From Streptomyces griseiscabiei (GTDB lineage Bacteria; Actinomycetota; Actinomycetes; Streptomycetales; Streptomycetaceae), in the NCBI RefSeq assembly GCF_020010925.1, contig NZ_JAGJBZ010000002.1:1674001-1738000 (forward strand): 64,000 bases of DNA. Reading direction: 5' to 3'. The notes below the pieces were generated by a model. That model searched no databases. It was given only the letters and a program-made list of their open reading frames with translations, and was not told the origin of the DNA. Shown one piece after another: positions 1 to 64,000 of the stretch. The stretch's first letter is position 1. The number at the start of each line of letters is the position of its first letter. A program made the translations under genes and the position numbers.

Positions 1-146
1 AAATAAGCCTCACCGGTACCTCAACCGGAACAGTGGTCCCAGGTCGGCAGGTCACGGGGTTCGAAATCTTGTTCCCCGTTCGCCTGTGTCAGCTCTCTTG
101 ACGTGCCGGATTGCCCAGGTCTAGCGTCTGCCCGACTTTCCGAACG

Positions 147-166
147 TTGTCCGAAAAATCGAACAA
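147..166. promoter_or_regulatory. Inverted repeat upstream of GH43 gene, possible operator
   Basis: TTGTCCGA at 147-154 and TCGAACAA at 159-166 form an 8-4-8 inverted repeat with 7 of 8 pairs matching. It ends 23 bp before the chosen start of the GH43 gene, so it is well placed for a repressor of a sugar-hydrolase gene. No regulator lies beside it. That it is an operator is inference. Confidence 0.35.
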
Positions 167-189
167 TGTGGTGGCGACAGGAGATGCGC

Positions 190-1629
190 ATGTCCGCGGT
201 TCTCTCCAGACTCACGGCGATCCTGATCGCCGCGTGTCTGCTCCTCACCGGTCAGGCCCTGACCGCCCCGGACCGGGCCGTCGCGGCCGATCCGGGGTAT
301 CTGATGACGCACTTCATCGGGGAGGGGGCGACCGGCCAGCAGATCTACTTCTCGCACAGCGCGGACGGTCTGCACTGGAACGACCTCAACGGCGGCGGGA
401 TGACGCTGCGCTCGACCGTGGGCACGCGGGGCGTACGCGACCCCGCACTGGTCCGCTCACCCGACGGCTCCAAGTACTGGATCATCGCGACCGACCTCTG
501 CATCGACTGCGGCCAGTCCTGGAGCGACTCCATCAACAACGGCAGCCGCAGCCTCGTGGTGTGGGAGTCGACGGACCTGGTCACCTGGTCCAAGCCCTGG
601 CTGCTGAACGTGGCCGGCCAGATCCCGGACGGGCGCAACGCGTGGGCGCCGGAGGCGATCTGGGACTCCGCCACCAACAGCTATGTCCTGTACTGGGCGA
701 CGAACAAGCCCCTCAACGGTGTGACGAAGCACCGCATCTACTACGCCCGCACCACCGACTTCCGCACGATCACCACGCCGCAGACCTACATCGAGCGCCC
801 CGGCAGCCAGGAGATCATCGACACCCAGATCGTCGAAGTACCCGCAGGCGTCGGCAACTTCCGCTACATCCGGGCCTCCGGCGACGGCCAGATCACCATC
901 GAGGGCAGCAACTCGATCCTCGGCACCTGGACCACCCTCGGCAACCTCTCCGGCATCGGACTGACCGGCTCGCAGGTCGAGGGCCCGATGTGGCTGAAGT
1001 TCCGTGACCGCGACGAGTGGGCGCTCTACCTCGACCAGTACGCCGCCGGCAAGGGCTACATGCCGGTGCTGACCACCAGCCCGTCCACGCCCGCCACCTC
1101 CGGTTCCTACCGGCTCCCGGCCGCCGGCACCTTCGGCCTGGGCGGGACGAAGAAGCGGCACGGCTCGATCCTCAACCTGACGGCCGCCGAGGAGACCCGC
1201 ATCCAGACACGCTGGGCCGACGTCCCGGGCCGGCGACTGCAGTCCTTCAACTTCCAGGACCGCTACGTCCGGCACGCCAACTTCGACGTACGCATCGACC
1301 AGAACGTCACCAACGACGACGCCCGGTTCCGTACGCGGCCCGGTCTGGCCGGTACCGGCACCGTCTCCTTCGAGTCGGTGAACTTCCCCGGCCACTACCT
1401 GCGCCACGACGGCGCCGACTTCCAGCTCGTCCAGAACGACGGCACCGCCCAGTTCGCCGCCGACGCCACCTTCCGCCAGGTCGCCGGCCTGGCCGACTCG
1501 ACCTGGTCCTCCTACCAGTCGTACAACCATCCCGACCGCTACATCCGCCACTACGCCTTCCAGCTGAAGCTCGAAACGATCACCAACGCGACGGGCCGCA
1601 GCGACGCGACCTTCCGCCTGGTCGGCTGA
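190..1629 (+). CDS. Secreted GH43-type glycoside hydrolase with AbfB (CBM42) domain
   Basis: Probable extracellular arabinan- or arabinoxylan-acting hydrolase of 479 residues. ATG 190 is chosen because AGGAG at 179-183 lies 6 nt upstream; the in-frame ATG at 184 is too close. Residues 1-33 form a Sec signal peptide with a hydrophobic core around residues 8-20 and an AVAA cleavage region. The five-bladed GH43-like domain follows: VRDPALV holds a conserved Asp and NAWAPEAIWD the likely acid Glu. The last ~110 residues hold three trefoil-type repeats (RYVRHA, HYLRHD, RYIRHY), the mark of AbfB/CBM42 arabinofuranose-binding modules. It stands alone and is followed by a strong terminator. The fold family is clear; the exact substrate is inference. 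Confidence 0.85.
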   Translation: MSAVLSRLTAILIAACLLLTGQALTAPDRAVAADPGYLMTHFIGEGATGQQIYFSHSADGLHWNDLNGGGMTLRSTVGTRGVRDPALVRSPDGSKYWIIATDLCIDCGQSWSDSINNGSRSLVVWESTDLVTWSKPWLLNVAGQIPDGRNAWAPEAIWDSATNSYVLYWATNKPLNGVTKHRIYYARTTDFRTITTPQTYIERPGSQEIIDTQIVEVPAGVGNFRYIRASGDGQITIEGSNSILGTWTTLGNLSGIGLTGSQVEGPMWLKFRDRDEWALYLDQYAAGKGYMPVLTTSPSTPATSGSYRLPAAGTFGLGGTKKRHGSILNLTAAEETRIQTRWADVPGRRLQSFNFQDRYVRHANFDVRIDQNVTNDDARFRTRPGLAGTGTVSFESVNFPGHYLRHDGADFQLVQNDGTAQFAADATFRQVAGLADSTWSSYQSYNHPDRYIRHYAFQLKLETITNATGRSDATFRLVG

Positions 1630-1653
1630 CCGGCTGACCGCGAGCCCGCCCCC

Positions 1654-1693
1654 GCCCTGCCGACGCCCGCCTCACGGAGGGCGTCGGCAGGGC
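1654..1693 (+). terminator. Terminator hairpin after GH43 gene
   Basis: A perfect 15-bp stem (GCCCTGCCGACGCCC at 1654-1668 against 1679-1693) encloses a 10-nt loop, 25 bp after the GH43 stop. There is no U-tract, as usual for Streptomyces terminators. It also lies just past the end of the oppositely oriented gene at 1735, so it may serve both. Confidence 0.75.
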
Positions 1694-1734
1694 ACACCTC
1701 CGCCCGGCCGGGAACCCGAGCGGCCCGCCCCTCT

Positions 1735-2133
1735 TCAGGACGGTGCCTGGGGCCCCAGATGGATGGACCCATGGATGTCGCGCGCCTGGATCAGCGGGCC
1801 GTGGACCGTGCCGCCGACCTCGTTGCGCACCTCGCCCGGGCCGGTGGCGGAGAGCGCCGTGAGGCTCTCGGCCTGTGCGCGCCAGGCGTCGAGCGCGGCG
1901 CCGAAGGCGGCGTCCCGGGCGGCGCGCAGGGTCAGTGCCTCGGCGAGCTGCTCGGCCCGGGCGGTGTCGTCCGCCGTCCGGGCCAGCGCGTTCCACTCGC
2001 CTTCCCCGCGCGGTTCCTGTCCCTGCGGCCGGCGGGAGACCAGATCCCGCAGCGATGCCCAGAGCTGCTGGCCGGCCGCTCCCGCGGTGCCGCCCGCCAG
2101 GGCCATCAGCAGTTCCGGTGCGAGCGGGTCCAC
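1735..2133 (-). CDS. Small protein with C-terminal RHIM-like (BASS-type) amyloid motif
   Basis: Protein of 132 residues. The GTG start at 2133 is chosen because GGAGG lies 6 nt upstream; a longer open frame upstream has no initiation signal. The N-terminus is short and partly hydrophobic (LLMALAGGTAGAAG), the middle is Ala/Arg/Glu-rich and helical. The C-terminal ~25 residues contain VHGPLIQARDIHGSIHLG, a G-x-VHG-x-x-IQARDIHG pattern. I recognise this from actinobacterial prion-like signalling motifs related to the mammalian RHIM, which nucleate amyloid between a receptor and an effector. No enzymatic domain is visible, so it may be an adaptor or a membrane-acting effector. It is divergent from the ATPase gene at 2282. 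The motif is seen; its function is inferred. Confidence 0.7.
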   Translation of the reverse strand: MDPLAPELLMALAGGTAGAAGQQLWASLRDLVSRRPQGQEPRGEGEWNALARTADDTARAEQLAEALTLRAARDAAFGAALDAWRAQAESLTALSATGPGEVRNEVGGTVHGPLIQARDIHGSIHLGPQAPS

Positions 2134-2281
2134 AGGCGACCTCCGTCGTGGGTTTCCAGCACCTTGCGGTCGGTTCGAGAATAGAGGGCGGGGAGCGGAC
2201 GGCCCAGTCCCCCTCACACACCGCCCGGGGACCGCGGGCATGCGCGACGGCATCGCGGGTACGCGCGCAGATGCAGGGGGA

Positions 2282-2737
2282 ATGAGGACGGGACACGTGG
2301 GATCGGATGCCGAAGGCGACGGCTCTGGCGCGCCGGACGAGTACGTGATGCGCGCCGGGTACGCCCTGGACGGGGACAACGGCTGCATCGCGGACGCCCG
2401 CCACCACGCCGTCGCGTTCCTCGACCGGGCGCGCACCGGGCACCAACTGCCCGTTCCCGTACGGGCCAGGGACCTCACCCAGCTCGTGGTCAGCGAACTG
2501 GTCACCAACGCCCGCAAGTACGCCCCCGGCCCCGTCCTGCTGGAACTGCGCATCAAGGCCGACAGCGTGGACATCGTCGTCTGGGACAGCGACCCCACGG
2601 TGCCCGCGGCACGGACCACCGACCCCGACCGCGTGGGCCAGCACGGACTGGAGATCGTCAAGGCGGTCGCCCAGCACCTCTCCATCGACCAGCAACCGGT
2701 CGGCAAACGCGTCACGGCCCGCCTTGCCCTGACATGA
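2282..2737 (+). CDS. RsbW/SpoIIAB-type ATP-binding protein (HATPase_c_2)
   Basis: Protein of about 151 residues with the GHKL ATPase fold typical of anti-sigma-factor kinases or regulatory ATP-binding proteins. The N box is visible as LVVSELVTNARKYAPG and the G1-type box as VWDSDP, followed by GQHGLEIVKAV. There is no sensor or transmembrane part. The start is uncertain: ATG 2282 has AGGGGG immediately upstream, while GTG 2297 has GAGGA about 8 nt upstream. It is divergent from the RHIM-like gene, with 148 bp between them. Streptomyces carry dozens of such orphan proteins; the partner sigma or anti-sigma antagonist is not in the window. Confidence 0.8.
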   Translation: MRTGHVGSDAEGDGSGAPDEYVMRAGYALDGDNGCIADARHHAVAFLDRARTGHQLPVPVRARDLTQLVVSELVTNARKYAPGPVLLELRIKADSVDIVVWDSDPTVPAARTTDPDRVGQHGLEIVKAVAQHLSIDQQPVGKRVTARLALT

Positions 2738-2916
2738 CGCGCCGACCGCTCTCACGCCGACCGTGATGGCCGCGCTGTCCCGCCGGCCAGCAGCACACTC
2801 ATCCCCAGAGGGACACCAGCCCGCGCGATACGCGCGAAGGTGGCCATGGCGACGGGCCGTGTCATGTCGCTGTCGATGAGGCGACCGTGGACCAAGCGGC
2901 GCACCGCCTCGCGCCG

Positions 2917-3894
2917 TCACCTCGCTCCGGCCTTCACCATCACTTCGTCCACCTCGTCGTCCGCCGACTCCTCCGCTTCGCCGGCGGCCTTCTTCCCGGC
3001 GCTCCCGTGGCCGCTGATCACGGCGATGAAGGCACCACCCAGCATCAGCAGTGCCGAACCGCTCTGCGCCCAGGTGAACGACTCTCCGAGGAAGAGGAAC
3101 GAGAAGAGCGTGCTGAACAGCGGCACGGCGAACATCATCACCGAGGCCGTGGAGGCACCGACGTCACGGATGCCGCGGACGTACAACAGGTAGGCGACGG
3201 CCGTCGGACCGATCGCCAGATGGACGGCGTTGATCCAGAAGCCGGTCGGCAGCCCGCTCCACCGGACCTCCCCGAACTCCGGCGCGGCCATCACCGCGAG
3301 CGCCAGGGAGCCGGCGACGGTCGAGTACATCACCGCCTGCAACGGATCCATACCGACCACCAGTTTGCGGTTGAGCAGGGTGTACACGGACCACACCGCG
3401 GCACCGACGAGGAAGACGGTGTCACCCATGAGCCGCTCGGGGCCGCCCACCCCGTGGGCGGTGGTGGTGACGAAGAACAACGCCGCCCCGCCGGCGCCGA
3501 TCACCAGCCCGAGGACCCGCACGGGCCGCGCCGACTCCCGTCCGGCCAGGATGAGGACCACGGTCGTGATGACCGGGGTCAGCGCGGGGAACATCACGCC
3601 TCCGTCGCTCGCCGGGGCCATGGTGACACCCCAGAAGAACAACGCGTTGTACCCGAAGACGCCGACGAGGCCGGCCACACAGGCACCGATGACGGCCTTG
3701 AGCGGTGGCGCCTGCCGTGGGCGCTGGAACAGGGCCATGAGTAACAGCACCGCGGCGCCGCCGCCGAAGCGGAACAGGGCCGCCACCTCATGGGGGACAT
3801 GCTCGACCGCGTACTTCGAGGAAGGAAAGGCGCTGCCCCACAGCACCATGGTGAACAGTAGCCAGCCATAAGCCCCAGAAGCCCTGGCGTTCAT
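2917..3894 (-). CDS. EamA/DMT-family transporter
   Basis: Inner-membrane protein of 325 residues with about ten hydrophobic segments in two repeated EamA halves (first half beginning YGWLLFTMVLWGSAFPSSKY, second around residues 150-290). Drug/metabolite transporters of this family usually export amino acids or small metabolites. The hydrophilic C-terminus is Glu/Asp-rich (residues ~300-320). It is divergent from the Lrp-type regulator at 4181 across 286 bp, an arrangement common for Lrp-controlled amino-acid exporters. Substrate is unknown. The 179 bp between this gene and the upstream ATPase gene hold no recognisable feature. Confidence 0.85.
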   Translation of the reverse strand: MNARASGAYGWLLFTMVLWGSAFPSSKYAVEHVPHEVAALFRFGGGAAVLLLMALFQRPRQAPPLKAVIGACVAGLVGVFGYNALFFWGVTMAPASDGGVMFPALTPVITTVVLILAGRESARPVRVLGLVIGAGGAALFFVTTTAHGVGGPERLMGDTVFLVGAAVWSVYTLLNRKLVVGMDPLQAVMYSTVAGSLALAVMAAPEFGEVRWSGLPTGFWINAVHLAIGPTAVAYLLYVRGIRDVGASTASVMMFAVPLFSTLFSFLFLGESFTWAQSGSALLMLGGAFIAVISGHGSAGKKAAGEAEESADDEVDEVMVKAGAR

Positions 3895-4180
3895 GTCGAA
3901 TCACGCTCACTCGTCGTCGAAATTCGGTCGATGGTTCGGTGGAAGGTCCAGCCACGCGCGATAGGCCGAAGTTCCTGCGCTCGGCTACACCGAACGGCAG
4001 CCAGGGGCTCTTGGTGGACTGCGTGGTCATGGCCCTCTTCCTGCGTCGTGGTGCACGGAGGAACTTGCCGGACTGAACGGTCGGCAGAGTCCGTGACTCT
4101 TGACGTCTCCGGCCGGAATCCTGGCAGTTATTGCGAAGGATCGCCATCGTGTCCGAAACATATGCGGTAGGTTCTCCGGC
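3895..4180. other. Divergent intergenic region between EamA and Lrp genes
   Basis: These 286 bp lie between the two divergent starts and should hold both promoters and the Lrp site. Short frames here have poor codon use and no similarity I recognise. I see no clear operator palindrome; AT-richer patches at 4128-4135 and 4155-4165 could be -10 regions. Confidence 0.4.
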
Positions 4181-4684
4181 ATGCCGAATTTCGATGAGAT
4201 CAATCGGGGTCTGTTGGCCGAACTGCAGAAGAATGCGCGCCGCTCGAACCGGGAGCTCGCGCGCACCCTGGGCATCGCCGACTCCACATGCCTGGAGCGG
4301 GTGAAGAACCTGCAGCAGAGCGAGGTGATCCTCGGATATGGCGCCGAGGTGAACCTGGAGGCCCTCGGACGGGGGCTGAAGGCGATGATCGCGGTGCGGA
4401 TCCACCCCAAGAGCCGGCACGCCGTGGAGTCGTTCCGGGAGTTCGTCCTCGGGCTCGACGAGGTGCTGGACGTGTTCGTGGTGTCGGGGAGCGACGACTT
4501 CCAGGTGCTGGTGGCCGTTCAGGATCCGCAGCATCTGGAGGACTTCGTCCTGGACCGCATCGCGCAGTTCCCGTCGGTCGCGGACCTGTCCGCCTCTCTT
4601 GTCTACGAACACCTGCAGCGACGCCCGGTGGAGGTCATCGAGCCCAAGCCGAAGCGGCGCCGCCCGGACGTGTCGTGGCGCTGA
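4181..4684 (+). CDS. Lrp/AsnC-family transcriptional regulator
   Basis: Regulator of 167 residues. The N-terminal winged HTH (residues ~5-60, with SNRELARTLGIADSTCLERV as recognition region) is followed by an AsnC/RAM ligand-binding domain (residues ~65-145, AMIAVRIHPKSR...VVSGSDDFQVLVAV). ATG 4181 matches the usual start of the family (MPNFDEINRGLLAEL); the frame is open further upstream but lacks family character. The ribosome site is weak. Likely an amino-acid-responsive octameric regulator of the divergent EamA exporter. The C-terminal basic tail (PKPKRRRPDVSWR) is unusual but short. Confidence 0.88.
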   Translation: MPNFDEINRGLLAELQKNARRSNRELARTLGIADSTCLERVKNLQQSEVILGYGAEVNLEALGRGLKAMIAVRIHPKSRHAVESFREFVLGLDEVLDVFVVSGSDDFQVLVAVQDPQHLEDFVLDRIAQFPSVADLSASLVYEHLQRRPVEVIEPKPKRRRPDVSWR

Positions 4685-4689
4685 CGTGT

Positions 4690-4825
4690 CGTGATGTGGA
4701 CAACACCACACCGGCGACCGGACCGGCGGCTCGGTGGGTGGTGCGGTGGCCGACCATCTCGTCGTCCTCGCCGGCGACGAACAGCGACGGCACCGACAGC
4801 CGCGCGCAGGCCGCGACCGGGTCTT
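4690..4825 (-). pseudogene. Remnant of an alpha/beta hydrolase C-terminal region
   Basis: Reading the minus strand down from 4823 gives DPVAACARLSVPSLFVAGEDDEMVG, the typical strand-loop that precedes the catalytic His in alpha/beta hydrolases (consensus VPTLLIAGEDDP). It has no start, no nucleophile elbow and runs out within ~45 codons, so only a fragment remains. The rest of the 4685-4999 gap holds nothing I can assign. Confidence 0.35.
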
Positions 4826-4999
4826 GGGCGCATGTCGGATGGATTCGGGCCGAGGCCGAACCGGGTCAGGGTCTCGACGTCGTGTCAGGCAGGCGCCGGT
4901 GCGCCAGCCCGCCACAGGGACGCGCATGACCCCGAGCCCGTCCGGGATCGCCAGGACCGCGACTCACTACCTGTCCGGAGAATCCCGAGCGCTCCGACG

Positions 5000-6763
5000 T
5001 CAGCCGATGTCGAAGAGATTCGGCAGGCCGAGGCGATACCGGGTGCGGTCGTGGCGTTTGAGGGGCTCGAGTTCGGGGGCCCGGTGCAGCGGGGTGACCG
5101 TGCATCGCTCGGCGGGTGAACCGATCTCGTCCAGCAGGGCGTTGACGGCCTGTCGGGCCGAGGTGTTGGCGCCTTCCATGGTGGCCAGGTCGATGGGTAC
5201 GGCCACGTAGTCGCCGGAGAGGAAGAGGTTGGGGATTCTCGTCGCCGAGCGCGGGCGGTGGTGGAAGGTCCCCGTCGGATGGATCAGCAGTTGCTCGTCG
5301 TTGACCGGGTTCGGGGTGCCGAGTCCGTCCACGGCCGGATCGAGGAACCAGGAATGCAGCACGGAGTCCTTCAGGACCGTACGGCCGCTGTCGTTGAGCG
5401 ACGCCTTCAACTGCGCCCACACCTCGCGGGCGACCTCGGTACGGGTGCACTGCTTGGCCGTCTTCCCGTACAGGATGCCCGGTCTGTCCCACTCGGAGAC
5501 GTCCACGGACAGGCAGTCCGCGACCGTGCCGTCGCCGAAGTCCGCCGGGAAGTCGTGGCGTGGCCAGTGCTGGGCCTGGGCGATCGCGGTCAGTGACCAG
5601 GGCGAGTCGATGAGGTCCAGGTGGCCGTGCAGGATGGGCGTGCGTTCGGTCAGATAGAACTGGATACCGGTCATCCAGTCCGTCTCCAGCCGGTCGCACG
5701 CGGCCAGTTGGGGGTCGGCGGCGCGCACGGCGGAGTTCCAGGTGCGGCGCGCGTGCTCGACCGGCATGGCCGAGACGTAGTGGTCGGCGGTGACGGTCCG
5801 GCGGGCCCCCTCCGGGTCCGCCATGACGGCCCCGGAGATCCGGCCCGCGTCCAGGGTCAGGTCCCGTACGGTCCAGCCGACCCGGAACTCGACGCCGAGC
5901 GACCGCAGATGGGTCACCCAGGGGTCGATCCAGGCCTCGTTGGTGGGCCCGTCGAGGATCCGGTCGAGCGGTCCGTCCGCGCCCCGGCCGAGGAGGTTGA
6001 AGGCGAAGGCCTCCAACAGGGTGCCCACGGTACGGGTGCTGGCCTCCTCGGCCTTGGTGGCGACGATGTTGCGGGTGATGCCGACGGCCAGGACGCGCTG
6101 GTAGTCGTACGACATCCGCCCGGCCCGTACGAAATCCCACCACGGTGTCCGCTCCCACGCCTCGTCGCGGCGTTCGTCGCAGCTGGTGAGGAAGACCAGG
6201 AAGCGGTCGGCGAAGTAGAGGGCCTCGTGGAGGGGGAGGTTGAAGGCGGTGTCCAGGACCGAGGTGAGGGCGCGGCGGATCTCGTCGGGGGTGAGTTCGG
6301 CCGGTGTGCTGCCGGGCCAGGGCAGGGGAATCCGGATGTCCTCACGGCCGCCCGACCGGGCGAAGAGCATCTCCTTGGGGGCGACCAGGTTGTCGTGGAC
6401 ACCGCCCGGGTTGCCGGGGAAGGGGATGCGCCGCATGGTGTCGGGCAGGTTGTGGTAGATGCCGGGGATGAAGCGGAAGCCGTGCTCCCCGGGCAGGGGG
6501 TCGCGACCGCCCGTGGCGCTGTCCGGTACGTCCATGCTGCGGGCCTTGCCGCCGAGCGCCTTGCGTTCGTAGACCGTGACCCGGAAGCCGCGCTCGGCGA
6601 GTTCGTGCGCGGCCGTGAGCCCGGCGACGCCTCCGCCCAGTACGGCCACGCTCTGCGGGGCGGCGCCGCTCCTCGCCGAGGCCGGCCGCGGGACTCCGAG
6701 CGCGACCCCTCCGCCGGCGGCCGCGGCCGTGCCCAGGAACCCTCGGCGCGTGGCGTCGCCCAT
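5000..6763 (-). CDS. Tat-exported FAD-dependent amine-oxidase-like oxidoreductase (hydroxysqualene dehydroxylase-like)
   Basis: Flavoprotein of 587 residues. ATG 6763 has AAGGGG 5 nt upstream; GTG 6769 is possible. The N-terminus carries a twin-arginine signal (TRRGFLGTAAAAGGG). The Rossmann dinucleotide motif is AVLGGGVAGLTAAHELAERG at about residues 40-60, followed by the GGKARS segment typical of amine-oxidase/phytoene-desaturase relatives. The C-terminal FAD motif is NLFLSGDYVAVP...MEGANTSARQAVNAL. Relatives are often labelled hydroxysqualene dehydroxylase (HpnE-like), but Tat export and the lack of hopanoid genes nearby make that role doubtful. It stands as a single gene; TTACC-rich sequence at 6772-6785 lies upstream. 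Confidence 0.75.
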   Translation of the reverse strand: MGDATRRGFLGTAAAAGGGVALGVPRPASARSGAAPQSVAVLGGGVAGLTAAHELAERGFRVTVYERKALGGKARSMDVPDSATGGRDPLPGEHGFRFIPGIYHNLPDTMRRIPFPGNPGGVHDNLVAPKEMLFARSGGREDIRIPLPWPGSTPAELTPDEIRRALTSVLDTAFNLPLHEALYFADRFLVFLTSCDERRDEAWERTPWWDFVRAGRMSYDYQRVLAVGITRNIVATKAEEASTRTVGTLLEAFAFNLLGRGADGPLDRILDGPTNEAWIDPWVTHLRSLGVEFRVGWTVRDLTLDAGRISGAVMADPEGARRTVTADHYVSAMPVEHARRTWNSAVRAADPQLAACDRLETDWMTGIQFYLTERTPILHGHLDLIDSPWSLTAIAQAQHWPRHDFPADFGDGTVADCLSVDVSEWDRPGILYGKTAKQCTRTEVAREVWAQLKASLNDSGRTVLKDSVLHSWFLDPAVDGLGTPNPVNDEQLLIHPTGTFHHRPRSATRIPNLFLSGDYVAVPIDLATMEGANTSARQAVNALLDEIGSPAERCTVTPLHRAPELEPLKRHDRTRYRLGLPNLFDIG

Positions 6764-6966
6764 ACCCACCCCTTACCATCGGTAACAGTCGGCGCCCGAG
6801 GATATGGGCGTCACCCCCATCTCGGAAGGCGACCGACGAAGCCCGCACCACTTTGGCTTGATGCCGTATCGCCGGCCGTGGGCACGAGTCCCGTCCGCCC
6901 GTGGGTGGTTACCGTGTCTGCCCGTGGATGGTTGCCGTGGTCACCCGCGCAGGGTGCCGTTGACGA
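6764..6966. other. Intergenic, upstream of flavoprotein gene
   Basis: About 200 bp between the 5' end of the flavoprotein gene and the 3' end of the PadR gene. It includes a short near-repeat around 6890-6935 (variants of GCCCGTGGGTGGTTACCGTG and CCCGTGGATGGTTGCCGTGG) and must hold the flavoprotein promoter. No gene seen. Confidence 0.4.
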
Positions 6967-7560
6967 TCAATCGTGTCGCCCGTGTGTGCCGTCGGCTCGG
7001 ACGGCGGCCGAACGCTGGTCGAGTCTGCGGAGTGCCATGTCCCCCCACTGGAGGTTCTCCCGCTCGAACGACATTCCGCGCAGCAGGGTGAGGTACGGGC
7101 CGACGCGCTCGGCCTCGGCGAAGTACGCCTCCTCCGAGCGCCCGTCGAGCAGACGCTGCCGCAGCCGCTCGTAGCGGGCGAGCTTGGCGGTCGCCCACTC
7201 CATGCGCTCGGAGACGGACCTGCGGACCGCCTCGATGTCGCCCGCGTCCAGGCACTGCACCTTGACCAGCAGTTCGTCCCGGATCACCGCGGGCTTGCCC
7301 AACGGCTCGGCGGTGTAGGCGTGTACGGCCTTCCGGCCGGCCTCCGTCAAGGAGAACAGCCGCTTGTTGGGGCGGCGCTCCTGCTCGACGACGCGGGCCG
7401 AGACCAGTCCCTCGGCCTCCATGCGGTCCAGCTCGCGGTAGAGCTGCTGGGGCGTCGACATCCAGAAGTTGGCGACCGTCGTGTCGAACGCCTTCGCGAG
7501 GTCGTACCCGGACGCCTCGCCCTCCAGCAGCGCGGCCATCACCGCGTTCCGCAAAGCCAT
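6967..7560 (-). CDS. PadR-family transcriptional regulator
   Basis: Regulator of 197 residues (ATG 7560; GTG 7566 is an alternative in the same frame). The N-terminal PadR winged helix spans residues ~5-80 (GEASGYDLAKAF...TPQQLYRELDRMEAEGLV...KRLFSLTEAGRKAV). The C-terminal Vir_C dimerisation region has two long helices (residues ~100-170). It is divergent from the SnoaL-like gene at 7707 and probably represses it and itself. AT-rich sequence at 7580-7600 and 7625-7690 suits the shared promoter. The effector is unknown; PadR proteins often sense phenolic or hydrophobic compounds. Confidence 0.88.
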   Translation of the reverse strand: MALRNAVMAALLEGEASGYDLAKAFDTTVANFWMSTPQQLYRELDRMEAEGLVSARVVEQERRPNKRLFSLTEAGRKAVHAYTAEPLGKPAVIRDELLVKVQCLDAGDIEAVRRSVSERMEWATAKLARYERLRQRLLDGRSEEAYFAEAERVGPYLTLLRGMSFERENLQWGDMALRRLDQRSAAVRADGTHGRHD

Positions 7561-7706
7561 GGCCACACGCTAGCACCGTTGCGAATAATCAACGAAGTGA
7601 CTGGAAGGCCAAGGCAGGAGCACGCCCATATTCGCTATGGACATGGCATCCTCCCCCCTCTACTCTCCACTCCACCTATTCAATTTTTTGACTACAGAGG
7701 TGACCC

Positions 7707-8099
7707 ATGCACCCGTTCCGCAAAGCCGTCGAGAGCGGCGACATGGACGCCGTGGCCGCGATGCTGGCCGACGACGTCGTCTTCACCAGCCCGGTCGCCT
7801 TCAAGCCCTACCCGGGCAAGGCGATCACCGCCGCGATCCTGCGTGGCGTGTCCCGCGTCTTCGAGGACTTCACCTACACCCGTGAGATCGCCAACCCGGA
7901 CGGCCGCGACCACGCCTTCGTCTTCACCGCCACCGTCAACGGCAAGAAGCTCCAGGGCTGCGACTTCCTGCACTTCGACGAGCAGGGCAGGATCGACGAC
8001 TTCACGGTGATGGTGCGCCCGCTCTCCGCCGCCCAGGCACTGTCCGAGGCCATGGGCGCCCAGTTCGAGCAGATCGCTCAGGAGGCCGCCGGCCAGTGA
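7707..8099 (+). CDS. SnoaL-like / NTF2-fold protein
   Basis: Protein of 130 residues with the cone-shaped NTF2 fold (MHPFRKAVESGDMDAVAAMLADDVVFTSP at the start, DFLHFDEQGRIDDFTVMVRP near the end). GAGGTG at 7698-7703 precedes ATG 7707. Members are ketosteroid-isomerase-like enzymes or small-molecule binding proteins; the polar residues alone do not tell which. Its place opposite a PadR regulator suggests a detoxification or catabolic role. It ends 14 bp from the convergent regulator gene. Confidence 0.8.
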   Translation: MHPFRKAVESGDMDAVAAMLADDVVFTSPVAFKPYPGKAITAAILRGVSRVFEDFTYTREIANPDGRDHAFVFTATVNGKKLQGCDFLHFDEQGRIDDFTVMVRPLSAAQALSEAMGAQFEQIAQEAAGQ

Positions 8100-8113
8100 C
8101 CGCGGCCCGGCTG

Positions 8114-8992
8114 TCACGGTGCGGAGAACAGACCCGGACCCTGAGGGGAGGAGCCGTCGGCGCGGACGCCGCCCGTGACCCGCAGGAACTCCAGCTTCTC
8201 CGCGTCGGCGGAACCCGCGGCCACCGTGTAGACGACGAGCCGGATGTCGCAGCCCGGGACGGTGAGCACGTCGCAGTCGCAGATCACCTCACCCACCTGC
8301 GGATGTACGACGGTCTTGCGGGCCGAGACATGCGGTCCGACCGCGCCCTCGTCCCACAGCCGGGCGAACTCCGCGCTGGCGGAACACAGTTCCCCGACGA
8401 GGTCGTTCAGCGCGCGGTCGCGGGGGTAGTCGACGAGAGCCGTACGCAGATCGGCGACGAGGGCCGTCCTGAGGGAGTCGCCGTCCTGGAGCACGGGCCA
8501 GGCGGCGAGCCGGCCGGGCCCCGTGGCGAAGACCGCCCGCACCAGGCTCCGCTCGACGGATGTCAGTGCGCTGGGGTCGCCCATCAGCACCGCCCATGAC
8601 GGGGTCCAGGACAGCAGGGTCCAGTCGGCGCTGAACACGCCCACGGGGAACTCCCCGAGGCGGGCCAGCATCCGCTGGACCCCGGCCGGCACGTGCGCGG
8701 AGACCGTTCCCTCCTGGGGCGGGAGGAGGCCGGCCAGCCGGTAGGCGTGATCGCGCTCCGCGGGCTGCAGTTGCAGCGCCCGCGCCAGGCTCGCGACGAC
8801 CTGCGCCGAAGGGCTCGTGGCGCGGCCCTGCTCCAGGCGGACCACGTAGTCGACCGACAGCCCCGCGAGTTCGGCCAGTTCCTCGCGCCGCAACCCCACC
8901 GCACGGCGCCCGGGCCGCGAGGTCCGCCCGACGTCGACGGGGGAGAGCCGGTCGCGCCAGCGGCGCAGTGCCGTGCCAAGGGTCTCGTCCAC
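8114..8992 (-). CDS. MmyB-like helix-turn-helix regulator
   Basis: Regulator of 292 residues. It has an N-terminal XRE-type HTH (residues ~5-85, RREELAELAGLSVDYVVRLEQGR) and a C-terminal MmyB-like ligand-binding domain (residues ~105-270, ADWTLLSWTPSWAVLMGDPS ... VYTVAAGSADAEKLEFL). The MmyB domain is PAS-like and is thought to bind a hydrophobic ligand. Such regulators are very commonly divergent from a short-chain dehydrogenase, as here (102 bp to the SDR start), and control it. Confidence 0.9.
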   Translation of the reverse strand: MDETLGTALRRWRDRLSPVDVGRTSRPGRRAVGLRREELAELAGLSVDYVVRLEQGRATSPSAQVVASLARALQLQPAERDHAYRLAGLLPPQEGTVSAHVPAGVQRMLARLGEFPVGVFSADWTLLSWTPSWAVLMGDPSALTSVERSLVRAVFATGPGRLAAWPVLQDGDSLRTALVADLRTALVDYPRDRALNDLVGELCSASAEFARLWDEGAVGPHVSARKTVVHPQVGEVICDCDVLTVPGCDIRLVVYTVAAGSADAEKLEFLRVTGGVRADGSSPQGPGLFSAP

Positions 8993-9094
8993 TCGGTCAT
9001 TGTCTCCGCCGGGCCGTCGTCGTGCCTGGTACTGGCAGTCCTACCGTCGCGGAGGGCACTGGTTGTCCATACGTCACGGGCCGAGAGTGAAGGC

Positions 9095-9790
9095 ATGACG
9101 ACAACATTCATCACCGGAGCCAACAAGTCCCTCGGGTACGAGACCGCCCGCCGACTGATCGAGGCGGGCCACACGGTCATCGTCGGCGCTCGCGATCCGC
9201 AGCGCGGTCAGGCGGCCGGCGACGCACTCGGTGCCCGTTTCGTGCAGATCGACGTGACCGACGACGCGTCGGTGGCCGCGGCCGCCGACGACATCCGGGC
9301 CCGCGAGGGCGGCATCGACGTTCTGATCAACAACGCCGGTGTCTTCGGGCCGCACCTCCCCGCCGACCAGCTCACGGCCGCCGACGCGTCCGCCGTGTTC
9401 GAGGTCAACGTCGTGGGGATCGTCCGGGTGACGCATGCGTTCCTGCCGCTGCTGCGCAAGTCCGCGCACCCGGTCATCGTCAATGTCTCCAGCGGCATGG
9501 GGTCCTTCGAGCTGACCCACGACACCGGGCGCGCCGAGGGCCGCAACCTCGCGCCGCTCTACACGGCGTCGAAGGCCGCCGTGACCATGCTGACCACGCA
9601 GTACGCGAAGTTCTGGCCGGACGTGAAGGTGAACGCGGCCGACCCCGGCTACACCGCGACCGACTTCAACGGGCACAGCGGCCCGCAGACGGTGACCGAG
9701 GGGACCGACGCGATCGTCGAACTCGCCACCGTCGCGGCGGACGGACCGACCGGGACCTTCCGCGACCGTCACGGCGAGATGCCCTGGTGA
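9095..9790 (+). CDS. Short-chain dehydrogenase/reductase (SDR)
   Basis: NAD(P)-dependent oxidoreductase of 231 residues. TFITGANKSLGYETA gives the TGxxxGxG cofactor motif and NNAG the structural motif. The catalytic Ser is in NVSSGMGS and YTASK gives Tyr/Lys of the YxxxK pair. ATG 9095 is the family start; the open frame upstream runs through the regulator. It is controlled by the divergent MmyB-type regulator by analogy with the frequent pair. Substrate unknown. Confidence 0.9.
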   Translation: MTTTFITGANKSLGYETARRLIEAGHTVIVGARDPQRGQAAGDALGARFVQIDVTDDASVAAAADDIRAREGGIDVLINNAGVFGPHLPADQLTAADASAVFEVNVVGIVRVTHAFLPLLRKSAHPVIVNVSSGMGSFELTHDTGRAEGRNLAPLYTASKAAVTMLTTQYAKFWPDVKVNAADPGYTATDFNGHSGPQTVTEGTDAIVELATVAADGPTGTFRDRHGEMPW

Positions 9791-9865
9791 CGAGGTGAGA
9801 CGCCCTGGTGACGACGAGCGTCGCGAGCCGGGGGGTGTGAACCGCCGGTACGACATCTGCCAAGA

Positions 9866-9883
9866 TTATGACGACTGTCATAA
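9866..9883. promoter_or_regulatory. Perfect 7-4-7 operator upstream of quinol monooxygenase gene
   Basis: TTATGAC-GACT-GTCATAA is a perfect inverted repeat 18 bp before the ATG at 9902. The same GACGACTGTCATA core recurs at 12291-12306 before the gene at 12317, so one repressor (MarR- or TetR-like, not in the window) probably controls both promoters. Confidence 0.7.
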
Positions 9884-9901
9884 AGCGAGAGGTGCAAGCC
9901 C

Positions 9902-10225
9902 ATGACCAACCCGGTAGTCCTGGTGGCGACGATGGTCGCCAAGCCCGGCCAGGAAGAGCTGATCGAGAAGACGCTGACGGCGGCGGCGGCCAAGGTGCAC
10001 GCCGAACCCGGATGCCTGCGGTACGCGCTGCACCGCAAGGCCGGTACCACCGGTGAGTTCGTCATGATCGAGAAGTGGGCCTCGCGGGAGGCGCTGGGCG
10101 CGCACATGAAGGGTGCCGTGATGCGGGAGATCGGCGCCGCCCTGGCACAGGCGCTGGCCGGTGCCCCGGACATGGTCTTCCTGGACGCGATCCCGGCCGG
10201 CGACCCGGACGTCGGCGCCGTCTGA
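9902..10225 (+). CDS. ABM-domain putative quinol monooxygenase
   Basis: Protein of 107 residues with a single antibiotic-biosynthesis-monooxygenase ferredoxin-like domain (VVLVATMVAKPGQEELIEK ... AEPGCLRYALHRK ... FVMIEKWASREALGAHM). YgiN-type relatives oxidise or detoxify quinols without a cofactor. GAGAGG upstream serves as ribosome site. First gene of the group reading through the alcohol dehydrogenase and thioesterase, under the 9866 operator. Confidence 0.85.
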   Translation: MTNPVVLVATMVAKPGQEELIEKTLTAAAAKVHAEPGCLRYALHRKAGTTGEFVMIEKWASREALGAHMKGAVMREIGAALAQALAGAPDMVFLDAIPAGDPDVGAV

Positions 10226-10294
10226 CCGACACGGCGACCGGGTGGCCGGCAACCGGCCGACCCCGGGTTCCCCACGAAACCGAGGAGCTTTCCC

Positions 10295-11314
10295 ATGAAG
10301 AGCCTGATGTTCGTCGCGCCCGGCCGGCTGCGCTTCGACGAGGTCGACGCCCCCGTCGTCGTCGAGGGCACGGACGCGCTCGTCCGCCCGCTCGCGGCCA
10401 CGACGTGCGATCTCGACCACCATGTCATCGGCGACAAGACGCCGTTCTCCGGATTCGGCCCGTTCCCGATCGGCCACGAGTGCGTGGGCACGGTGGTCGA
10501 GGCCGGCCCCGACTGCAGGGACGTCGCGGTCGGCGACGTGGTCGGCGTCGCCTGGCACATCGCGTGCGGTACCTGCGCGCAGTGCCGGCTCGGACACACC
10601 GCCCGCTGTCTCGCGCACGGCGACGCCCAGTACGGACTTCCGGTGAACGGTGCCTGGGGCGGGACCTTCGACGAGCTCATCCGTGTTCCCTACGCGGACT
10701 TCAACCTCGCCAAGCTGCCCGCCGGGGTCGACCCCGTCCACCTGGCCTCCATCGGCGACAACCTCGCCCTCGGCTGGGAGACGGTGATGCCGACCGTCGC
10801 CGGGATCTCCGACCCGAGGGTCGCGGTGTTCGGCGGGACCGGCTCCATCGGCCTGTACTGCGTCGATGTCGCGGTCCACTGCGCCGGCGCCCGCACCGTG
10901 TACTACGACGACGACCCGGTCAGGATGAAGGTCGCCGAGCAACTCGGCGCCGAGGTCCACGACATCAACGGCAAGCGGGAGAAGGACTTCCACCTCGCGG
11001 TGGACGCCAGCTGCGACGCCGCGCGGCTGCGCAAGGCGCTGCTGTCGGTCATGCCGGAGGGCTATGTCAACAGCGTCGGCATCTACTTCGACGAGGTCCG
11101 GCTCCCGCTGCTCGCGCTGTACCAGCGCGGAGTCCACTTCCACAACGGCAAGGGGCACGCGCGGCCGAACATGACCCCGACGCTGGAGGCCGTGGCCGCC
11201 GGGACGCTCCATCCCGAGCTGGTCACCAGCGGCGTGTACGGCTGGCACGAGATCCCCGAGGTACTGACCTCGGACCGCGCCGGCCACAAGCCGATCTTCG
11301 TCCTGGAGGACTGA
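10295..11314 (+). CDS. Zinc-dependent alcohol dehydrogenase (MDR family)
   Basis: Oxidoreductase of 339 residues. The GroES-like half holds the catalytic zinc ligands (ATTCDLDHH; GHECVGTVVEAG) and a structural-zinc-like set CGTCAQC...RC. The Rossmann half has VAVFGGTGSIGLYCVDVA. GAGGAG precedes ATG 10295. It lies 69 bp after the quinol monooxygenase, in one likely operon. Together with the hotdog protein downstream this suggests clearance of aldehydes, quinones or aromatic compounds. Confidence 0.88.
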   Translation: MKSLMFVAPGRLRFDEVDAPVVVEGTDALVRPLAATTCDLDHHVIGDKTPFSGFGPFPIGHECVGTVVEAGPDCRDVAVGDVVGVAWHIACGTCAQCRLGHTARCLAHGDAQYGLPVNGAWGGTFDELIRVPYADFNLAKLPAGVDPVHLASIGDNLALGWETVMPTVAGISDPRVAVFGGTGSIGLYCVDVAVHCAGARTVYYDDDPVRMKVAEQLGAEVHDINGKREKDFHLAVDASCDAARLRKALLSVMPEGYVNSVGIYFDEVRLPLLALYQRGVHFHNGKGHARPNMTPTLEAVAAGTLHPELVTSGVYGWHEIPEVLTSDRAGHKPIFVLED

Positions 11315-11504
11315 GGTGCCGGGGTCCGGGGGCCAGGGTCCGGGTCCGGGCTCCGGGGTCCAGCGGTGGGCGGGGCCGTGCGGGGGAGGGCCCGGTGTCC
11401 TCGGCCCCGCCGCCTCCGACATCCGACATCGATGTCCCGCTCGGGAAGTCCACCGCGCCCTCGGCCGGAACGACTCCCGACGCCCTGCCCGAGAGGAACC
11501 GAAC

Positions 11505-12182
11505 TTGAACCGCCACGCCGCGACCGGCGCCGTGCCCGAACGACCGGCACGGCAGGAACCGGAGCACGAGCGGGCCGCGATCGCCGCACTGGGCCACGAA
11601 CTGCGCGCCCTGGTCGAGGCGACCGTCCGTACCGCGGCCTCGCCGGCCACCCTGCACCGCGTGGCGGACGGAGTCCGCGGCCTCACCGGGCAGTTGACCG
11701 GGCGGCGCCGCGCACGCGCGGAGATCCCGTCGGTGGACGAGTTCCCGGGAGGGGTGCGGATGTACAGCCCCGTCACCGGTGCCGGAAGCCCACTGGCGCC
11801 GCCCATGAGCTGCACGCGGGCCGACGGCGGAGTGGCGGGAACCTGCGTCCTCGGCAAGGCGCACGAAGGGCCGCCCGGTTACGGACACGGAGGCATGAGC
11901 GCCATGCTCCTGGACGAACTGATGGGCTGGGCCTGCGTGGCCGCCGGGACGCCGGCGATGACCGTCTCCCTCCAGTTGCACTACCGCCGTCCCGTTCCCC
12001 TGGAGACGCCCCTGCGTGTGTTCGCCCAGGTCACCGGGGGCGAGGACCGAAGGATCCCGGTGAGCGGCGTGATCACCACCGAAGAGGACCACTCCGAGGT
12101 CCTGGTGGCGGCGGACGGCGTCTTCGTGGTGCCGGACCTCGACCGCGTCCGCGCGCTGTTCCCGAGCCTGCGGGCCACCTGA
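11505..12182 (+). CDS. PaaI-type hotdog-fold thioesterase
   Basis: Acyl-CoA thioesterase-like protein of 225 residues. TTG 11505 is chosen because GAGAGGA at 11491-11497 lies 7 nt upstream; the open frame before it (from 11316) is a Gly/Pro-rich low-complexity stretch unlike coding sequence. The hotdog domain covers residues ~120-215: GPPGYGHGGMSAMLLDELMGW is the central helix with the HGG motif, followed by VSLQLHYRRPVPLETPLRV. The first ~75 residues are Ala/Arg-rich helix of unknown role. Third gene of the 9.9-12.2 kb operon. Confidence 0.78.
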   Translation: MNRHAATGAVPERPARQEPEHERAAIAALGHELRALVEATVRTAASPATLHRVADGVRGLTGQLTGRRRARAEIPSVDEFPGGVRMYSPVTGAGSPLAPPMSCTRADGGVAGTCVLGKAHEGPPGYGHGGMSAMLLDELMGWACVAAGTPAMTVSLQLHYRRPVPLETPLRVFAQVTGGEDRRIPVSGVITTEEDHSEVLVAADGVFVVPDLDRVRALFPSLRAT

Positions 12183-12261
12183 CCATTCGTCCCTCGCCGG
12201 CCTCCCCGGGGGCGGGGGCGCAGGCGCGAACTCCCGGGTGTGCCCCGGCCCACCTATGGCG

Positions 12262-12306
12262 GTCGTTATAGAGGCAGGTAGTCTGTGCGGTATAACGACT
12301 GTCATA
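12262..12306. promoter_or_regulatory. Operator cluster upstream of tautomerase-like gene
   Basis: GTCGTTATA (12262-12270) is the exact reverse complement of TATAACGAC (12291-12299). The latter continues as TATAACGACTGTCATA, matching 15 of 16 bases of the 9867-9882 operator. The site ends 10 bp before GTG 12317. Two half-sites flanking a 20-bp spacer suggest a repressor that spans the promoter. Confidence 0.65.
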
Positions 12307-12316
12307 GGGGGATCTC

Positions 12317-12793
12317 GTGACCATCATCACCGTGAACGCGCCGAAGGGCCGTCTGAGCCTGGAGCAGCGTCGTGAGCTGGCCGAGACGCTGACGGACGCC
12401 GTGCTGGTGCCCGAGGTGGGCCAGCACGCCCCGGCGGCCCGGGCCGGGTTCCAGGTGCACTTCGTCGAGCGCGAGCGGGACATGATGGCCATCGGCGGCA
12501 GACTGCTGGCGGACGTCGACCAGGAGCTCGACGTGATGGTGATCGACCTCGCCGTCATGGACGCCGCCTGGCAGCCGGAGGTGCGGGCCGAGGTCATCGA
12601 ACGCGTCCTGGCCGCACTGGCGACGGCCTGCGGGCTGGAGAAGCCGGCGCCTGCCTGGTGGGTCACCTTCCGGGTGATCGACGAGGGCAGCTGGGGCTCG
12701 TCGGGCGGCGTGCTGTCGGTCCTGCCGCTGCTGGAGAGCGGGGTGTTCACGGAGAAGCGGGTCAAGGCCGTCCGCGCCGCGTTGGGCGTGTGA
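12317..12793 (+). CDS. Tautomerase-like protein
   Basis: Protein of 158 residues starting at GTG 12317 with AGGGGG upstream. The N-terminal segment (MTIITVNAPKGRLSLEQRRELAETLTDAVL) has the beta-alpha pattern of the 4-oxalocrotonate tautomerase superfamily, but the residue after Met is Thr rather than the catalytic Pro1. It is therefore either inactive as a tautomerase or a divergent member. The C-terminal half repeats the fold weakly (QPEVRAEVIERVLAALATACG). It shares its operator with the upstream operon. Confidence 0.6.
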   Translation: MTIITVNAPKGRLSLEQRRELAETLTDAVLVPEVGQHAPAARAGFQVHFVERERDMMAIGGRLLADVDQELDVMVIDLAVMDAAWQPEVRAEVIERVLAALATACGLEKPAPAWWVTFRVIDEGSWGSSGGVLSVLPLLESGVFTEKRVKAVRAALGV

Positions 12794-12879
12794 AGCCCGG
12801 GTTGTCGAGCGAGGGCCGGTCCGGTCCCTGACCGCGGCGAGGACGAGCGGCTGGGGCAGCGGGGTGGCGGGGTGGCGGC

Positions 12880-13074
12880 GATGCGCACCCGGATGCCGTG
12901 GGCGGTCATCTCACACCCGAGCTGGCCCGGCCCCTCCTCAAGATCGCCAGGGAGATCGTCGAGCCGCTGCGCCACGGCGCGTACACCGCGGCCCTGACCC
13001 CCGGGCACCGCGACGACGACGTGGCGGTGCTCCTGCGCTACCTCGGTCGTGACCCTGGCTGGAGCGCGTCCTAG
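12880..13074 (+). pseudogene. Unassigned C-terminal gene fragment
   Basis: In the frame ending at the TAG of 13072-13074 the sequence reads AVGGHLTPELARPLLKIARE...AYTAALTPGHRDDDVAVLLRYLGRDPGW, with typical Streptomyces codon use but no start codon or upstream domain. It looks like the tail of a lost gene. I do not recognise the family. Confidence 0.35.
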
Positions 13075-13172
13075 GGGTTTCCTTCACAGAGCCGCGAGCT
13101 TCCAGGCCGGCCCGAAGCCCGGCGGCGATGTCGGCCATGGGGGCCGGGTTCTCGGTGCCGACATCACACGGA
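13075..13172 (-). pseudogene. Remnant of nucleotidyltransferase related to the 35-kb gene
   Basis: The minus strand encodes DVGTENPAPMADIAAGLRAG followed by LEARG. This aligns residue by residue with DVATESPAPMADIAAALCSG-LSARG of the nucleotidyltransferase-like gene at 34927-35598. Only ~33 codons remain. It shows that a second copy of that family once lay outside the island on the left. Confidence 0.6.
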
Positions 13173-13241
13173 ACCGGCCGCACATGACGGCGTTTTGTCC
13201 GTGAGAGCACAGTCGACGCTCGGAAATGACACACGGTTGTC

Positions 13242-13548
13242 ATGGAAAGCCGCCCCCTGCCGGCTTCGCGGTTCGGGGTCATCCCCGACATCGTGCCCAA
13301 CCACACCTCCGACCCGCACACCTGGATCCGGGCTGCCGGGGTCGCCCTCGGCGACGGCACCCTCACGTGGGTCGACGCTCCCGCCGGAGTCCTCGCCTTC
13401 CGCCGCGATCCGGTCCTGCTGTGCGTGCGTGGTCAACCTCTCGGACGAGCCGTACCGGCTGCCCGATCACGTCTCCGTCCTGCTGGCCGGCGCCCCGATC
13501 GCGGACGGACTCCTGGAACCGGACCATGCGATCTGGCTCCAGGTCTGA
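13242..13548 (+). pseudogene. Internally deleted and frameshifted GH13 alpha-glucosidase remnant
   Basis: The first part (from ~13265) reads FGVIPDIVPNHTSDPHTWIR, the conserved region I of GH13 alpha-glucosidases. It is followed directly by GDGTLTWVDAPAGVLAFRRD, which belongs near the C-terminus, so the catalytic barrel has been deleted between them. After a frameshift near 13425 the other frame continues VVNLSDEPYRLPDHVSVLLA to the stop at 13546-13548, the normal C-terminal beta-domain. A clear decay product. Confidence 0.7.
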
Positions 13549-13631
13549 CGGTTCACCTAGGGGGCGGCGCCCCCTGCCGATTCGCCAGGGCCCCTGCTGC
13601 AAGGACCTGCGCACGTTCTTCGGCTTCTCGC

Positions 13632-14549
13632 TCAGAGCCGGTGAGCGGCTTCGTCGACGAGGTGGCGGAGCCAGATGTGAGCGGGATCGTCGGTGGCGGT
13701 CCCGTGCCAGATGGCACTGACGGTGTACTGGGGCATCGTCAGGGGCGGCGCGGTGGCTGTCAGGCCCAAGGCGTCGGCATAGACGGTGGCCGCGTGGGTG
13801 GGGAGCGTGGCCAGGGCGGGCAGTGTGGCGAGCTGGAGGGCGGCTCCGGCGAAATGGGTGGTGGAGGCGATCACCCGGCGGTGGAGTCCCTGTGCTTCGA
13901 GGAGGTCGTCGACGATGCCGCGCCGGCCCTCGTAGGAGATCAGCAGGTGGGGGTGGGCCAGATAGTCGTCCCAGGTGATCGGGGTCCGCAGCGGCAGCAG
14001 ACGGGGGTTGAACACGCAGGTGTAGCCGGAGACGAACAGCTCACGGCCGCGGTGGTCGGCACCGTGCGCGGGGGCCGCTGCCACCCCGAGATCGACCTCA
14101 CCGCGGTCGAGCATGTCGGCGACGGTGTTGCGGCTGGCCTGCCGGACGGCGAGCCGGATGCCCGGCAGGCCCGCGGTGGCGGCCAGCAGGCGGGGCAGCA
14201 GTGCCGCCTCCAGATCGTCGGACATGCCCAGAGTGAACGTGCGCCGGGCGGTGGCCGCGTCGAATCGATCCCGGTCGGTCACCACACCGTGGATCAACCC
14301 GAGGGCCGGCTCGATGCGGCGGGCGAGTTCGATGGCGCGCGGTGTGGGCACGATGCCGCCGCGGGTGCGGGTGAACAACTCGTCGCCGAAGAGCGCGCGC
14401 AGTCGGCCGAGGGCGGCGCTGGTGGCGCCCTGGCTCAGGTGCAGGGCGGCGGCCGCGCGGGTGACACTGCGCTCGCGGATCAGGGCGGCGAAGACGACCA
14501 GCAGGTTGAGGTCGGCCTTCCTGAATTCGGTTTCATAGATGTCGATCAT
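13632..14549 (-). CDS. LysR-family transcriptional regulator
   Basis: Regulator of 305 residues with N-terminal wHTH (residues ~12-70, [20 protein letters not shown]...[13 protein letters not shown]) and a LysR substrate-binding domain (residues ~98-295). It is divergent from the nitrilase gene with only 50 bp between starts, so it almost certainly binds that gap and controls the nitrilase. The co-inducer is probably a nitrile or its product, by inference from position. Confidence 0.9.
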
Positions 14550-14599
14550 CGCAAAGATTAGTTTGCCAGATGGTCTGCGGGGTTCCTACCGTCGACGGC

Positions 14600-15550
14600 A
14601 TGACTGCTGCCTCGTCTCATGAGCCCCGCCGAACCGTGACCGTCGCCGTCGCCCAAGCCGCTGCTCCGCTGTTCGACACCCCGGCCGCAGTGGCCCGGGC
14701 CGAGGAACTCATCCGCGAGGCCGCCCTCCGGGGTGCCGAAGTCGTCGTCCTCCCCGAGGCGTTCCTCGGGGGCTACCCGAAGGGTCTGGACTTCGGCGTC
14801 ACGGTCGGCAGCCGCTCCCCGGACGGCCGCGATCTCTTCCGCCGCTACCACGCGTCCGCCATCGAGGTCCCCGGCCCGGAGACCGAAACCCTGGCCGCGC
14901 TCACCCGGGAGCTCGGGTGCCACGCCGTGGTCGGCGCGGTCGAACGTCAGGGCGGCACCCTGTACTGCGTCGCGCTCTTCTTCGGCCCCGACGGCTACCT
15001 GGGCCTGCACCGCAAGCTGATGCCCACCGCCGCCGAGCGCTACCTGTGGGGGCAGGGCGACGGTTCCACTCTCCCCGTCATCGACACCGGCAGCGCCCGT
15101 ATCGGCGCGGCGATCTGCTGGGAGAACTACATGCCGCTGCTGCGCACCGCGATGTACGCCAAAGGCGTGGATCTGTGGTGCGCGCCGACCGTCGACGACC
15201 GCGACGCCTGGCAGGCCACCATGCGGCACATCGCCCTGGAAGGTCGCTGCTTCGTCCTCAGCGCCAACCAGTACCTGCGGCGCGACGCCCTCCCGGCCGA
15301 TCTCCACCCCGTCCAGGGAGACGAACCGGACACCGTCCTGATCGGCGGCGGTTCTGTCATCGTCTCCCCGCTCGGCGAGGTGCTGGCCGGCCCGCTGCGC
15401 GACGGCGAGGGAATCCTGACCGCCCAACTGGACCTCGACGACCTCACCCGCGCCCGCTTCGACCTAGACACCACCGGCCACTACGCCCGCCCCGACATCT
15501 TCACCCTCCACGTCGACGAGTCCCCCCACTCCACCGTCACCGCCGCTTGA
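14600..15550 (+). CDS. Nitrilase
   Basis: Carbon-nitrogen hydrolase of 316 residues. The Glu-Lys-Cys triad is visible: E53 in [15 protein letters not shown], Lys near residue 139 in [12 protein letters not shown], Cys near 173 in [19 protein letters not shown] and CWENYMPL are typical of true nitrilases (nitrile to acid plus ammonia) rather than amidases. ATG 14600 is chosen; TACCGT lies 7 nt upstream, the spacing of a leaderless -10, and there is no ribosome site. ATG 14570 in the same frame is an alternative. Confidence 0.9.
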
Positions 15551-15808
15551 CCGCACCGGCAGTTGACCGAACGGCAGACCCGCGACGGCTCCGCTCTGCC
15601 CGCCCGACCGTCACGCGGTCAGACCTGGCCGGCTGCTGCACGAGGACGGCACACCGTCCCACCTCACGCGGGGCCGTGCGACGGGGGAGGCCGGCCGAAG
15701 CGGGGCGGCGTTTCATGCTCCCCGGATTCTCCCCAGCGGCTTGAACGGTGCCTGCGTCGGACGCGTCCGCGCCGCCGGCATCGGTGTGTCGGCGCTCGCG
15801 GGCCGTTT
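15551..15808. other. Gene-free stretch at left island edge
   Basis: No supported gene. It contains the left copy of the 24-bp edge repeat (15718-15741). Short frames here have no family character. Confidence 0.4.
15718..15741. repeat. Left copy of 24-bp edge repeat (attL-side candidate)
   Basis: Identical over 24 bp to 36166-36189. It contains CTCCCCGGATTCTCCCCAG, itself two tandem CTCCCC(A/G)G units. In actinobacterial integrative elements such repeats are often integrase arm sites or att flanks. It lies 68 bp before the corA-derived fragment. Confidence 0.6.
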
Positions 15809-15810
15809 GC

Positions 15811-16000
15811 TCAGAGCCAGTCCCGCCGCTTGAAAATCACGTACAAACTGGCACAAACAACCCCCGTCAGGCCGATCGCGAAGGGGTATCCGAAGCTCCA
15901 GCCCAGCTCCGGCATGTGCGTGAAGTTCATCCCGTAGATCGTCCCGACCAGCGTCGGAGCAAACAGAATCGCCGCCCAAGAAGAGATCTTCTTGAAGTTG
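15811..16000 (-). pseudogene. corA 3'-end fragment (duplicate of 36348-36540)
   Basis: The minus strand encodes the last ~60 residues of a CorA Mg2+ transporter: KKISSWAAILFAPTLVGTIY, then GMNFTHMPELGWSFGYPFAI and a YVIFKRRDWL stop. The GMN selectivity motif and both transmembrane helices are present, but nothing upstream of the KKISSW segment. It differs from the intact gene by scattered changes, mostly silent (E-to-T, M-to-T and I-to-V among the coding ones). The first 38 bp, stop codon included, are identical to the intact copy. A non-functional displaced 3' end. Confidence 0.85.
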
Positions 16001-16107
16001 TCTATCGGAAGGCCCTGACCTGGGGTGATGTGATTGGAGCCGTAGCTGAACTGGGCTGATCCTTCTTTCAGGATGTTTCAGATCGCAACGCAGCTATGTA
16101 GTCGATT

Positions 16108-16160
16108 CTCCCCACGCGCTCCCCAACGTCGGCCGTGCTCCCCAGATTCTCCCCAGATGA
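16108..16160. repeat. CTCCCCAG motif cluster, possible recombinase arm sites
   Basis: CTCCCCAGATTCTCCCCAG at 16138-16156 differs at one base from the core of the 24-bp edge repeats, and further CTCCCCA units occur at 16108-16125. A similar pair stands at 36254-36273. Clustered direct motifs near both edges fit arm-type binding sites for a tyrosine integrase or excisionase. Confidence 0.45.
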
Positions 16161-16367
16161 CCTTCCCGCCGGGAGGCGATGGGGCATGGCGGAAGGCTTC
16201 GTAGACGACTCTCCATGGTCACGAAGAGTGGTCATGGTGGCAGGTGCTTGAGCCCTCAAACCATGCAACGGTGTCTGGGCGCCCTGGCTGACCAGCCGCA
16301 CGCCCTCAACGAGGCCGCCCACGCCCTGACCTGGACGGGCGCCAAGCGTCCCGGCGACTGAACACCC

Positions 16368-16790
16368 GTGGAATGTCGCTTCCGCGCCGGACACGCCGAG
16401 ACCTGGTGGGCCGCTGATGCCCGCCTGGGTGGCTACGGCCCCGACTCGCCCCGCTGGCTGATCGTGGCCACCACCGTCCGGCCGCTCTGCCGGAGAGTGC
16501 CACCCGGATACTTGGCCACCAACCTGCCCCCGACGCACCCCATGTCACCACCGGCCCGCACCCGCCGGCCAACCTGGAGCCGAGATCTTCCACCTCTACG
16601 GTCTGCGGCCCGTGGATCGAGCAGAGCTACAAGCAGGTCAAGGACGAATTCGGCCGGGCCGACTTCCAAGTCCGCTTCGACCGCGCCATCTGCTGCCACC
16701 AGACCTTGGTCAACTGCGCCTTCTCCTTCTGCTGGGACCAGTGGTTCAGCCCACCCGGATCCCTGGACTTGACCGTGCTCTGCACCCCCA
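16368..16790 (+). pseudogene. IS701-like transposase remnant
   Basis: Across shifting frames the plus strand encodes WWAADARLGGYGPDSPRWLI...YLATNLP, then GLRPWIEQSYKQVKDEFG and ADFQVRFDRAICCHQTLVNC...FSFCW. These are the C-terminal blocks of IS701/DDE-type transposases; EQSYKQVKDE holds the last acidic residue. At least two frameshifts are needed, there is no N-terminus, and the 3' side is cut by the IS3 sequence. Confidence 0.65.
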
Positions 16791-17230
16791 GCAGCGGTTC
16801 GGGGCTGGGGCGACGAAGTCGCGGTCCACCAGGTCCGGGGCCCGTTCCGCGCTCACGTCGGGGATTGTGGTGATCACCCGCTTGCCGCGGACCGCGCCGA
16901 TGATGCCGAGCTCGCGCATGAGGCGTTCGACGGTGCAACGAGCCACCGCGACACCCTGGCGGTTCAGGAGCCGCCAGATCTTCCTGGCGCCATAGACACG
17001 GTAGTTGGCCTTGTACGCATCCTGGATCAGGATCTTGAGCTCACGGTCGCGGATGGTGCGGGCGGCCGGTGTGGCCTGGCGTTTGTGGTGGGCGTAGTAC
17101 GTGGACGGGGCGATCTTGCAGTCGTGTGCGGTCAGCACGCGGCAGATCGGCTCGACGCCGCCGAAGCGGCCCTTGTGCTCGTCGATGAACGCTACGAGCG
17201 TGTGTGTGGCCGGTCGAGCTCGGCCCTGAC
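16785..17230 (-). pseudogene. IS3 orfB (DDE transposase), 3'-truncated
   Basis: The frame reads VAFIDEHKGRFGGVEPICRV and LTAHDCKIAPSTYYAHHKRQ (HTH_21), then RVYGARKIWRLLNRQGVAVA and CTVERLMRELGI. It is lost after DLVDRDFVAPAPNRC, just before the first catalytic Asp. The rve catalytic core is therefore absent. Confidence 0.8.
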
Positions 17231-17529
17231 ATTGACGCGAAGAAAGACGCCGCAGCCTTGAGGATCTCGTTCGCCCGCTTCAGCTCGGCGTTCTCCTTCG
17301 TCAACCGCTTCAGCTCTGCGGACTCCTCCGTTGTGGTGCCCGGCCGGGCCCCCGCGTCGATCTGGTCCTGCCGTACCCACTTGCGCAGGGTTTCTGTCGT
17401 GCCGATGCCCAACTTCTGGGCGACCGCTTTCATCGCAGCCCACTCGGTGTCGTACTGCGGCCGCACCTCAGCGACCATCCGCACCGCACGACGGCGCAGC
17501 TCAAGCGGGCATTGGGAAGGACGTGCCAT
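17041..17529 (-). CDS. IS3 orfA (transposase HTH subunit)
   Basis: MARPSQCPLELRRRAVRMVA with the HTH and a Leu/Glu coiled coil (EESAELKRLTKENAELKRAN) is the standard orfA product. The natural OrfA part ends near residue ~105, where IS3 elements shift -1 into orfB; the listed frame reads on to 162 residues through orfB sequence. The HTH part is intact, but without a working orfB it is probably silent. Confidence 0.75.
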   Translation of the reverse strand: MARPSQCPLELRRRAVRMVAEVRPQYDTEWAAMKAVAQKLGIGTTETLRKWVRQDQIDAGARPGTTTEESAELKRLTKENAELKRANEILKAAASFFASMSGPSSTGHTHARSVHRRAQGPLRRRRADLPRADRTRLQDRPVHVLRPPQTPGHTGRPHHPRP

Positions 17530-17557
17530 GACTCGATCCTCTCAAATGATCGAGTCC

Positions 17558-19039
17558 CTATCGAACCCGGAACGGTTCAGTAGGCATGTTGGCTCTGGCC
17601 AAGTGGCGTGCCACTGCGGCTGTGGGGAGGTTCGTGTTGGCCCGAGGGACCGTTGGCATCACGGACGCGTCCACGACCAGGCAGTTGTCCAGACCCCTGA
17701 CTCGACCGACCGGGTTGGTGACCGCCTGCTCACCCGTGCCCATGGAGCACGTACCGACGGGATGCCAGTAATGGTGATGGGACGCGCGTACCCACGGAAC
17801 GAGGTCGGTCGGACCGGGTGACAGCTCGGAACCGAGGACTCCGCGCAGATCCGGTGTCGAGGCCAGGGCACGCACCAGGTCGATTCCGTCGAGGAGGACC
17901 TGGAGGTCTCTGGTGTCAGTCAGGAAGCCGTGGCAGATCAGCGGGGGAACCGCAGGATCCCGGGACCGAAGGCGGACCTTGCCGCGTGAGCGCGGTGTCA
18001 GACAAGCGACGGGCAGCACCCAGCGCCACGCGCGGCCTTCGAACGGTGTTTCCGACACGGGGAACAGATGCAGGTCGAACGCCTCTGTCGCCTGACCGGA
18101 TCTCGCCTTCACTAGAACGGGCTCGTCGGCTGACTGGTGGGCCGTCAGCCAGTGTTCCATCGCACGGCATAGTTCGGGGGTGCCGGTGAACTGGACGTCG
18201 ACCGTGGGTTGGTCGTGCAGGTTGGCGCCAACACCGGGCAGGGGCACCACTGATGTGATCCCGAGCGCCGCCAACTCGTCGGGAGGGCCGATACCGGAGC
18301 GAAGCAGGATCGCCGGCGAGCCGTAGGTGCCCGCAGCCAGCACCACTAGGTCCGCACCGAGGATCTCTTCATCGGCCAACCTCACTCCGGTGACGCGGCC
18401 ACGGGTGACCAGGAGCCGGTCGACGGTGCGATTCGGCAGCACGGTGATGCTACGACGGACATCATCGAGGAAAGAGAACGCCGAGTTGCGCCGGATGCCA
18501 CCGTAGGTGGTGCTCGGGATGGTTCCCACGCCTTCGTCGCCGTCCAGATCGTTGACGTCGGACTGGAACGGAAAGCCCGCCGTGACTGCGGCGTTCAGGC
18601 AGGCAAGCTGAAACGGCGTAGTCTCCTGAGGCGTTGTGTTGCGTACCCGGAAACGCTCGCTGACCGCCGTGAGTTCCGCGCGCATCACATCGGCGGACCA
18701 CCCAGCGAGGTGCCAGCCGTCGTAGTCGGCACGGTGTCCCCAGCTGGCGACGCAACCGTTCACGGATGAGGATCCACCGATGACGCGGCCGCGATCGAGA
18801 GCGAGCGTGCGGCCGTTCGGCAAGGTCTCGGTGAGGTTCCAGTCATGGCTGGTCGGAAGCGACCACGGCGTCAGCAGATCGGCGGGCCAGCTGCCGTCGG
18901 TCAGGGGGCCGAAGTCAGGGCCCGCCTCGACCAGGATTGTGGAGCGGCCGACGCGTGCCGCCTCACTGGCGGCGACGCATCCGGCTGTACCGCCGCCGAG
19001 AACGACAACGTCTGCTGTGCGCACACATACCTCCGACAA
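17558..19039 (-). CDS. GMC-family FAD oxidoreductase, 3' end replaced by IS3 sequence
   Basis: Choline-dehydrogenase-like flavoenzyme of 493 residues. The FAD Rossmann motif is VVVLGGGTAGCVAASEAARV (~residues 11-30) and the GMC signature is GRVIGGSSSVNGCVASWGHR. The catalytic His lies in HHHYWHPVGTCSMG, and VVDASVMPTVPRANTNLPTA is the C-terminal signature. The last seven residues, TEPFRVR, and the stop are read from the IS3 terminus, so a few natural C-terminal residues are lost; all catalytic parts remain. It is the last gene of the leftward arm, 74 bp after the trypsin-STAND gene. Likely oxidises an alcohol or sugar; substrate unknown. Confidence 0.85.
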   Translation of the reverse strand: MSEVCVRTADVVVLGGGTAGCVAASEAARVGRSTILVEAGPDFGPLTDGSWPADLLTPWSLPTSHDWNLTETLPNGRTLALDRGRVIGGSSSVNGCVASWGHRADYDGWHLAGWSADVMRAELTAVSERFRVRNTTPQETTPFQLACLNAAVTAGFPFQSDVNDLDGDEGVGTIPSTTYGGIRRNSAFSFLDDVRRSITVLPNRTVDRLLVTRGRVTGVRLADEEILGADLVVLAAGTYGSPAILLRSGIGPPDELAALGITSVVPLPGVGANLHDQPTVDVQFTGTPELCRAMEHWLTAHQSADEPVLVKARSGQATEAFDLHLFPVSETPFEGRAWRWVLPVACLTPRSRGKVRLRSRDPAVPPLICHGFLTDTRDLQVLLDGIDLVRALASTPDLRGVLGSELSPGPTDLVPWVRASHHHYWHPVGTCSMGTGEQAVTNPVGRVRGLDNCLVVDASVMPTVPRANTNLPTAAVARHLARANMPTEPFRVR

Positions 19040-19113
19040 GGGGTTTCAGGGTGAGTCAGGCTGTGGACATCGGGTAACGCAGCGGGGTTGTTCCGGCAGC
19101 CGGTGACAAGGGA

Positions 19114-22100
19114 TCAGGACAGCAGGCGTCGCAGCGCCGGACTTCCGGGCAGGTCATGGTCGGCCAGCCGACCGAGGACCTGGCGGTGATCGTGCATGAC
19201 CCCGGGTGCGGCGCCGAAGACTTCGAAGACCCTCCCGACCTCGGCCGGCGGGTCCGCACCCGTTCGGCAACTCTCCACCGCGGCGAGCCAACCCGCTGGC
19301 AACGTTTGCCACGCGGTGCCCTGGCCGACCCTGGCGAGCGCCGCCCGAGCAGTCCCGATGGTCTGGTCGGCCCCGTCCGCGATCGGCTGGGCCATCACCC
19401 GGAGGGTGTGCCAAGCGGCTTTTGTCAGCGGAGTAGCGCGAACGAACAGCTCTGCCGATGGCACCGGTTCGCCGAGTAGGAACAGAGCGGTCACCAATTC
19501 GCAGCGGGCCCAGGCACCGTAGAGGTGGAACGCCGCGCGATCGTAGGACGACGCGGCATCGCCTGCGAGGCGCACGGCCGCGGTGAGATCTCCCTGTCGC
19601 CTGGCCAAGACGCTCTCGGCCAGGACCACGCTGGCCGCGGCACGGGGGTTGCAGCCGTCAGCAGCCATATGGCAGCGTCGGATGGCGCTCTCCGCCGCAT
19701 CGACGTCCAATAAATCCGTAAGTGTCCAGGAAAGGGTGGCCAGTCCTGAGGCCAGGCCCCACCGGTCCCCGATCTCTTCGTAAGTCTCCAAAGCGCCCAG
19801 CAACAGCGGAACGGCGGCGTCCGGCGCGCCGGCGACCCGCGCTAGGCCGGCGAGTACGCAGTCCGCGTACGCTTCCAGACCTCGGTCTCCGATGTGGCGA
19901 GCGATGTCGCGCGCCACGGTGGCCCGTGTCGTGGCTCGAGGTGTCAGGCCGAGAAGGCTGTCGGAGACGGCGGCGTTGATCAGTGCGCCCGCTGTGAGGA
20001 ACGCACAGGTCGGGTCTGTGTCGCGCTCGCGCCTGACCAGAGCCATGGCGCGTTCCGCGCACGAGACGGACGTGGCGAGGAAACCCATGGGGCGCAGCGT
20101 GTGGGTCAACTGAACCAAGCCGCGTGCGACGACCCGGAACTCGCCGTCACCCTGCTGTGCGGCAGCGTGCAGCGCGCGCCGGAACGTACGGAGCGAGGCG
20201 CGCAAACTTCCGGAATCCCGCTGGGATGCGCCGAGGTCGACCAGAATCGCCGGTAGCGTGCGGTGGTCGCCGTTCGTGGTGGCGGCGGCCTCCGCTTTGG
20301 CCAGCCAGTCCAACGACGTGGCCGCTTCGCCCATCAGCCAGTACAGCCTGCCCAGTCTCATGGCGTTGCGGACCCAGTCGTCTCCCACGGCGACATCGGC
20401 CAAGGATCGAGCCAGGTCCGCCGTGACCCGGTACTGGCCGATGTTCTCCAGCAATCCACCGACCTCGTCGAGCACTTCCGCGGCCTGATGGTGATCACCG
20501 CTGTTCAGCAGGTGCTCGGAGGCGAACAGCATCGGCCGGACGTCGTCAATGTCACGCGGATCTGCTGTGGCCTTGCTGAGCCGGAGGTAGTGGTCGGCTG
20601 CTCTGCGGTGGAGCAAGGCGACGGTGGCCTCCTGCTGTTCGGCGGCCTGGCGCAGGAGATACCGTCGATCGGCAGGATGAAGCGCGACGGTCTTGCTGGT
20701 GCGGTCACCTGAGACGATCTGGGTACGGACCAGCCGCCGGACCAGTGACGGCACGTCGAGGCCGGGCGCGAACGGCCGCAGGATGAAATCCACCCCGCCG
20801 GTCGCCATCGGGCGGCCGACCACCGCGAGCGCCAACAGCACCCAGCGTGCCGGGCGGTCAAGCCGGGCAAGTGTTTCGGCGATCAGCTCCCCGAGCGACT
20901 CGTTCACGGCGGGCATGTCCAGCGTGACGAGGTCATCGACGGTCAGCAGGGGATCGCTGGCCAGCATCCCAGCTATCAACTGCAGTGCGCGGGGAAGGCC
21001 GTGCACCGCGGTGGCCAGTCGGCGCAGCACATCGTCCGGTGCGTCAGCGAGTCCGTACTCCGCCTGTGCATCCAGCTCGCGCAGCATTCGGACGGACTCG
21101 TCGTCCGGTAGACCGGCACGCAACTCGACACATCGAGTCCTCGGCAGCACGCTGGTGGAAAACTGCACCTGTTCCCGGGAGGTGATCAGGAACGACACCG
21201 GGCTGGCGACGAGCATCAGTTCGGTCAGCAGCGCGTCCAGCTCATCTCCACCGGTAAGTCGACCGTTTCCGTCGAGCAGGTCCTCGAGATTGTCCAGCAA
21301 CACAACGACGTGACGGTCGTCGAGGACCTCCAGCACGGACGCGACGCGCCGGTGGAGTGGGATCGCGCGCGTCGACCAGGTGCGGAACAAGTCCGCGTCA
21401 CCGGTGAGCTGTGCCAGCTTGAGGACGATCTCATCACTGGAGATGCCGGAGCTCGTACGCGTGGAGAGGAAGACGACTCCGTCGATGCGTGGTCGCGAGC
21501 CGCTGTGGAACCAGTGTTGCGAGCGCAGCGCGCTCAGTACACGCGCGGCCAGCGCGGTCTTGCCCACGCCGGCGCGGCCGATGACGGACACGACGCCCAC
21601 CGAATCGTCTGCTAGTGCCCTGCTGATGTCGCCAGTCTCGTGCACCCGGTCACGGAACAGATGCTGCGGGTCGAACGGCCTGACGCCGACCGCAGGCGCG
21701 ACGTCGGCCCTCAGGGCCCCCGTACCGTGCAGACCGCTTTCGGCCAGGGCTTCGAGACGGCGCTCCTGCCGTTCTCGACGGGACGACCAGCCTTCCGCCG
21801 CCGAGCGGAGTTCGTCGATGCGGGGCTGGAACCGGCCTGGAGCGGACGAGTGGGATTGGATGTCCTCAAGAGCATCCGCCAAGGAGGCCGGCTTGGCCGC
21901 CAGCGCCGCGTCGGCTGCGGCGGATACCGCCGCGGCAACTGCCTCACCGACCGCTGAAACCCTGACGAAGCTCCGCAGGTAGGTGGGGAGTGCAACTCCC
22001 TCGTCGGCGACGACGATGAGCACGAGTTGTCGGAACACCGCGGCCACGACCAGTTCCCGCGTCGACTCGAACGTGAGAGCCATGCCGTTCGCGACCAACA

Positions 22101-22905
22101 CCATTGTCTGTACGTCGGCGAGGACAGCCGGATTCGGTTTAGGTATCTCGCCGTCAGACACGAAAACACTGCGCGCGGCGAGGCCCCGAACGCGCAACTC
22201 GGCGGCGATCCGATCCGCAAGAGTGTCGATTGCGGTGGCCACTACCATGACCTGCCGCGCGGCGGGCGAGTCACTGCCGGCGGCCTGCTGTGCCTCGATC
22301 TCCTCAAGCCGGTTCCAAGCAGACGCCACCCGGTACAGCGGCATCGCGAGCACGGTGTCACGTGCACCGCGCGGGCCGGTGACCGCCTCGATCTGGATGC
22401 CGACCACGGCGCCAAGTTCGGTGCTCACGATGGGAGCGCCGCTGTAGCCCGGCTCGGCCAGCTCTTGGCTGCGGCAGCGAAACAGCCGCAACGATGCGTC
22501 GTTGCGGGGATCGAACGGACCGATGATGTCGCCTGCACCGGCACTGATCGTACGAAGGGTGACGCCGAAGCCGGCACTGGCGAACGAGCCGCGCGGAGCG
22601 TGTGCCAGGGCGATGGGCAGCGCCGCGATTCTGCGGTCGTCCAGGTCCACGTCGAGCACGGCGAAGTCGATGCCCTCCGCAGGCTGGTGTGCCGCGACGA
22701 GAACGCGTGCCCGTAGCGGCCCGTGGCCGGGGAACGTCACTTTGAGATCGCCAGCCCCGGTCAGCAGGTGGCCAGCAGTGAGGACGATACCCGTGGGCGC
22801 CGCCAACCAGCCGGTACCCGAGACCGAGGCGCCACCGACCGAGATCCCGCAGACAGCAGTGGAGAGCAGGTTTGCGAGCACGTCGGCGTCATGCTTCGGT
22901 CGCAT
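19114..22905 (-). CDS. Trypsin-like peptidase / TIR-like / NB-ARC STAND NTPase / TPR protein
   Basis: Multidomain protein of 1263 residues. ATG 22905 is chosen; it overlaps the upstream gene by 17 bp (GTG 22932 is an alternative). Residues ~10-200 are a trypsin-like protease with H46 (VLTAGH), D80 (GIDFAVLD) and S155 (EPGYSGAP). Residues ~220-330 look TIR- or SEFIR-like (LVANGMALTFESTRELVVAA...LPTYLRSFVRVS). The NB-ARC ATPase has Walker A GRAGVGKTAL near 440 and Walker B VVVLLDNLEDLL near 535, then a winged helix. The last ~450 residues are TPR-like helical repeats. It lacks a signal peptide, so it acts in the cytosol. Proteases fused to STAND ATPases are known from bacterial conflict systems; the trigger and the cleavage target are unknown. 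Confidence 0.85.
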   Translation of the reverse strand: MRPKHDADVLANLLSTAVCGISVGGASVSGTGWLAAPTGIVLTAGHLLTGAGDLKVTFPGHGPLRARVLVAAHQPAEGIDFAVLDVDLDDRRIAALPIALAHAPRGSFASAGFGVTLRTISAGAGDIIGPFDPRNDASLRLFRCRSQELAEPGYSGAPIVSTELGAVVGIQIEAVTGPRGARDTVLAMPLYRVASAWNRLEEIEAQQAAGSDSPAARQVMVVATAIDTLADRIAAELRVRGLAARSVFVSDGEIPKPNPAVLADVQTMVLVANGMALTFESTRELVVAAVFRQLVLIVVADEGVALPTYLRSFVRVSAVGEAVAAAVSAAADAALAAKPASLADALEDIQSHSSAPGRFQPRIDELRSAAEGWSSRRERQERRLEALAESGLHGTGALRADVAPAVGVRPFDPQHLFRDRVHETGDISRALADDSVGVVSVIGRAGVGKTALAARVLSALRSQHWFHSGSRPRIDGVVFLSTRTSSGISSDEIVLKLAQLTGDADLFRTWSTRAIPLHRRVASVLEVLDDRHVVVLLDNLEDLLDGNGRLTGGDELDALLTELMLVASPVSFLITSREQVQFSTSVLPRTRCVELRAGLPDDESVRMLRELDAQAEYGLADAPDDVLRRLATAVHGLPRALQLIAGMLASDPLLTVDDLVTLDMPAVNESLGELIAETLARLDRPARWVLLALAVVGRPMATGGVDFILRPFAPGLDVPSLVRRLVRTQIVSGDRTSKTVALHPADRRYLLRQAAEQQEATVALLHRRAADHYLRLSKATADPRDIDDVRPMLFASEHLLNSGDHHQAAEVLDEVGGLLENIGQYRVTADLARSLADVAVGDDWVRNAMRLGRLYWLMGEAATSLDWLAKAEAAATTNGDHRTLPAILVDLGASQRDSGSLRASLRTFRRALHAAAQQGDGEFRVVARGLVQLTHTLRPMGFLATSVSCAERAMALVRRERDTDPTCAFLTAGALINAAVSDSLLGLTPRATTRATVARDIARHIGDRGLEAYADCVLAGLARVAGAPDAAVPLLLGALETYEEIGDRWGLASGLATLSWTLTDLLDVDAAESAIRRCHMAADGCNPRAAASVVLAESVLARRQGDLTAAVRLAGDAASSYDRAAFHLYGAWARCELVTALFLLGEPVPSAELFVRATPLTKAAWHTLRVMAQPIADGADQTIGTARAALARVGQGTAWQTLPAGWLAAVESCRTGADPPAEVGRVFEVFGAAPGVMHDHRQVLGRLADHDLPGSPALRRLLS

Positions 22906-23272
22906 CGGCCCTTTTCCAGATGAGCTTGGCACGCAAGGTGTAGTCGCCCCTCACCCCGAGCCAGACCGGCCCGCCTTGCGCGGACAGCCCCAGACACACC
23001 TCGGCCTCCACCTCCGTGGGACGGTGCTCGACAGGGATGCCCGACAGCTCGCGGCCAACCGTGCCGGCAATGTGTGACAGCAGCGCAGACATTTCTCCGA
23101 CAGCGCCGTCGACCCGGTCCCGAATGCCGGTCGGTGACGTCATCCGCTCCTCACCGGCGGCTTCGGGCGGTGTCGGCGACAGGTCGCCGGGCAGCGGGAC
23201 GACCTTCACCGCGTACGGTTGCCCGCCCTCGGTCTGTGACACCACTACGTCCATCGTCAGCACCTCATTCAT
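22889..23272 (-). CDS. Trypco1 (trypsin-co-occurring, CU044_2847 family) protein
   Basis: Protein of 127 residues. ATG 23272 overlaps the end of the FkbH-like gene by 8 bp (CCATGAATGAGG), and its own end overlaps the trypsin-STAND start. The N-terminal strand (MDVVVSQTEGGQPYAVKVVP), central helices (VGEMSALLSHIAGTVGREL) and C-terminal strands (EVEAEVCLGLSAQGGPVWLG...LRAKLIWKR) match Trypco1. That domain is described beside trypsin-like proteases in NTP-dependent conflict systems and is thought to be substrate, inhibitor or activator of the protease. Coupled translation with the protease supports a physical partnership. Confidence 0.85.
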   Translation of the reverse strand: MNEVLTMDVVVSQTEGGQPYAVKVVPLPGDLSPTPPEAAGEERMTSPTGIRDRVDGAVGEMSALLSHIAGTVGRELSGIPVEHRPTEVEAEVCLGLSAQGGPVWLGVRGDYTLRAKLIWKRADATEA

Positions 23273-25334
23273 GGCGATCGACGGGTTCCACCGTCACGAA
23301 GGTAGGGAAGTGAGTCGGCCTTCTGTGGTCCAGGCGCCAGCGTCCCGGCGCGCACTCCTGGAAGCCGGCCACGGCGTACAAACCGTGGCACGGCTCGTTG
23401 AGCCGGGTCCGGACCAACCGGGCCTCGATCGGGGTGCCGTACTCGGTGATGATGAGGTCCAGCAGCACGTTCTCCACGCCGTAGCCCATGGCACGGCAGC
23501 TCAGTACGAACGACTCGATGGAGCGGCGTGCGCGGTGCACGACGGCTGCTGCGACCAGGCCGAAGTCGCCGAAGCGATCCCGCAGTGACGCCACGTGCAC
23601 GACCTGTTCCGAGCTGGGGTCCGTCATGCGAGACAACGCCTGCTTTGAGAGCCACATACCGGTGGTGTTGAACTGGTTGGTGCGTCGTAGCAGCTCCAGC
23701 GTGCGGGGCACATCGGTCGGCTGCATCGGCCCACTGGACAACTGCAGCCTCAGTGCGGCCATCGCGGTCGCCGTGGCCTGCGCTCCGGCTTGGGAGGAAA
23801 CGAAATCCTTACGGCGCCGGGCGGTTCGGTAGCGGCCGGTGCGGCGCACGCCGTCGCTGGTGACGGTGGTCAGTTCCGCAGCGAGTGACAACCTCCGCCA
23901 GACGTCGCGATCGCGGGCGTCAAGGACCGTAAGTTTGGGAAAGGCGCTGGCCAGCAGGGCCCGTTGGGTTGCGTCGTCGTCGATGACGCCGACGTGCTCC
24001 GGCCGAATGTCCAGAACCTGCAGGGCCTCGGCCAAGGCGACGGGCTTGGGTTCCCAGCCGCGTCTGACAGTGACGAAGTCCTCCGGGGTGATGTCCGTTT
24101 CCCGCCATCGAATAGACTCGGGAGTGCCTTTGCTGAGCCCGATCAAAACGATGCCCTGCCGGGCGAGGCGACGAAGTAGCGCCTGGCGGTCGCGGTGCTG
24201 CGTGACCCTGCCTTCGGCCATCACTCCGGACCACAAGGTGCCATCGAAGTCGACAGCCAGGGCACGGAGCCCGGTCAGTGTTACAGCGGCTTCGACGATG
24301 TCCTCGTAGGAACGCGCTATTTCTCGGCTCAGCCGACTGGTGTGATGGAGAGAGTCGGGAAGGGAAATCCCCGGTGCGGCCGGCTCGGACGCCTGTCGCA
24401 GACCGACGCGTTCGACGATGTCGGCCTCGTCGATGAGCAGCACCCCCGGCCATGTGCGTACTCGTTCCTTCAATACCGCATTCAGCGCATTGATCGCAGA
24501 CTGCCCGGCCGATGTCAGTGGTGGGAGGCTGGTGATGTCGGCACGTTCGGGCCCCTCTGGCGCGCCGCTGGCATTGTGCAGCAGGATCGGTGCGTCGGAC
24601 CATAGCCTGATTTCTTCGACCGCATGCCCCACCAGGTCCACAACCCCGTTCACGGTGACCGTGGTGGGATGGCTACCTTGGGACGATTCTGCGAGTAATT
24701 GGCGGAAAACGGGCAGTGCATCGAAGGTGAACGGGCTGAATCCGATCATTCCCACAGGGTGACGACCGGCGAAGTCGCGGGCGGCGGCGAGGTGGAACGG
24801 GGCACTCAGCGCGCTGCTGAAGTACTGGTGATAGCCGCGGAGACTGATGCCTTTCTCGCGGAGGCTGTCCGTCAGGAAGCACCGCACTCCGTTCATCAGG
24901 CAGTCACCGAGCAGGAGCATGTTGTAGCGAATCCCCGGCGCCGTGAGCAGCGGTTCATGCAGATGATCGAGCGTGTCGATTGCAGCGCTCGCGCCGAATC
25001 GGCGACTGATCGCCGCGCGTTGGGCCGCGACTAACTCGGCCACCTCGAATCCGAATATGTTGCCGTTCCTCGCGTCGAGAGGGTGCCCCAGTTGCAGGGG
25101 GTATCGCTGTAATTCATCTCGATAAACGGCAATGAGCTCGGGTGAAGGGTTTTCGATCAGATGGGCGACCATGTGCAACATGGCCGGCAGATACCGGTCG
25201 GTGAATTCCTTGCGCACAGGCGAAGTCGGAGCTGGGCGGCCCGGATCGGCGTTCAAACTCGCGGCCCAGTCCCGGGCTATTGATCGGTTGTTCTGGCGCA
25301 GTACCGAGGCGAGCAGGGTTTCACTGGGCGGCAT
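23265..25334 (-). CDS. FkbH-like HAD-IIIC protein with SGNH-like and GNAT-like parts
   Basis: Protein of 689 residues. ATG 25334 has GGAAGG 4 nt upstream. Residues ~1-135 are a helical region of unknown family; residues ~140-340 are SGNH-hydrolase-like (LLLGDCLM, then MIGFSPFTFDALPVFRQLL). A HAD-IIIC core spans ~355-490 (LAVDFDGTLWSGVMAEG, LSKGTPESI, GVIDDDATQRA), and an acetyltransferase-like tail holds SLRDRFGDFGLVAAAVV. FkbH itself loads glyceryl from 1,3-bisphosphoglycerate onto a carrier protein. No carrier or PKS gene is present here, so the acceptor must differ. It heads the leftward arm and is translationally coupled to Trypco1. Confidence 0.8.
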   Translation of the reverse strand: MPPSETLLASVLRQNNRSIARDWAASLNADPGRPAPTSPVRKEFTDRYLPAMLHMVAHLIENPSPELIAVYRDELQRYPLQLGHPLDARNGNIFGFEVAELVAAQRAAISRRFGASAAIDTLDHLHEPLLTAPGIRYNMLLLGDCLMNGVRCFLTDSLREKGISLRGYHQYFSSALSAPFHLAAARDFAGRHPVGMIGFSPFTFDALPVFRQLLAESSQGSHPTTVTVNGVVDLVGHAVEEIRLWSDAPILLHNASGAPEGPERADITSLPPLTSAGQSAINALNAVLKERVRTWPGVLLIDEADIVERVGLRQASEPAAPGISLPDSLHHTSRLSREIARSYEDIVEAAVTLTGLRALAVDFDGTLWSGVMAEGRVTQHRDRQALLRRLARQGIVLIGLSKGTPESIRWRETDITPEDFVTVRRGWEPKPVALAEALQVLDIRPEHVGVIDDDATQRALLASAFPKLTVLDARDRDVWRRLSLAAELTTVTSDGVRRTGRYRTARRRKDFVSSQAGAQATATAMAALRLQLSSGPMQPTDVPRTLELLRRTNQFNTTGMWLSKQALSRMTDPSSEQVVHVASLRDRFGDFGLVAAAVVHRARRSIESFVLSCRAMGYGVENVLLDLIITEYGTPIEARLVRTRLNEPCHGLYAVAGFQECAPGRWRLDHRRPTHFPTFVTVEPVDRHE

Positions 25335-25626
25335 GGCACCTTCCCGTGCTTGGACCGCAGCCGACGTAGGCTCATGATGGCGCACTGTCGGCGCAGCGGC
25401 AATGGTGTGTCGCGCGGTCGTCGTTGATCTTGACTGCAGGTCGGACGTAACCGCAGGAAGCGATCGTGTTCGCCGTCTTCGCCTGGACTCGCCGATTTCG
25501 AAAACCTCCTTATTGCCTTATGGACACTGTGCGCATCCTCGGGCAGGGTTGCCTGATGAACCGTGGTCCCAACCTCCTCGGCATCCATGTCGCGACGTCC
25601 ACGGTCCCAGCGGTTGGAGGCTCGCT
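25335..25626. promoter_or_regulatory. Divergent promoter region of the island cluster
   Basis: The 292 bp between the FkbH-like and radical SAM starts must hold the promoters of both arms. The base composition drops here, with AT-rich sequence at 25500-25525. TTGATCTTGACT near 25424-25435 could supply a -35 for the rightward arm. I see no strong palindrome. GGAGG at 25616-25620 is the ribosome site of the radical SAM gene. Confidence 0.45.
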
Positions 25627-26511
25627 GTGAGTCAGACCGAACCACATGAACTCATTCGGTACGTGCAAATTGAAACCGGGACCGCCTGCAACTACCGTTG
25701 TCGCTACTGTCCCGTGGCTTACCATCCGCGCAGCGGCGGATTTCTTCCGCTGGAGGTCATCGCATCCCTTTCCGTAGACCTGGCCCGGCTTCCGGCGCTG
25801 GAGCAGATCTACCTCAACGGTTACGACGAGCCGACCACGAATCCACATCTGGTCAAAGTTTTTGAAATGCTCTCGCCACTGTCTGCAAGAATCGTACTGC
25901 TGACCAACGGTACGAGGCTAACCAGGGATCTCGCGGAACGCATTGTGGAGTCCGGAGCGAATGTCGAGTTTGACATACATCTCTCGGCGGCAGATCCAGT
26001 CGAGTTCAGGCGTGTTCATCAGAGTCCACTCTACTCGACGGTCATGCGGAACCTCGAGGATATTTCGACCTCACCGGTCGCACGCAGAATGGAATTACAT
26101 ATCAGCATGCAAGGTCGAGATACGCCGGGTGACAACGCGACGTTCACCGCGATCTGCGATAAATTCTCGAATACGCCCTTCTCGATTCACCGATACGATC
26201 CGAATGATCGGGCAGGATTGCTGAAAAACGAATATCAAGAAAACGTGTACCACCGATCACTGCGCGGCTGCGCATTGCAGAACCGGACCCTGGAGTGGCT
26301 GCACATCAATGCGACGGGGGTCGCCATCCTGTGCTGCCAAGACTACTTCGAGCAGTACCCGATCGGGCGAGTTCCCGACTCGGATCTGATTCAGCTCGCC
26401 GCTTCGGCGAGTCGGCTCCGCTACCACTCCTGGACCATGGGGAAGGAGGTCGCACCGAAGGACTACCTGTGCCGACGGTGCGTGCACGCGAAGAGTGACG
26501 AGGCGATCTGA
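25627..26511 (+). CDS. Radical SAM enzyme with SPASM-like C-terminus
   Basis: Enzyme of 294 residues. GTG 25627 has GGAGG 6 nt upstream. The cluster motif C21-x3-C25-x2-C28 (CNYRCRYC) binds the SAM 4Fe-4S cluster. QIYLNGYDEPTTNPHLVKV provides the GGE-like SAM-binding strand. Further Cys residues near 215, 236, 237, 282 and 285 (CALQN, LCCQ, CRRC) resemble a SPASM or twitch auxiliary-cluster region. Codons are visibly AT-richer than in flanking chromosomal genes, a sign of transfer. The stop overlaps the start of the next gene by one base. Substrate unknown; no precursor peptide with a clear core was found beside it. Confidence 0.85.
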   Translation: MSQTEPHELIRYVQIETGTACNYRCRYCPVAYHPRSGGFLPLEVIASLSVDLARLPALEQIYLNGYDEPTTNPHLVKVFEMLSPLSARIVLLTNGTRLTRDLAERIVESGANVEFDIHLSAADPVEFRRVHQSPLYSTVMRNLEDISTSPVARRMELHISMQGRDTPGDNATFTAICDKFSNTPFSIHRYDPNDRAGLLKNEYQENVYHRSLRGCALQNRTLEWLHINATGVAILCCQDYFEQYPIGRVPDSDLIQLAASASRLRYHSWTMGKEVAPKDYLCRRCVHAKSDEAI

Positions 26512-28529
26512 TGGTGAATTCTGACGAAACAAAAGGATACCCGGACTTCGATACCGTACGGCGTGCGCTCCGAAAGCGAAGAGCAGTTCTCGGTGGCAGC
26601 TACCTGGTGCCGGAGTTCCTCTGCGACAGCGCGAGCAATCATTCGAATCCGGTTGATGTAGGGGATCCGTACACTTTTTTCTCCGACCTGTTCGACAGGA
26701 TTCTCGCCGACAACCGGCACGACGGCGATACTCCGCGGGGAATCTGCAGCACGGACCGAATCTATCAGAGTTTCCCCCGTACCTTCGCTGCTCTGAACGG
26801 GCGCATTGGAACCGCCCTCACGCAGATCGCCTTCCTTCCGTTCCTGCGGGACAGGGTTGGAATCACCATCTTCATATGTCTCCCCGTCGGACGAATCGGC
26901 CACACCAATCGCAAGGGGGAACGCGGATCGCCATTCGCCGTGAGCAATCCATTCGACATCGACCAGTCGCTGGGTGATCCGCTCCTGCCCGAGGTTCCGG
27001 TCGTCGTTCAGTATCGAGCACTGATCCAGGCTTGTGAGCTTCTTGGGATTCGCCCCGGCTCGATCGTTCCCATGGCGACTCTGGCGGTCGACAGCCCGCT
27101 GTTCGCGTCAATTCCCAAACTCGGTTTCTGGTGGCGGGCGGAACCTGGAGAGCTCGTATACTGCGCGGCCACGACGCAGGGGATGTCGCGACAACCAGAC
27201 CTTTCCACCCCGAACATCGATTCTCGAACGGCCAACCGGTTCGTACCGGCGCCCGATGCGAAGGCCGTTACCGCTGTCGAGAACGTGACGGGGCGGCACC
27301 ACGTTGTTCAAGACGACTCGGACGCCGGGATGGTCACACTGGCCAATGCCTTTCCCGACGTACTTGCTGGTGATGCCACGACTTACACCTGGAGCGACGT
27401 GGCCGCCGTCCGCTATACCCGTGGCGATGTACCACCGCCGGCCGGGCGGCGGTGTCCGACGGCGTACGATCCGGAACAGCCGGCGTGGGACCTGATGCCC
27501 GCATTGCTCGCCTGGCGCTATCACGAGCTTGGTGAGCGGGTATTCCTCATCGACGTGGGACCGAGTGTCCCTCCGGAACTGCTCCGCCGAGCCCGTTGTC
27601 TAGCAGGGGCCTGGCGCCCTGACTTCGCCATGCGCCTCGGCTCCCTGGGGGCCGGGTATCTGTCATCGGTCGACGCCGAACATCTTCTCAGGGATCTACG
27701 TCAGGTTGCCACCGACGTGGCAGGGGGCGCTGATGAGGACATGGTCTTCATCAGTGAGGAACTGTGGGATTTCGACCTTCCGGACGCAGACTTCGACGCG
27801 GTGTGCGGGCCGCTGATCTACTGCGTGAGCGCGCACACTCACAACCTCCCCGTCTTGACGAGGTCATTGGCGCACCACCTGAGGGTCCTCCAGGGCCGTT
27901 CCGGAGGATCTCCATTCCTTGCCGGTGTAGGAAACCACGACACATTCCCTGCTCTTCCCTGGGCCTCCGCCCTGTTGCAGGTCGTCTACGAGTTTCTGCC
28001 CGATGCGGTACCGCTCATATTCAGCGGTACCGAATGGGGGGCTGGTGTCATCACTAACAAAGAATTCGGTTTCGACACGGCTCCCGATCTCCTTCGGAAA
28101 CGTACGCTCCTTGGTGATGAGATTCTGGCTCTTTTCAATGACGTCCCGATCGACTGGCGAGAAGTGGGCCCAGAGTGTCGCCAACTCGACTTGACCGGCC
28201 AACTATTGGCTGCATCCCGAGAGCTCGGCGACCTGGCGGGTTGGGAGTATGCGACGTACTTCCCCGAACCGGACCTTGCGCCTAACTGCTTCGGCTACAT
28301 CCGCCACTGCCCCGAAGCCGGGAGCCGGCTTGTTGTGCTCGCGAACTGGTCACCGGTGGCAACTGTGATTCAGTGGAAGCTGCCCTCCGCGTCTCTGGTG
28401 CTCGTGGTCCCGTTTGATGGGCTGCCCCCGTTCCTCCGCACGGACCAGATGATCACGCTGCCCGCACGGTCGATCATCGTGACACTCGACAGTCAGGACG
28501 ACTTGGCCGGCCAGCCTGCGGCATCGTAG
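26511..28529 (+). CDS. GlgE/GH13-like alpha-amylase-superfamily protein
   Basis: Protein of 672 residues in a TGATG overlap with the radical SAM gene. Residues ~125-215 resemble GlgE-type GH13 enzymes (GRIGHTNRKGERGSPFAVSN ... YRALIQACELLGI). ISEELWD fits region III with the acid/base Glu and GVGNHDT fits region IV. The region II segment reads FAMRLGSLGAGYL, where the nucleophile Asp of a normal F-R-x-D motif appears to be Gly. It may thus be a non-hydrolytic or inactive member, or my alignment is off there. The C-terminus (LVVLANWSPVATVIQWKLPS) is the usual beta domain. A role in handling a malto-oligosaccharide or sugar phosphate is inferred. Confidence 0.7.
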   Translation: MVNSDETKGYPDFDTVRRALRKRRAVLGGSYLVPEFLCDSASNHSNPVDVGDPYTFFSDLFDRILADNRHDGDTPRGICSTDRIYQSFPRTFAALNGRIGTALTQIAFLPFLRDRVGITIFICLPVGRIGHTNRKGERGSPFAVSNPFDIDQSLGDPLLPEVPVVVQYRALIQACELLGIRPGSIVPMATLAVDSPLFASIPKLGFWWRAEPGELVYCAATTQGMSRQPDLSTPNIDSRTANRFVPAPDAKAVTAVENVTGRHHVVQDDSDAGMVTLANAFPDVLAGDATTYTWSDVAAVRYTRGDVPPPAGRRCPTAYDPEQPAWDLMPALLAWRYHELGERVFLIDVGPSVPPELLRRARCLAGAWRPDFAMRLGSLGAGYLSSVDAEHLLRDLRQVATDVAGGADEDMVFISEELWDFDLPDADFDAVCGPLIYCVSAHTHNLPVLTRSLAHHLRVLQGRSGGSPFLAGVGNHDTFPALPWASALLQVVYEFLPDAVPLIFSGTEWGAGVITNKEFGFDTAPDLLRKRTLLGDEILALFNDVPIDWREVGPECRQLDLTGQLLAASRELGDLAGWEYATYFPEPDLAPNCFGYIRHCPEAGSRLVVLANWSPVATVIQWKLPSASLVLVVPFDGLPPFLRTDQMITLPARSIIVTLDSQDDLAGQPAAS

Positions 28530-28880
28530 AAGACACGTACGATCTCTTCGTGGCCCATCGGTGAACCTTTCATGGGGTATTCCCCGGCGGGCATAGGCTT
28601 TTCCGGTGCACCGGGTGAGCGCGTCGTTTTGGCTGCACTGGCCCTCCTCCAGGACGAAGTTTCCGTCCTGGACCGCGATGGGGTTCTTTGGTACGCGGAT
28701 GACGGAGGCCAGCAGGTTAGGCGTGCGGACGTAAGGGATGGTGCCGATGCCTGTTTGGTCGGGTCGGCGAAGTCTTAGTGGGCGGTTCGTGAGTCTTTGA
28801 GGTGATGTGCTGTCGCCTGATGGTGTGGCGGCGGGGCGGAATCTACCGGTCCGCGGTTGTTGATCTGGTGATGTGACCGG
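28530..28880. other. Gene-free stretch after GH13-like gene
   Basis: No supported gene. A 207-bp open frame at 28572 lacks a ribosome site and similarity. The minus strand shows a ~70-codon frame (IPYVRTPNLLASVIRVPKNP...) that may be a remnant of a lost gene but is not recognised. The last ~120 bp belong to the IS5-family element's left end. Confidence 0.4.
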
Positions 28881-29184
28881 GTGAGTGAACGCAAGCCGTA
28901 CCCGAGTGACTTAACGGACGAGCAGTGGTCGTTGATCGAGCCGGTGATCACCGCGTAGAAGAACCGACACCGCTCGGTCAGCGGCCACCAGGGCGCCTAC
29001 GACATGCGGGAGATCGTCAACTCGATCCTCTACCAGGGGCGGACCGGCTGCCAGTGGGCCTGCCTCCCGCACGACCTGCCACAGAAGAGCGCGACCTACT
29101 ACTTCGCCGCCTGGCGGGACGATGGGACCGACCAGGTCATCCATGAGCTCCTGCGCTGCCAGGTCCGGGAACGCGCACGGCGGT

Positions 29185-30331
29185 TACTGACTTTGTTGGC
29201 GTGATGTCGTGGCTGACGGGTGGGGATTTCGGCGGTAGGCCGGTTGTATGAGGTATCCGCAAGGGGGCGGCCTGACTGCGGAGCGGCAGGCGTTTCGTGA
29301 GCACATCCGGTTGTGGGCGGCCGAGTTGTTCGTGGCTGGGCACGGCAGTGCTGCGGTCGCCAGGAAGTTACGTGTCAGCGTGCGGTCGGTGCAGCGGTGG
29401 CGCCGGGCCTGGGAAGAGGGTGGCGAGCGTGCTCTGGCACCGAAAGGTCCGGTGTCCAAACCCAAGTTGAGCGAGGCTCTGTTCGTGGTGCTGGAGGAGG
29501 AACTGGCACGGGGGCCGGTGGCACACGGCTGGCCGGATCAGACCTGGACGCTGTCGCGGATCAAGACCCTGATCGGACGCCGGTTCCACAAGAGCATGAC
29601 GCTCTCGGCCATCGCGCAGATGCTGCACCGGCACGGCTTCAGCCACCAGGTCCCGGCCCGGCGAGCGGTCGAGCGGGACGAGGAAGCGGTCAGCGGCTGG
29701 GTGAAGGAGACCTGGCACCGGCTGGAAACACCGCGGCGGCGCTCAACGCCTGGGTCTGCTTCGAAGACGAAGCCGGGTTCTCGATGACGCCGCCCACGAC
29801 GCGCACATGGGCCCGACGCGGTCACACCCCGGTCATCCGGGTGCGAGGACGTTCCCAGCGCCGGTTCTCCATCGCCGCCCTGGCCTGCTACAAGCCAGGC
29901 GAACGCTCCCGCCTGATCTTCAGGCCCAAGCGGCATGCCGACCACAGACAGGGCGGCAGACGCAGCTTCACCTGGACCGAGTACCGCGACCTGCTGATCG
30001 ACGCCCACCAGCAGCTCGGCGCACCGATCGTGATCGTCTGGGACAACCTGAACGTGCACAAGGACTCCAGGCTCCGGGAGTTCATCGACTCCCACGACTG
30101 GGTCACCTGCCATTTCCTGCCGGCCTACTCACCTCACCTCAATCCCGTGGAGGGCGTCTGGTCCCTGCTGCGGCGCAGCAGCCAGTCCAACACGGCTTTC
30201 ACCGACCCCGACCACCTGATGCACAACCTCAGGAAGGGTCTCCGCCAGATCCAGTACCGCACCAACGTCATCGACGGCTGCCTCGCCGGAACAGGCCTCA
30301 CCCTCACGACAACACGACAGCAAGCTCAGTA
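29185..30331 (+). mobile_element. IS630-family element inserted in IS5 transposase gene
   Basis: Element of about 1143 bp flanked by the duplicated TA target (29185-29186 and 30330-30331). The ends are related inverted repeats: CTGACTTTGTTGGCGTGATG on the left and, reverse-complemented, CTGAGCTTGCTGTCGTGTTG on the right. It appears complete and is the youngest insertion here, since it splits another IS. Confidence 0.85.
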
Positions 30332-30332
30332 G
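29248..30332 (+). CDS. IS630 transposase, read through a probable -1 frameshift
   Basis: The first frame (29248 to ~29728) gives the HTH part (LRVSVRSVQRWRRAWEEGGE, SRIKTLIGRRFHKSMTLSAI). The second frame (~29727 to 30332) gives the DDE domain with catalytic residues in VCFEDEAGF, VIVWDNLNVHKD and PHLNPVEGVW. A -1 slip at the GGAAAC around 29725-29730 joins them as ...RLE-NTAAALNAWVCFE, as in other two-frame IS630 elements. Both halves look intact. Confidence 0.85.
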
Positions 30333-30339
30333 AGGACCC

Positions 30340-30390
30340 GACCCCGGCGGCCACGTGGACACCCAGAGTGTCCACGTGGCCGCCGGGGTC
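30340..30390. repeat. Perfect 23-bp-arm palindrome in IS5 transposase
   Basis: Arms 30340-30362 and 30368-30390 are exact reverse complements around CCAGA. The right arm encodes the normal SVHVAAGV segment; the left arm replaces sequence that in relatives encodes a few hydrophobic residues before DTQSV. It looks like a template-switch product copying the right arm backwards. Confidence 0.85.
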
Positions 30391-30869
30391 CCCGCCTCAA
30401 CGAGCGGCCACGACCCGGTCAAGCGGGTGCCCGGCCGCAAGCGGGGTCTTGCTGTGGACGTCCTCGGCCTGGTCATCGCGGTCGTCGTCCTTGCCGCGAA
30501 CGCTCACGACAACGCCGCGGGCATCGCCCTGCTGGACCAGGTCGCCGAGCACGCCGGCGGAAGCGTCCGCAAAGCCCTGGTCGACCAGGCCTTCAAGAAT
30601 CAGGTCGTCGCGCACGGCGCCGACCGGGGGATCGACGTCGAGATCGTCGAACGCAACCTGCAGGTCAAGGAGTTCGTGCCGCAGCCGAAGCGGTGGAGGG
30701 TTGAGCAGACCTACGGGATCCTGATACTGCACCGGCGCCTGGTCCGTGACTACGAGCACCGCCCCTCCTCCTCGGCCTCCCGCGTCTACTGGGCGATGAC
30801 CCACGTCATGACCCGGCGCCTCACCGGCGCGAACGCCCCCACCTGGCGCGAGGCGCAGGCGGTGGCAGC

Positions 30870-31268
30870 GTGAACCTCCGGCCCCTGCTCGACGCCCTGG
30901 ACCTCCAGGCAGATGCCGCCCGGGCCCTGGCCGACGACCTCCGTGCACAGATCGACGACCTGCAGACCCGGCTGCGGGAGGCCAAGACCCATCTGGAGCA
31001 CCTCGCGATCACCCGCACAATCGTCACCGGCCTCGCCGACCGGCTCCCGGCCCACACACCGGACCTGCCCGAGCACCCGGACTACCCCCGCATCCTCGCC
31101 GCCTTCAACCACGCGACCGGGCCGCTACGGGCCAAGGACGTCTGCGAAGCCCTCGGCCATGAACTGCTGCCGAAGAACGTCGAAGGCACCCGCGCCAAGC
31201 TGAAACGCCTGGTCAAACTCGGCATCCTCACCGAGGCCGACACCGGCAACTTCGCCAGGAAGCAATAG
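30870..31268 (+). CDS. IS5-associated accessory coiled-coil/wHTH protein
   Basis: Protein of 132 residues starting at GTG 30870 in a GTGA overlap with the transposase stop. The N-terminal 50 residues are a coiled coil (ADDLRAQIDDLQTRLREAKT). The C-terminal half looks like a winged helix (GPLRAKDVCEALGHELLPKN...AKLKRLVKLGILTEADTG). Similar proteins follow IS5-type transposases in many actinobacteria, so it probably belongs to the element. Role unknown. Confidence 0.7.
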   Translation: MNLRPLLDALDLQADAARALADDLRAQIDDLQTRLREAKTHLEHLAITRTIVTGLADRLPAHTPDLPEHPDYPRILAAFNHATGPLRAKDVCEALGHELLPKNVEGTRAKLKRLVKLGILTEADTGNFARKQ

Positions 31269-31349
31269 CCGACGGAACCTCCACCAGCGACCTTGCTCCG
31301 ACCTTAGCCGGAAACCGACATCAGCTCACGAACCACCCACTTAGTACTT

Positions 31350-31680
31350 CAGTTAGAAATCGTGTCCTGAGTTGGTTCTTCTTCGGTAGTGGCAGGGTTG
31401 CGTCCTGGGAAGTGGTGTACGGGTTCGACCTGAACCCGGGGTTTGCTCCGGCTTCAGAGTGAGGCCCGCATAGACGAACGGCCACCGGCTGATCTTCGAA
31501 GTGTCGAAGCCTCGAAGGAGATCGGCCTGGATGCACTCCTCGATGGCCCAGTGGGAGCCGGCAACGCGGGCCAGTTCGGCGATCTCGACGCTGACGGGTG
31601 CGTAGGCGAGGCAGGGCTTCGGCGAAGTCGCGTGATGCCCGGTTTGTGTTCGTGGGGTCCCAGGAGGTGAGGGGCGCCGG
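31350..31680 (-). pseudogene. IS701-like transposase C-terminal remnant
   Basis: The minus strand reads CLAYAPVSVEIAELARVAGS, HWAIEECIQADLLRGFDTSK, the RW(A)-x-EE block near the end of IS701-type transposases, then decays. AGGGCTTCGGCGAAGTCGCG near 31612 resembles the terminal repeat of the ISAs1 element downstream, so the junction is a mosaic. Confidence 0.5.
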
Positions 31681-31724
31681 ACATCGCAGACCCCGCGAAC
31701 TCGCCTGCTGATAGCTTCGCGTCC

Positions 31725-32009
31725 GTGATCGTGTATCCGCTGTGGCATGTCGGCCACCAGAACGAAGCTGGCGACGACGGCTCGACAGTGCACGTCGATG
31801 AGAGCGGCGTGTTCTGCGACGAGGCGGACGGTGACGACGTGAAGCTGCTCGGTATCTACTCAACCCTCGAACGGGTTGAAGAGCGTGTGCGTCAGGCTCG
31901 ACTGCTACCAGGCTTCCGTGATGAACCGGAGTGCTTCCACTTCGACGCCTATGAGGTCGATGAGGACCATTGGGCCGAGGGCTTCGTTCGAGTTCCGCCG
32001 GGCGAGTAG
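31725..32009 (+). CDS. Conserved small protein, DUF7336-like
   Basis: Protein of 94 residues starting at GTG 31725: IVYPLWHVGHQNEAGDDGST, VDESGVFCDEADGDDVKLLG, IYSTLERVEERVRQARLLPG, HFDAYEVDEDHWAEGFV. I recognise this acidic alpha/beta family as a frequent orphan in actinobacteria, often near mobile DNA. The frame is intact with normal codon use, unlike its neighbours. Function unknown. Confidence 0.65.
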   Translation: MIVYPLWHVGHQNEAGDDGSTVHVDESGVFCDEADGDDVKLLGIYSTLERVEERVRQARLLPGFRDEPECFHFDAYEVDEDHWAEGFVRVPPGE

Positions 32010-32058
32010 GCCGTTGGGCAGAGTCCCGGTGGGGTGTCGTTCCGTGGTCACGTAAGCC

Positions 32059-33401
32059 CCAGGGCTTCGGCGTAGTTGCATGACGTTCGTTCGTGATCAT
32101 CCGAAGCCGAGGAGTGCGAGGGGGCTGCGAGGGTCGCGGGCGTTGCGGCGGAGGCCAGCCGCGATGTTCTTCACTCCGGTCGTGCGGAGGGCTCCGATGG
32201 CGAGGTTGCGCCAGGTGGCCATCGCGCGGGGCGCGTTGCCGGTCCGGAGCTGGGAGGCGTCCTCGGCGAAGGTGGTGTCGCGGACGTGGTGCAGGGCCTC
32301 GATCTTCCAGTGGTCGCGGACGAGTTGGGCCGCGGTGGCCTGCTCGGCGGTCAGGCTGGTGACGGCGTAGACCGTCTTGACGGTGGTCCTGCCGGTCTTG
32401 CGGTCGGTGCGGCGGCGCTTGATCTGGACGGCCTGACGGGCTCCGGGGAAGAGGAGGCTGTTGACGGTGGCGGCCTTGATCCGGCGGATCTCCGAGCGGC
32501 CGTGGCCGCTGCTCCGGGCGCGTCCCTGAAGCGGGATGTCTTTCCAGGGAAGGGACTTGAGCTGGCGGCGCAGCTTCTTCTGGTTGCCCTTGACGATCAC
32601 GATGTAGTGGGCGCTACGGCCGAGGAGGTAGTTGGCGTGCTCGCGCTGGGTGTGCATGGCGTCGCTGGTGACGGCGGTTCCTGTCAGGTCGGCGACGGTG
32701 TCCAGCAGCGGCTGGAAGCAGGTGATCTCGTTGGTCTTCTCGCCGACGTCCAGCTGGGCCAGGACCAGGTCGGTGGTGTGGTCGAGTGCGGCGTGGAGGT
32801 GGATCTTGCGACCTGTCGCTCTGGCTGCGCCGCGCAGGCTTTTGCCGTCGATTGCGAGGCCGCGCAGCCCGGTCGATTTCGGGGGGCGGTCGGCGAGCCA
32901 GTGTCCGACCGCCCGGTCCAGCGCGTCGCCGTCGATGCGGGCCAGTAGCCGCCGGACCGTCGTTTCCGCAGGCAGGAGCCGTTTCGGGAACAGGGGGTCG
33001 AGGCGTATGCCGAGGCGTTCCAGGATGTGTGGCGGGGCGTCGGCGATCCACTCGCCAACTGCCAGCACATAGGTCGCCCCCCGCCACAACCGCGCATGCG
33101 GTCAGCGCGAGCACGGCAACCAGAGCGTGCCGTACGCCGCGTGGGTCTCGCGGGTCGGGCACCTCGGCCAGCCGCTCCAGGAGGCGCGGGACCTTGGCGG
33201 ATACGACCTCGGGATGCTCGCGGAGCTGGTCAAGGGCAGGCGGGATCAGCGATGATGCGTCGGCAGGCACGGTCTTCCACTCGGATCACGGGGCGTAGAG
33301 AACTCCATGATCTTGGAAGCCGTGCCTGTCACGTTCCAGGGCACTGCCGAACTGGCAGATCATCATGAACCGGGCATCACGCGACTACGCCGAAGCCCTG
33401 G
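32059..33401 (-). mobile_element. ISAs1-family element
   Basis: Terminal inverted repeats CCAGGGCTTCGGCGTAGT at 32059-32076 and 33384-33401 (reverse) bound a single transposase gene. A third copy of the terminus lies at 31611-31640, suggesting an earlier neighbour or a composite. No clear target duplication was found. Confidence 0.65.
32097..33270 (-). pseudogene. ISAs1 transposase with one frameshift
   Basis: The N-terminus ([40 protein letters not shown]) is in one frame and the rest ([68 protein letters not shown]) in another. The switch falls in a run of six G (minus strand, ~33079-33084). Removing one G restores [15 protein letters not shown]. Everything else is full length, so this is either a recent mutation or a sequencing indel. 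Confidence 0.8.
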
Positions 33402-33885
33402 TAGGCGAGGTAGTAGGCGAGTTCGCTTGCCGGGAGAGGTAACCCTGGTCCTCGACATCAGCCCGCCGACGTTCGGGCCGGTCGAGGGGCTGCTCCGGGC
33501 AGCGGCCCATGTCATCACGGCCGAGTTTTGGCGATACGGCCGCCATCCGCACCTGGTGACCTTCGACCGGCCGTCACAGGCCGTGCCCATCGCCAGGCCC
33601 GCGGACCTCCTGGCTCTGTGGACCACGCGTACCCTCGACGCCCCCGATGTGGCGCGAGCGCTGAAGACCGCCGGCACCACCGGCGTCTCTGCTCTCCTGC
33701 TCACCCATCACCGCCTACCGCGCGAACTAGGCCTCACTCCCGGTCCGCAGCTGCGCCTGTTCACTACGCATCTGGCCGACGACGCGCCCGCAGGCCGCTG
33801 GGCCTTACCGTTCCAGCAGCACGTTCCGCCGTCCCTGCAACTCGGCCAGCTACGGAACGCCATCTCGGCACTCCTGTTGGGATGA
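33402..33885 (+). pseudogene. 5'-truncated protein with a vWA-like LVLDISPPT segment
   Basis: Open frame of ~160 codons running out of the ISAs1 terminus with no start of its own: LPGEVTLVLDISPPTFGPVE, GLLRAAAHVITAEFWRYGRH, ADLLALWTTRTL, ending LRNAISALLLG. The beta-strand plus D-x-S pattern and following helix could be a vWA-type fold, as in MoxR/vWA systems, but I am not sure. It seems to be the C-terminal part of a cargo gene cut by the ISAs1 insertion. Confidence 0.45.
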
Positions 33886-33979
33886 CCGGGCCGAGCCGGG
33901 GCAGGTACGGAACCAGGAATGTTCGACTCTTTTCAAACTGCGTTGAACGAGGAGGCTTCGCGCCGGTTGCGATCGGCAC

Positions 33980-34713
33980 GTGGGCCGCGATCGCCGGTCA
34001 GTCTGTCTCGATTGCCCCGTCCACCCGCCTGAAACCAACCGAGGCCCTGGCGGATATCCCCATGAGTCCATCGGTGTTCTACGTCTCGCGGACCGTGCCA
34101 AGGAGCTCGAGGCGCGCTGGACGGTCAACGGTTGCGAAATGTCTGAATCCTTGGGGGCGATCTGCTGGCGTTGGCTGCGGGACTGGAACGAGGCCGGTGT
34201 CTGGGACCGGCAGCGCCAAGTGCCGCTGACCGAGTTGCATCAGACCTCAACCGGCAAGACCCGCGTCGTCGACATGACTCCGTCGGTCGCGGCGGCCCTG
34301 GACCAGTACTTCATGGAGTACTGGGCGGTCGAGGTGGAGCTGCCGTGGGGTGGCCCGGAGCCCGAGCGGGAGGCGAAGAAGTTCCCGCTCGTCATCACCA
34401 CGACGTACGGCAACGCCCTTCGCGTGAACATCTTCAATGTCGAGGTGTGGAAGCCGGCCCTGGCGGCATCCCCATGCGGAAGAAGGACGAGCGGTGGAAG
34501 GCGTCTCGCAGGGATGGCTTCCACGTGCTCCGGCACACGTACGCCTCGGTCATCCCCGAAGCGGGCGAGTCCGTAGTCACCCTGGCCCGCCGGCTCGGCC
34601 ATTCGAGCCCGACGATCTCCCCGGACTGTTAAGCCCACTTCATGTCGGAGGCCCATGACAAGGGGCGCGGGGCCATCGACGCTCTGCTCGGCCAACCTGC
34701 AATGGCCGCGTAG
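33980..34713 (+). pseudogene. Tyrosine recombinase (integrase) with catalytic Tyr codon replaced by stop
   Basis: One frame gives TELHQTSTGKTRVVDMTPSV ... FPLVITTTYGNALRVNIFNV-EVWKPALAA. After a frameshift near 34460 the next frame gives DGFHVLRHTYASVIPEAGES, LARRLGHSSPTISPDC, then TAA, then AHFMSEAHDKGRGAIDALLG and stop at 34711-34713. Relatives read ...T(I/L)xxHYAHF: the H-x-x-R and LGH motifs are kept, but the catalytic Tyr triplet is TAA. Dead integrase of the island. Confidence 0.8.
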
Positions 34714-34926
34714 ACGTTCGCTCCACACGACTCACAAAACGGACGCGCACAGCGGTCTGCTGTGCCCAATCCGTTTCGGCGTTCTACAAGGGAAGTTCGC
34801 TACTCTCCGTGCTGATCAGGGGCCTCAGAAGGGTCGTTGTGCAAGGTCGGCGCCCCGGGTCCTGTGTCGTCACGTGTGCTGCTTGCACGCTCGCTGCCTG
34901 ACAGATGCGGTCTCGCCTGGCTGTGT
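34714..34926. other. Gap between integrase and nucleotidyltransferase remnants
   Basis: About 210 bp without a supported gene; the part from 34800 on is the out-of-frame tail of the nucleotidyltransferase region. Nothing else seen. Confidence 0.4.
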
Positions 34927-35598
34927 TCAGTCGATGTCGGTGTCACCGAGCTCTTCGAGGAGGCGGCTCGCGAGGTCGTCGGCCCATTCCACGGCCCAGG
35001 CACGGGGAGAGCGGCGACGGTGGCTTCGTCGAGGCCGTAAGCGGTGAAGGCTTCGTCGTCGGTCCACTCGGCACCGGTGAGGTTCGCTCGGAGGCCCTCG
35101 CGCTCGAAGCGGCCGCGGGCGTGGCGGCGGCCGAGCTCCTCGAGCTCGGCGTTCGCCCAGCGGCGGGAGGCGGCGAACACGTCGATCAGGTCGCGGGGGT
35201 GCTCCGCGGTCGGCGAGGGCACGGACCTTGGTCTCGACCACGTCTTCCTCGGCGAGGACAGGCCCGTACGGGCTCTGGGCGACGGGCCGCCAGAAGTTCT
35301 CTTTGAGGATGTCGACTTCGCACTCATGCCCGGTAGCGGGGTCCGTCACGCTGAAGCGAGCAGACAGCGGGGCAGTTTCCAGCGCCTGCACCATCCAGCC
35401 CCGGGCCGATAGACCGCTGCAGAGCGCTGCCGCGATGTCGGCCATGGGCGCAGGGCTCTCGGTGGCGACATCCAGGTCCTGGCTGGGGCGGTTCACTAGG
35501 CGGTGCGCCCGCACCGCGTACCCGCCGGTGAGGACCAGGGGATACGGCGAGCCAAGGGAGATCACATCCGCCAGGAGCCGCGTGTGCAGCTCCGGCAT
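34927..35598 (-). pseudogene. AbiEii-like nucleotidyltransferase with two compensating frameshifts
   Basis: ATG 35598 starts MPELHTRLLADVI, LVLTGGYAVRAHRLVNRPSQ, DLDVATES, the G-G-x(n)-R-x-S-x-DLD pattern of AbiEii/MNT-type nucleotidyltransferases. ILKENFWRP and EEDVVETKVRALADRG follow. In a C5 run near 35190 one extra base throws the frame off. The other frame reads RDLIDVFAASRRWANAELEE, and near 35000 a second indel returns it to WAVEWADDLASRLLEELGDT and stop. Correcting both gives a ~223-residue protein. Only 5 nt separate it from the upstream partner gene, as in toxin/antitoxin pairs. Whether it is decay or sequencing error is open. Confidence 0.65.
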
Positions 35599-35603
35599 GT
35601 CCG

Positions 35604-35995
35604 TCACGCGGCTGCCCGGGGCCGGGAGGCGAGCTCGGGGAAGGCGTCCTCCCACACAGTGCGCACGGTGCGACCGACGAGGGTGCGCAGCACGGGCCAC
35701 AGCTGGAGCAGCAGATCCCGGTTGAGGTAGCGGGGCAGGTCGTCGAGTAGGCCCTCGTGCAGGACCGTGCGGTACAGGCCCATGCGCTGGCGAGGTTTGC
35801 CCAGGTCGTATGAGGTCATCCTGGACCAGGCCAGGTGCAGCGGCAGCTCCACGACGCCGTGGGTCGGTCCGTGCACTCGTCCAGTGACTCCGGTAGACGG
35901 CGCCGGAACTTTTCCCGGTACAGCGCGAGGTCCTCGGCGTCCGCGCCAGAGAGGTTCCTCGGCCCGGGTCCGGTGTGCTGCGGGTTGGAGGCCAT
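35604..35995 (-). pseudogene. Partner gene of the nucleotidyltransferase, one frameshift
   Basis: ATG 35995 begins MASNPQHTGPGPRNLSGADA, EDLALYREKFRRRLPESLDE. After a one-base slip near 35877 the adjacent frame continues VHGPTHGVVELPLHLAWSRM, YDLGKPRQRMGLYRTVLHEG, WPVLRTLVGRTVRTVWEDAF to the stop at 35604-35606. I recall the joined sequence as a conserved actinobacterial gene that precedes such nucleotidyltransferases, so it may be the antitoxin or regulator. Biochemical role unknown. Confidence 0.6.
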
Positions 35996-36165
35996 GCCTC
36001 CATTATGGCGGCCGCACAGGGTCGAGGGCTGGTGGCTTCAACCAAGAAGTCAATGTCACTGTCTATGTCCGTTGTACGCGGTGGCAACGGCGCTCGGCGG
36101 CAGGCTTTGCGGGGCATGGGACAGGGATGGAGTCGCCGGCGCAGGGTCCGTGACGGCGGCTGATT

Positions 36166-36189
36166 CTCCCCGGATTCTCCCCAGCGGCT
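36166..36189. repeat. Right copy of 24-bp edge repeat (attR-side candidate)
   Basis: Identical to 15718-15741, same orientation. It is followed at 36254-36273 by TTCTCCCCAGGGACTCCCCA(G), a variant of the same unit. It lies 157 bp before the corA stop. Confidence 0.6.
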
Positions 36190-36328
36190 ACTGGAGGGTA
36201 AAGTGCTGGTCAGAGGCGTAGCGGAGGCAGGTAGACGAGATCACCCGCATCACTTCTCCCCAGGGACTCCCCAGAGCCGATTCTGGCCCGATCCGTGACC
36301 GGTGCGAGAGCAAAGGCCGCACAAGAAC

Positions 36329-36350
36329 TGAGCCCCGCAAGAGGGGCTCA
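36329..36350 (-). terminator. corA terminator hairpin
   Basis: TGAGCCCC (36329-36336) and GGGGCTCA (36343-36350) form a perfect 8-bp stem around GCAAGA and overlap the corA stop codon. The displaced corA 3' end at 15.8 kb lacks this partner arm, which is consistent with recombination within or just past the stop codon. Confidence 0.65.
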
Positions 36351-37532
36351 GAGCCAGTCCCGCCGCTTGAAAATCACGTACAAGCTGGCACAAACAATCC
36401 CCATGAGGCCGATCGCGAAGGGGTATCCGAAGCTCCAGCCCAACTCAGGCATGTGCTCGAAGTTCATGCCGTAGATGGTGCCGACCAGCGTGGGAGCAAA
36501 CAGGATCGCCGCCCACGACGAGATCTTCTTGATCTCCTCGTTCTGTTCGAAGCCCGCCTCGGCCAAGGCCCGCATCTCCGCGTTCTGTTGCTGGGTGACC
36601 AGGGTGGCGTTGACCGTGAGGATCTCGGTGAGGGCCTGGCGGAAGCCGTCGACGCGTTCGCTGGTGTGGGTGACGTGGTCGGCGACATCGCGGAGGTAGC
36701 GCTGGAGTTCCTCGTCCGTCCCGTACTTGGTGAAGCCGGCCATGAGGCCGTGGAGCATGCCGACCAGGGGGCGGGTGGCGCGCTGGAACTCGACCATTTC
36801 GCGGGAGAGTTCGTAGATGCGGCGGGAGACCTCCGGGTCGCCGCGGAAGACCTCCGTCTCGATCTCGTCGACGTCGTTCTGGACGCCGGCGACCACGGGC
36901 GCGTAGCCGTCCACCACGGTGTCGAGGATCGCGTAGAGCACCGCCTCCGGGCCGAGCTTCAGCAGCTCCGGTGTCTCCTCCATCCGGCGCCGGACCGCCG
37001 ACAGGTCGGGTGCCGCGCTGTGCCGGACCGTGATCACGAAGTCCGGGCCCACGAACACATGCAGCTCGCCGAAGTCGACCTCCTCGGACGCGTCGAGATA
37101 GCGGGCGGCGCGCAGGACGACGAACAGGGTGTCGCCGTACCGCTCCAGCTTGGGGCGTTGATGCGCCTCCATCGCGTCCTCGACGGCGAGCGGGTGCAGG
37201 TCGAACTCGGCGGCCAGGGAGAGCAGTTCACCCTCGGTCGGGCGGGCCAGGCCGATCCATGCCATGTCGGCCGGTTCCTCCCGCAGTTCGCGGTAGGTGT
37301 CCGCGAGCGTGGCGGGGGAGGAGACGCGTACGCCGTCCTGGTACAGCGCGGCCTCCACCACACTGGCCGCCCGCTCGGCCGTGGCCGCCGGTGTCGCGTC
37401 CGGGGGCGGTCGCCGCGGCCCGGCCGGCGGTGCCGGCGGAGGGGGCAGGGCGCGGCGCCAGCCGGACTTCCGGCCGCCCTTCGGGGCCGGGTCGGTGCTC
37501 TTCGCGGCCGGGCGGGCGCGTCGATCGGCCAT
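36348..37532 (-). CDS. corA: CorA-family magnesium/cobalt transporter
   Basis: Membrane transporter of 394 residues. ATG 37532 has GGAGG 8 nt upstream; the longer open frame reads through tandem repeats and is rejected. The basic, Pro-rich N-terminus (~60 residues) is followed by the cytosolic alpha/beta domain (residues ~75-200), the long stalk helices (~200-320) and two C-terminal helices. The GMN selectivity motif is in TIYGMNFEHMPELGW and the basic end is FKRRDWL. It forms a pentameric Mg2+ channel. A ~190-bp diverged copy of its 3' end lies at 15.8 kb. Confidence 0.93.
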   Translation of the reverse strand: MADRRARPAAKSTDPAPKGGRKSGWRRALPPPPAPPAGPRRPPPDATPAATAERAASVVEAALYQDGVRVSSPATLADTYRELREEPADMAWIGLARPTEGELLSLAAEFDLHPLAVEDAMEAHQRPKLERYGDTLFVVLRAARYLDASEEVDFGELHVFVGPDFVITVRHSAAPDLSAVRRRMEETPELLKLGPEAVLYAILDTVVDGYAPVVAGVQNDVDEIETEVFRGDPEVSRRIYELSREMVEFQRATRPLVGMLHGLMAGFTKYGTDEELQRYLRDVADHVTHTSERVDGFRQALTEILTVNATLVTQQQNAEMRALAEAGFEQNEEIKKISSWAAILFAPTLVGTIYGMNFEHMPELGWSFGYPFAIGLMGIVCASLYVIFKRRDWL

Positions 37533-37569
37533 CGCGGATGCCTCCCGAGTAACGCGTGCAACGAGTGTG

Positions 37570-37608
37570 TACGACCAGTGCGTACGACCAGTGCGTATGA
37601 CCAGTGCG
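37570..37608. repeat. Three 13-bp tandem repeats upstream of corA
   Basis: Units TACGACCAGTGCG at 37570-37582 and 37583-37595 and TATGACCAGTGCG at 37596-37608, with degenerate half-units up to ~37650. They lie 38 bp before the corA start, in its promoter or leader. They may be a regulator site array or simple slippage. Confidence 0.7.
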
Positions 37609-37779
37609 TGCGCCTTCGCGCGTACGACTGACGCGTACAACGTACGACTGTGTGATCACCGAGCAGGATATACGGGGCAAACAGCGCGGGAAGGGCGGGG
37701 GAGACGCGGACGGAATCAGGACCGTCGAGGACGGCGTCGAGGACGAAAGCTGTCCGCAACTCTCGCTACCGTGCACCGT

Positions 37780-38892
37780 ATGACGAACAAGGCGCCCCAG
37801 ACCGCCCACCGGCTCAGCACCCGTGCGCTCAACCGCGCGACCCTGGCCCGTCAGCACCTCCTGCACCGGGCACCCCTGTCCGCCCGCGCCGCGATCACCC
37901 ATCTCCTCGGACTGCAGGCGCAGAACGTCCGGCCGCCCTACTACGCGCTCACCGCCCGGCTGGAGGGGTTCGCGCCCGAGGAGTTGTCGGCGCTCATGGC
38001 CGATCGCGAGGTCGTCCGTATCGTCACCATGCGGTCCACGATCCACACGCACACCGCCGAGGACTGCCTGGCCCTGCGGCCGTTGGTGCAGCCGGCCCGG
38101 GAGCGGGAGCTGCAGCTGTTCCACAAGGGGCTCGCCGGGGTCGATCTCGACCGGCTCTCGGTGATCGCGCGGGAACTCGTCGAGGAGGAGCCGCGCACCC
38201 TGAAGCAGTTGCGCGAGGCCCTGCTCGTGGAGTGGCCCGACGCCGACCCGCAGGCACTAGGGGTCGCCGCGCGCTGCCGGCTGCCGCTGGTCCAGGTCAC
38301 CCCGCGCGGCCTGTGGGGCAGGAGCGGCCAGGTCGCGCTGACCACGGCGGAGCACTGGCTGGGGCGGTCCGCGCAGGAGGCTCCGACGCCCGAGAGCGTC
38401 GTCCGGCGCTATCTCGCCGCGTTCGGTCCCGCCTCCGTGAGGGACATGCAGACCTGGGCCGGACTGACCCGGCTGCGCGAGGTGTTCGAGCGGCTGCGCC
38501 CCGAGCTGGTCACCTTCCAGGACGAGCGCGGCACCGAACTCTTCGACCTGCCGGACGCGCCCCGCCCCGACCCGGAGACCCCCGCCCCGCCCCGGCTGCT
38601 CCCCGAGTTCGACAATCTGCTCCTCTCCCACGCGGACCGCTCACGCGTCGTCCCGGCCGACCTCAAGGGCCGTACCTGGCAGGGGAACCAGGCCCACCGG
38701 ACCTTCCTCGTCGACGGGTTCCTCGCCGGAATCTGGAAGCTCGACGGCGGTGTGCTCACCCTCGAACCCTTCGGCCGCCTCACCAAGGAACAGCGGTCCG
38801 GTCTCGTCGCGGAGGCGGATCGCATGCTCACCGTCCTGCACGGCGACGAGGACGGCCCGTACGACATGCGCTTCGGCACCGTGGCCGGCTGA
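37780..38892 (+). CDS. Winged-helix DNA-binding domain protein (HTH_42/YcaQ-like)
   Basis: Protein of 370 residues starting at ATG 37780. There is no ribosome site, and TACCGT lies 7 nt upstream, so the mRNA may be leaderless. The N-terminal helices LNRATLARQHLLHRA and ITHLLGLQAQNVRPPYYAL and the central IVTMRSTIHTHTAEDCLALR are hallmarks of the HTH_42 family. That family includes AlkX/YcaQ-type DNA glycosylases that open interstrand crosslinks, though most Streptomyces members are uncharacterised. ESVVRRYLAAFGPASVRDMQ and LLPEFDNLLLSHADR follow in the usual order. Divergent from corA. Confidence 0.85.
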   Translation: MTNKAPQTAHRLSTRALNRATLARQHLLHRAPLSARAAITHLLGLQAQNVRPPYYALTARLEGFAPEELSALMADREVVRIVTMRSTIHTHTAEDCLALRPLVQPARERELQLFHKGLAGVDLDRLSVIARELVEEEPRTLKQLREALLVEWPDADPQALGVAARCRLPLVQVTPRGLWGRSGQVALTTAEHWLGRSAQEAPTPESVVRRYLAAFGPASVRDMQTWAGLTRLREVFERLRPELVTFQDERGTELFDLPDAPRPDPETPAPPRLLPEFDNLLLSHADRSRVVPADLKGRTWQGNQAHRTFLVDGFLAGIWKLDGGVLTLEPFGRLTKEQRSGLVAEADRMLTVLHGDEDGPYDMRFGTVAG

Positions 38893-38912
38893 GACGGCGT
38901 CACATGTGGAGA

Positions 38913-38982
38913 GGGGGCGCCGCGAACCGCTCGTGGCAGGTTCGCGGCGCCCCCTGTGTGTTCCTGAGGCACTGCCTCAGGA
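38913..38982. terminator. Two hairpins between convergent genes
   Basis: A perfect 16-bp stem (38913-38928 with 38939-38954, 10-nt loop) follows the winged-helix gene by 20 bp. A second 9-bp stem TCCTGAGGC-ACT-GCCTCAGGA spans 38962-38982 before the end of the trypsin gene. Together they form a bidirectional terminator. Confidence 0.8.
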
Positions 38983-39010
38983 GCTCATGGGCCGGCCGGC
39001 CGGTCCTCGA

Positions 39011-39808
39011 CTACGAGGCGATCTGCGCGGCCACCGTGTTGGAGAAGGTGGTCAGCCGGGTGTAGATGCCGGGGTACTGCGCGTCGGCGCAGCCGTAACC
39101 CCAGGAAACTATGCCTGCCAGGACGCCCCCGATCATCAGGGGACCGCCGCTGTCGCCCTGGCAGGTGTCGACGCCGCCGGAGGTGAATCCGGCGCAGACC
39201 ATGGAGCTGGCGACGAACTCCGAGCCGTAGGAGCTGGAGCTGCCGCACACCGAGTCGGCCACGGTCGGCACGGTCGCGGTGCGCAGCTGGTTGGAGGAGG
39301 AGCCGCCCGAGGAGGTCGTGCCCCAGCCGATGATGCGGGCGGTGGTGCCGGCCGCGTAGACGCCCGTCTGCGAGGCGGAGACATAGGACGCCGTGGTGTA
39401 CGGCTGCGCGACGGCGAGGGTGAGCACGGCCACGTCGCTGGTCATGGTGGAGCTGTTGTAGCTCGGGTGGATCCAGATCTTGCTGAGCGTGCTGACGGTG
39501 CCGTTCGTGCCGTTGCGGTAGGTGCGGCCGCCGACGACGCGGGTGTTGGAGGTCGTTCTGCCTTCCACGCAGTGGGCGGCGGTGATCACCTTGGTGGGCG
39601 AGACGAGGGTGCCGCCACAGAACTGGCTCTGCGAGGCGTTGGTGATCTGCATGACGTACGGGTACGCGCTCGCGGTGGTGGTCGTACCGCCGACGATGGG
39701 CTGGGGAGCGGCGACGGCGCCGGGGGCGGTGAGCAGCGCGGCGGCGGCGCCGGCGGCGGTGGCCGCGGCTGCGATCATCGACTTCTTGGCGCGGTGGAAC
39801 CCGAACAT
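39011..39808 (-). CDS. Secreted trypsin-like serine protease (S1A)
   Basis: Protease precursor of 265 residues. ATG 39808 has GAGGAG upstream; the ATG at 39820 lacks a ribosome site. A signal peptide covers residues ~1-34 (KKSMIAAAATAAGAAAALLT, then AVAAP), followed by a short propeptide and the mature start IVGGTTTTASAYPY. The triad is His in ITAAHC, Asp in MTSDVAVLTL and Ser in GDSGGP. Asp six residues before the Ser (DTCQGDS) gives trypsin specificity for Lys/Arg. Cys pairs fit the S. griseus trypsin type. Divergent region 39809-40140 lies upstream. Confidence 0.93.
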   Translation of the reverse strand: MFGFHRAKKSMIAAAATAAGAAAALLTAPGAVAAPQPIVGGTTTTASAYPYVMQITNASQSQFCGGTLVSPTKVITAAHCVEGRTTSNTRVVGGRTYRNGTNGTVSTLSKIWIHPSYNSSTMTSDVAVLTLAVAQPYTTASYVSASQTGVYAAGTTARIIGWGTTSSGGSSSNQLRTATVPTVADSVCGSSSSYGSEFVASSMVCAGFTSGGVDTCQGDSGGPLMIGGVLAGIVSWGYGCADAQYPGIYTRLTTFSNTVAAQIAS

Positions 39809-40140
39809 GGTTCTCCTCATGGGGGGTTGCCGGTGGGGGACGCGCGGGTGGGGGGAGGTGCACAGAGCCGGCGGTACCGTCCCCGCCCGGGGGAGCCGGG
39901 CGGGGACGGCGGGCCGGTCTGTGTGCCCTGGCGTGCGGCACGGCACAAAAAATATGAGCCGGAGTGATCCCCTCCCAAGGGGGGATCCCCCTAGGGGAGT
40001 TGGGGAGGGAAAACCCTCGATGACCCCGGCCGGGGTTTGAGCCTAGGCTGGAGCCGCAAGGTCGCTGCGCGCACCCGTCCCCCCAAGCTCGCTGCGCGCA
40101 CCTGTCCCCTGGAGGGGCTCGTCAGCCGGTCCCGGGGAGG
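39809..40140. promoter_or_regulatory. Promoter region of trypsin gene with GC palindromes
   Basis: It contains several short perfect palindromes (CCCCTAGGGG near 39988, CCCCGGCCGGGG near 40024, GCCTAGGC near 40041) in a C/G-rich stretch, plus a ~25-bp imperfect direct repeat (40058-40084 and 40085-40109, GCTCGCTGCGCGCACC core). No gene seen. These may be regulator sites for the trypsin gene. Confidence 0.4.
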
Positions 40141-42999
40141 TCAGTTCGTACGGTGTCCCGCCGCCAGTCGCACGATGTCCACACGCGACCGGATGCCCAG
40201 CTTCCGGTAGACCCGCGTGAGTGTCGCCTCGACCGTCTTCACGCTGATGTACAGCCGGCCGGCGATCTCCCGGTTGGTCGCGCCCTCCATGACCAGCTCC
40301 GCGACCTGGCGTTCCGTCGCCGCGAGCGCGGCGAGGGCGTCCAGCGCCGACGGGGCGATCACGGGCGGCTGCGGCGGTGCCGGGGCGACCGACGCCTCCT
40401 CCACCTGTCGCAGCCAGGGCAGGGCACGGCAGCGGCGGAACAGCCGGGACGCCTCGTCGTACGAGCCGGGCCCGGACATCGGCGTCCCCGCCGGCCGGGC
40501 GAGACCCGGCGGCTGCGGGAGGGTGCGCAGCCCCGCCAGCACATACGCGGCCCGCGCCTCCTCCAGCCCGTAGCCCAGCTTGGCGAGCCGGTCCTGGGCC
40601 GATGTCAACTGCCGTACGGCGGCGTCCTGTTCACCCCGCGCCGCCCGCACCAGCGCCTCGGCGCGGTCGAGCACGGCGAGCACGCTCTCCCGTCCGAGCC
40701 GCAGCGCCTGCTGCCGGGTGACGTCGATGACGTCCTGCGCCTCGGCCAACTCGCCCACCCGGACGAGGGCTTCGGCGAGATCGCCGTGCCAGCGCCCGCG
40801 CGCCGGGTCGTTGACGCCCAGCCCGTCTTCCAACTCCCGTACCCGGCGCAGGGACTGGACGGTTCCCGGCGCGTCCCCCGCCACCAGCCGGGCGTGTCCG
40901 AGGGCACCCAGGGCGCGGGAGAGGTACATCAGGTCGCCGTCCTGCTCGGCGCGCTCGGCGGCCTCGCGGGCGAGCGCCTGGGCCCGTTCGACGTCACCGC
41001 CGGCGGCCTCCGCGAGCGAGGTGAGCATGGCGGACGCGCCCTCGCCGATACCGGAGTCCCGGGCCAGGACATAGCCCTCGCGGGCCAGGTCGAGGGCCCG
41101 GCCGCAGTGCCCGGAGCGCAGCTCGGTCTCGGCGAGGAAGCGCACATAGTGCACCTCGCTCTCGACCATGCCGCGCCGGCGCACCTCGCGCAGCAGCGAG
41201 GTGATGGTGGCGCGGGCCTCGCCGAGCTGGTCGCTCATCAGCAGCCAGCGGAAGCGGGTCGCGCCCGCCCCGTTGTGATGGCAGGCGAGCTGCGGGTCCT
41301 GCGGCTCCTTCAGCGCCCGTTTGATCGTCATGGGCGCGTCCGGGTGGCCCATCAGCATCTCGGTCTGCGCCTGGAAGGCGAGCGCGAGCAGCTCGGTGCG
41401 CCGGTCCTCGGCGCGTCCCGCCAGCTCCGCCGCGCGCGCGGCCTCGTCCCGGCTCTGCGCGAAGTCGCCCTCCAGGACCAGCGCCCGCCAGGCCAGCTGG
41501 TAGCGGACCAGGCCGAGCAGCCGCGGATCGTCGCCGGCGTCGGCGAGGACCTGCGGATAGACGGCGTCGACCTCCGCGAGCGACTGCCCGGCCGAGTCGA
41601 TCACCACCATCCAGGCACGGACCCGGTCGGTGGGCTCGGTCGCCCGGCTGAGCACGTCGCGGGCGATGTCCCGGCCGAGGTCGTTCTCCCCTGCCGTGAT
41701 CGCGTCCTCGGCCGCCTGCAGCCGCCGCTCGTCCGGGCCCGGCACCGCGTCGGCCGGGGTGTGCCGGGCCGACAGCAGCCCCAGCTCGGCGGCGACCGAG
41801 GGCGCGCCCCGGTCCCGGGCCACGGCGGCGGCCTCGCCCAGCTGACCGGCGACCTGCGGATCGGTGCCGTGGGTGGCCAGCGCCAGATGCCGGGCCCGCT
41901 CGATGGGGTCGACGGCGGCCGTGGACAGCGCCGCGTGGGCGGCCCGCCGCTCCTGGGCCGTCGCCTCGGCGTACAGCGCGGCCGACACCAACGGGTGCGC
42001 GAACCGCACGCCGGGCCCCTCCCGCTCCGGTGCGAGCAGCCCCAGCTCCGCGGCCCGCGCGGTCTCCGCCTCGGCGTTCTCCCGCCCGGCCGCGCGCAGC
42101 AGCGCCACCGTGGGCCGGGCTCCGGCGCTCGCCACCAGCAGGGTGCGGCGGGCCTCGGCCGGGAGCATGTCCAGCCGGTTCAGAACCAGGGTCCGCAGTG
42201 AGGTCGGCACGGGCAGCGGCTCGCCCGGGCGCGGCGGCGTCGGGCTGTCGGCGAGGGCCCGGCCCAGCTCCAGCGCGAACAGCGGGTTGCCGCCGCTGGT
42301 GCGGTGGATGTCCCGCACGGTCGAGCGCGGCAGACCCGTGTAGCCGCGGTTCTCCAGCAGCTCCGCGACATGCGTCCGGGACAGCGGGGCGACCCGCAGG
42401 GCGAGGGTGTCCGGCGGGGACGCGCGTAGATACCTGTCCTGCTCGTGACCGTGGGGGTCCGTGGACGTGCGTACGGCGCACAGCATGCGCACCGGCATCT
42501 CGCCGAGCCGCCGCGCGGCGAACCCGAGCAGCTCGACACTGGCCGGATCCAGCCACTGGAGGTCGTCCGCGACGATCAGCACCGGGCCCTTGGCGGCCAG
42601 CGCGCGCAGGGTCGACAGCACGGCCAGCCGCAGCGCCAGCCCGTCGCGCTGGAGCGTCGACTCGCCACGGCCGGTGAGCGCCGACTCCAGCGCGGTGCGC
42701 TGCGGCGCGGGCAACTGGTCGGAGACCTCGTCCATGACCAGGCCCAGCAGATCGGTCAGCGCGAGGAACGGCAGATGCGACTCGGACTCGGTGGCCGAGC
42801 AGCGCAGCACGGTCCGTGCCGATTCGTCGTGGTCGGCGGCCAGGGCGCGCAGCACGGTCGATTTCCCGATACCCGCGGAACCGTGCACCAGCACGCTGCC
42901 GCCCCGCGCCAACTGCTCACGGGCCCCCGCGAACAGCTCCTCCCGGCCAATGACCAGGTCGGGGCGGGGTCTCCCAGGCTCCTTGAACTCCCGTCGCAC
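40141..42999 (-). CDS. LAL-type LuxR-family ATP-binding transcriptional regulator
   Basis: Large regulator of 952 residues (GTG 42999, GGGGAG upstream). The N-terminal AAA-like ATPase has Walker A HGSAGIGKST (~residues 39-48) and Walker B VLIVADDLQWLD (~140). A long TPR/MalT-like helical region follows (~350-850). The C-terminal LuxR HTH spans residues ~885-945 (ATERQVAELVMEGATNREIA, GRLYISVKTVEATLTRVYRK). LAL proteins respond to ligands such as sugars and often activate secondary metabolism or sugar uptake. Next to a secreted trypsin and a second LuxR-type gene; the target is unknown. Confidence 0.92.
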   Translation of the reverse strand: MRREFKEPGRPRPDLVIGREELFAGAREQLARGGSVLVHGSAGIGKSTVLRALAADHDESARTVLRCSATESESHLPFLALTDLLGLVMDEVSDQLPAPQRTALESALTGRGESTLQRDGLALRLAVLSTLRALAAKGPVLIVADDLQWLDPASVELLGFAARRLGEMPVRMLCAVRTSTDPHGHEQDRYLRASPPDTLALRVAPLSRTHVAELLENRGYTGLPRSTVRDIHRTSGGNPLFALELGRALADSPTPPRPGEPLPVPTSLRTLVLNRLDMLPAEARRTLLVASAGARPTVALLRAAGRENAEAETARAAELGLLAPEREGPGVRFAHPLVSAALYAEATAQERRAAHAALSTAAVDPIERARHLALATHGTDPQVAGQLGEAAAVARDRGAPSVAAELGLLSARHTPADAVPGPDERRLQAAEDAITAGENDLGRDIARDVLSRATEPTDRVRAWMVVIDSAGQSLAEVDAVYPQVLADAGDDPRLLGLVRYQLAWRALVLEGDFAQSRDEAARAAELAGRAEDRRTELLALAFQAQTEMLMGHPDAPMTIKRALKEPQDPQLACHHNGAGATRFRWLLMSDQLGEARATITSLLREVRRRGMVESEVHYVRFLAETELRSGHCGRALDLAREGYVLARDSGIGEGASAMLTSLAEAAGGDVERAQALAREAAERAEQDGDLMYLSRALGALGHARLVAGDAPGTVQSLRRVRELEDGLGVNDPARGRWHGDLAEALVRVGELAEAQDVIDVTRQQALRLGRESVLAVLDRAEALVRAARGEQDAAVRQLTSAQDRLAKLGYGLEEARAAYVLAGLRTLPQPPGLARPAGTPMSGPGSYDEASRLFRRCRALPWLRQVEEASVAPAPPQPPVIAPSALDALAALAATERQVAELVMEGATNREIAGRLYISVKTVEATLTRVYRKLGIRSRVDIVRLAAGHRTN

Positions 43000-43278
43000 G
43001 GGCCACCGCTCCCCTCGAGTGTCGTGTCCGGGCCAATATTAGGCGTCCAGTCTTTGAATTTCGGAACGTAGGCCCGCTGTGGGAAATAACAGGAAGGGTA
43101 CGGCATAGGAAAATTCACATGCCGGTTACATGAATGCCCCCGAGGGCCCCGTGCCCCGTAGGGCGTCCCGTAAAGGGCGCGGGGAACTGCGGGAGCAACC
43201 ACGACGGACCCGCGGCCCGAACCGCACCGGCACCCCTACGGCGCGACCCGGCCGAACCCGGCGAAACCCAGCGGGGCG
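43000..43278. other. Intergenic region between LAL and GAF-LuxR genes
   Basis: It holds the LAL promoter (AT-richer 43030-43130) and, at 43175-43191, GGGCGCGGGGAACTGCG, the core of a repeat that also makes up the arms at 62.7-62.9 kb. No gene supported. Confidence 0.5.
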
Positions 43279-44160
43279 CTACGGCAGCAATCCGGCCCGG
43301 CGGGCGGCCACCACCCCCTCCCACCGCGTGTGCGCCCCGAGCTTGCGCATGGCCGAGCGGAGATACGCCTTCACCGTCTCGGGGCGCAGCCCCAGCCGCT
43401 CCCCGGCGACCGCGTTGGTCGCACCCGTCGCGACACAGGCCAGCACATCCGTCTCACGAGGAGTGAGCGCGACCCGGGGCGCACTCTCCGTCCCGGTGTT
43501 CTCCCCGTCCGCCACGCCGGCGAGGCGCCCGCACACCCGCAACAGCTCCGCCCGCAGCTCGGGATCATCGATCCGCGGCGCGAGCGCGCGCAGCGCTCCG
43601 TGCGCCTCCCGGACCTCCTCCCACGCTCCGGCCGAGCCCCCCTCGGGCCCCCGCGCGGCGGCCAGCAGACCCTGCGCCTCGTCCCGGACCACCAGGGTCT
43701 GCTCCATGTCCCGCGCCGCCTCCAGCGCCGCCCCGACCGTGCGGTCGCCCAGCTGCTGCGCGGTGCGCAGGGCGCCGTAGAGCACCCCGCGCACCTGGCG
43801 GCGTACGACGACGGGGACCGCGAGGACGGAGCGGATGCCCTCGGCGGCGACCGCGGCGTCGTACTCGTGGCTGATCTGGACCGACACGGAGTAATCGGTC
43901 ACCCGGCAGGGGCGGGCCAGGGCCACCGTCTTGCCGCCGAGGCCGTTCCCGGAGTGCACGGCGAGGCCCTGGAGCGCGCTGGTGCGGTTGCCCTGGAGTT
44001 CACTGATGCGCAGTTGCCCGGGCCCCGGCTCGACCAGCCCCGCGAAGGCGAGCGGCAGCCCGGTGGCCCGGCGCAGCCGGTGCAGCGCGCCCCGCAGGTC
44101 GGCCCTGCCGGAGCCGGCCGGGCCGACGGAATCAGCGGCATCCCCTGCAACCCCTGCCAT
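43279..44160 (-). CDS. GAF-domain LuxR-family regulator
   Basis: Regulator of 293 residues (ATG 44160 with GGGGCGAG upstream). The GAF domain spans ~20-160 (HRLRRATGLPLAFAGLVEPG ... GIRSVLAVPVVVRRQVRGVL). The C-terminal LuxR HTH spans ~230-290 (LTPRETDVLACVATGATNAV, AGERLGLRPETVKAYLRSAM). It is divergent from the acyl-CoA synthetase pair with 101 bp between, so probably its regulator, sensing an aromatic or acyl ligand through GAF. The ligand is inferred only from position. Confidence 0.88.
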   Translation of the reverse strand: MAGVAGDAADSVGPAGSGRADLRGALHRLRRATGLPLAFAGLVEPGPGQLRISELQGNRTSALQGLAVHSGNGLGGKTVALARPCRVTDYSVSVQISHEYDAAVAAEGIRSVLAVPVVVRRQVRGVLYGALRTAQQLGDRTVGAALEAARDMEQTLVVRDEAQGLLAAARGPEGGSAGAWEEVREAHGALRALAPRIDDPELRAELLRVCGRLAGVADGENTGTESAPRVALTPRETDVLACVATGATNAVAGERLGLRPETVKAYLRSAMRKLGAHTRWEGVVAARRAGLLP

Positions 44161-44261
44161 GAACTCGCCCCTTCCGCGCGGCACACCCCCGTTCGGGGGT
44201 GGTGAGACGTGTATCACGCATTACACGATGTCAGGCAACGGTCCGGCAATGAGGAGGACAC

Positions 44262-45941
44262 ATGTCGGCGAGGACGAGCGCCACGGACGGGTTCCGGGCC
44301 GCCCGGGACTTCCTGCTGGCCCACCGCGAGGACTACGCCACGGCCTACGAGGGGTTCACCTGGCCGCGCCCGGAGTACTTCAACTGGGCGCTCGACTGGT
44401 TCGACGTGATCGCACGTGGGAACGACCGCACGGCACTGCACATCGTCGAGGAGGACGGCACCGAGACCCGGATCTCCTTCGCCGAGATGTCCGAGCGCTC
44501 GTCCCGGGTCGCCAACCGGCTGCGGGACCGGGGGGTGCGTGCCGACGACCGGATCCTCGTCATGCTGGGCAACCAGACGGAGTTGTGGGAGACCGCGCTC
44601 GCCGCGATGAAACTGCGCGCCGTCGTCATCCCCGCGACCCCGCTGCTCGGCCCCGCCGATCTGCGCGACCGGGTGGAGCGCGGCCGGGTCCGGCATGTGA
44701 TCGCCCGGGCCGGGGACGCGCCCAAGTTCGTGGACGTGCCCGGCCGTTACACCCGCACCACGGTCGGCGGCACGGTGGACGGCTGGCGGCCGTACGAGGA
44801 GGCCTACGCGGCCCCCGCCCGCTTCGAGCCGAACGGCCCGACCAACGCCGGCGACCCGCTGATGCTGTACTTCACCTCGGGCACGACGGCCCGGCCCAAA
44901 CTGGTCGAGCACACCCATGTGTCGTATCCCATCGGGCACTTGGCGACCATGTACTGGATCGGCCTGAAGCCGGGCGACGTCCATCTCAACATCTCCTCGC
45001 CCGGTTGGGCCAAGCACGCCTGGTCCAATCTCTTCGCCCCGTGGAACGCGGAGGCGACCGTGTTCATCCACAACTACACCCGCTTCGACGCGGACCGGCT
45101 GCTCACGGAGATGGAACGCGCGCGGGTCACCACCTTCTGCGCCCCGCCCACCGTGTGGCGGATGCTCATCCAGACCGATCTGACCCGGCTGCGCACCCCG
45201 CCCCGGGAGGTGGTCGCCGCCGGGGAGCCCCTCAACCCCGAGGTCATCGAGCAGGTGCGCCGGGCCTGGGGCGTCGACATCCGGGACGGCTTCGGCCAGA
45301 CCGAGACCGCCGTCCAGGTCTCCAACAGCCCCGGCCAGAAGCTGAAGACCGGCTCGATGGGCAGGCCCGGCCCCGGCTTCAAGGTCGTCCTCCTCGACCC
45401 CGTCACCGGCGCCCCCGACGCCGACGAGGGCGAGATCGCCCTGGACCTCTCCAACCGTCCCGTCGGCCTGATGACCGGCTACCACGGCGACCCCGACCGT
45501 ACGGCCGAGTCCATGGCCGGCGGCTACTACCGCACCGGTGACATCGGCTCCCGCGATCAGGACGGCTACCTCACCTATGTGGGCCGCGCGGACGACGTGT
45601 TCAAGTCCAGCGACTACAAGATCAGCCCCTTCGAGCTGGAGAGCGTCCTGCTGGAGCACGAGGCGGTCGCCGAGGCGGCCGTGGTGCCCGCCCCGGACGA
45701 GCTGCGGCTCGCCGTGCCGAAGGCGTACATCGTGCTGGCGGCGGGCTGGGAGCCCGGCCCGGACACCGCGAAGGTGCTCTTCGAACACTCCCGGACCGCC
45801 CTCGCGCCCTACAAACGCCTGCGCCGCCTGGAGTTCGGCGACCTCCCGAAGACCGTGTCGGGCAAGATCCGCCGTATCCAGCTGCGCGAGGTCACGGCCG
45901 CGGGCTCGGACGCGGAGTACCGCGAGGAGGACTTCCGATGA
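44262..45941 (+). CDS. AMP-dependent acyl-CoA synthetase (medium-chain/benzoate-type)
   Basis: Ligase of 559 residues that forms acyl-AMP and then acyl-CoA. GAGGAGG precedes ATG 44262. The P-loop-like motif is LYFTSGTTARPKLVEHTH, the A5 region GFGQTETAV, the hinge and A8 region YRTGDIGSRDQDGYLTYVGR and the catalytic Lys in LPKTVSGKIRR. WTWP-like sequence at the start (FTWPRPEYFNWALDWFDVIA) is typical of ACSM/benzoate-CoA ligase relatives. It overlaps the next gene by 4 bp (ATGA). Confidence 0.9.
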   Translation: MSARTSATDGFRAARDFLLAHREDYATAYEGFTWPRPEYFNWALDWFDVIARGNDRTALHIVEEDGTETRISFAEMSERSSRVANRLRDRGVRADDRILVMLGNQTELWETALAAMKLRAVVIPATPLLGPADLRDRVERGRVRHVIARAGDAPKFVDVPGRYTRTTVGGTVDGWRPYEEAYAAPARFEPNGPTNAGDPLMLYFTSGTTARPKLVEHTHVSYPIGHLATMYWIGLKPGDVHLNISSPGWAKHAWSNLFAPWNAEATVFIHNYTRFDADRLLTEMERARVTTFCAPPTVWRMLIQTDLTRLRTPPREVVAAGEPLNPEVIEQVRRAWGVDIRDGFGQTETAVQVSNSPGQKLKTGSMGRPGPGFKVVLLDPVTGAPDADEGEIALDLSNRPVGLMTGYHGDPDRTAESMAGGYYRTGDIGSRDQDGYLTYVGRADDVFKSSDYKISPFELESVLLEHEAVAEAAVVPAPDELRLAVPKAYIVLAAGWEPGPDTAKVLFEHSRTALAPYKRLRRLEFGDLPKTVSGKIRRIQLREVTAAGSDAEYREEDFR

Positions 45942-47527
45942 GCGGGCTCTCCTACGCGCACGGCATCGGCGACACCCCGCTGCTCGGCGACACCATCGGC
46001 GCCAACCTGGACCGGGCCGTCGCCGCCTGGCCGGACCGCGAGGCCCTCGTCGACGTGCCGTCGGGGCGGCGCTGGACGTACGCCCGATTCGCCGCGGACG
46101 TGGACGAGCTGGCGTACGCGCTGCTCGCGAGCGGGGTCGGCAAGGGCGACCGCGTCGGCATCTGGGCGGTCAACTGCCCGGAGTGGGTGCTCGTCCAGTA
46201 CGCCACCGCCCGCGTCGGCGCGGTCATGGTGAACATCAACCCCGCCTACCGCACCCACGAGGTCGAGTACGTCCTCGACCAGGCCGGTGTCTCGCTGCTC
46301 TTCGCCTCGCTCAGCCACAAGTCGAGCGACTACCGGGCGATGGTCGAGGAAGTCCGGTCCCGCTGCCCGCGGTTGAGGGAGGCCGTGTACATCGGCGACC
46401 CGAGCTGGGACGCGCTGGTCGCGCGCGGCACACCGGTGCCGTACCCGGAGCTGTCCTGCGACGACCCCATCAACATCCAGTACACCTCGGGCACCACGGG
46501 CTTCCCCAAGGGGGCCACCCTCTCCCACCACAACATCCTCAACAACGGTTACTTCGTGGGCGAGTCGATCGCCTACACCGAGCAGGACCGGATCTGTGTA
46601 CCGGTGCCCTTCTACCACTGCTTCGGCATGGTGATGGGCAATCTGGCCGCCACCTCGCACGGCGCCTGTGTCGTCATCCCGGCCCCGTCCTTCGACCCGC
46701 AGGCCACCCTGGACGCCGTCCAGCAGGAGCGCTGCACCTCGCTGTACGGCGTACCGACCATGTTCATCGCGGAGCTGAACCTCCCCGGCTTCGCCGCGTA
46801 CGACCTCTCCTCGCTGCGCACCGGCATCATGGCGGGCTCGCCCTGCCCGGTGGAGGTGATGAAGCGGGTGGTCGCCGAGATGCACATGACCGAGGTGTCG
46901 ATCTGCTACGGCATGACGGAGACCTCGCCCGTCTCCACCCAGACCCGCCGCGACGACGACCTGGCGCACCGCACCGGCACCGTCGGCCGGGTGCTCCCGC
47001 ACATCGAGGTGAAGGTCGTCGACCCGGTGACCGGGGTGACACAACCACGCGGCACGGCGGGGGAGTTGTGCACCCGCGGCTACAGCGTGATGCTCGGCTA
47101 CTGGGAGGAGCCTCAGAAGACCGCCGAGGCCGTCGACGCCGGACGGTGGATGCACACCGGGGACCTGGCGGTGATGCGTGAGGACGGATACGTCGAGATC
47201 GTCGGCCGTATCAAGGACATGATCATCCGGGGTGGCGAGAACATCTACCCGCGCGAGATCGAGGAGTTCCTGTACGGCCATCCGAAGATCGCCGACGTCC
47301 AGGTGGTCGGCGTGCCCCATGAGCGGTACGGCGAGGAGGTCCTCGCCTGCGTCATCCCGCACGAGACCGCCGAACCGCTCACCCTGGAGGAGCTGCGGGC
47401 CTACTGCGACGGCCGGCTGGCCCACTACAAGATCCCGAGCGCGCTGCGCCTGCTGGACGCCTTCCCGATGACGGTGTCGGGGAAGGTGCGGAAGATCGAG
47501 CTGCGGGAGCGGTACGCGGCCGGATGA
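45938..47527 (+). CDS. AMP-dependent fatty-acid-type acyl-CoA ligase
   Basis: Ligase of 529 residues, second gene of the pair. Motifs: IQYTSGTTGFPKGATLSHHN, YGMTETSPVS, WMHTGDLAVMREDGYVEIVG, RIKDMIIRGGENIYPREIEE and the C-terminal catalytic Lys in FPMTVSGKVRKIEL. It is closest in pattern to FadD35/AcsA-like actinobacterial enzymes. Two different acyl-CoA ligases in one transcript suggest a pathway for an organic acid and its breakdown intermediate. A 32-bp tandem duplication spans its stop codon. Confidence 0.9.
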   Translation: MSGLSYAHGIGDTPLLGDTIGANLDRAVAAWPDREALVDVPSGRRWTYARFAADVDELAYALLASGVGKGDRVGIWAVNCPEWVLVQYATARVGAVMVNINPAYRTHEVEYVLDQAGVSLLFASLSHKSSDYRAMVEEVRSRCPRLREAVYIGDPSWDALVARGTPVPYPELSCDDPINIQYTSGTTGFPKGATLSHHNILNNGYFVGESIAYTEQDRICVPVPFYHCFGMVMGNLAATSHGACVVIPAPSFDPQATLDAVQQERCTSLYGVPTMFIAELNLPGFAAYDLSSLRTGIMAGSPCPVEVMKRVVAEMHMTEVSICYGMTETSPVSTQTRRDDDLAHRTGTVGRVLPHIEVKVVDPVTGVTQPRGTAGELCTRGYSVMLGYWEEPQKTAEAVDAGRWMHTGDLAVMREDGYVEIVGRIKDMIIRGGENIYPREIEEFLYGHPKIADVQVVGVPHERYGEEVLACVIPHETAEPLTLEELRAYCDGRLAHYKIPSALRLLDAFPMTVSGKVRKIELRERYAAG

Positions 47528-47572
47528 CCGCACGTGCGCAGCGGTACGCGGCGGGCTGACCGCACGCGTGCG
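47509..47572. repeat. 32-bp tandem duplication at acyl-CoA ligase stop
   Basis: The gene's last codons and the sequence just after the stop (GCGGTACGCGGCCGGATGAC...) are repeated at 47541 as GCGGTACGCGGCGGGCTGAC..., including a second TGA. The copies differ at a few bases, so the duplication is not very recent. Confidence 0.75.
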
Positions 47573-47580
47573 CGGCTCCC

Positions 47581-48285
47581 TCAGCCCTCGACGCCCGTCG
47601 CCACCAGCTCCGTCGCCGCGCCGTTCACCGGCTGCGGGGTGCCCGTGAGGTCCAGCACGAACAGGGAGACGCCCAGGCCGTCGGCGCGGTCGCGGGCGTC
47701 TTCGGCGTACCCGGCGAGGGAGAAGTAGACGCAGTCGGTGGACTCCGTCATGGCGGTCAGCCACAGGCACTCGACATCGCGCAGCGTGGCCGGGGTGACC
47801 GAGGGGTCCACCTGGGCCAGGACGCCCCGCGCGGCCAGCCCGATCCCGGACGGCTGGCGCTGGTCGGCGCGGCGGATGTCCCGGTAGCCCAGCCAGCGCA
47901 GATAGAGCGCGACGGCGGTGACCGCGTCGCGGGCGGTGCGGATGGTGACGGGCCGGAAGGTCGCCCGCGGGCCGGCGGGCGCGTCGGCCGGGTCCAGGGC
48001 GCCGCCGGGGCCCAGCGGTCGGAGCGCCCCGGCCACCGGCACCCGCAGCACCGTCCCGCAGGAGCAGCCCAGCTCCGGATGGGGCCACTGGTCGGCGCGG
48101 CCACAGCTCCCGCAGCGGACGGTGACCCAGTCCTCGTCCCAGGTGTGGTGGGTGACGGAGGTCGCGGCGGCCCGGTGGTTCAGGGCCGGGGCGACCGGGG
48201 TGCCGCACGCGCAGGGATAGGCCGGTGCGGCGTACTGATGTTCGCGCCCGCAGTCCGGGCACCGCACCGCCATGCTCTCGCTCAT
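47581..48285 (-). CDS. Zinc-ribbon protein with degenerate Mrr-like nuclease fold
   Basis: Protein of 234 residues (ATG 48285 with GGGGAG upstream). There are two N-terminal zinc-ribbon pairs: CPDCGREHQYAAPAYPCACG and CGSCGRADQW...CSCG. The C-terminal half (residues ~120-230: AVTAVALYLRWLGYRDIRRA ... GVLAQVDPSVTPATLRDVEC ... VYFSLAGYAEDARDRADGLG) follows the Mrr/restriction-endonuclease pattern. However, the D and QxK positions read GIGL and QVD, so catalysis is doubtful. Perhaps a DNA-binding or sensing relative of type IV restriction proteins. Confidence 0.55.
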   Translation of the reverse strand: MSESMAVRCPDCGREHQYAAPAYPCACGTPVAPALNHRAAATSVTHHTWDEDWVTVRCGSCGRADQWPHPELGCSCGTVLRVPVAGALRPLGPGGALDPADAPAGPRATFRPVTIRTARDAVTAVALYLRWLGYRDIRRADQRQPSGIGLAARGVLAQVDPSVTPATLRDVECLWLTAMTESTDCVYFSLAGYAEDARDRADGLGVSLFVLDLTGTPQPVNGAATELVATGVEG

Positions 48286-48432
48286 GCTCCCCACCCCACC
48301 GCCGAGTCACATCGAAAACGCCCCCTCATCGTCCTCCAGGGCATGCCGTCCCGGCAGGGAAACACCCTGAGACACCCAGGTGGATTCCGCCGCCCGCGCC
48401 CTTGACGCCCCTTACCCCGGCCCCTACATTGC

Positions 48433-48468
48433 TTCCAGATAGTAGAAAGTAATTTCCACATTACGGAA
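48433..48468. promoter_or_regulatory. Paired TTCC-N7-(A/G)GAA operators upstream of gcl
   Basis: Distal site TTCC-AGATAGT-AGAA (48433-48447) and proximal site TTCC-ACATTAC-GGAA (48454-48468) are exactly 21 bp apart, two helical turns. The same pair with the same spacing stands before hyi (53152-53187). Probably bound by one IclR/AllR- or GntR-type regulator of the glyoxylate branch; the regulator is not in the window. Confidence 0.75.
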
Positions 48469-48526
48469 GTGCTCGCGGCGGGGCGCGACGGGAGCGCGAG
48501 TCCGGCAGCCGAAACAGGAGTACGCA

Positions 48527-50311
<1,785 letters not shown>

Positions 50312-50766
50312 GGCGTACGGCTTCGGCGACGGCCTCGGCCGTGGCATACGGACGTCAGGGGCGGCTCATCCGGGGGGTGGGCCGCCCCGTCCCGCGCCCG
50401 TGACCTGCTCCGCACGGGCGTGCTCGGGGGAGGAGGGGGGGAGGGGGAGGGAAGGGGAGGGGAGGAGGGGAAGCCTCGTGGCAGCGCGGCCTCGCTCCAC
50501 GCGAGCCGCTTTGCCGCGCCGCCGCTCCCGGCCTCCCCCGATACCCCGGTTCACCCCCGATCCCCGGGCCCCCGTTTCCCCGACCCCTCGATCCCCCGTG
50601 GGGTCGGCCCCCGTTTCCCCCGTGCCCCCGTTTTCCCCCGTGCCCCGTTTCCCCCGTAGAGGCCCGCCGCCCCCGTGCCGGCGGGCCTCGTGCTTCGAGA
50701 ATGTGCCCTGAAGCAGGGGGAGTTGAAGCCCTCATGCCGGGGTTCAGAGGTTGATTTGAGGGTTCC

Positions 50767-50792
50767 GTAGACGGTCTACGCACCGTTGCGTA
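50767..50792. promoter_or_regulatory. Two overlapping palindromes
   Basis: GTAGACGGTCTAC (50767-50779, 6-1-6) overlaps TACGCACCGTTGCGTA (50777-50792, 6-4-6). Two perfect dyads sharing three bases suggest binding sites for one or two dimeric regulators. GCAGGAGG and a GTG follow at 50794-50805, which could start a short leader peptide (VIRRLRNGENPG...). Confidence 0.5.
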
Positions 50793-50829
50793 GGCAGGAG
50801 GCCGTGATCCGTCGCCTCCGGAACGGTGA

Positions 50830-50859
50830 GAACCCGGGAGCCGCGAGGCTCCCGGGTTC
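50830..50859. terminator. Strong 13-bp hairpin
   Basis: GAACCCGGGAGCC (50830-50842) and GGCTCCCGGGTTC (50847-50859) pair perfectly around GCGA. It lies ~40 bp after the palindromes, far from either flanking gene end. It is either a distant terminator or part of an attenuator or small RNA. Confidence 0.6.
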
Positions 50860-51325
50860 CGGTGGGTCGGACCGCGGCGGTCGCGCGGCGCCGGTTCCGC
50901 GTCCCTCACGTCGAGACGCGGCCGGAGCCTTCACCACCGCACTGGCGCGCGGGGCCGCCGCGGTCCGTGCCCTGCCCGCGGGTCGCCGACACGCACCCCT
51001 CATCCGGGTCGGTCGGAAACGGTCGCGGGCGGTGCGTCCGGTGGCTGATGGGTGTTCACCAGGGACCGGACGCCGATCGGGGATGGAAAGGAAAGGGAAG
51101 TCGATGGAAGAAGTTGATCGAGGGGGCGGGCGGTCCGCACACCCGCCGACGTGGGCCGAACCCTCACCCACCGTCGGGAGTCGTACGAACCCCGTGGTCC
51201 ACCGCCGACACCCGTCAGGAAGTCGGCGTACCCGGAACGGCGGTTCCGGCCCGCGGCGGTGCCTGGGCGCGACAGGACAGATGTCGGCGCCGCCGCGGAC
51301 CGGAAGTCTCGGGGTGGTGCTCGCC

Positions 51326-52216
51326 TCAGACCCGGGCGCCGGAGAGGCGCTCCACGGCCCGCAGCAGCGCCGAGTGGTCGAGCCCGCCGTCGCCCTGGGC
51401 GCGCAGCGAGGCGACCAGCTGGGCCACCACGGCGCCGACGGGCAGGGCCGCGCCCACGGTGCGGGCGGCGTCGGTGACGATGCCCATGTCCTTGTGGTGC
51501 AGGTCGATGCGGAAGCCGGGCTTGAAGTCCCGGTTCAGGAAGTTGTCCTTCTTGCGGGTCAGCACGGTCGAGCCCGCGAGCCCGCCGTTCAGCACGTCGA
51601 GCGCGGCCGTCAGGTCCACGCCCGACTTCTCCAGGAAGACCACGGCCTCGGCGCACGCCTGGATGTTCACGGCGACGATCAGCTGGTTGGCGGCCTTCAC
51701 GGTCTGCCCGGCGCCGTGCGGCCCGCACAGCACGACGGTCTTGCCGAGGGCCTGGAAGAGGGGGGCGGCCTCGTCGTAGTCGGCCTGTTCGCCGCCGACC
51801 ATGATGGACAGCACGGCCTCGATCGCGCCCGCCTCACCGCCGGACACCGGGGCGTCGAGAACCCGGACGCCCTTCTCCTTCGCGGCGTGCGCGAGGTCCA
51901 CGGAGGTCTGCGGGGTGATGGACGACATGTCGATCAGCAGGGTGCCCGGCCGGGCGTGCTCCAGGATGCCGTCGGGGCCGTACGCGATGGCCTCGACCTG
52001 CGGGGAGGCGGGCACCATCGTGACGACCACGTCGGCGCCCCGGACGGCCTCGGCGACGGAGGCCGCCGCGGTCCCGCCGGCGGCGGTGAGCCGATCGAGC
52101 TTGTCCTGCTCCAGTGTGAAGCCCGTGACCTCGTAACCCGCCTTGATCAGGTTCTCGGACATGGGGGAGCCCATGATGCCGAGGCCTATCCACGCGATCC
52201 TGGGGAGATTGCTCAT
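51326..52216 (-). CDS. glxR: 2-hydroxy-3-oxopropionate (tartronate semialdehyde) reductase
   Basis: Beta-hydroxyacid dehydrogenase of 296 residues reducing tartronate semialdehyde to D-glycerate. NAD motif: IAWIGLGIMGSPMSENLIKA. Substrate signature: LDAPVSGGEAGA. The catalytic Lys region is GAGQTVKAANQLIVAVN. It lies 66 bp after hyi in one operon and works directly after Gcl. Confidence 0.93.
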   Translation of the reverse strand: MSNLPRIAWIGLGIMGSPMSENLIKAGYEVTGFTLEQDKLDRLTAAGGTAAASVAEAVRGADVVVTMVPASPQVEAIAYGPDGILEHARPGTLLIDMSSITPQTSVDLAHAAKEKGVRVLDAPVSGGEAGAIEAVLSIMVGGEQADYDEAAPLFQALGKTVVLCGPHGAGQTVKAANQLIVAVNIQACAEAVVFLEKSGVDLTAALDVLNGGLAGSTVLTRKKDNFLNRDFKPGFRIDLHHKDMGIVTDAARTVGAALPVGAVVAQLVASLRAQGDGGLDHSALLRAVERLSGARV

Positions 52217-52282
52217 GGTGAGGGTGCCTCTCTGACTGCTCTGCTACGGCGGTGGGGTGGGCGCGGAGTGAGGGGGCGGCGC

Positions 52283-53122
52283 TCAGCGCGCGGCGCGGGC
52301 CGCACGGGGGAGCCATCCGAAGGCCTCGGCGCTCGGCCGGTCGCCCGGCTTGTACTCCAGGCCGACCAGCCCCTCGTACCCGGCCTTGCCCAGCTGGTCG
52401 AGGAGGTCCTCCAGCGGGAGGCTCCCGGTGCCGGGGGCGCCGCGGCCGGGGTTGTCGGCGATCTGCACATGGCCGGTCCGCGCGGTGTGCTCCGCGATCA
52501 CCCGCGGCAGGTCCTCGCCGTTCATGGACAGGTGGTAGAGGTCCATCAGGAAGCGCGCGTTGCCCAGGCCCGACGCCTCGTCGACCCGGTCGGCGACGGC
52601 GACGGCGGCCGGGGCCGACACCAGCGGATACCGCGGCGACTCCACCTTGTTCAGGGCCTCGATCAGCAGGATCGCGCCGATCCGGTCGGCGGCGCGGGCC
52701 GCCAGCACCAGGTTCTCCAGGGCCAGCGCGTCCTGCTCGGCCGGGTCCACGCCGTCGACGCGGTTGCCGTACAGGGCGTTGAGCGCCGTGCAGCCGACGG
52801 ACCCGGCGAACTCCGCCGCCACGTCGATGTTGGCGCGGAACCGCTCCGACTCCTCGCCCGGGATCGACAGTGCGCCCCGGTCGGGTCCGGGAAGCACTCC
52901 GGAGTAGAGGTTCAGCCCGGTCAGCTGTACACCGGCGTCGGTCAACGCGGCCCGCAGGGCGTCGAGTTCGGACCGAGGAGGGGTGGGGGAGTCGACCCAG
53001 GGCCACCACAGCTCGACCGCGGTGAAACCCGCCGCGGCGGCGGCCGCGGGGCGCTCCAGGAGCGGGAGCTCCGTGAAGAGGATCGACAGGTTGACGTTGA
53101 AGCGCTGCTCCGCGAATCCCAT
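52283..53122 (-). CDS. hyi: Hydroxypyruvate isomerase
   Basis: TIM-barrel isomerase of 279 residues (AP endonuclease family 2) interconverting hydroxypyruvate and tartronate semialdehyde. Metal ligands are visible in ILLIEALN (Glu), FLMDLYHLS (Asp/His) and LEYKPGD (Glu). NLSILFTELPLLERP at the N-terminus is typical of Hyi. First gene of the hyi-glxR operon, with the operator pair 30-65 bp upstream of its ATG. Confidence 0.92.
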   Translation of the reverse strand: MGFAEQRFNVNLSILFTELPLLERPAAAAAAGFTAVELWWPWVDSPTPPRSELDALRAALTDAGVQLTGLNLYSGVLPGPDRGALSIPGEESERFRANIDVAAEFAGSVGCTALNALYGNRVDGVDPAEQDALALENLVLAARAADRIGAILLIEALNKVESPRYPLVSAPAAVAVADRVDEASGLGNARFLMDLYHLSMNGEDLPRVIAEHTARTGHVQIADNPGRGAPGTGSLPLEDLLDQLGKAGYEGLVGLEYKPGDRPSAEAFGWLPRAARAAR

Positions 53123-53151
53123 GGGGTCTCAGACGCTCCCTTCGCTATGAA

Positions 53152-53187
53152 TTCCATATTGTGGAAGTTGGTTTCTGCTTAATGGAA
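53152..53187. promoter_or_regulatory. Paired TTCC-N7-GGAA operators upstream of hyi
   Basis: Proximal site TTCC-ATATTGT-GGAA (53152-53166) and distal site TTCT-GCTTAAT-GGAA (53173-53187), 21 bp apart. Read in the direction of hyi the distal copy is TTCC-N7-AGAA, exactly the form of the distal gcl site. Same order, same spacing, same half-sites: a shared regulator. Confidence 0.75.
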
Positions 53188-53258
53188 GATTGCCGCCGAT
53201 GGTCGGGGCTTGTCAAGAGGGCTCGGTGGAAAACGGCACCGCGCGTTAGGTTGTGCCC

Positions 53259-53510
53259 GTGCGATTGAGAGTGGAGTTCACGACCGAGCCCTTCGACCTG
53301 GACGAGGCCCCGGCGCACGCGCTCGTGGCCCGTGAGGTCGTGGAGGCGGCCGGACTGGACGCGGTCGACGTCGGCCCGTTCGGCAACACGGCGGAGGGGG
53401 GTGCCGACGCCGTGCTCGCCGCCGTGGACGCGCTGCTGCGCCGGACCCTGGAGTCGGGCGCCACCCGGGTCTCGCTCCAGGTCAATGTGATCGGGGAGGG
53501 CGGCGCGTGA
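53259..53510 (+). CDS. MTH1187/YkoF-type thiamine-binding-like small protein
   Basis: Protein of 83 residues (GTG 53259; GTG 53253 also possible). TAGGTT lies just upstream at leaderless spacing. The beta-alpha-beta fold and the segments VGPFGNTAEGGADAVLAAVD and GATRVSLQVNVIGE match the thiamine-binding-protein family with ferredoxin-like fold. Its end overlaps the next gene by 4 bp. A link to Gcl, a ThDP enzyme, is conceivable but unproven. Confidence 0.6.
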   Translation: MRLRVEFTTEPFDLDEAPAHALVAREVVEAAGLDAVDVGPFGNTAEGGADAVLAAVDALLRRTLESGATRVSLQVNVIGEGGA

Positions 53511-53878
53511 CCGCCGCCGCCGGTGACGAGCCCTTCGTCGCGGCCGTCAAGCCGCTGGTCGACGCCATGGGCGGGGTCATGCTGCCGCCCGGCGAGGCCG
53601 GCCCCGACGACGTCGTCCTCTCCTGGCGGGGCGCCGACGTCGTCGCCGTACGCCTGCCGCAGCTCGCCGAGTCGCTGGACCACATCCTGGCCGCGATGGA
53701 ACGGCAGCGGGGCAGGCCCCTCGCCGACCTCGACCGCAAGGCGAAGCAGGAGGTCGTACGGACGCTGGAGGCGCGCGGCGCCTTCTCGGTGCGGCACGGT
53801 GTGGAGACCGTCGCGAGCGCGCTCGGCGTCAGCCGCTTCACCGTCTACAACTATCTCAACCGGGAGAAAGAGGCCTGA
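53507..53878 (+). CDS. HTH_22 (YheO-type) DNA-binding protein
   Basis: Protein of 123 residues (GTG 53507, overlapping the previous stop). The C-terminal half is a clear HTH_22 domain: LDRKAKQEVVRTLEARGAFS, GVETVASALGVSRFTVYNYL. The N-terminal ~60 residues are a compact alpha/beta part, shorter than the PAS-like sensor of YheO/DauR. It lies directly upstream of the urate operon and could regulate it. Confidence 0.7.
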   Translation: MTAAAGDEPFVAAVKPLVDAMGGVMLPPGEAGPDDVVLSWRGADVVAVRLPQLAESLDHILAAMERQRGRPLADLDRKAKQEVVRTLEARGAFSVRHGVETVASALGVSRFTVYNYLNREKEA

Positions 53879-53914
53879 TCCGCGGCCTCACCGCCGCTCC
53901 GCGACCGGGATTTT

Positions 53915-53956
53915 TCAACAAACTGTTGACGTGGTGTCGTCGCGGGGCGTTAGCTT
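53915..53956 (+). promoter_or_regulatory. Promoter and overlapping palindrome of the urate operon
   Basis: TCAACA-AAC-TGTTGA (53915-53929) is a perfect 6-3-6 dyad. Its right half overlaps TTGACG (53926-53931), a good -35; TTAGCT at 53950-53955, 18 bp on, fits a -10. A regulator bound to the dyad would block RNA polymerase at this promoter. The transcript would start about 40 bp before uraD. Confidence 0.6.
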
Positions 53957-53998
53957 GCCGTAGCCAGTCAGTCCAGCACCACGGCGACGGAGGCACCC

Positions 53999-54574
53999 GT
54001 GACTTCGCGATCCTCGCGTTCTTCCACACCGGGCCTCGCCCGCTTCAACGCCCTGGAGAAGCACGCGGCAGCCGCCGCGCTCCACGAGGCGTGCGCCTCG
54101 GCGGAATGGGGGCGCAGGCTGCTCGCCGGCCGTCCCTACGCCACCCCCGAGGACCTCTTCGAAGCCAGTGACGCCGCCATGGCCGAGCTGACCGAGGCCG
54201 ATCTCGCGGAGGCGATGGCCGGACACCCGCCGATCGGCCGCCCGAAGCCGGGCGACCCGACCTCGGCCCGGGAACAGCGCGGAATGGCCGGCGCCCCCGA
54301 CGCGCTCAAGGCGGAGATGCTCGCACTGAACCTGGCCTACCAGGAGAGGTTCGGCCATGTTTTCCTGATCTGCGCCACCGGCCGTACCGGCGAGCAGATG
54401 CGCGACGCGGTCCGGGAGCGGATCGGCAACGCGCCGGAGCGGGAACGCGAGATCGTCCGCACCGAACTGGGCAGGATCAACCGCATCCGCCTGGCCCGGC
54501 TCGTCGAAGCCGAAGCCGAAGCCGAAGGCGAGGCGGAGGCCCGAGCCGCAGCCGAAGAGGAAGCCCGCCCATGA
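53999..54574 (+). CDS. uraD: OHCU decarboxylase
   Basis: 2-oxo-4-hydroxy-4-carboxy-5-ureidoimidazoline decarboxylase of 191 residues, giving S-allantoin. GTG 53999 has GGAGG 5 nt upstream. The catalytic His is in AGHPPIGRP, and NLAYQERFGHVFLICATGRT is the family signature. The C-terminus is a low-complexity tail of EAEAE/AR repeats (residues ~170-190). It overlaps uraH by 4 bp. Confidence 0.93.
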   Translation: MTSRSSRSSTPGLARFNALEKHAAAAALHEACASAEWGRRLLAGRPYATPEDLFEASDAAMAELTEADLAEAMAGHPPIGRPKPGDPTSAREQRGMAGAPDALKAEMLALNLAYQERFGHVFLICATGRTGEQMRDAVRERIGNAPEREREIVRTELGRINRIRLARLVEAEAEAEGEAEARAAAEEEARP

Positions 54575-54972
54575 GCACCAGCACGACCGCCTCGGTGTCC
54601 ACGCACATCCTGGACACCTCCGTCGGCCGCCCCGCCGAGGGCGTCGCCGTCCGCATCGCCGCCCGCTCCGGGCGCGACGCCGAGTGGCGGGCGCTCGGCG
54701 GCTCGGCGACCGACGCCGACGGCCGCTGCAAGGACCTCCCGGCGCCGCCGGAGGGCACCACCCACATCCGGCTCGACTTCGAGGTCGAGCCGTACCTGGA
54801 GAAATCCGCGATCAGGCAAGCCGATGCGCAGCAGGACGCCCCCGCGAACCGGGACAGCGGTGCCGTGTTCTTCCCCGAGGTCGTCATCACCTTCGCGGTG
54901 ACGCCCGGCGAGCACTACCACGTACCGCTGCTGCTCAACCCGTTCGGCTACTCCGTATACCGAGGGAGCTAG
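54571..54972 (+). CDS. uraH: 5-hydroxyisourate hydrolase
   Basis: Transthyretin-like enzyme of 133 residues converting 5-hydroxyisourate to OHCU. THILDTSVGRPAEGV gives the first active-site His, and YHVPLLLNPFGYSVYRGS carries the YRGS C-terminal signature. Start ATG 54571 overlaps uraD. A segment around residues 80-95 (IRQADAQQDAPANRDSGAVF) is longer than usual. Confidence 0.93.
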   Translation: MSTSTTASVSTHILDTSVGRPAEGVAVRIAARSGRDAEWRALGGSATDADGRCKDLPAPPEGTTHIRLDFEVEPYLEKSAIRQADAQQDAPANRDSGAVFFPEVVITFAVTPGEHYHVPLLLNPFGYSVYRGS

Positions 54973-54974
54973 CT

Positions 54975-55892
54975 ATGTCCGACCCTTCCCGTCCTGCCCG
55001 CGCCGTGCTGGGACAGAACCAGTACGGCAAGGCCGAGAACCGAGTCGTCAGGATCACGCGGGACGGCGCCACCCACCACATCAAGGACCTCAACGTCTCC
55101 GTGTCGCTGAGCGGTGACATGGAGGAGGTCCACCTCTCCGGCTCGAACGCGAACGTCCTGCCGACGGACACCACCAAGAACACGGTGTACGCCTTCGCCA
55201 AGGAGCACGGCATCGAGTCCGCCGAGCAGTTCGGCATCCACCTCGCCCGCCACTTCGTGACCTCCCAGCCGGCCATCCACCGGGCCCGCATCCGCATCGA
55301 GGAGTACTCCTGGGAGCGCGTCGAGCACGGCGGCGAGGGCGCGCACTCCTTCGTCCGCAAGGGCCAGGAGACCCGGCTGACGCAGATCACGTACGACGGC
55401 TCGGCCTGGGAGGTCGTCTCCGGCCTCAAGGACCTCACCGTCATGAACTCGACCGACTCCGAGTTCTGGGGCTACGTCAAGGACACGTACACGACCCTGC
55501 CCGAGGCCCACGACCGGGTCCTCGCCACCGAGGTCTCCGCCCGCTGGCGCTTCAACTGGACCGACGACGCCGAGGAGTCGCCCGACTGGGAGGCGTCCTA
55601 CGGCCAGGTGAAGCGGCATCTGCTGCGGGCCTTCGCCGAGACGTACTCGCTCTCGCTCCAGCAGACCCTGTACCAGATGGGCGCGCGGATCATCGAGCAC
55701 CGCGACGAGATAGCCGAGGTCCGCTTCTCGCTGCCGAACAAGCACCACTTCCTGGTGGACCTGGCCCCGTTCGGCCTCAAGAACGACAACGAGGTGTACT
55801 TCGCCGCCGACCGCCCCTACGGCCTGATCGAGGCCACCGTCCTGCGGGACGGATGCGAGGCGAAGATCCCGGCGGACCTCACCAACCTCTGA
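54975..55892 (+). CDS. pucL: Cofactor-free urate oxidase (uricase)
   Basis: Uricase of 305 residues oxidising urate to 5-hydroxyisourate. ATG 54975 follows GGGAGCTAGCT, 2 bp after the uraH stop. QNQYGKAENRVVRI holds the catalytic Lys and LPTDTTKNTVYAFAKEHGI the Thr. LNVSVSLSGDMEEVHLSGSN, NSTDSEFWGYVKDTYTTLPE and VRFSLPNKHHFLVDL are family blocks. Two tunnelling-fold repeats make up the subunit. Confidence 0.95.
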   Translation: MSDPSRPARAVLGQNQYGKAENRVVRITRDGATHHIKDLNVSVSLSGDMEEVHLSGSNANVLPTDTTKNTVYAFAKEHGIESAEQFGIHLARHFVTSQPAIHRARIRIEEYSWERVEHGGEGAHSFVRKGQETRLTQITYDGSAWEVVSGLKDLTVMNSTDSEFWGYVKDTYTTLPEAHDRVLATEVSARWRFNWTDDAEESPDWEASYGQVKRHLLRAFAETYSLSLQQTLYQMGARIIEHRDEIAEVRFSLPNKHHFLVDLAPFGLKNDNEVYFAADRPYGLIEATVLRDGCEAKIPADLTNL

Positions 55893-55927
55893 GAGACCTC
55901 AGTAGACCTCTGTCTGAAGGACGAACC

Positions 55928-57307
55928 ATGGCAGCAACCCAGCGCCTCGTCATCGAGAACGCGGCGATCGCGACCGTGGACGCGCACGACACCGCGTACG
56001 CGTCCGGTCATGTGGTCGTGGCGGGCAACGTCATCGAGTCGGTCGGCGAGGGCAGCGCCCCCGAGGGACTGACGGACGTCGTACGCCGGATCGACGCGAG
56101 CGGGCACCTCGTGACCCCCGGTCTGGTCAACACCCACCACCACTTCTACCAGTGGATCACCCGGGGCCTCGCCACCGACCACAACCTGTTCGACTGGCTC
56201 GTCGCGCTCTACCCGACCTGGGCGCGCATCGACGAGCGCATGACGTACGCGGCGGCCCAGGGCTCGCTCGGCATGATGGCCCGCGGCGGGGTGACCACGG
56301 CCATGGACCATCACTACGTCTTCCCGCGGGGCTCCGGCGACCTGTCGGGCTCGATCATCAGGGCCGCACAGGAGATGGGCGTCCGCTTCACCCTCGCCCG
56401 TGGCTCGATGGACCGCAGCGAGAAGGACGGCGGTCTGCCGCCGGACTTCGCCGTGGAGAGCCTCGAAGGCGCGCTCGCCGCCACCGAGGAGACGGTGAAC
56501 CGGCACCACGACGCCTCCTTCGGCGCGATGACCCAGATCGCCGTCGCCCCCTGCTCCCCCTTCTCCGTCTCCACCGAACTCCTGCGTGAGGGCGCCGAGT
56601 TGGCCCGCCGCCTCGGGGTGCGGCTGCACACCCACGGCTCGGAGACGGTCGAGGAGGAGAAGTTCTGCCACGAGCTGTTCGGCATGGGCCCGACCGACTA
56701 CTTCGAGTCCACGGGCTGGCTCGGCGAGGACGTGTGGATGGCCCACTGCGTCCATATGAACGACTCCGACATCGAGGCCTTCGCCCGTACGAGGACGGGG
56801 GTCGCCCACTGCCCCTCGTCCAACGCCCGGCTGGCGGCGGGGATCGCCCGCGTCCCGGACATGCTGGCCGCCGGTGTCCCGGTCGGCCTCGGTGTCGACG
56901 GCACCGCGTCCAACGAGTCCGGCGAACTCCACACCGAACTGCGCAACGCGCTGCTCGTCAACCGCCTCGGCGCCCACCGCGAAGCCGCGCTCAACGCCCG
57001 CCAGGCGCTGCGGCTCGGCACCTTCGGTGGTGCTCAAGTCCTGGGCAGGGCAGGGGAGATCGGCTCCCTGGAGGCCGGCAAGCTCGCCGACCTCGTCCTG
57101 TGGAGGCTCGACACCCTCGCCCACGCGTCGATCGCCGACCCGGTGACCGCCCTGGTCTTCGGCGCGGCGGCCCCGGTGACGGCGTCGTTCGTGAACGGCC
57201 GGCAGATCGTCGAGAACGGCCGCCTGCTGCACGCCGACGAGGACGCGATCGCCCGCTCGACGAGGGAGGAGGCGCGGCGGCTGGCACGGATCGCCGCCGA
57301 GGCCTGA
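55928..57307 (+). CDS. 8-oxoguanine deaminase (amidohydrolase)
   Basis: Metal-dependent amidohydrolase of 459 residues (ATG 55928). TPGLVNTHHHFYQWITRGLA gives the HxH metal pair and a substrate segment typical of 8-oxoguanine deaminases. LHTHGSETVEEE, MAHCVHMND and VGLGVDGTASNE supply further ligands. Its product from 8-oxoguanine is urate, the substrate of the gene just upstream, so it feeds the pathway. It could alternatively act on guanine or another N-heterocycle. Confidence 0.85.
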   Translation: MAATQRLVIENAAIATVDAHDTAYASGHVVVAGNVIESVGEGSAPEGLTDVVRRIDASGHLVTPGLVNTHHHFYQWITRGLATDHNLFDWLVALYPTWARIDERMTYAAAQGSLGMMARGGVTTAMDHHYVFPRGSGDLSGSIIRAAQEMGVRFTLARGSMDRSEKDGGLPPDFAVESLEGALAATEETVNRHHDASFGAMTQIAVAPCSPFSVSTELLREGAELARRLGVRLHTHGSETVEEEKFCHELFGMGPTDYFESTGWLGEDVWMAHCVHMNDSDIEAFARTRTGVAHCPSSNARLAAGIARVPDMLAAGVPVGLGVDGTASNESGELHTELRNALLVNRLGAHREAALNARQALRLGTFGGAQVLGRAGEIGSLEAGKLADLVLWRLDTLAHASIADPVTALVFGAAAPVTASFVNGRQIVENGRLLHADEDAIARSTREEARRLARIAAEA

Positions 57308-57316
57308 CCCGCTGAA

Positions 57317-57348
57317 CTCTGGTCGAGGGGGACGGCCCTCGACCAGAG
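57317..57348 (+). terminator. Terminator of the urate operon
   Basis: CTCTGGTCGAGGG and CCCTCGACCAGAG form a perfect 13-bp stem with a 6-nt loop, 10 bp after the deaminase stop. Confidence 0.85.
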
Positions 57349-57382
57349 CCGTGGACCTCACCGAGGTCCGCGGCAGCCGTCT

Positions 57383-57412
57383 CCGGGGCGCGCACGAGCA
57401 TGCGCGCCCCGG
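57383..57412 (-). terminator. Terminator of chitosanase gene
   Basis: CCGGGGCGCGCA (57383-57394) and TGCGCGCCCCGG (57401-57412) pair perfectly around CGAGCA, 35 bp past the chitosanase stop. Confidence 0.8.
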
Positions 57413-57447
57413 AACGGTGCCGGTCGGCGCGTCGGTCGGCGCGTCGG

Positions 57448-58314
57448 TCAGCCGATCGAGTAACTGTCGCCGTACACCTGCCAGTTCAGCGGCGGCTCCA
57501 GACCGAGGTTGCCCGCCGCCAGGAAGACCCGCTGTGCCGTCTCGACCCGGCTGACGTCGCTGTGGGCCTCCTCCTGCTCCATCGCCCACACCCGGGCGTC
57601 GAGGAAGGCGTGCAGATACGCGGTCTCGTCGCCGCCCCCGGCCGGGGTGGCCGCCTGGCGGAGGGCCCGGTCGCGGATGCCGCCGAAACTGACGGCGTCG
57701 GTGCCGGGGCCGTGCATCACCATGGCGTCGTAGTAGACGAACTGCCCGAGCGTGCCGAGTCCGTCCTCCTCGGCCCGGCCCACCGCCGGGTCGAAGTAGA
57801 CACGGTCCCGCTCGTCGTCCTGCGCCGTGCGGAAGGCGGCGGTCGCGGCGGCCTCCCGCCAGGCGTCCGGGAATCCCGGGTCCAGGCCGTCGTGGGAGTC
57901 GGTGCCGTCCACCGCGCGCAGCGCGGGCAGGTAGGCGGCCAGCGGGTTGCCGTCCGCGACCCGCGCGGTGTACAGCTCCACCAGGGCGAGCATGTCGCTC
58001 GTACCGGAGCAGAAACCGATGACGCCGCCCGTGTAGCCCCGGCCGTCGCCGATGTCCTCGATGTAGCCGTACTGCGCCTCCCAGTCCAGCGAGGAGTTCT
58101 CCGCGCTGGACACCAGCCGCATGGCGATGTCCTTCTTCGCCGGGTCGCCGAGCCCGGCGTCCGCCGTGTCCCCGGTGGTGCCCTCGGTGGTGCCCCCGGG
58201 CGTGGTGGCCGCGTCCGCCGCCTGGTACGCCAGGGCGGGGACGGCGAGGAGGGAGGCGCCGAGGGCGGTCAGCACCAGTCGGCGGGATGCGGCTCGGGCG
58301 GGCGGCAACGACAC
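57448..58314 (-). CDS. csn: Secreted chitosanase (GH46)
   Basis: Endo-chitosanase precursor of 288 residues (GTG 58314). A signal peptide covers residues ~1-36 (RRLVLTALGASLLAVPALAY; twin Arg may indicate Tat), then a Thr/Gly-rich linker. GH46 motifs: acid Glu in SSAENSSLDWEAQYGYIEDI, base Asp in GDGRGYTGG, and IGFCSGTSDMLALVELYTA. It cuts chitosan outside the cell. No GntR-type chitosan operator was recognised upstream. Confidence 0.92.
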   Translation of the reverse strand: MSLPPARAASRRLVLTALGASLLAVPALAYQAADAATTPGGTTEGTTGDTADAGLGDPAKKDIAMRLVSSAENSSLDWEAQYGYIEDIGDGRGYTGGVIGFCSGTSDMLALVELYTARVADGNPLAAYLPALRAVDGTDSHDGLDPGFPDAWREAAATAAFRTAQDDERDRVYFDPAVGRAEEDGLGTLGQFVYYDAMVMHGPGTDAVSFGGIRDRALRQAATPAGGGDETAYLHAFLDARVWAMEQEEAHSDVSRVETAQRVFLAAGNLGLEPPLNWQVYGDSYSIG

Positions 58315-58420
58315 GTGGGATCTCCAAATAAGCGCGCTGTGAAGGGAGTTGACGGCAGTTGAGGGTCGCGCGCGCGACTGGGAAAGCCGTGAGGGTGCCG
58401 TGGCAGCGGGCTGTGATCCC

Positions 58421-60619
58421 TCAGGAGAGCGCTGTGAGCCGGTCCCGGACCTGTGCGGCGACCGTGTACGTGTCCCCGGTCGGCTCGGTGGCGAGCGTCC
58501 CCGGGTTCCGCGCCCAGCGGTCCTCCAGGGCGAACCAGTCGATCTTCTTCGGTGCCCGGCCCGCCGCCAGCGCGGCCCGCAGCTCCTCGAAGTACGTCGA
58601 CCAGCGCAGCCGGTAGAGCCCGCCGACCAGCCCCGCCCACTCCCGGTTGGCGTAGTCGCGCAGCCCCGCGTCGGCGCCCTCCCGGGTCCCCCACACGGTC
58701 AGCAGCGACAGATTGTCGTACGCCAGCTCCGTCCGCTCGGCGGCACTCGCACCCCAGGCACGGGCATCGGCCACCCAACGCCCCAGCAGATGCCGGGAGT
58801 CGGTGGCCACCAGCTCGTCCAGCAGATCCATGAGGGCGAGCCAGTCACCGCTCAGCCGGTCGAAGCGGGCCTTGTCACCGGCGTCGTAGGCGGCCTTGAG
58901 CAGCGGCAGCATGACCCGGCCGCGGTTGGAGAGCGCCTGACGGGCCACATCGAGGAGATCGCGACGGTACGCCGATGATGCCCGCAACTCCGCCCGCACC
59001 TTCAGCAGTTCACCGAGGGCGGGCTCGAAGTCGGCCGCGCTGTAGCGGAGTTGCTTCGGCGACCAGCGGCCGGCCCGTACGGCGTTCAGCGCCGGGCGGG
59101 AGCCGAAGAGGCCGTCGGCGCCCTCGCTCCAGGAGTCGGCGCGGGTGGTGCCGTACGCGGTGCGGCGCAGGATGTCCCAGGCGGCCTCGGCATGCGGGTC
59201 GAGGGCCCCGTAGCGGGCGTGCGCCCACTGCGCGAACCAGGCCTTGAGATCCAACTCGCCTTCTCTCCAGGCAAGTTCGGAGAACAGCGCGAAGGCGGCC
59301 GGGTTGTTGTCGGCCGCTTCCGGCATCAGGGCGATCCCGTGCAGCCTGCTGCCGTCCTTGGTGCGCCACTTCTCGTACAGCGCGGCCCAGTCGGGGGTGT
59401 TGGCGCCGAGCGCGGTGTGGCCGCCGAAGTTCCAGATGGAGCCGAAGGCGTAGGGCGTGTCGCCCCAGTCGGCCTCGCGGTCGACGACGGTGGGGAAGCG
59501 GTCGGAGAGGCCGTCGACGACGAGCATCCGCTCCTTGTCGACGGCGTCGACGATCGCGCGCGGCGGGTTGTGCTGCCAGCCGAGGATCACCCAGGTGGCT
59601 TCCGGGTGGGAGCGCCGCAGCGCCCGCTCGACGCCCTTCGCCGCGTCGGCGACCGGCACGTCGCCCGGGTCGCCGCCCTCGTGCAGCAGATCCATCTTGT
59701 ACAGCGTGGACGGGCCGAACATCTCGTCCTGCACCCGGTAGAAGGCCGCCGCCACCCGCGCGAACTCGTCCGTGCGCGGATCCAGCCAGTCGGGCCGCGC
59801 GAACCCCATCCAGTCGCCCTGCGGCACGGTCCGCGCCCCCGGCACCTTCTCGGTGAACCCGGCCGGGACCGTCCCGAAGTAGCCGGGGAACACCGGAGTC
59901 ATCCCCAGCTCCCGCGCCCGGTCGGCGATCCGGCGGCCGAGGGCGGCCCGCGCGTCCAGCAGCTGCCGGGAGACGGGCGAGGGGAAGGCGGACAGGTTCT
60001 GCAGCAGCCACCAGGGCTGGTGCGCCGGGCCCGGCACCCACGCCCGCAGTTCCTCCTCGCCGTACCCGAACTCCTGGAACACCCGGTGGTACAGCGCGTC
60101 GGCGCCCGCGTAGACGAGGACCTCGTTGTAGCCGTGCAGCGCGAGCACGTCCAGCTCGCGCTCCCAGTACGACCAGTCGAGGTACGCGCCCGTGTAGCCG
60201 TCGTTGGTGTCGTTCAGGGCGAAGCGGTGGGTGACGTTCGCCCGGCGGCCGACGGTCCCGTCGAGGCCGGGCAGCTCGCGGGGCAGGAGGTTCGTCTGCT
60301 CGCCGGCCCAGTTGATCTCGGCATAGGCGATGTGCCGCAAGTACCAGTTCAGCCCGGTGAGTTGAGTCGCCGGGGTGTCTCCGGCGACGGTGATGCTCCC
60401 GGTGGTCCCCGAGACCTGGAAGGCGTCCCGCTCCGTGCCCTCCGTGAACGTGATCTGCCGCCAGTGGTCCGGCAGCAGCCGCCGGGCCGTCATCGAGGCC
60501 GTGCGCCGCGCCCTGTCGGTGCGGGGCGCGTCGTCCGAGGGGATCGCGCGGGCCGGCGTACAGGCGACGGCGGGGCCCGCGGCGAACGCGGCGAGCAGGG
60601 CACGGCGGGCGAGCGGCAT
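58421..60619 (-). CDS. Secreted alpha-N-acetylglucosaminidase (GH89, NAGLU-like)
   Basis: Glycosidase of 732 residues (ATG 60619, GGAGAC upstream). The N-terminus is a signal peptide with a weak lipobox (GPAVAC at ~residues 14-19), so it may be a lipoprotein. NAGLU blocks: WYLRHIAYAEINWAGEQTNL, LDWSYWERELDVLALHGYNE, MTPVFPGYFGTVPAGF, YKMDLLHEGGDPGD, AFGSIWNFGGHTALGANTPD, MPEAADNNPAAFALFSELAW (catalytic Glu region). It releases terminal alpha-linked GlcNAc. Next to the chitosanase it suggests scavenging of amino-sugar polymers. Confidence 0.9.
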   Translation of the reverse strand: MPLARRALLAAFAAGPAVACTPARAIPSDDAPRTDRARRTASMTARRLLPDHWRQITFTEGTERDAFQVSGTTGSITVAGDTPATQLTGLNWYLRHIAYAEINWAGEQTNLLPRELPGLDGTVGRRANVTHRFALNDTNDGYTGAYLDWSYWERELDVLALHGYNEVLVYAGADALYHRVFQEFGYGEEELRAWVPGPAHQPWWLLQNLSAFPSPVSRQLLDARAALGRRIADRARELGMTPVFPGYFGTVPAGFTEKVPGARTVPQGDWMGFARPDWLDPRTDEFARVAAAFYRVQDEMFGPSTLYKMDLLHEGGDPGDVPVADAAKGVERALRRSHPEATWVILGWQHNPPRAIVDAVDKERMLVVDGLSDRFPTVVDREADWGDTPYAFGSIWNFGGHTALGANTPDWAALYEKWRTKDGSRLHGIALMPEAADNNPAAFALFSELAWREGELDLKAWFAQWAHARYGALDPHAEAAWDILRRTAYGTTRADSWSEGADGLFGSRPALNAVRAGRWSPKQLRYSAADFEPALGELLKVRAELRASSAYRRDLLDVARQALSNRGRVMLPLLKAAYDAGDKARFDRLSGDWLALMDLLDELVATDSRHLLGRWVADARAWGASAAERTELAYDNLSLLTVWGTREGADAGLRDYANREWAGLVGGLYRLRWSTYFEELRAALAAGRAPKKIDWFALEDRWARNPGTLATEPTGDTYTVAAQVRDRLTALS

Positions 60620-60981
60620 CGTGTCTCCGGGGTGCGGTGGGGGTGTGGAATGGGAGGAATACCCGCCGAAACCGCACTTGCGCGCAGACACAGGGCCACA
60701 CGGGGGAGAACCCGGCATGAACGGCTCCTTCCGCCGCTTGATCGCACAGGGGAGCCGTGTGCGCCGTGTGCGCCGTATGGCACGGAACGCCAGCCTGACG
60801 GTACGTCAATATGAGTAGTTCTCGTCCCTCGGGAACCCCTTGTGCCGGACGACACGTTGTCGGTAAACAGGGATTTATCCGAATGATCGCTTCGCGTCCG
60901 GTGGGGGCCGGTACCGACGGGGAGAACCGGAAAGTCCGGTTGTGACCGTTCGCGGAGCCGGGGGACAGAACGGGGACATTC
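60620..60981. other. Divergent promoter region, NAGLU and peroxidase genes
   Basis: The 362 bp hold both promoters. AT-richer sequence at 60795-60830 and 60860-60895 may be promoter parts. No gene or strong palindrome seen. Confidence 0.4.
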
Positions 60982-62670
60982 ATGGTGCATCGACACCATC
61001 GCGAGACCTACTACGTCGTCAACGAGGGCCGCATCCTGGAGTTCGAGAAGGGGGAGGCCGTCGCGCGCGTACCGAGCGCGACCGAGCAGCAGATGGCCTT
61101 CCGCTTCTCCCGGTTCGGCGAGAAGGGAGTCCAGCTCGACGAGGCGCTGCTCGGCAAGCTGGCCGTGGCCATGACCACGGGCACGGGCGGCGCCGACCCG
61201 GACTCGGGAGAGCCGGGCACGCCGGTCCCGGCGGGCTTCACCTACCTCGGTCAGTTCGTCGACCACGACCTGACCCTGGACCGCACCCAGGTCGGCCTGG
61301 GCGAACCCGTCCCGGTCGAGGACCTGGTGCAGGGCCGCAGCCCGGCCCTCGACCTCGACTCGCTCTACGGCATGGGCCCGCACCACGCGGGCAGCGCCCG
61401 CTTCTACGAGTCCGACGGCCGTCTGCGCATGGGCACGACCCTGGGGGTGGGCTTCCCGCCCGAGTCGCCGTCCAACGTCGACCACGCGGGCTTCGACCTG
61501 CCGAGGGCCGGCGAGGCGGCCGGCGGCACCAGGGCCGACAAGCGCGCCCCGCTCATCCCGGACGCGCGCAACGACGAGAACCTGGCCGTCGGCCAGCTCC
61601 ACCTGGCGTTCATCCGCTTCCACAACCGTGTGATCGACCTCCTCGCCGAGCGCGGGATGCCCGAGCACCGGCTGTTCCAGGCGGCCCGGGAGATCGTCGT
61701 CAAGCACTACCAGTGGGTGCTGCGCACCGACTTCCTGCCGCGCATCGTCGACCCGGACATCGTCGAGCGGGTCTTCACCCGGGGGCGCAGGCACTTCGAG
61801 CGGCCCGGATACACCCGGCCCGGCGACTTCCCGACGATGCCCATCGAGTTCTCGGTGGCCGCCTACCGGCTCGGGCACAGCATGGTGCGCGGGGCCTACC
61901 AGTGGAACAGCGTGTTCCGCGCGGGCGGACCCGGTCCGATCGCCTCGCTCGGGCTGCTGTTCCGGTTCAGCGGCACGGCGGGCAATCTCTCGCCGGGCCC
62001 GGACGACCTCAGCGACCTCGACGACCCGAACGCGGGGGACAACCTGCGGCTGCCGAGCAACTGGATCGTGGACTTCCGGCGGCTGTTCGACTTCGGCGAG
62101 ATCGGCCGGGACGACCTGGTCGTGCCCGAGGGCGAGTTCAACGTGGCCAAGCGGCTCGACACGCTCCTCGTCGACCCGCTGTCCACGCTGCCCACCGGCA
62201 CGTTCGACGGCCGTGGCCGCCCGGCCCCGCCGGTCGTCCAGCGCAACCTGGCCTTCCGCAACCTCGTGCGGGCCTCGATGGTGGAGCTGGCCACCGGGCC
62301 GCAGCTGGCCGCGCAGATGGGCTTCAAGCCGCTCACGGAGGACCAGATCCTGCGGGGCGACGGCGGCGCCGTCCTGGAGGGCCTCACCGACACCGAGCGC
62401 GCGCGGCTCGTGGAGCACACGCCGCTGTGGTTCTACGTGCTGCGCGAGGCCGAGGTGAACGAGGCCCGTCCCGGGAGTCTCACGGGTGTGGGGGGCACGC
62501 TCGTCGCGGAGGTGTTCCATCGGGCGATGGAGGGCAGCCGGAGGTCGATCGTGAAGCATCCGGGCTGGCGCCCGAGCCTCCCGTCCCACAAGAAGGGGCG
62601 CTTCACCATGGCGGACCTGCTGCTCTTCGCCTTCGAGAACGACCCTGAGCTGCTGAACCCTCTGGGCTGA
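60982..62670 (+). CDS. Animal-type haem peroxidase family protein
   Basis: Protein of 562 residues of the peroxidase-cyclooxygenase superfamily, bacterial branch. The distal haem His is in YLGQFVDHDLTLD, the catalytic Arg region is ADKRAPLIPDARNDENLAVG, and HLAFIRFHNRVIDLLA is a core helix. The proximal His is in AAYRLGHSMVRGAYQWN. There is no signal peptide, so it acts in the cytosol or is exported otherwise. Some bacterial members make hypohalous acids or modify metabolites; the substrate here is unknown. Single gene. Confidence 0.9.
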   Translation: MVHRHHRETYYVVNEGRILEFEKGEAVARVPSATEQQMAFRFSRFGEKGVQLDEALLGKLAVAMTTGTGGADPDSGEPGTPVPAGFTYLGQFVDHDLTLDRTQVGLGEPVPVEDLVQGRSPALDLDSLYGMGPHHAGSARFYESDGRLRMGTTLGVGFPPESPSNVDHAGFDLPRAGEAAGGTRADKRAPLIPDARNDENLAVGQLHLAFIRFHNRVIDLLAERGMPEHRLFQAAREIVVKHYQWVLRTDFLPRIVDPDIVERVFTRGRRHFERPGYTRPGDFPTMPIEFSVAAYRLGHSMVRGAYQWNSVFRAGGPGPIASLGLLFRFSGTAGNLSPGPDDLSDLDDPNAGDNLRLPSNWIVDFRRLFDFGEIGRDDLVVPEGEFNVAKRLDTLLVDPLSTLPTGTFDGRGRPAPPVVQRNLAFRNLVRASMVELATGPQLAAQMGFKPLTEDQILRGDGGAVLEGLTDTERARLVEHTPLWFYVLREAEVNEARPGSLTGVGGTLVAEVFHRAMEGSRRSIVKHPGWRPSLPSHKKGRFTMADLLLFAFENDPELLNPLG

Positions 62671-62690
62671 CGGGGGTCTGGGGTCGCAGG

Positions 62691-62907
62691 GGGGTGCGTT
62701 GTCGGGTGCGGGTCCGGTGGGGCTTCTCGCGCAGTTCCCCGCGCCCCTGAAAAGCCGGGGCTGCGCCCCGAGCTTTTCAGGCCCGCCGCCGGTTGCCTTT
62801 CAGGCCGCGGAGGGCTCGTCTTCCAGGCCCGCAGGGGCCTGGGCTTTCAGGGGCGCGGGGAACTGCGCGACCAGCCCCCACCGGACCCGCACCCGACAAC
62901 GCACCCC
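62691..62907. repeat. Large inverted repeat with ~60-bp arms between convergent genes
   Basis: The left arm (62691-62752) and right arm (62845-62907) are near-perfect reverse complements. Both include the GTTCCCCGCGCCCCT core (perfect over 25 bp: 62728-62752 with 62845-62869) and GGGTGCGGGTCCGGTGGGG. An inner hairpin (TGAAAAGC...GCTTTTCA, 62748-62780) lies between. It should act as a bidirectional terminator and forms a cruciform-capable element common in Streptomyces intergenic DNA. Confidence 0.85.
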
Positions 62908-62916
62908 ACCCGCCCC

Positions 62917-63567
62917 CTAGACCCGCCTCGGTGAGGCAAGCAGATACCGCTCCCGGGTGCGGGGGTCGGTGACCTCGCCCACCTGCCACCCCACCCGCTC
63001 CAACGTCACCGCACAGGCCCGCAACACCCCCGCGTCGGCGGCACGTACGGCGACCGCGTCCGGCTGGGGCGTGGCCCGCACCCGGTAGCCCTCCTCCTCC
63101 GACCCCCGCGCCGGCCGGTGGCCCGCCGCCTCCAGGGCCAGCGCGGCGGCCCGCACCAGATGGGTCCGCTCCCAGCCGCAGGGGCGGTCCGTCGCGCCGC
63201 CCGGATTGGTCATCCGGCGCAGCTCCAGCAGCCCCTGCCAGGCGCTGTGCACCTCACGCGTCCGGGCCGCCCCGGTGTCGGCGGCCTCCTCGCCGCCGAC
63301 CCGCGCGGCGAAGACACCGGCCTGGTCGGAGGCCGGGGCGGGGCTCTCCGGGGGCGCCTCCGCAACCGCCTGCGGCGCCGGCGCCGTCTCCCGTACGCGA
63401 TGCCCCGCCGGTGTCAGGAAGTGGTCGTGCGGCGGGCGCGGATGCCGGAAGGCCAGGCCCCGCTTCACCAGCGCCGCGAGCTGCGCCGGTGTACCCGTCA
63501 GCCGCCCGGTCACGGGCTCGGCGGCGTCGATGATCCGCCGCTGGACGGCGGTCGGCGGTCGTGTCAC
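62917..63567 (-). CDS. Conserved hypothetical protein (actinobacterial)
   Basis: Protein of 216 residues. GTG 63567 has GGAGGG 4 nt upstream; the longer frame above it overlaps the phosphatase gene and is rejected. The N-terminus looks like a small winged-helix segment (AQLAALVKRGLAFRHPRPPH...FLTPAGHRVRE). An Ala/Pro-rich linker (~residues 65-100) follows, then a C-terminal region with WERTHLVRAAALALEAAGHR and TLERVGWQVGEVTDPRTRER. No known catalytic motif. It follows the phosphatase gene with a 47-bp gap. Confidence 0.55.
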   Translation of the reverse strand: MTRPPTAVQRRIIDAAEPVTGRLTGTPAQLAALVKRGLAFRHPRPPHDHFLTPAGHRVRETAPAPQAVAEAPPESPAPASDQAGVFAARVGGEEAADTGAARTREVHSAWQGLLELRRMTNPGGATDRPCGWERTHLVRAAALALEAAGHRPARGSEEEGYRVRATPQPDAVAVRAADAGVLRACAVTLERVGWQVGEVTDPRTRERYLLASPRRV

Positions 63568-63614
63568 GGCACCCTCCCCACACCCTCTCTCGGCCCCTTC
63601 GACGTATGCGAAGA

Positions 63615-64000
63615 CTACGAGGAGGGTCTGACATTCCACCCCGCGACGACCGGACGCCCGTGTTCCGTGCCGAGCCGGCAGACCGTGCCCGTCGCCAGCT
63701 GGAACAGCGCACCACCGGAGGCGGAGAGGCCGAGGTAGCGGGCGGTCAGGACGCGCAGGACGTGCCCGTGCGCCACCAGCACCACGTCCCCCTCGGTGTT
63801 CCCCAGCGCCGCGTGCGCCTTCGCCAGCATCCGGTCGACGCGCGCCCCGACCTCCTCCGGGCTCTCCCCGGGGTGCTCCGGCGGCCCCGGCGCGACCCCG
63901 TCCGTGAAGAGGAACCAGTCCGGGCGGGTGCGATGGATCTCGACGGTCGTGATCCCCTCGTACCCGCCGTAGTCCCACTCGACGAGATCCGCGTCGACGC
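63615..64000 (-). CDS. Histidine phosphatase family protein (5' end outside window)
   Basis: The visible 128 C-terminal residues read ADLVEWDYGGYEG near the edge, then GESPEEVGARVDRMLAKAHA, VVLVAHGHVLRVLTARYLGL and end at VRPSS. WDYGGYEG and the second catalytic His in VAHGHVLR mark the phosphoglycerate-mutase-like phosphatase branch. The RHG motif with the phosphorylated His lies beyond the window edge. Substrate unknown. Confidence 0.85.
   Translation of the reverse strand, partial: VDADLVEWDYGGYEGITTVEIHRTRPDWFLFTDGVAPGPPEHPGESPEEVGARVDRMLAKAHAALGNTEGDVVLVAHGHVLRVLTARYLGLSASGGALFQLATGTVCRLGTEHGRPVVAGWNVRPSS

Follow-up and report, generated by a model that had tools for sequence, protein, structure and literature searches.

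Trypsin-like proteases fused to defence proteins have been described in Hachiman and Avs, where they activate a pro-nuclease (PMC12799240), and in the NTP-dependent conflict systems of Kaur et al. 2020 (PMC7159879) Trypco1 adjoins a trypsin-like peptidase. The locus presented here lies in a 64,000-nucleotide stretch of DNA from Streptomyces griseiscabiei (the window) and resembles the Hachiman and Avs nuclease-protease pairs in that a trypsin-like protease-defence protein fusion is encoded beside a separate effector gene, but its putative effectors are sugar/acyl enzymes rather than an MBL nuclease, and their cleavage is putative. It likewise resembles the NTP-dependent conflict systems, the window's peptidase being part of a fusion with a STAND NTPase and TPRs, but it differs from them in that a Pfam scan of 17 window ORFs found no MoxR, vWA/VMAP or GAP1 partner and in that three conserved metabolic enzymes are attached. 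The terms FkbH and amylase have no occurrence in the main text of PMC7159879 and were likewise not found in the main text of the open-access Trypco1 literature searched; in the open-access literature searched, maltosyltransferase together with antiphage gave no match, and three out of HAD-IIIC, trypsin-like, radical SAM and conflict system together gave only PMC7159879. A search on FxSxx, cyclophane, NB-ARC and FxsB had no literature match either. Within the open-access literature searched, we found no record in print of this sensor combined with this set of enzymes. We tentatively favour, at somewhat under an even chance, the reading of the locus as a conflict (defence-type) module borne by a mobile island, in which a Trypco1/trypsin-STAND core would gate a conserved carbohydrate-modifying payload cassette.

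All six genes listed in an initial annotation of the window were found as open frames where it had placed them (Table 1). They form two arms, with the GMC, trypsin/NB-ARC/TPR, Trypco1 and FkbH-like genes running leftward and the radical SAM (rSAM) and GH13-type genes running rightward. The 292-bp divergent promoter region proposed between the arms is reproduced with, and set by, the choice of ATG 25334 as FkbH start and GTG 25627 as rSAM start; GGAGG is found just 5' of the latter, and no sigma-70-type consensus was found in the region. The gene overlaps that had been reported were likewise recovered, since the FkbH and Trypco1 frames overlap by 8 bp (ATGAATGA), the Trypco1 and trypsin genes by 17 or 44 bp depending on the start, and the rSAM and GH13 genes are coupled by a TGATG junction. 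The gap from the trypsin gene to the GMC gene is 74 bp with a TTG start or about 90 bp with a GTG that lies behind its own GGAGG. The locus is flanked by a duplicated corA end, of which the putative remnant is 92% identical to the end of an intact frame at 36348-37640, and by transposase remnants, with transposase-type frames on both sides, and it probably sits on a mobile island.

Table 1. Features of the locus and its left flank, in window coordinates.
Feature	Position	Strand	Basis or remark
Putative corA 3'-end remnant, left flank of the probable island	15809-15995	-	Identity to intact frame
IS3-family transposase remnant, left flank	17041-17529	-	Pfam, NCBIfam
GMC-family FAD oxidoreductase	17558-19039	-	Pfam GMC_oxred_N/C; start probably GTG ~19024
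Trypsin-like peptidase/NB-ARC STAND NTPase/TPR protein	19114-22932	-	Pfam Trypsin_2, NB-ARC, TPR_12
Trypco1 (trypsin-co-occurring domain 1), divergent	22889-23272	-	PF19493
FkbH-like protein	23265-25334	-	NCBIfam TIGR01686, alignment, model + Foldseek
Divergent intergenic region, 292 bp	25335-25626	.	
BtrN-type radical SAM (rSAM), auxiliary-cluster (twitch/SPASM-like) region	25627-26511	+	Pfam, alignment, BtrN match
GH13-type maltosyltransferase-like enzyme	26511-28529	+	Invariant D348, E416, D477

In the trypsin/NB-ARC/TPR protein, the Trypsin_2, NB-ARC (34.3 bits) and TPR_12 matches are all above the Pfam cut-off, and H55, D89 and S164, numbered from GTG 22932, are by motif the putative trypsin triad. 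S164 corresponds to S155 of the initial annotation if the start is ATG 22905. The P-loop at position 452 is intact (GRAGVGKT) and, together with the superstructure repeats, marks the protein as a STAND NTPase. The TIR-like domain that had been read into the protein is not borne out, since residues 215-360 gave no Pfam family at E 5. Trypco1 is marginal, its 25.7 bits lying just above the cut-off of 24.6 (the genome search gave 25.6), and its gene stands beside that of the trypsin-like peptidase, as in Trypco1/trypsin-STAND conflict systems. A RiPP pathway was also considered and rejected, the HaaT match reaching 29.9 bits against a cut-off of 1125 and being confined to the TPR part.

Relatives of GH13 and rSAM occur on contigs of exactly equal size in 12 of the 27 GH13 rows and relatives of GH13 and FkbH in 5 of the 28 FkbH rows, while all three are found on equal-sized contigs in 3 cases, the window's own being included each time and co-location being defined by the match of contig sizes in base pairs. 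Other contigs concerned measure 130,019, 340,853, 7,805 and 5,254 bp, and rSAM and GH13 share further ones of 93,457, 82,427, 71,652, 39,844 and 36,904 bp; no such partner was present among the listed relatives for 15 of the 27 GH13 rows and 23 of the 28 FkbH rows. Since the shared exact sizes are furthermore joined by agreement of the GH13 and rSAM trees (Mantel r 0.947, p 1e-4, n=12), it is strongly indicated that the three form a conserved cassette, seemingly kept together in other bacteria, and the joint evolution of rSAM and GH13 points to a joint product. The GH13 family is rare, with 27 relatives, own included, reported when only the 7,989 candidates with the most shared words, out of 5.8 billion database proteins, were scored; none was found in viral contigs and a single fragment, in Polaromonas, in plasmids. 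Genome searches, whose absences are soft because just 3 to 7 first-look candidates were scored per genome, found it in 1 of 293 genomes of the window's order (its own), in 2 of 396 of the phylum (its own and a 17-bit match with an internal stop), in 2 of 341 of one family (to judge by coordinates, the genomes of loci L003 and L004) and in none of 160 of one further genus, where the empty result is uninformative.

L003, from a Streptosporangiaceae MAG, has Trypco1 (45.1 bits), trypsin-AAA_16-TPR and GH13 on one strand in one operon, with overlap of the latter two frames, and the Trypco1 beside GH13 is the one Trypco1 found in this genome, which was recognised by its agreeing coordinates and is 93% complete. 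No rSAM or FkbH is present in the operon, the STAND part is AAA_16 as opposed to NB-ARC in the window, and the GH13 belongs to another clade than that of the window and is shorter in the segment after the presumed nucleophile. L004 has GH13 without Trypco1 within its 4.4 kb, and none was found in the L004 genome either. GH13 hence stands beside Trypco1-trypsin in 2 of the 3 loci with readable DNA, and as the window itself is not independent, L003 is the sole true test of the link. The pairing of sensor and enzymes is nonetheless probably real, since a relative of one enzyme adjoins the same sensor type in another family.

It is possible, though in our judgement rather unlikely, that we are looking at two neighbours on one island, namely an FkbH-rSAM-GH13 pathway, complete in itself, for a metabolite derived from a sugar or glycerate, and a Trypco1-trypsin-STAND module of the ordinary kind that came to lie alongside. 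Such an arrangement would be in agreement with the conservation of the trio on its own, with the transposase-type frames on both sides, and with the facts that Trypco1 is common in the window's order (150 of 197 genomes) and that GH13, rSAM and FkbH were found in none of 40 Trypco1 loci of that order, which were chosen non-randomly from listed strong matches, one per genome, and of which 35 have a trypsin gene. Likewise, neither Trypco1 nor trypsin was found in 20 other FkbH loci, chosen non-randomly from the higher-scoring matches, one per genome, and in three cases shortened by contig or stretch ends; the trypsin profile, partly trained on the window protein, recovers that protein, whereas the Trypco1 profile, from which locus L024 was left out, fails to pick up the divergent Trypco1 of the window itself and would miss others as divergent. 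Two mere neighbours are however in poor agreement with the overlap of the FkbH and Trypco1 frames and with the position of the only Trypco1 of L003 next to GH13, the chance of which is about 1 in 1000 by a rough estimate. Co-occurrence in other genomes, on which the initial annotation had made its claim of one system depend, is thus contradicted by the 40 Trypco1 and 20 FkbH loci but favoured by the rare GH13 family in its readable loci. The claim itself holds in part, in that FkbH, rSAM and GH13 recur as a set and GH13 is physically linked to Trypco1-trypsin-STAND in L003, but it does not extend to the GMC oxidoreductase, which is without relatives in L003, L004 and the 40 Trypco1 loci and was rejected as a fifth member for want of support. 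That L003 is a single independent locus, that the two arms are divergent, that Trypco1 in the window is so near its cut-off and that the ORFs scanned include no acyl carrier protein speak against one system.

The FkbH domain was matched with E 3e-38 and 131.7 bits, which is below the cut-off of 146.65, and the model and Foldseek give a helical N-terminus, an SGNH-like domain with an invariant GDC, a HAD-IIIC domain and a GNAT-like C-terminus. D362xD364xT366 of the HAD-IIIC domain and C613 of the GNAT-like part are invariant in 17 of 17 aligned sequences (out of 28 relatives, 11 being left unaligned), and by motif the HAD DxDxT and the GNAT-region Cys (SCR) are presumably those of an FkbH glyceryl transferase. 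The FkbH-type glyceryl transferase/phosphatases Mad7 and Mad14 share these HAD-IIIC and GNAT-like features (PMC7489565), but no ACP or PKS is seen beside the window gene, and no PP-binding match to an acyl carrier protein was found among the 17 window ORFs scanned, small ORFs lying outside the scan. With at most 3 candidates scored per genome, the full-length FkbH subfamily was absent from 344 other genomes of the class (at most 246 bits, as against 1008 for the window's own).

D348, E416 and D477 of the GH13-type enzyme are invariant in 29 of 29 aligned sequences, which take in all 27 GH13 rows, and are presumed, by motif and strand position only, to be the Asp nucleophile, Glu acid and Asp stabiliser. 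The Arg that in the GH13 motif lies two residues before the nucleophile is absent in all 29 (Leu in 20), which makes ordinary amylase activity doubtful. The predicted structure has the GH13 barrel fold, and the description GlgE-like in the initial annotation came close, since the model is nearest to the Thermotoga maltosyltransferase, followed by an amylase and GlgE, with 22% identity to the Thermotoga maritima enzyme (1gju) and 17% to GlgE (4cn4, 3zss). From both of these the window enzyme differs in the missing Arg and in giving no Pfam match at E 0.01; NCBIfam gave no match at this E value either. The likeness to a maltosyltransferase and the SGNH and GNAT acyl-transfer folds of the FkbH-like protein would also suit enzymes that decorate the cell's own surface glycan (a phage receptor) or storage glucan, with the protease arm as a separate last-resort killer and therefore two layers of protection, and glycosyltransferase, HAD and GNAT domains are reported from related conflict systems (PMC7159879). 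The direct coupling of GH13 to the protease gene in L003 speaks against this reading, which we hold to be very unlikely. It is highly improbable that GH13 alone is the effector, released by the protease to degrade or reroute alpha-glucan, with rSAM and FkbH as accessories of some systems; GH13 is what the three readable loci have in common, their partners differing, and mycobacteria are poisoned when maltose-1-phosphate accumulates (PMC11046441), but the joint evolution with rSAM and the doubtful amylase activity argue against it.

The rSAM scores above the Pfam cut-off for Radical_SAM and below it for SPASM (19.1 against 21.5), and its cysteines are C21-C25-C28 (CX3CX2C), C215, C236-C237 and C282-C285, that is, the core and auxiliary-cluster cysteines of a BtrN-type twitch enzyme. 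BtrN is also its nearest relative by sequence profile (E 1e-16), with matches in both core and auxiliary region. It shares the CX3CX2C core and aligned auxiliary-region cysteines with this 2-deoxy-scyllo-inosamine dehydrogenase (4m7t; PMC9012708), but is distant from it and has the extra adjacent pair C236-C237, which all 31 sequences aligned out of the 52 relatives have in common. A viperin-like maker of antiviral nucleotides can practically be dismissed, for although PADLOC, which returned nothing on the locus beyond one weak TPR match and rSAM core matches to viperin, gave pVip scores of 27.0 (E 7e-7) and 22.1 bits, the match spans just residues 94-183 of the longer frame, in part of the radical SAM core, the NCBIfam viperin score is 21.3 bits against a cut-off of 180, and BtrN matches core and auxiliary region alike.

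If the favoured reading of a gated payload is correct, a trigger would be bound by the C-terminal repeats, whereupon the NTPase may oligomerise and unleash the serine protease, which would be expected to control the payload through cleavage of a cassette enzyme or of Trypco1. The FkbH-like enzyme would draw on 1,3-bisphosphoglycerate for a glyceryl unit, the BtrN-type rSAM would oxidise (or epimerise) a sugar or cyclitol alcohol and GH13 would transfer a malto-oligosaccharide unit, so that the three may jointly produce or modify a glycan or a small molecule of glyceryl/sugar type by which the infected cell is damaged or its growth halted. The more specific proposition that a STAND-protease module senses infection and proteolytically switches on glyceryl transfer, radical oxidation and maltosyl transfer so as to supply a toxin or signal of sugar type when it is needed is unlikely as it stands. 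To our knowledge, protease-linked bacterial immune systems act via nucleases, pores, phospholipases or the protease itself, and if the proposition were true, proteolytic activation would here serve the biosynthesis of a small molecule, and not a nuclease or a pore. The GH13 family and its coevolving BtrN-type partner furthermore constitute a testable enzyme pair, and a payload that makes or edits a carbohydrate-derived molecule would be the first of its effector class and might bring a new metabolite to light.

The FkbH-like, radical SAM and GH13-like genes are well indicated to form a conserved enzyme cassette, the contigs beyond that of the window being known by size and not by sequence. Protein searches returned 27 GH13, 52 radical SAM and 28 FkbH rows, the window's own proteins counted in, and the GH13 and FkbH counts are lower bounds, since scoring was limited to the approximately 8,000 candidates sharing most words. 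When the exact length of each cluster's longest contig was matched between families, 12 of the 27 GH13 rows fell on contigs equal in size to those of radical SAM rows (own, 130,019, 93,457, 82,427, 71,652, 39,844, 36,904, 12,011, 11,297, 8,158, 7,805 and 5,565 bp) and five on contigs equal to those of FkbH rows (own, 340,853, 130,019, 7,805 and 5,254 bp), with all three enzymes on equal-sized contigs in three cases (own, 130,019 and 7,805 bp). We infer that contigs of equal length are one and the same contig; source names match wherever both are given (Micromonospora sp. NPDC047557 and a Ktedonobacteraceae MAG), and the Micromonospora locus tags are ACGGAQ_30300 for FkbH and ACGGAQ_30310 for GH13. 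Furthermore, a Mantel test with 9999 permutations gives a correlation of r 0.947 (p 1e-4) between distances among the 12 GH13 proteins and those among the 12 radical SAM proteins. Of the 27 GH13 rows, 15 lack a radical SAM partner among those listed, and 23 of the 28 FkbH rows (one of them without a printed size) share no contig size with GH13. Four of the six FkbH relatives of at least 62% identity do share one. With at most three candidates scored per genome, FkbH matches at E 1e-20 occur in 63 of 345 class genomes, and the full-length subfamily only in the window's own (1008 bits, the next being 246).

Each gene listed in the initial annotation was verified individually, and no support was found for the TIR-like domain. 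At E 0.01 neither Pfam nor NCBIfam gives a match for the GH13-like gene, and one relative (P0018) is annotated at source as an alpha-amylase family protein. A gene of about 268 codons on the Polaromonas plasmid pPNAP04 (L007), 38.5% identical to GH13 residues 410-551, adjoins transposition genes and is apparently a fragment. On three Streptomyces and Nocardia plasmids (L039, L040 and L041) a distant radical SAM relative (23-26% identity) is the first gene of a conserved cluster, followed by a second gene, which on one plasmid is itself annotated as radical SAM, and by creatininase, arylsulfotransferase, glycosyltransferase, methyltransferase and ATPase; two of these plasmids also have a divergent XRE regulator.

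That the cassette is coupled to a protease-STAND module of an already known kind is probable. Scanning 84,980 species genomes with a pattern prefilter gave two more GH13 loci, L003 and L004, both from Streptosporangiaceae MAGs. L003 carries Trypco1, trypsin-AAA_16-TPR and GH13 in this order on a single strand, the GH13 open frame overlapping the end of the protease gene. Its genome (G1027 by matching coordinates, 93% complete) yielded one Trypco1, and since this sole copy adjoins GH13, chance adjacency is unlikely (by rough estimate about 1 in 1000). No FkbH, radical SAM or GMC relative was found in the 20 kb of L003. In the 4.4 kb of L004 the GH13 relative lies directly 3' of a TylF-type O-methyltransferase and the other strand carries a DUF4062 gene; no Trypco1 was found in the L004 genome (G1035, 91% complete). 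The AAA-TPR part of the L003 protease matches a TOMM kinase/cyclase fusion model (E 2e-32, 111.8 bits, far below its 705.75 cut-off), which hints that STAND/TPR parts of this sort are also used in biosynthetic loci.

The chief rival explanation, to which we give about a third of the probability, is that two independent modules lie side by side on one island. Trypco1 is frequent in the order (150 of 197 genomes), and the 10.6-Mb genome in which the window lies (G000:C2:1674001-1738000) holds a second, stronger Trypco1 elsewhere (L121). Among 40 Trypco1 control loci from the order, taken with 7-8 kb on either side, 35 have a trypsin gene on the same strand within 500 bp and none has GH13, radical SAM or FkbH; likewise none of 20 FkbH control loci from the class search has Trypco1, trypsin, GH13 or radical SAM. 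As to the island, a 187-bp stretch is 92% identical to the 3' end of an intact frame that we read as corA from its sequence, and the two copies enclose transposase-type frames, an AbiEii-like frame below its cut-off, a weak integrase remnant and the locus. In two stretches of the same genus (L124 and L126) an intact corA-like copy comes first, then an insert (about 11 kb in one, about 3 kb in the other) and then a fragment of the copy's 3' end; a third (L125) holds a single copy, that genome's second match lying outside the stretch taken. The corA-like 3' end is possibly an integration hotspot, and its duplication around an insert is the appearance expected of an integrative element, consistent with a mobile defence island.

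Features in the window and in the compared loci
Feature	Locus	Coordinates	Match
corA-like 3' fragment	window	15809-15995	92% to end of intact frame
Intact corA-like frame	window	36348-37640	
AbiEii-like frame, beside intact corA-like frame	window	within 34171-34632 / 34927-36117 region	21.4 bits, below cut-off 22.5
Tyrosine-recombinase (integrase) C-terminal remnant, weak, beside intact corA-like frame	window	within 34171-34632 / 34927-36117 region	PF00589 E 0.012
Second Trypco1	L121	G000:C2:1250630-1250968	70.1 bits
Trypco1	L003	5984-6298	45.1 bits
Trypsin-AAA_16-TPR	L003	6301-9990	
GH13 relative and neighbours	L004	173-4239	
Gene resembling part of GH13, apparently a fragment	L007	11947-12753	

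The proposal that all six genes make up one system stands in part, the cassette being well indicated and its coupling to the sensor made probable by the Trypco1-trypsin-GH13 arrangement of L003; membership of GMC is unsupported. Trypsin-like proteases of Hachiman and Avs, according to PMC12799240, activate a pro-nuclease by proteolysis, and this is a precedent for the gating proposed here. On our analysis the locus most likely encodes a trigger-sensing STAND protease gating a carbohydrate-modifying payload: the protease would be the sensor, reading the trigger through its repeats, and once triggered it would gate the payload.
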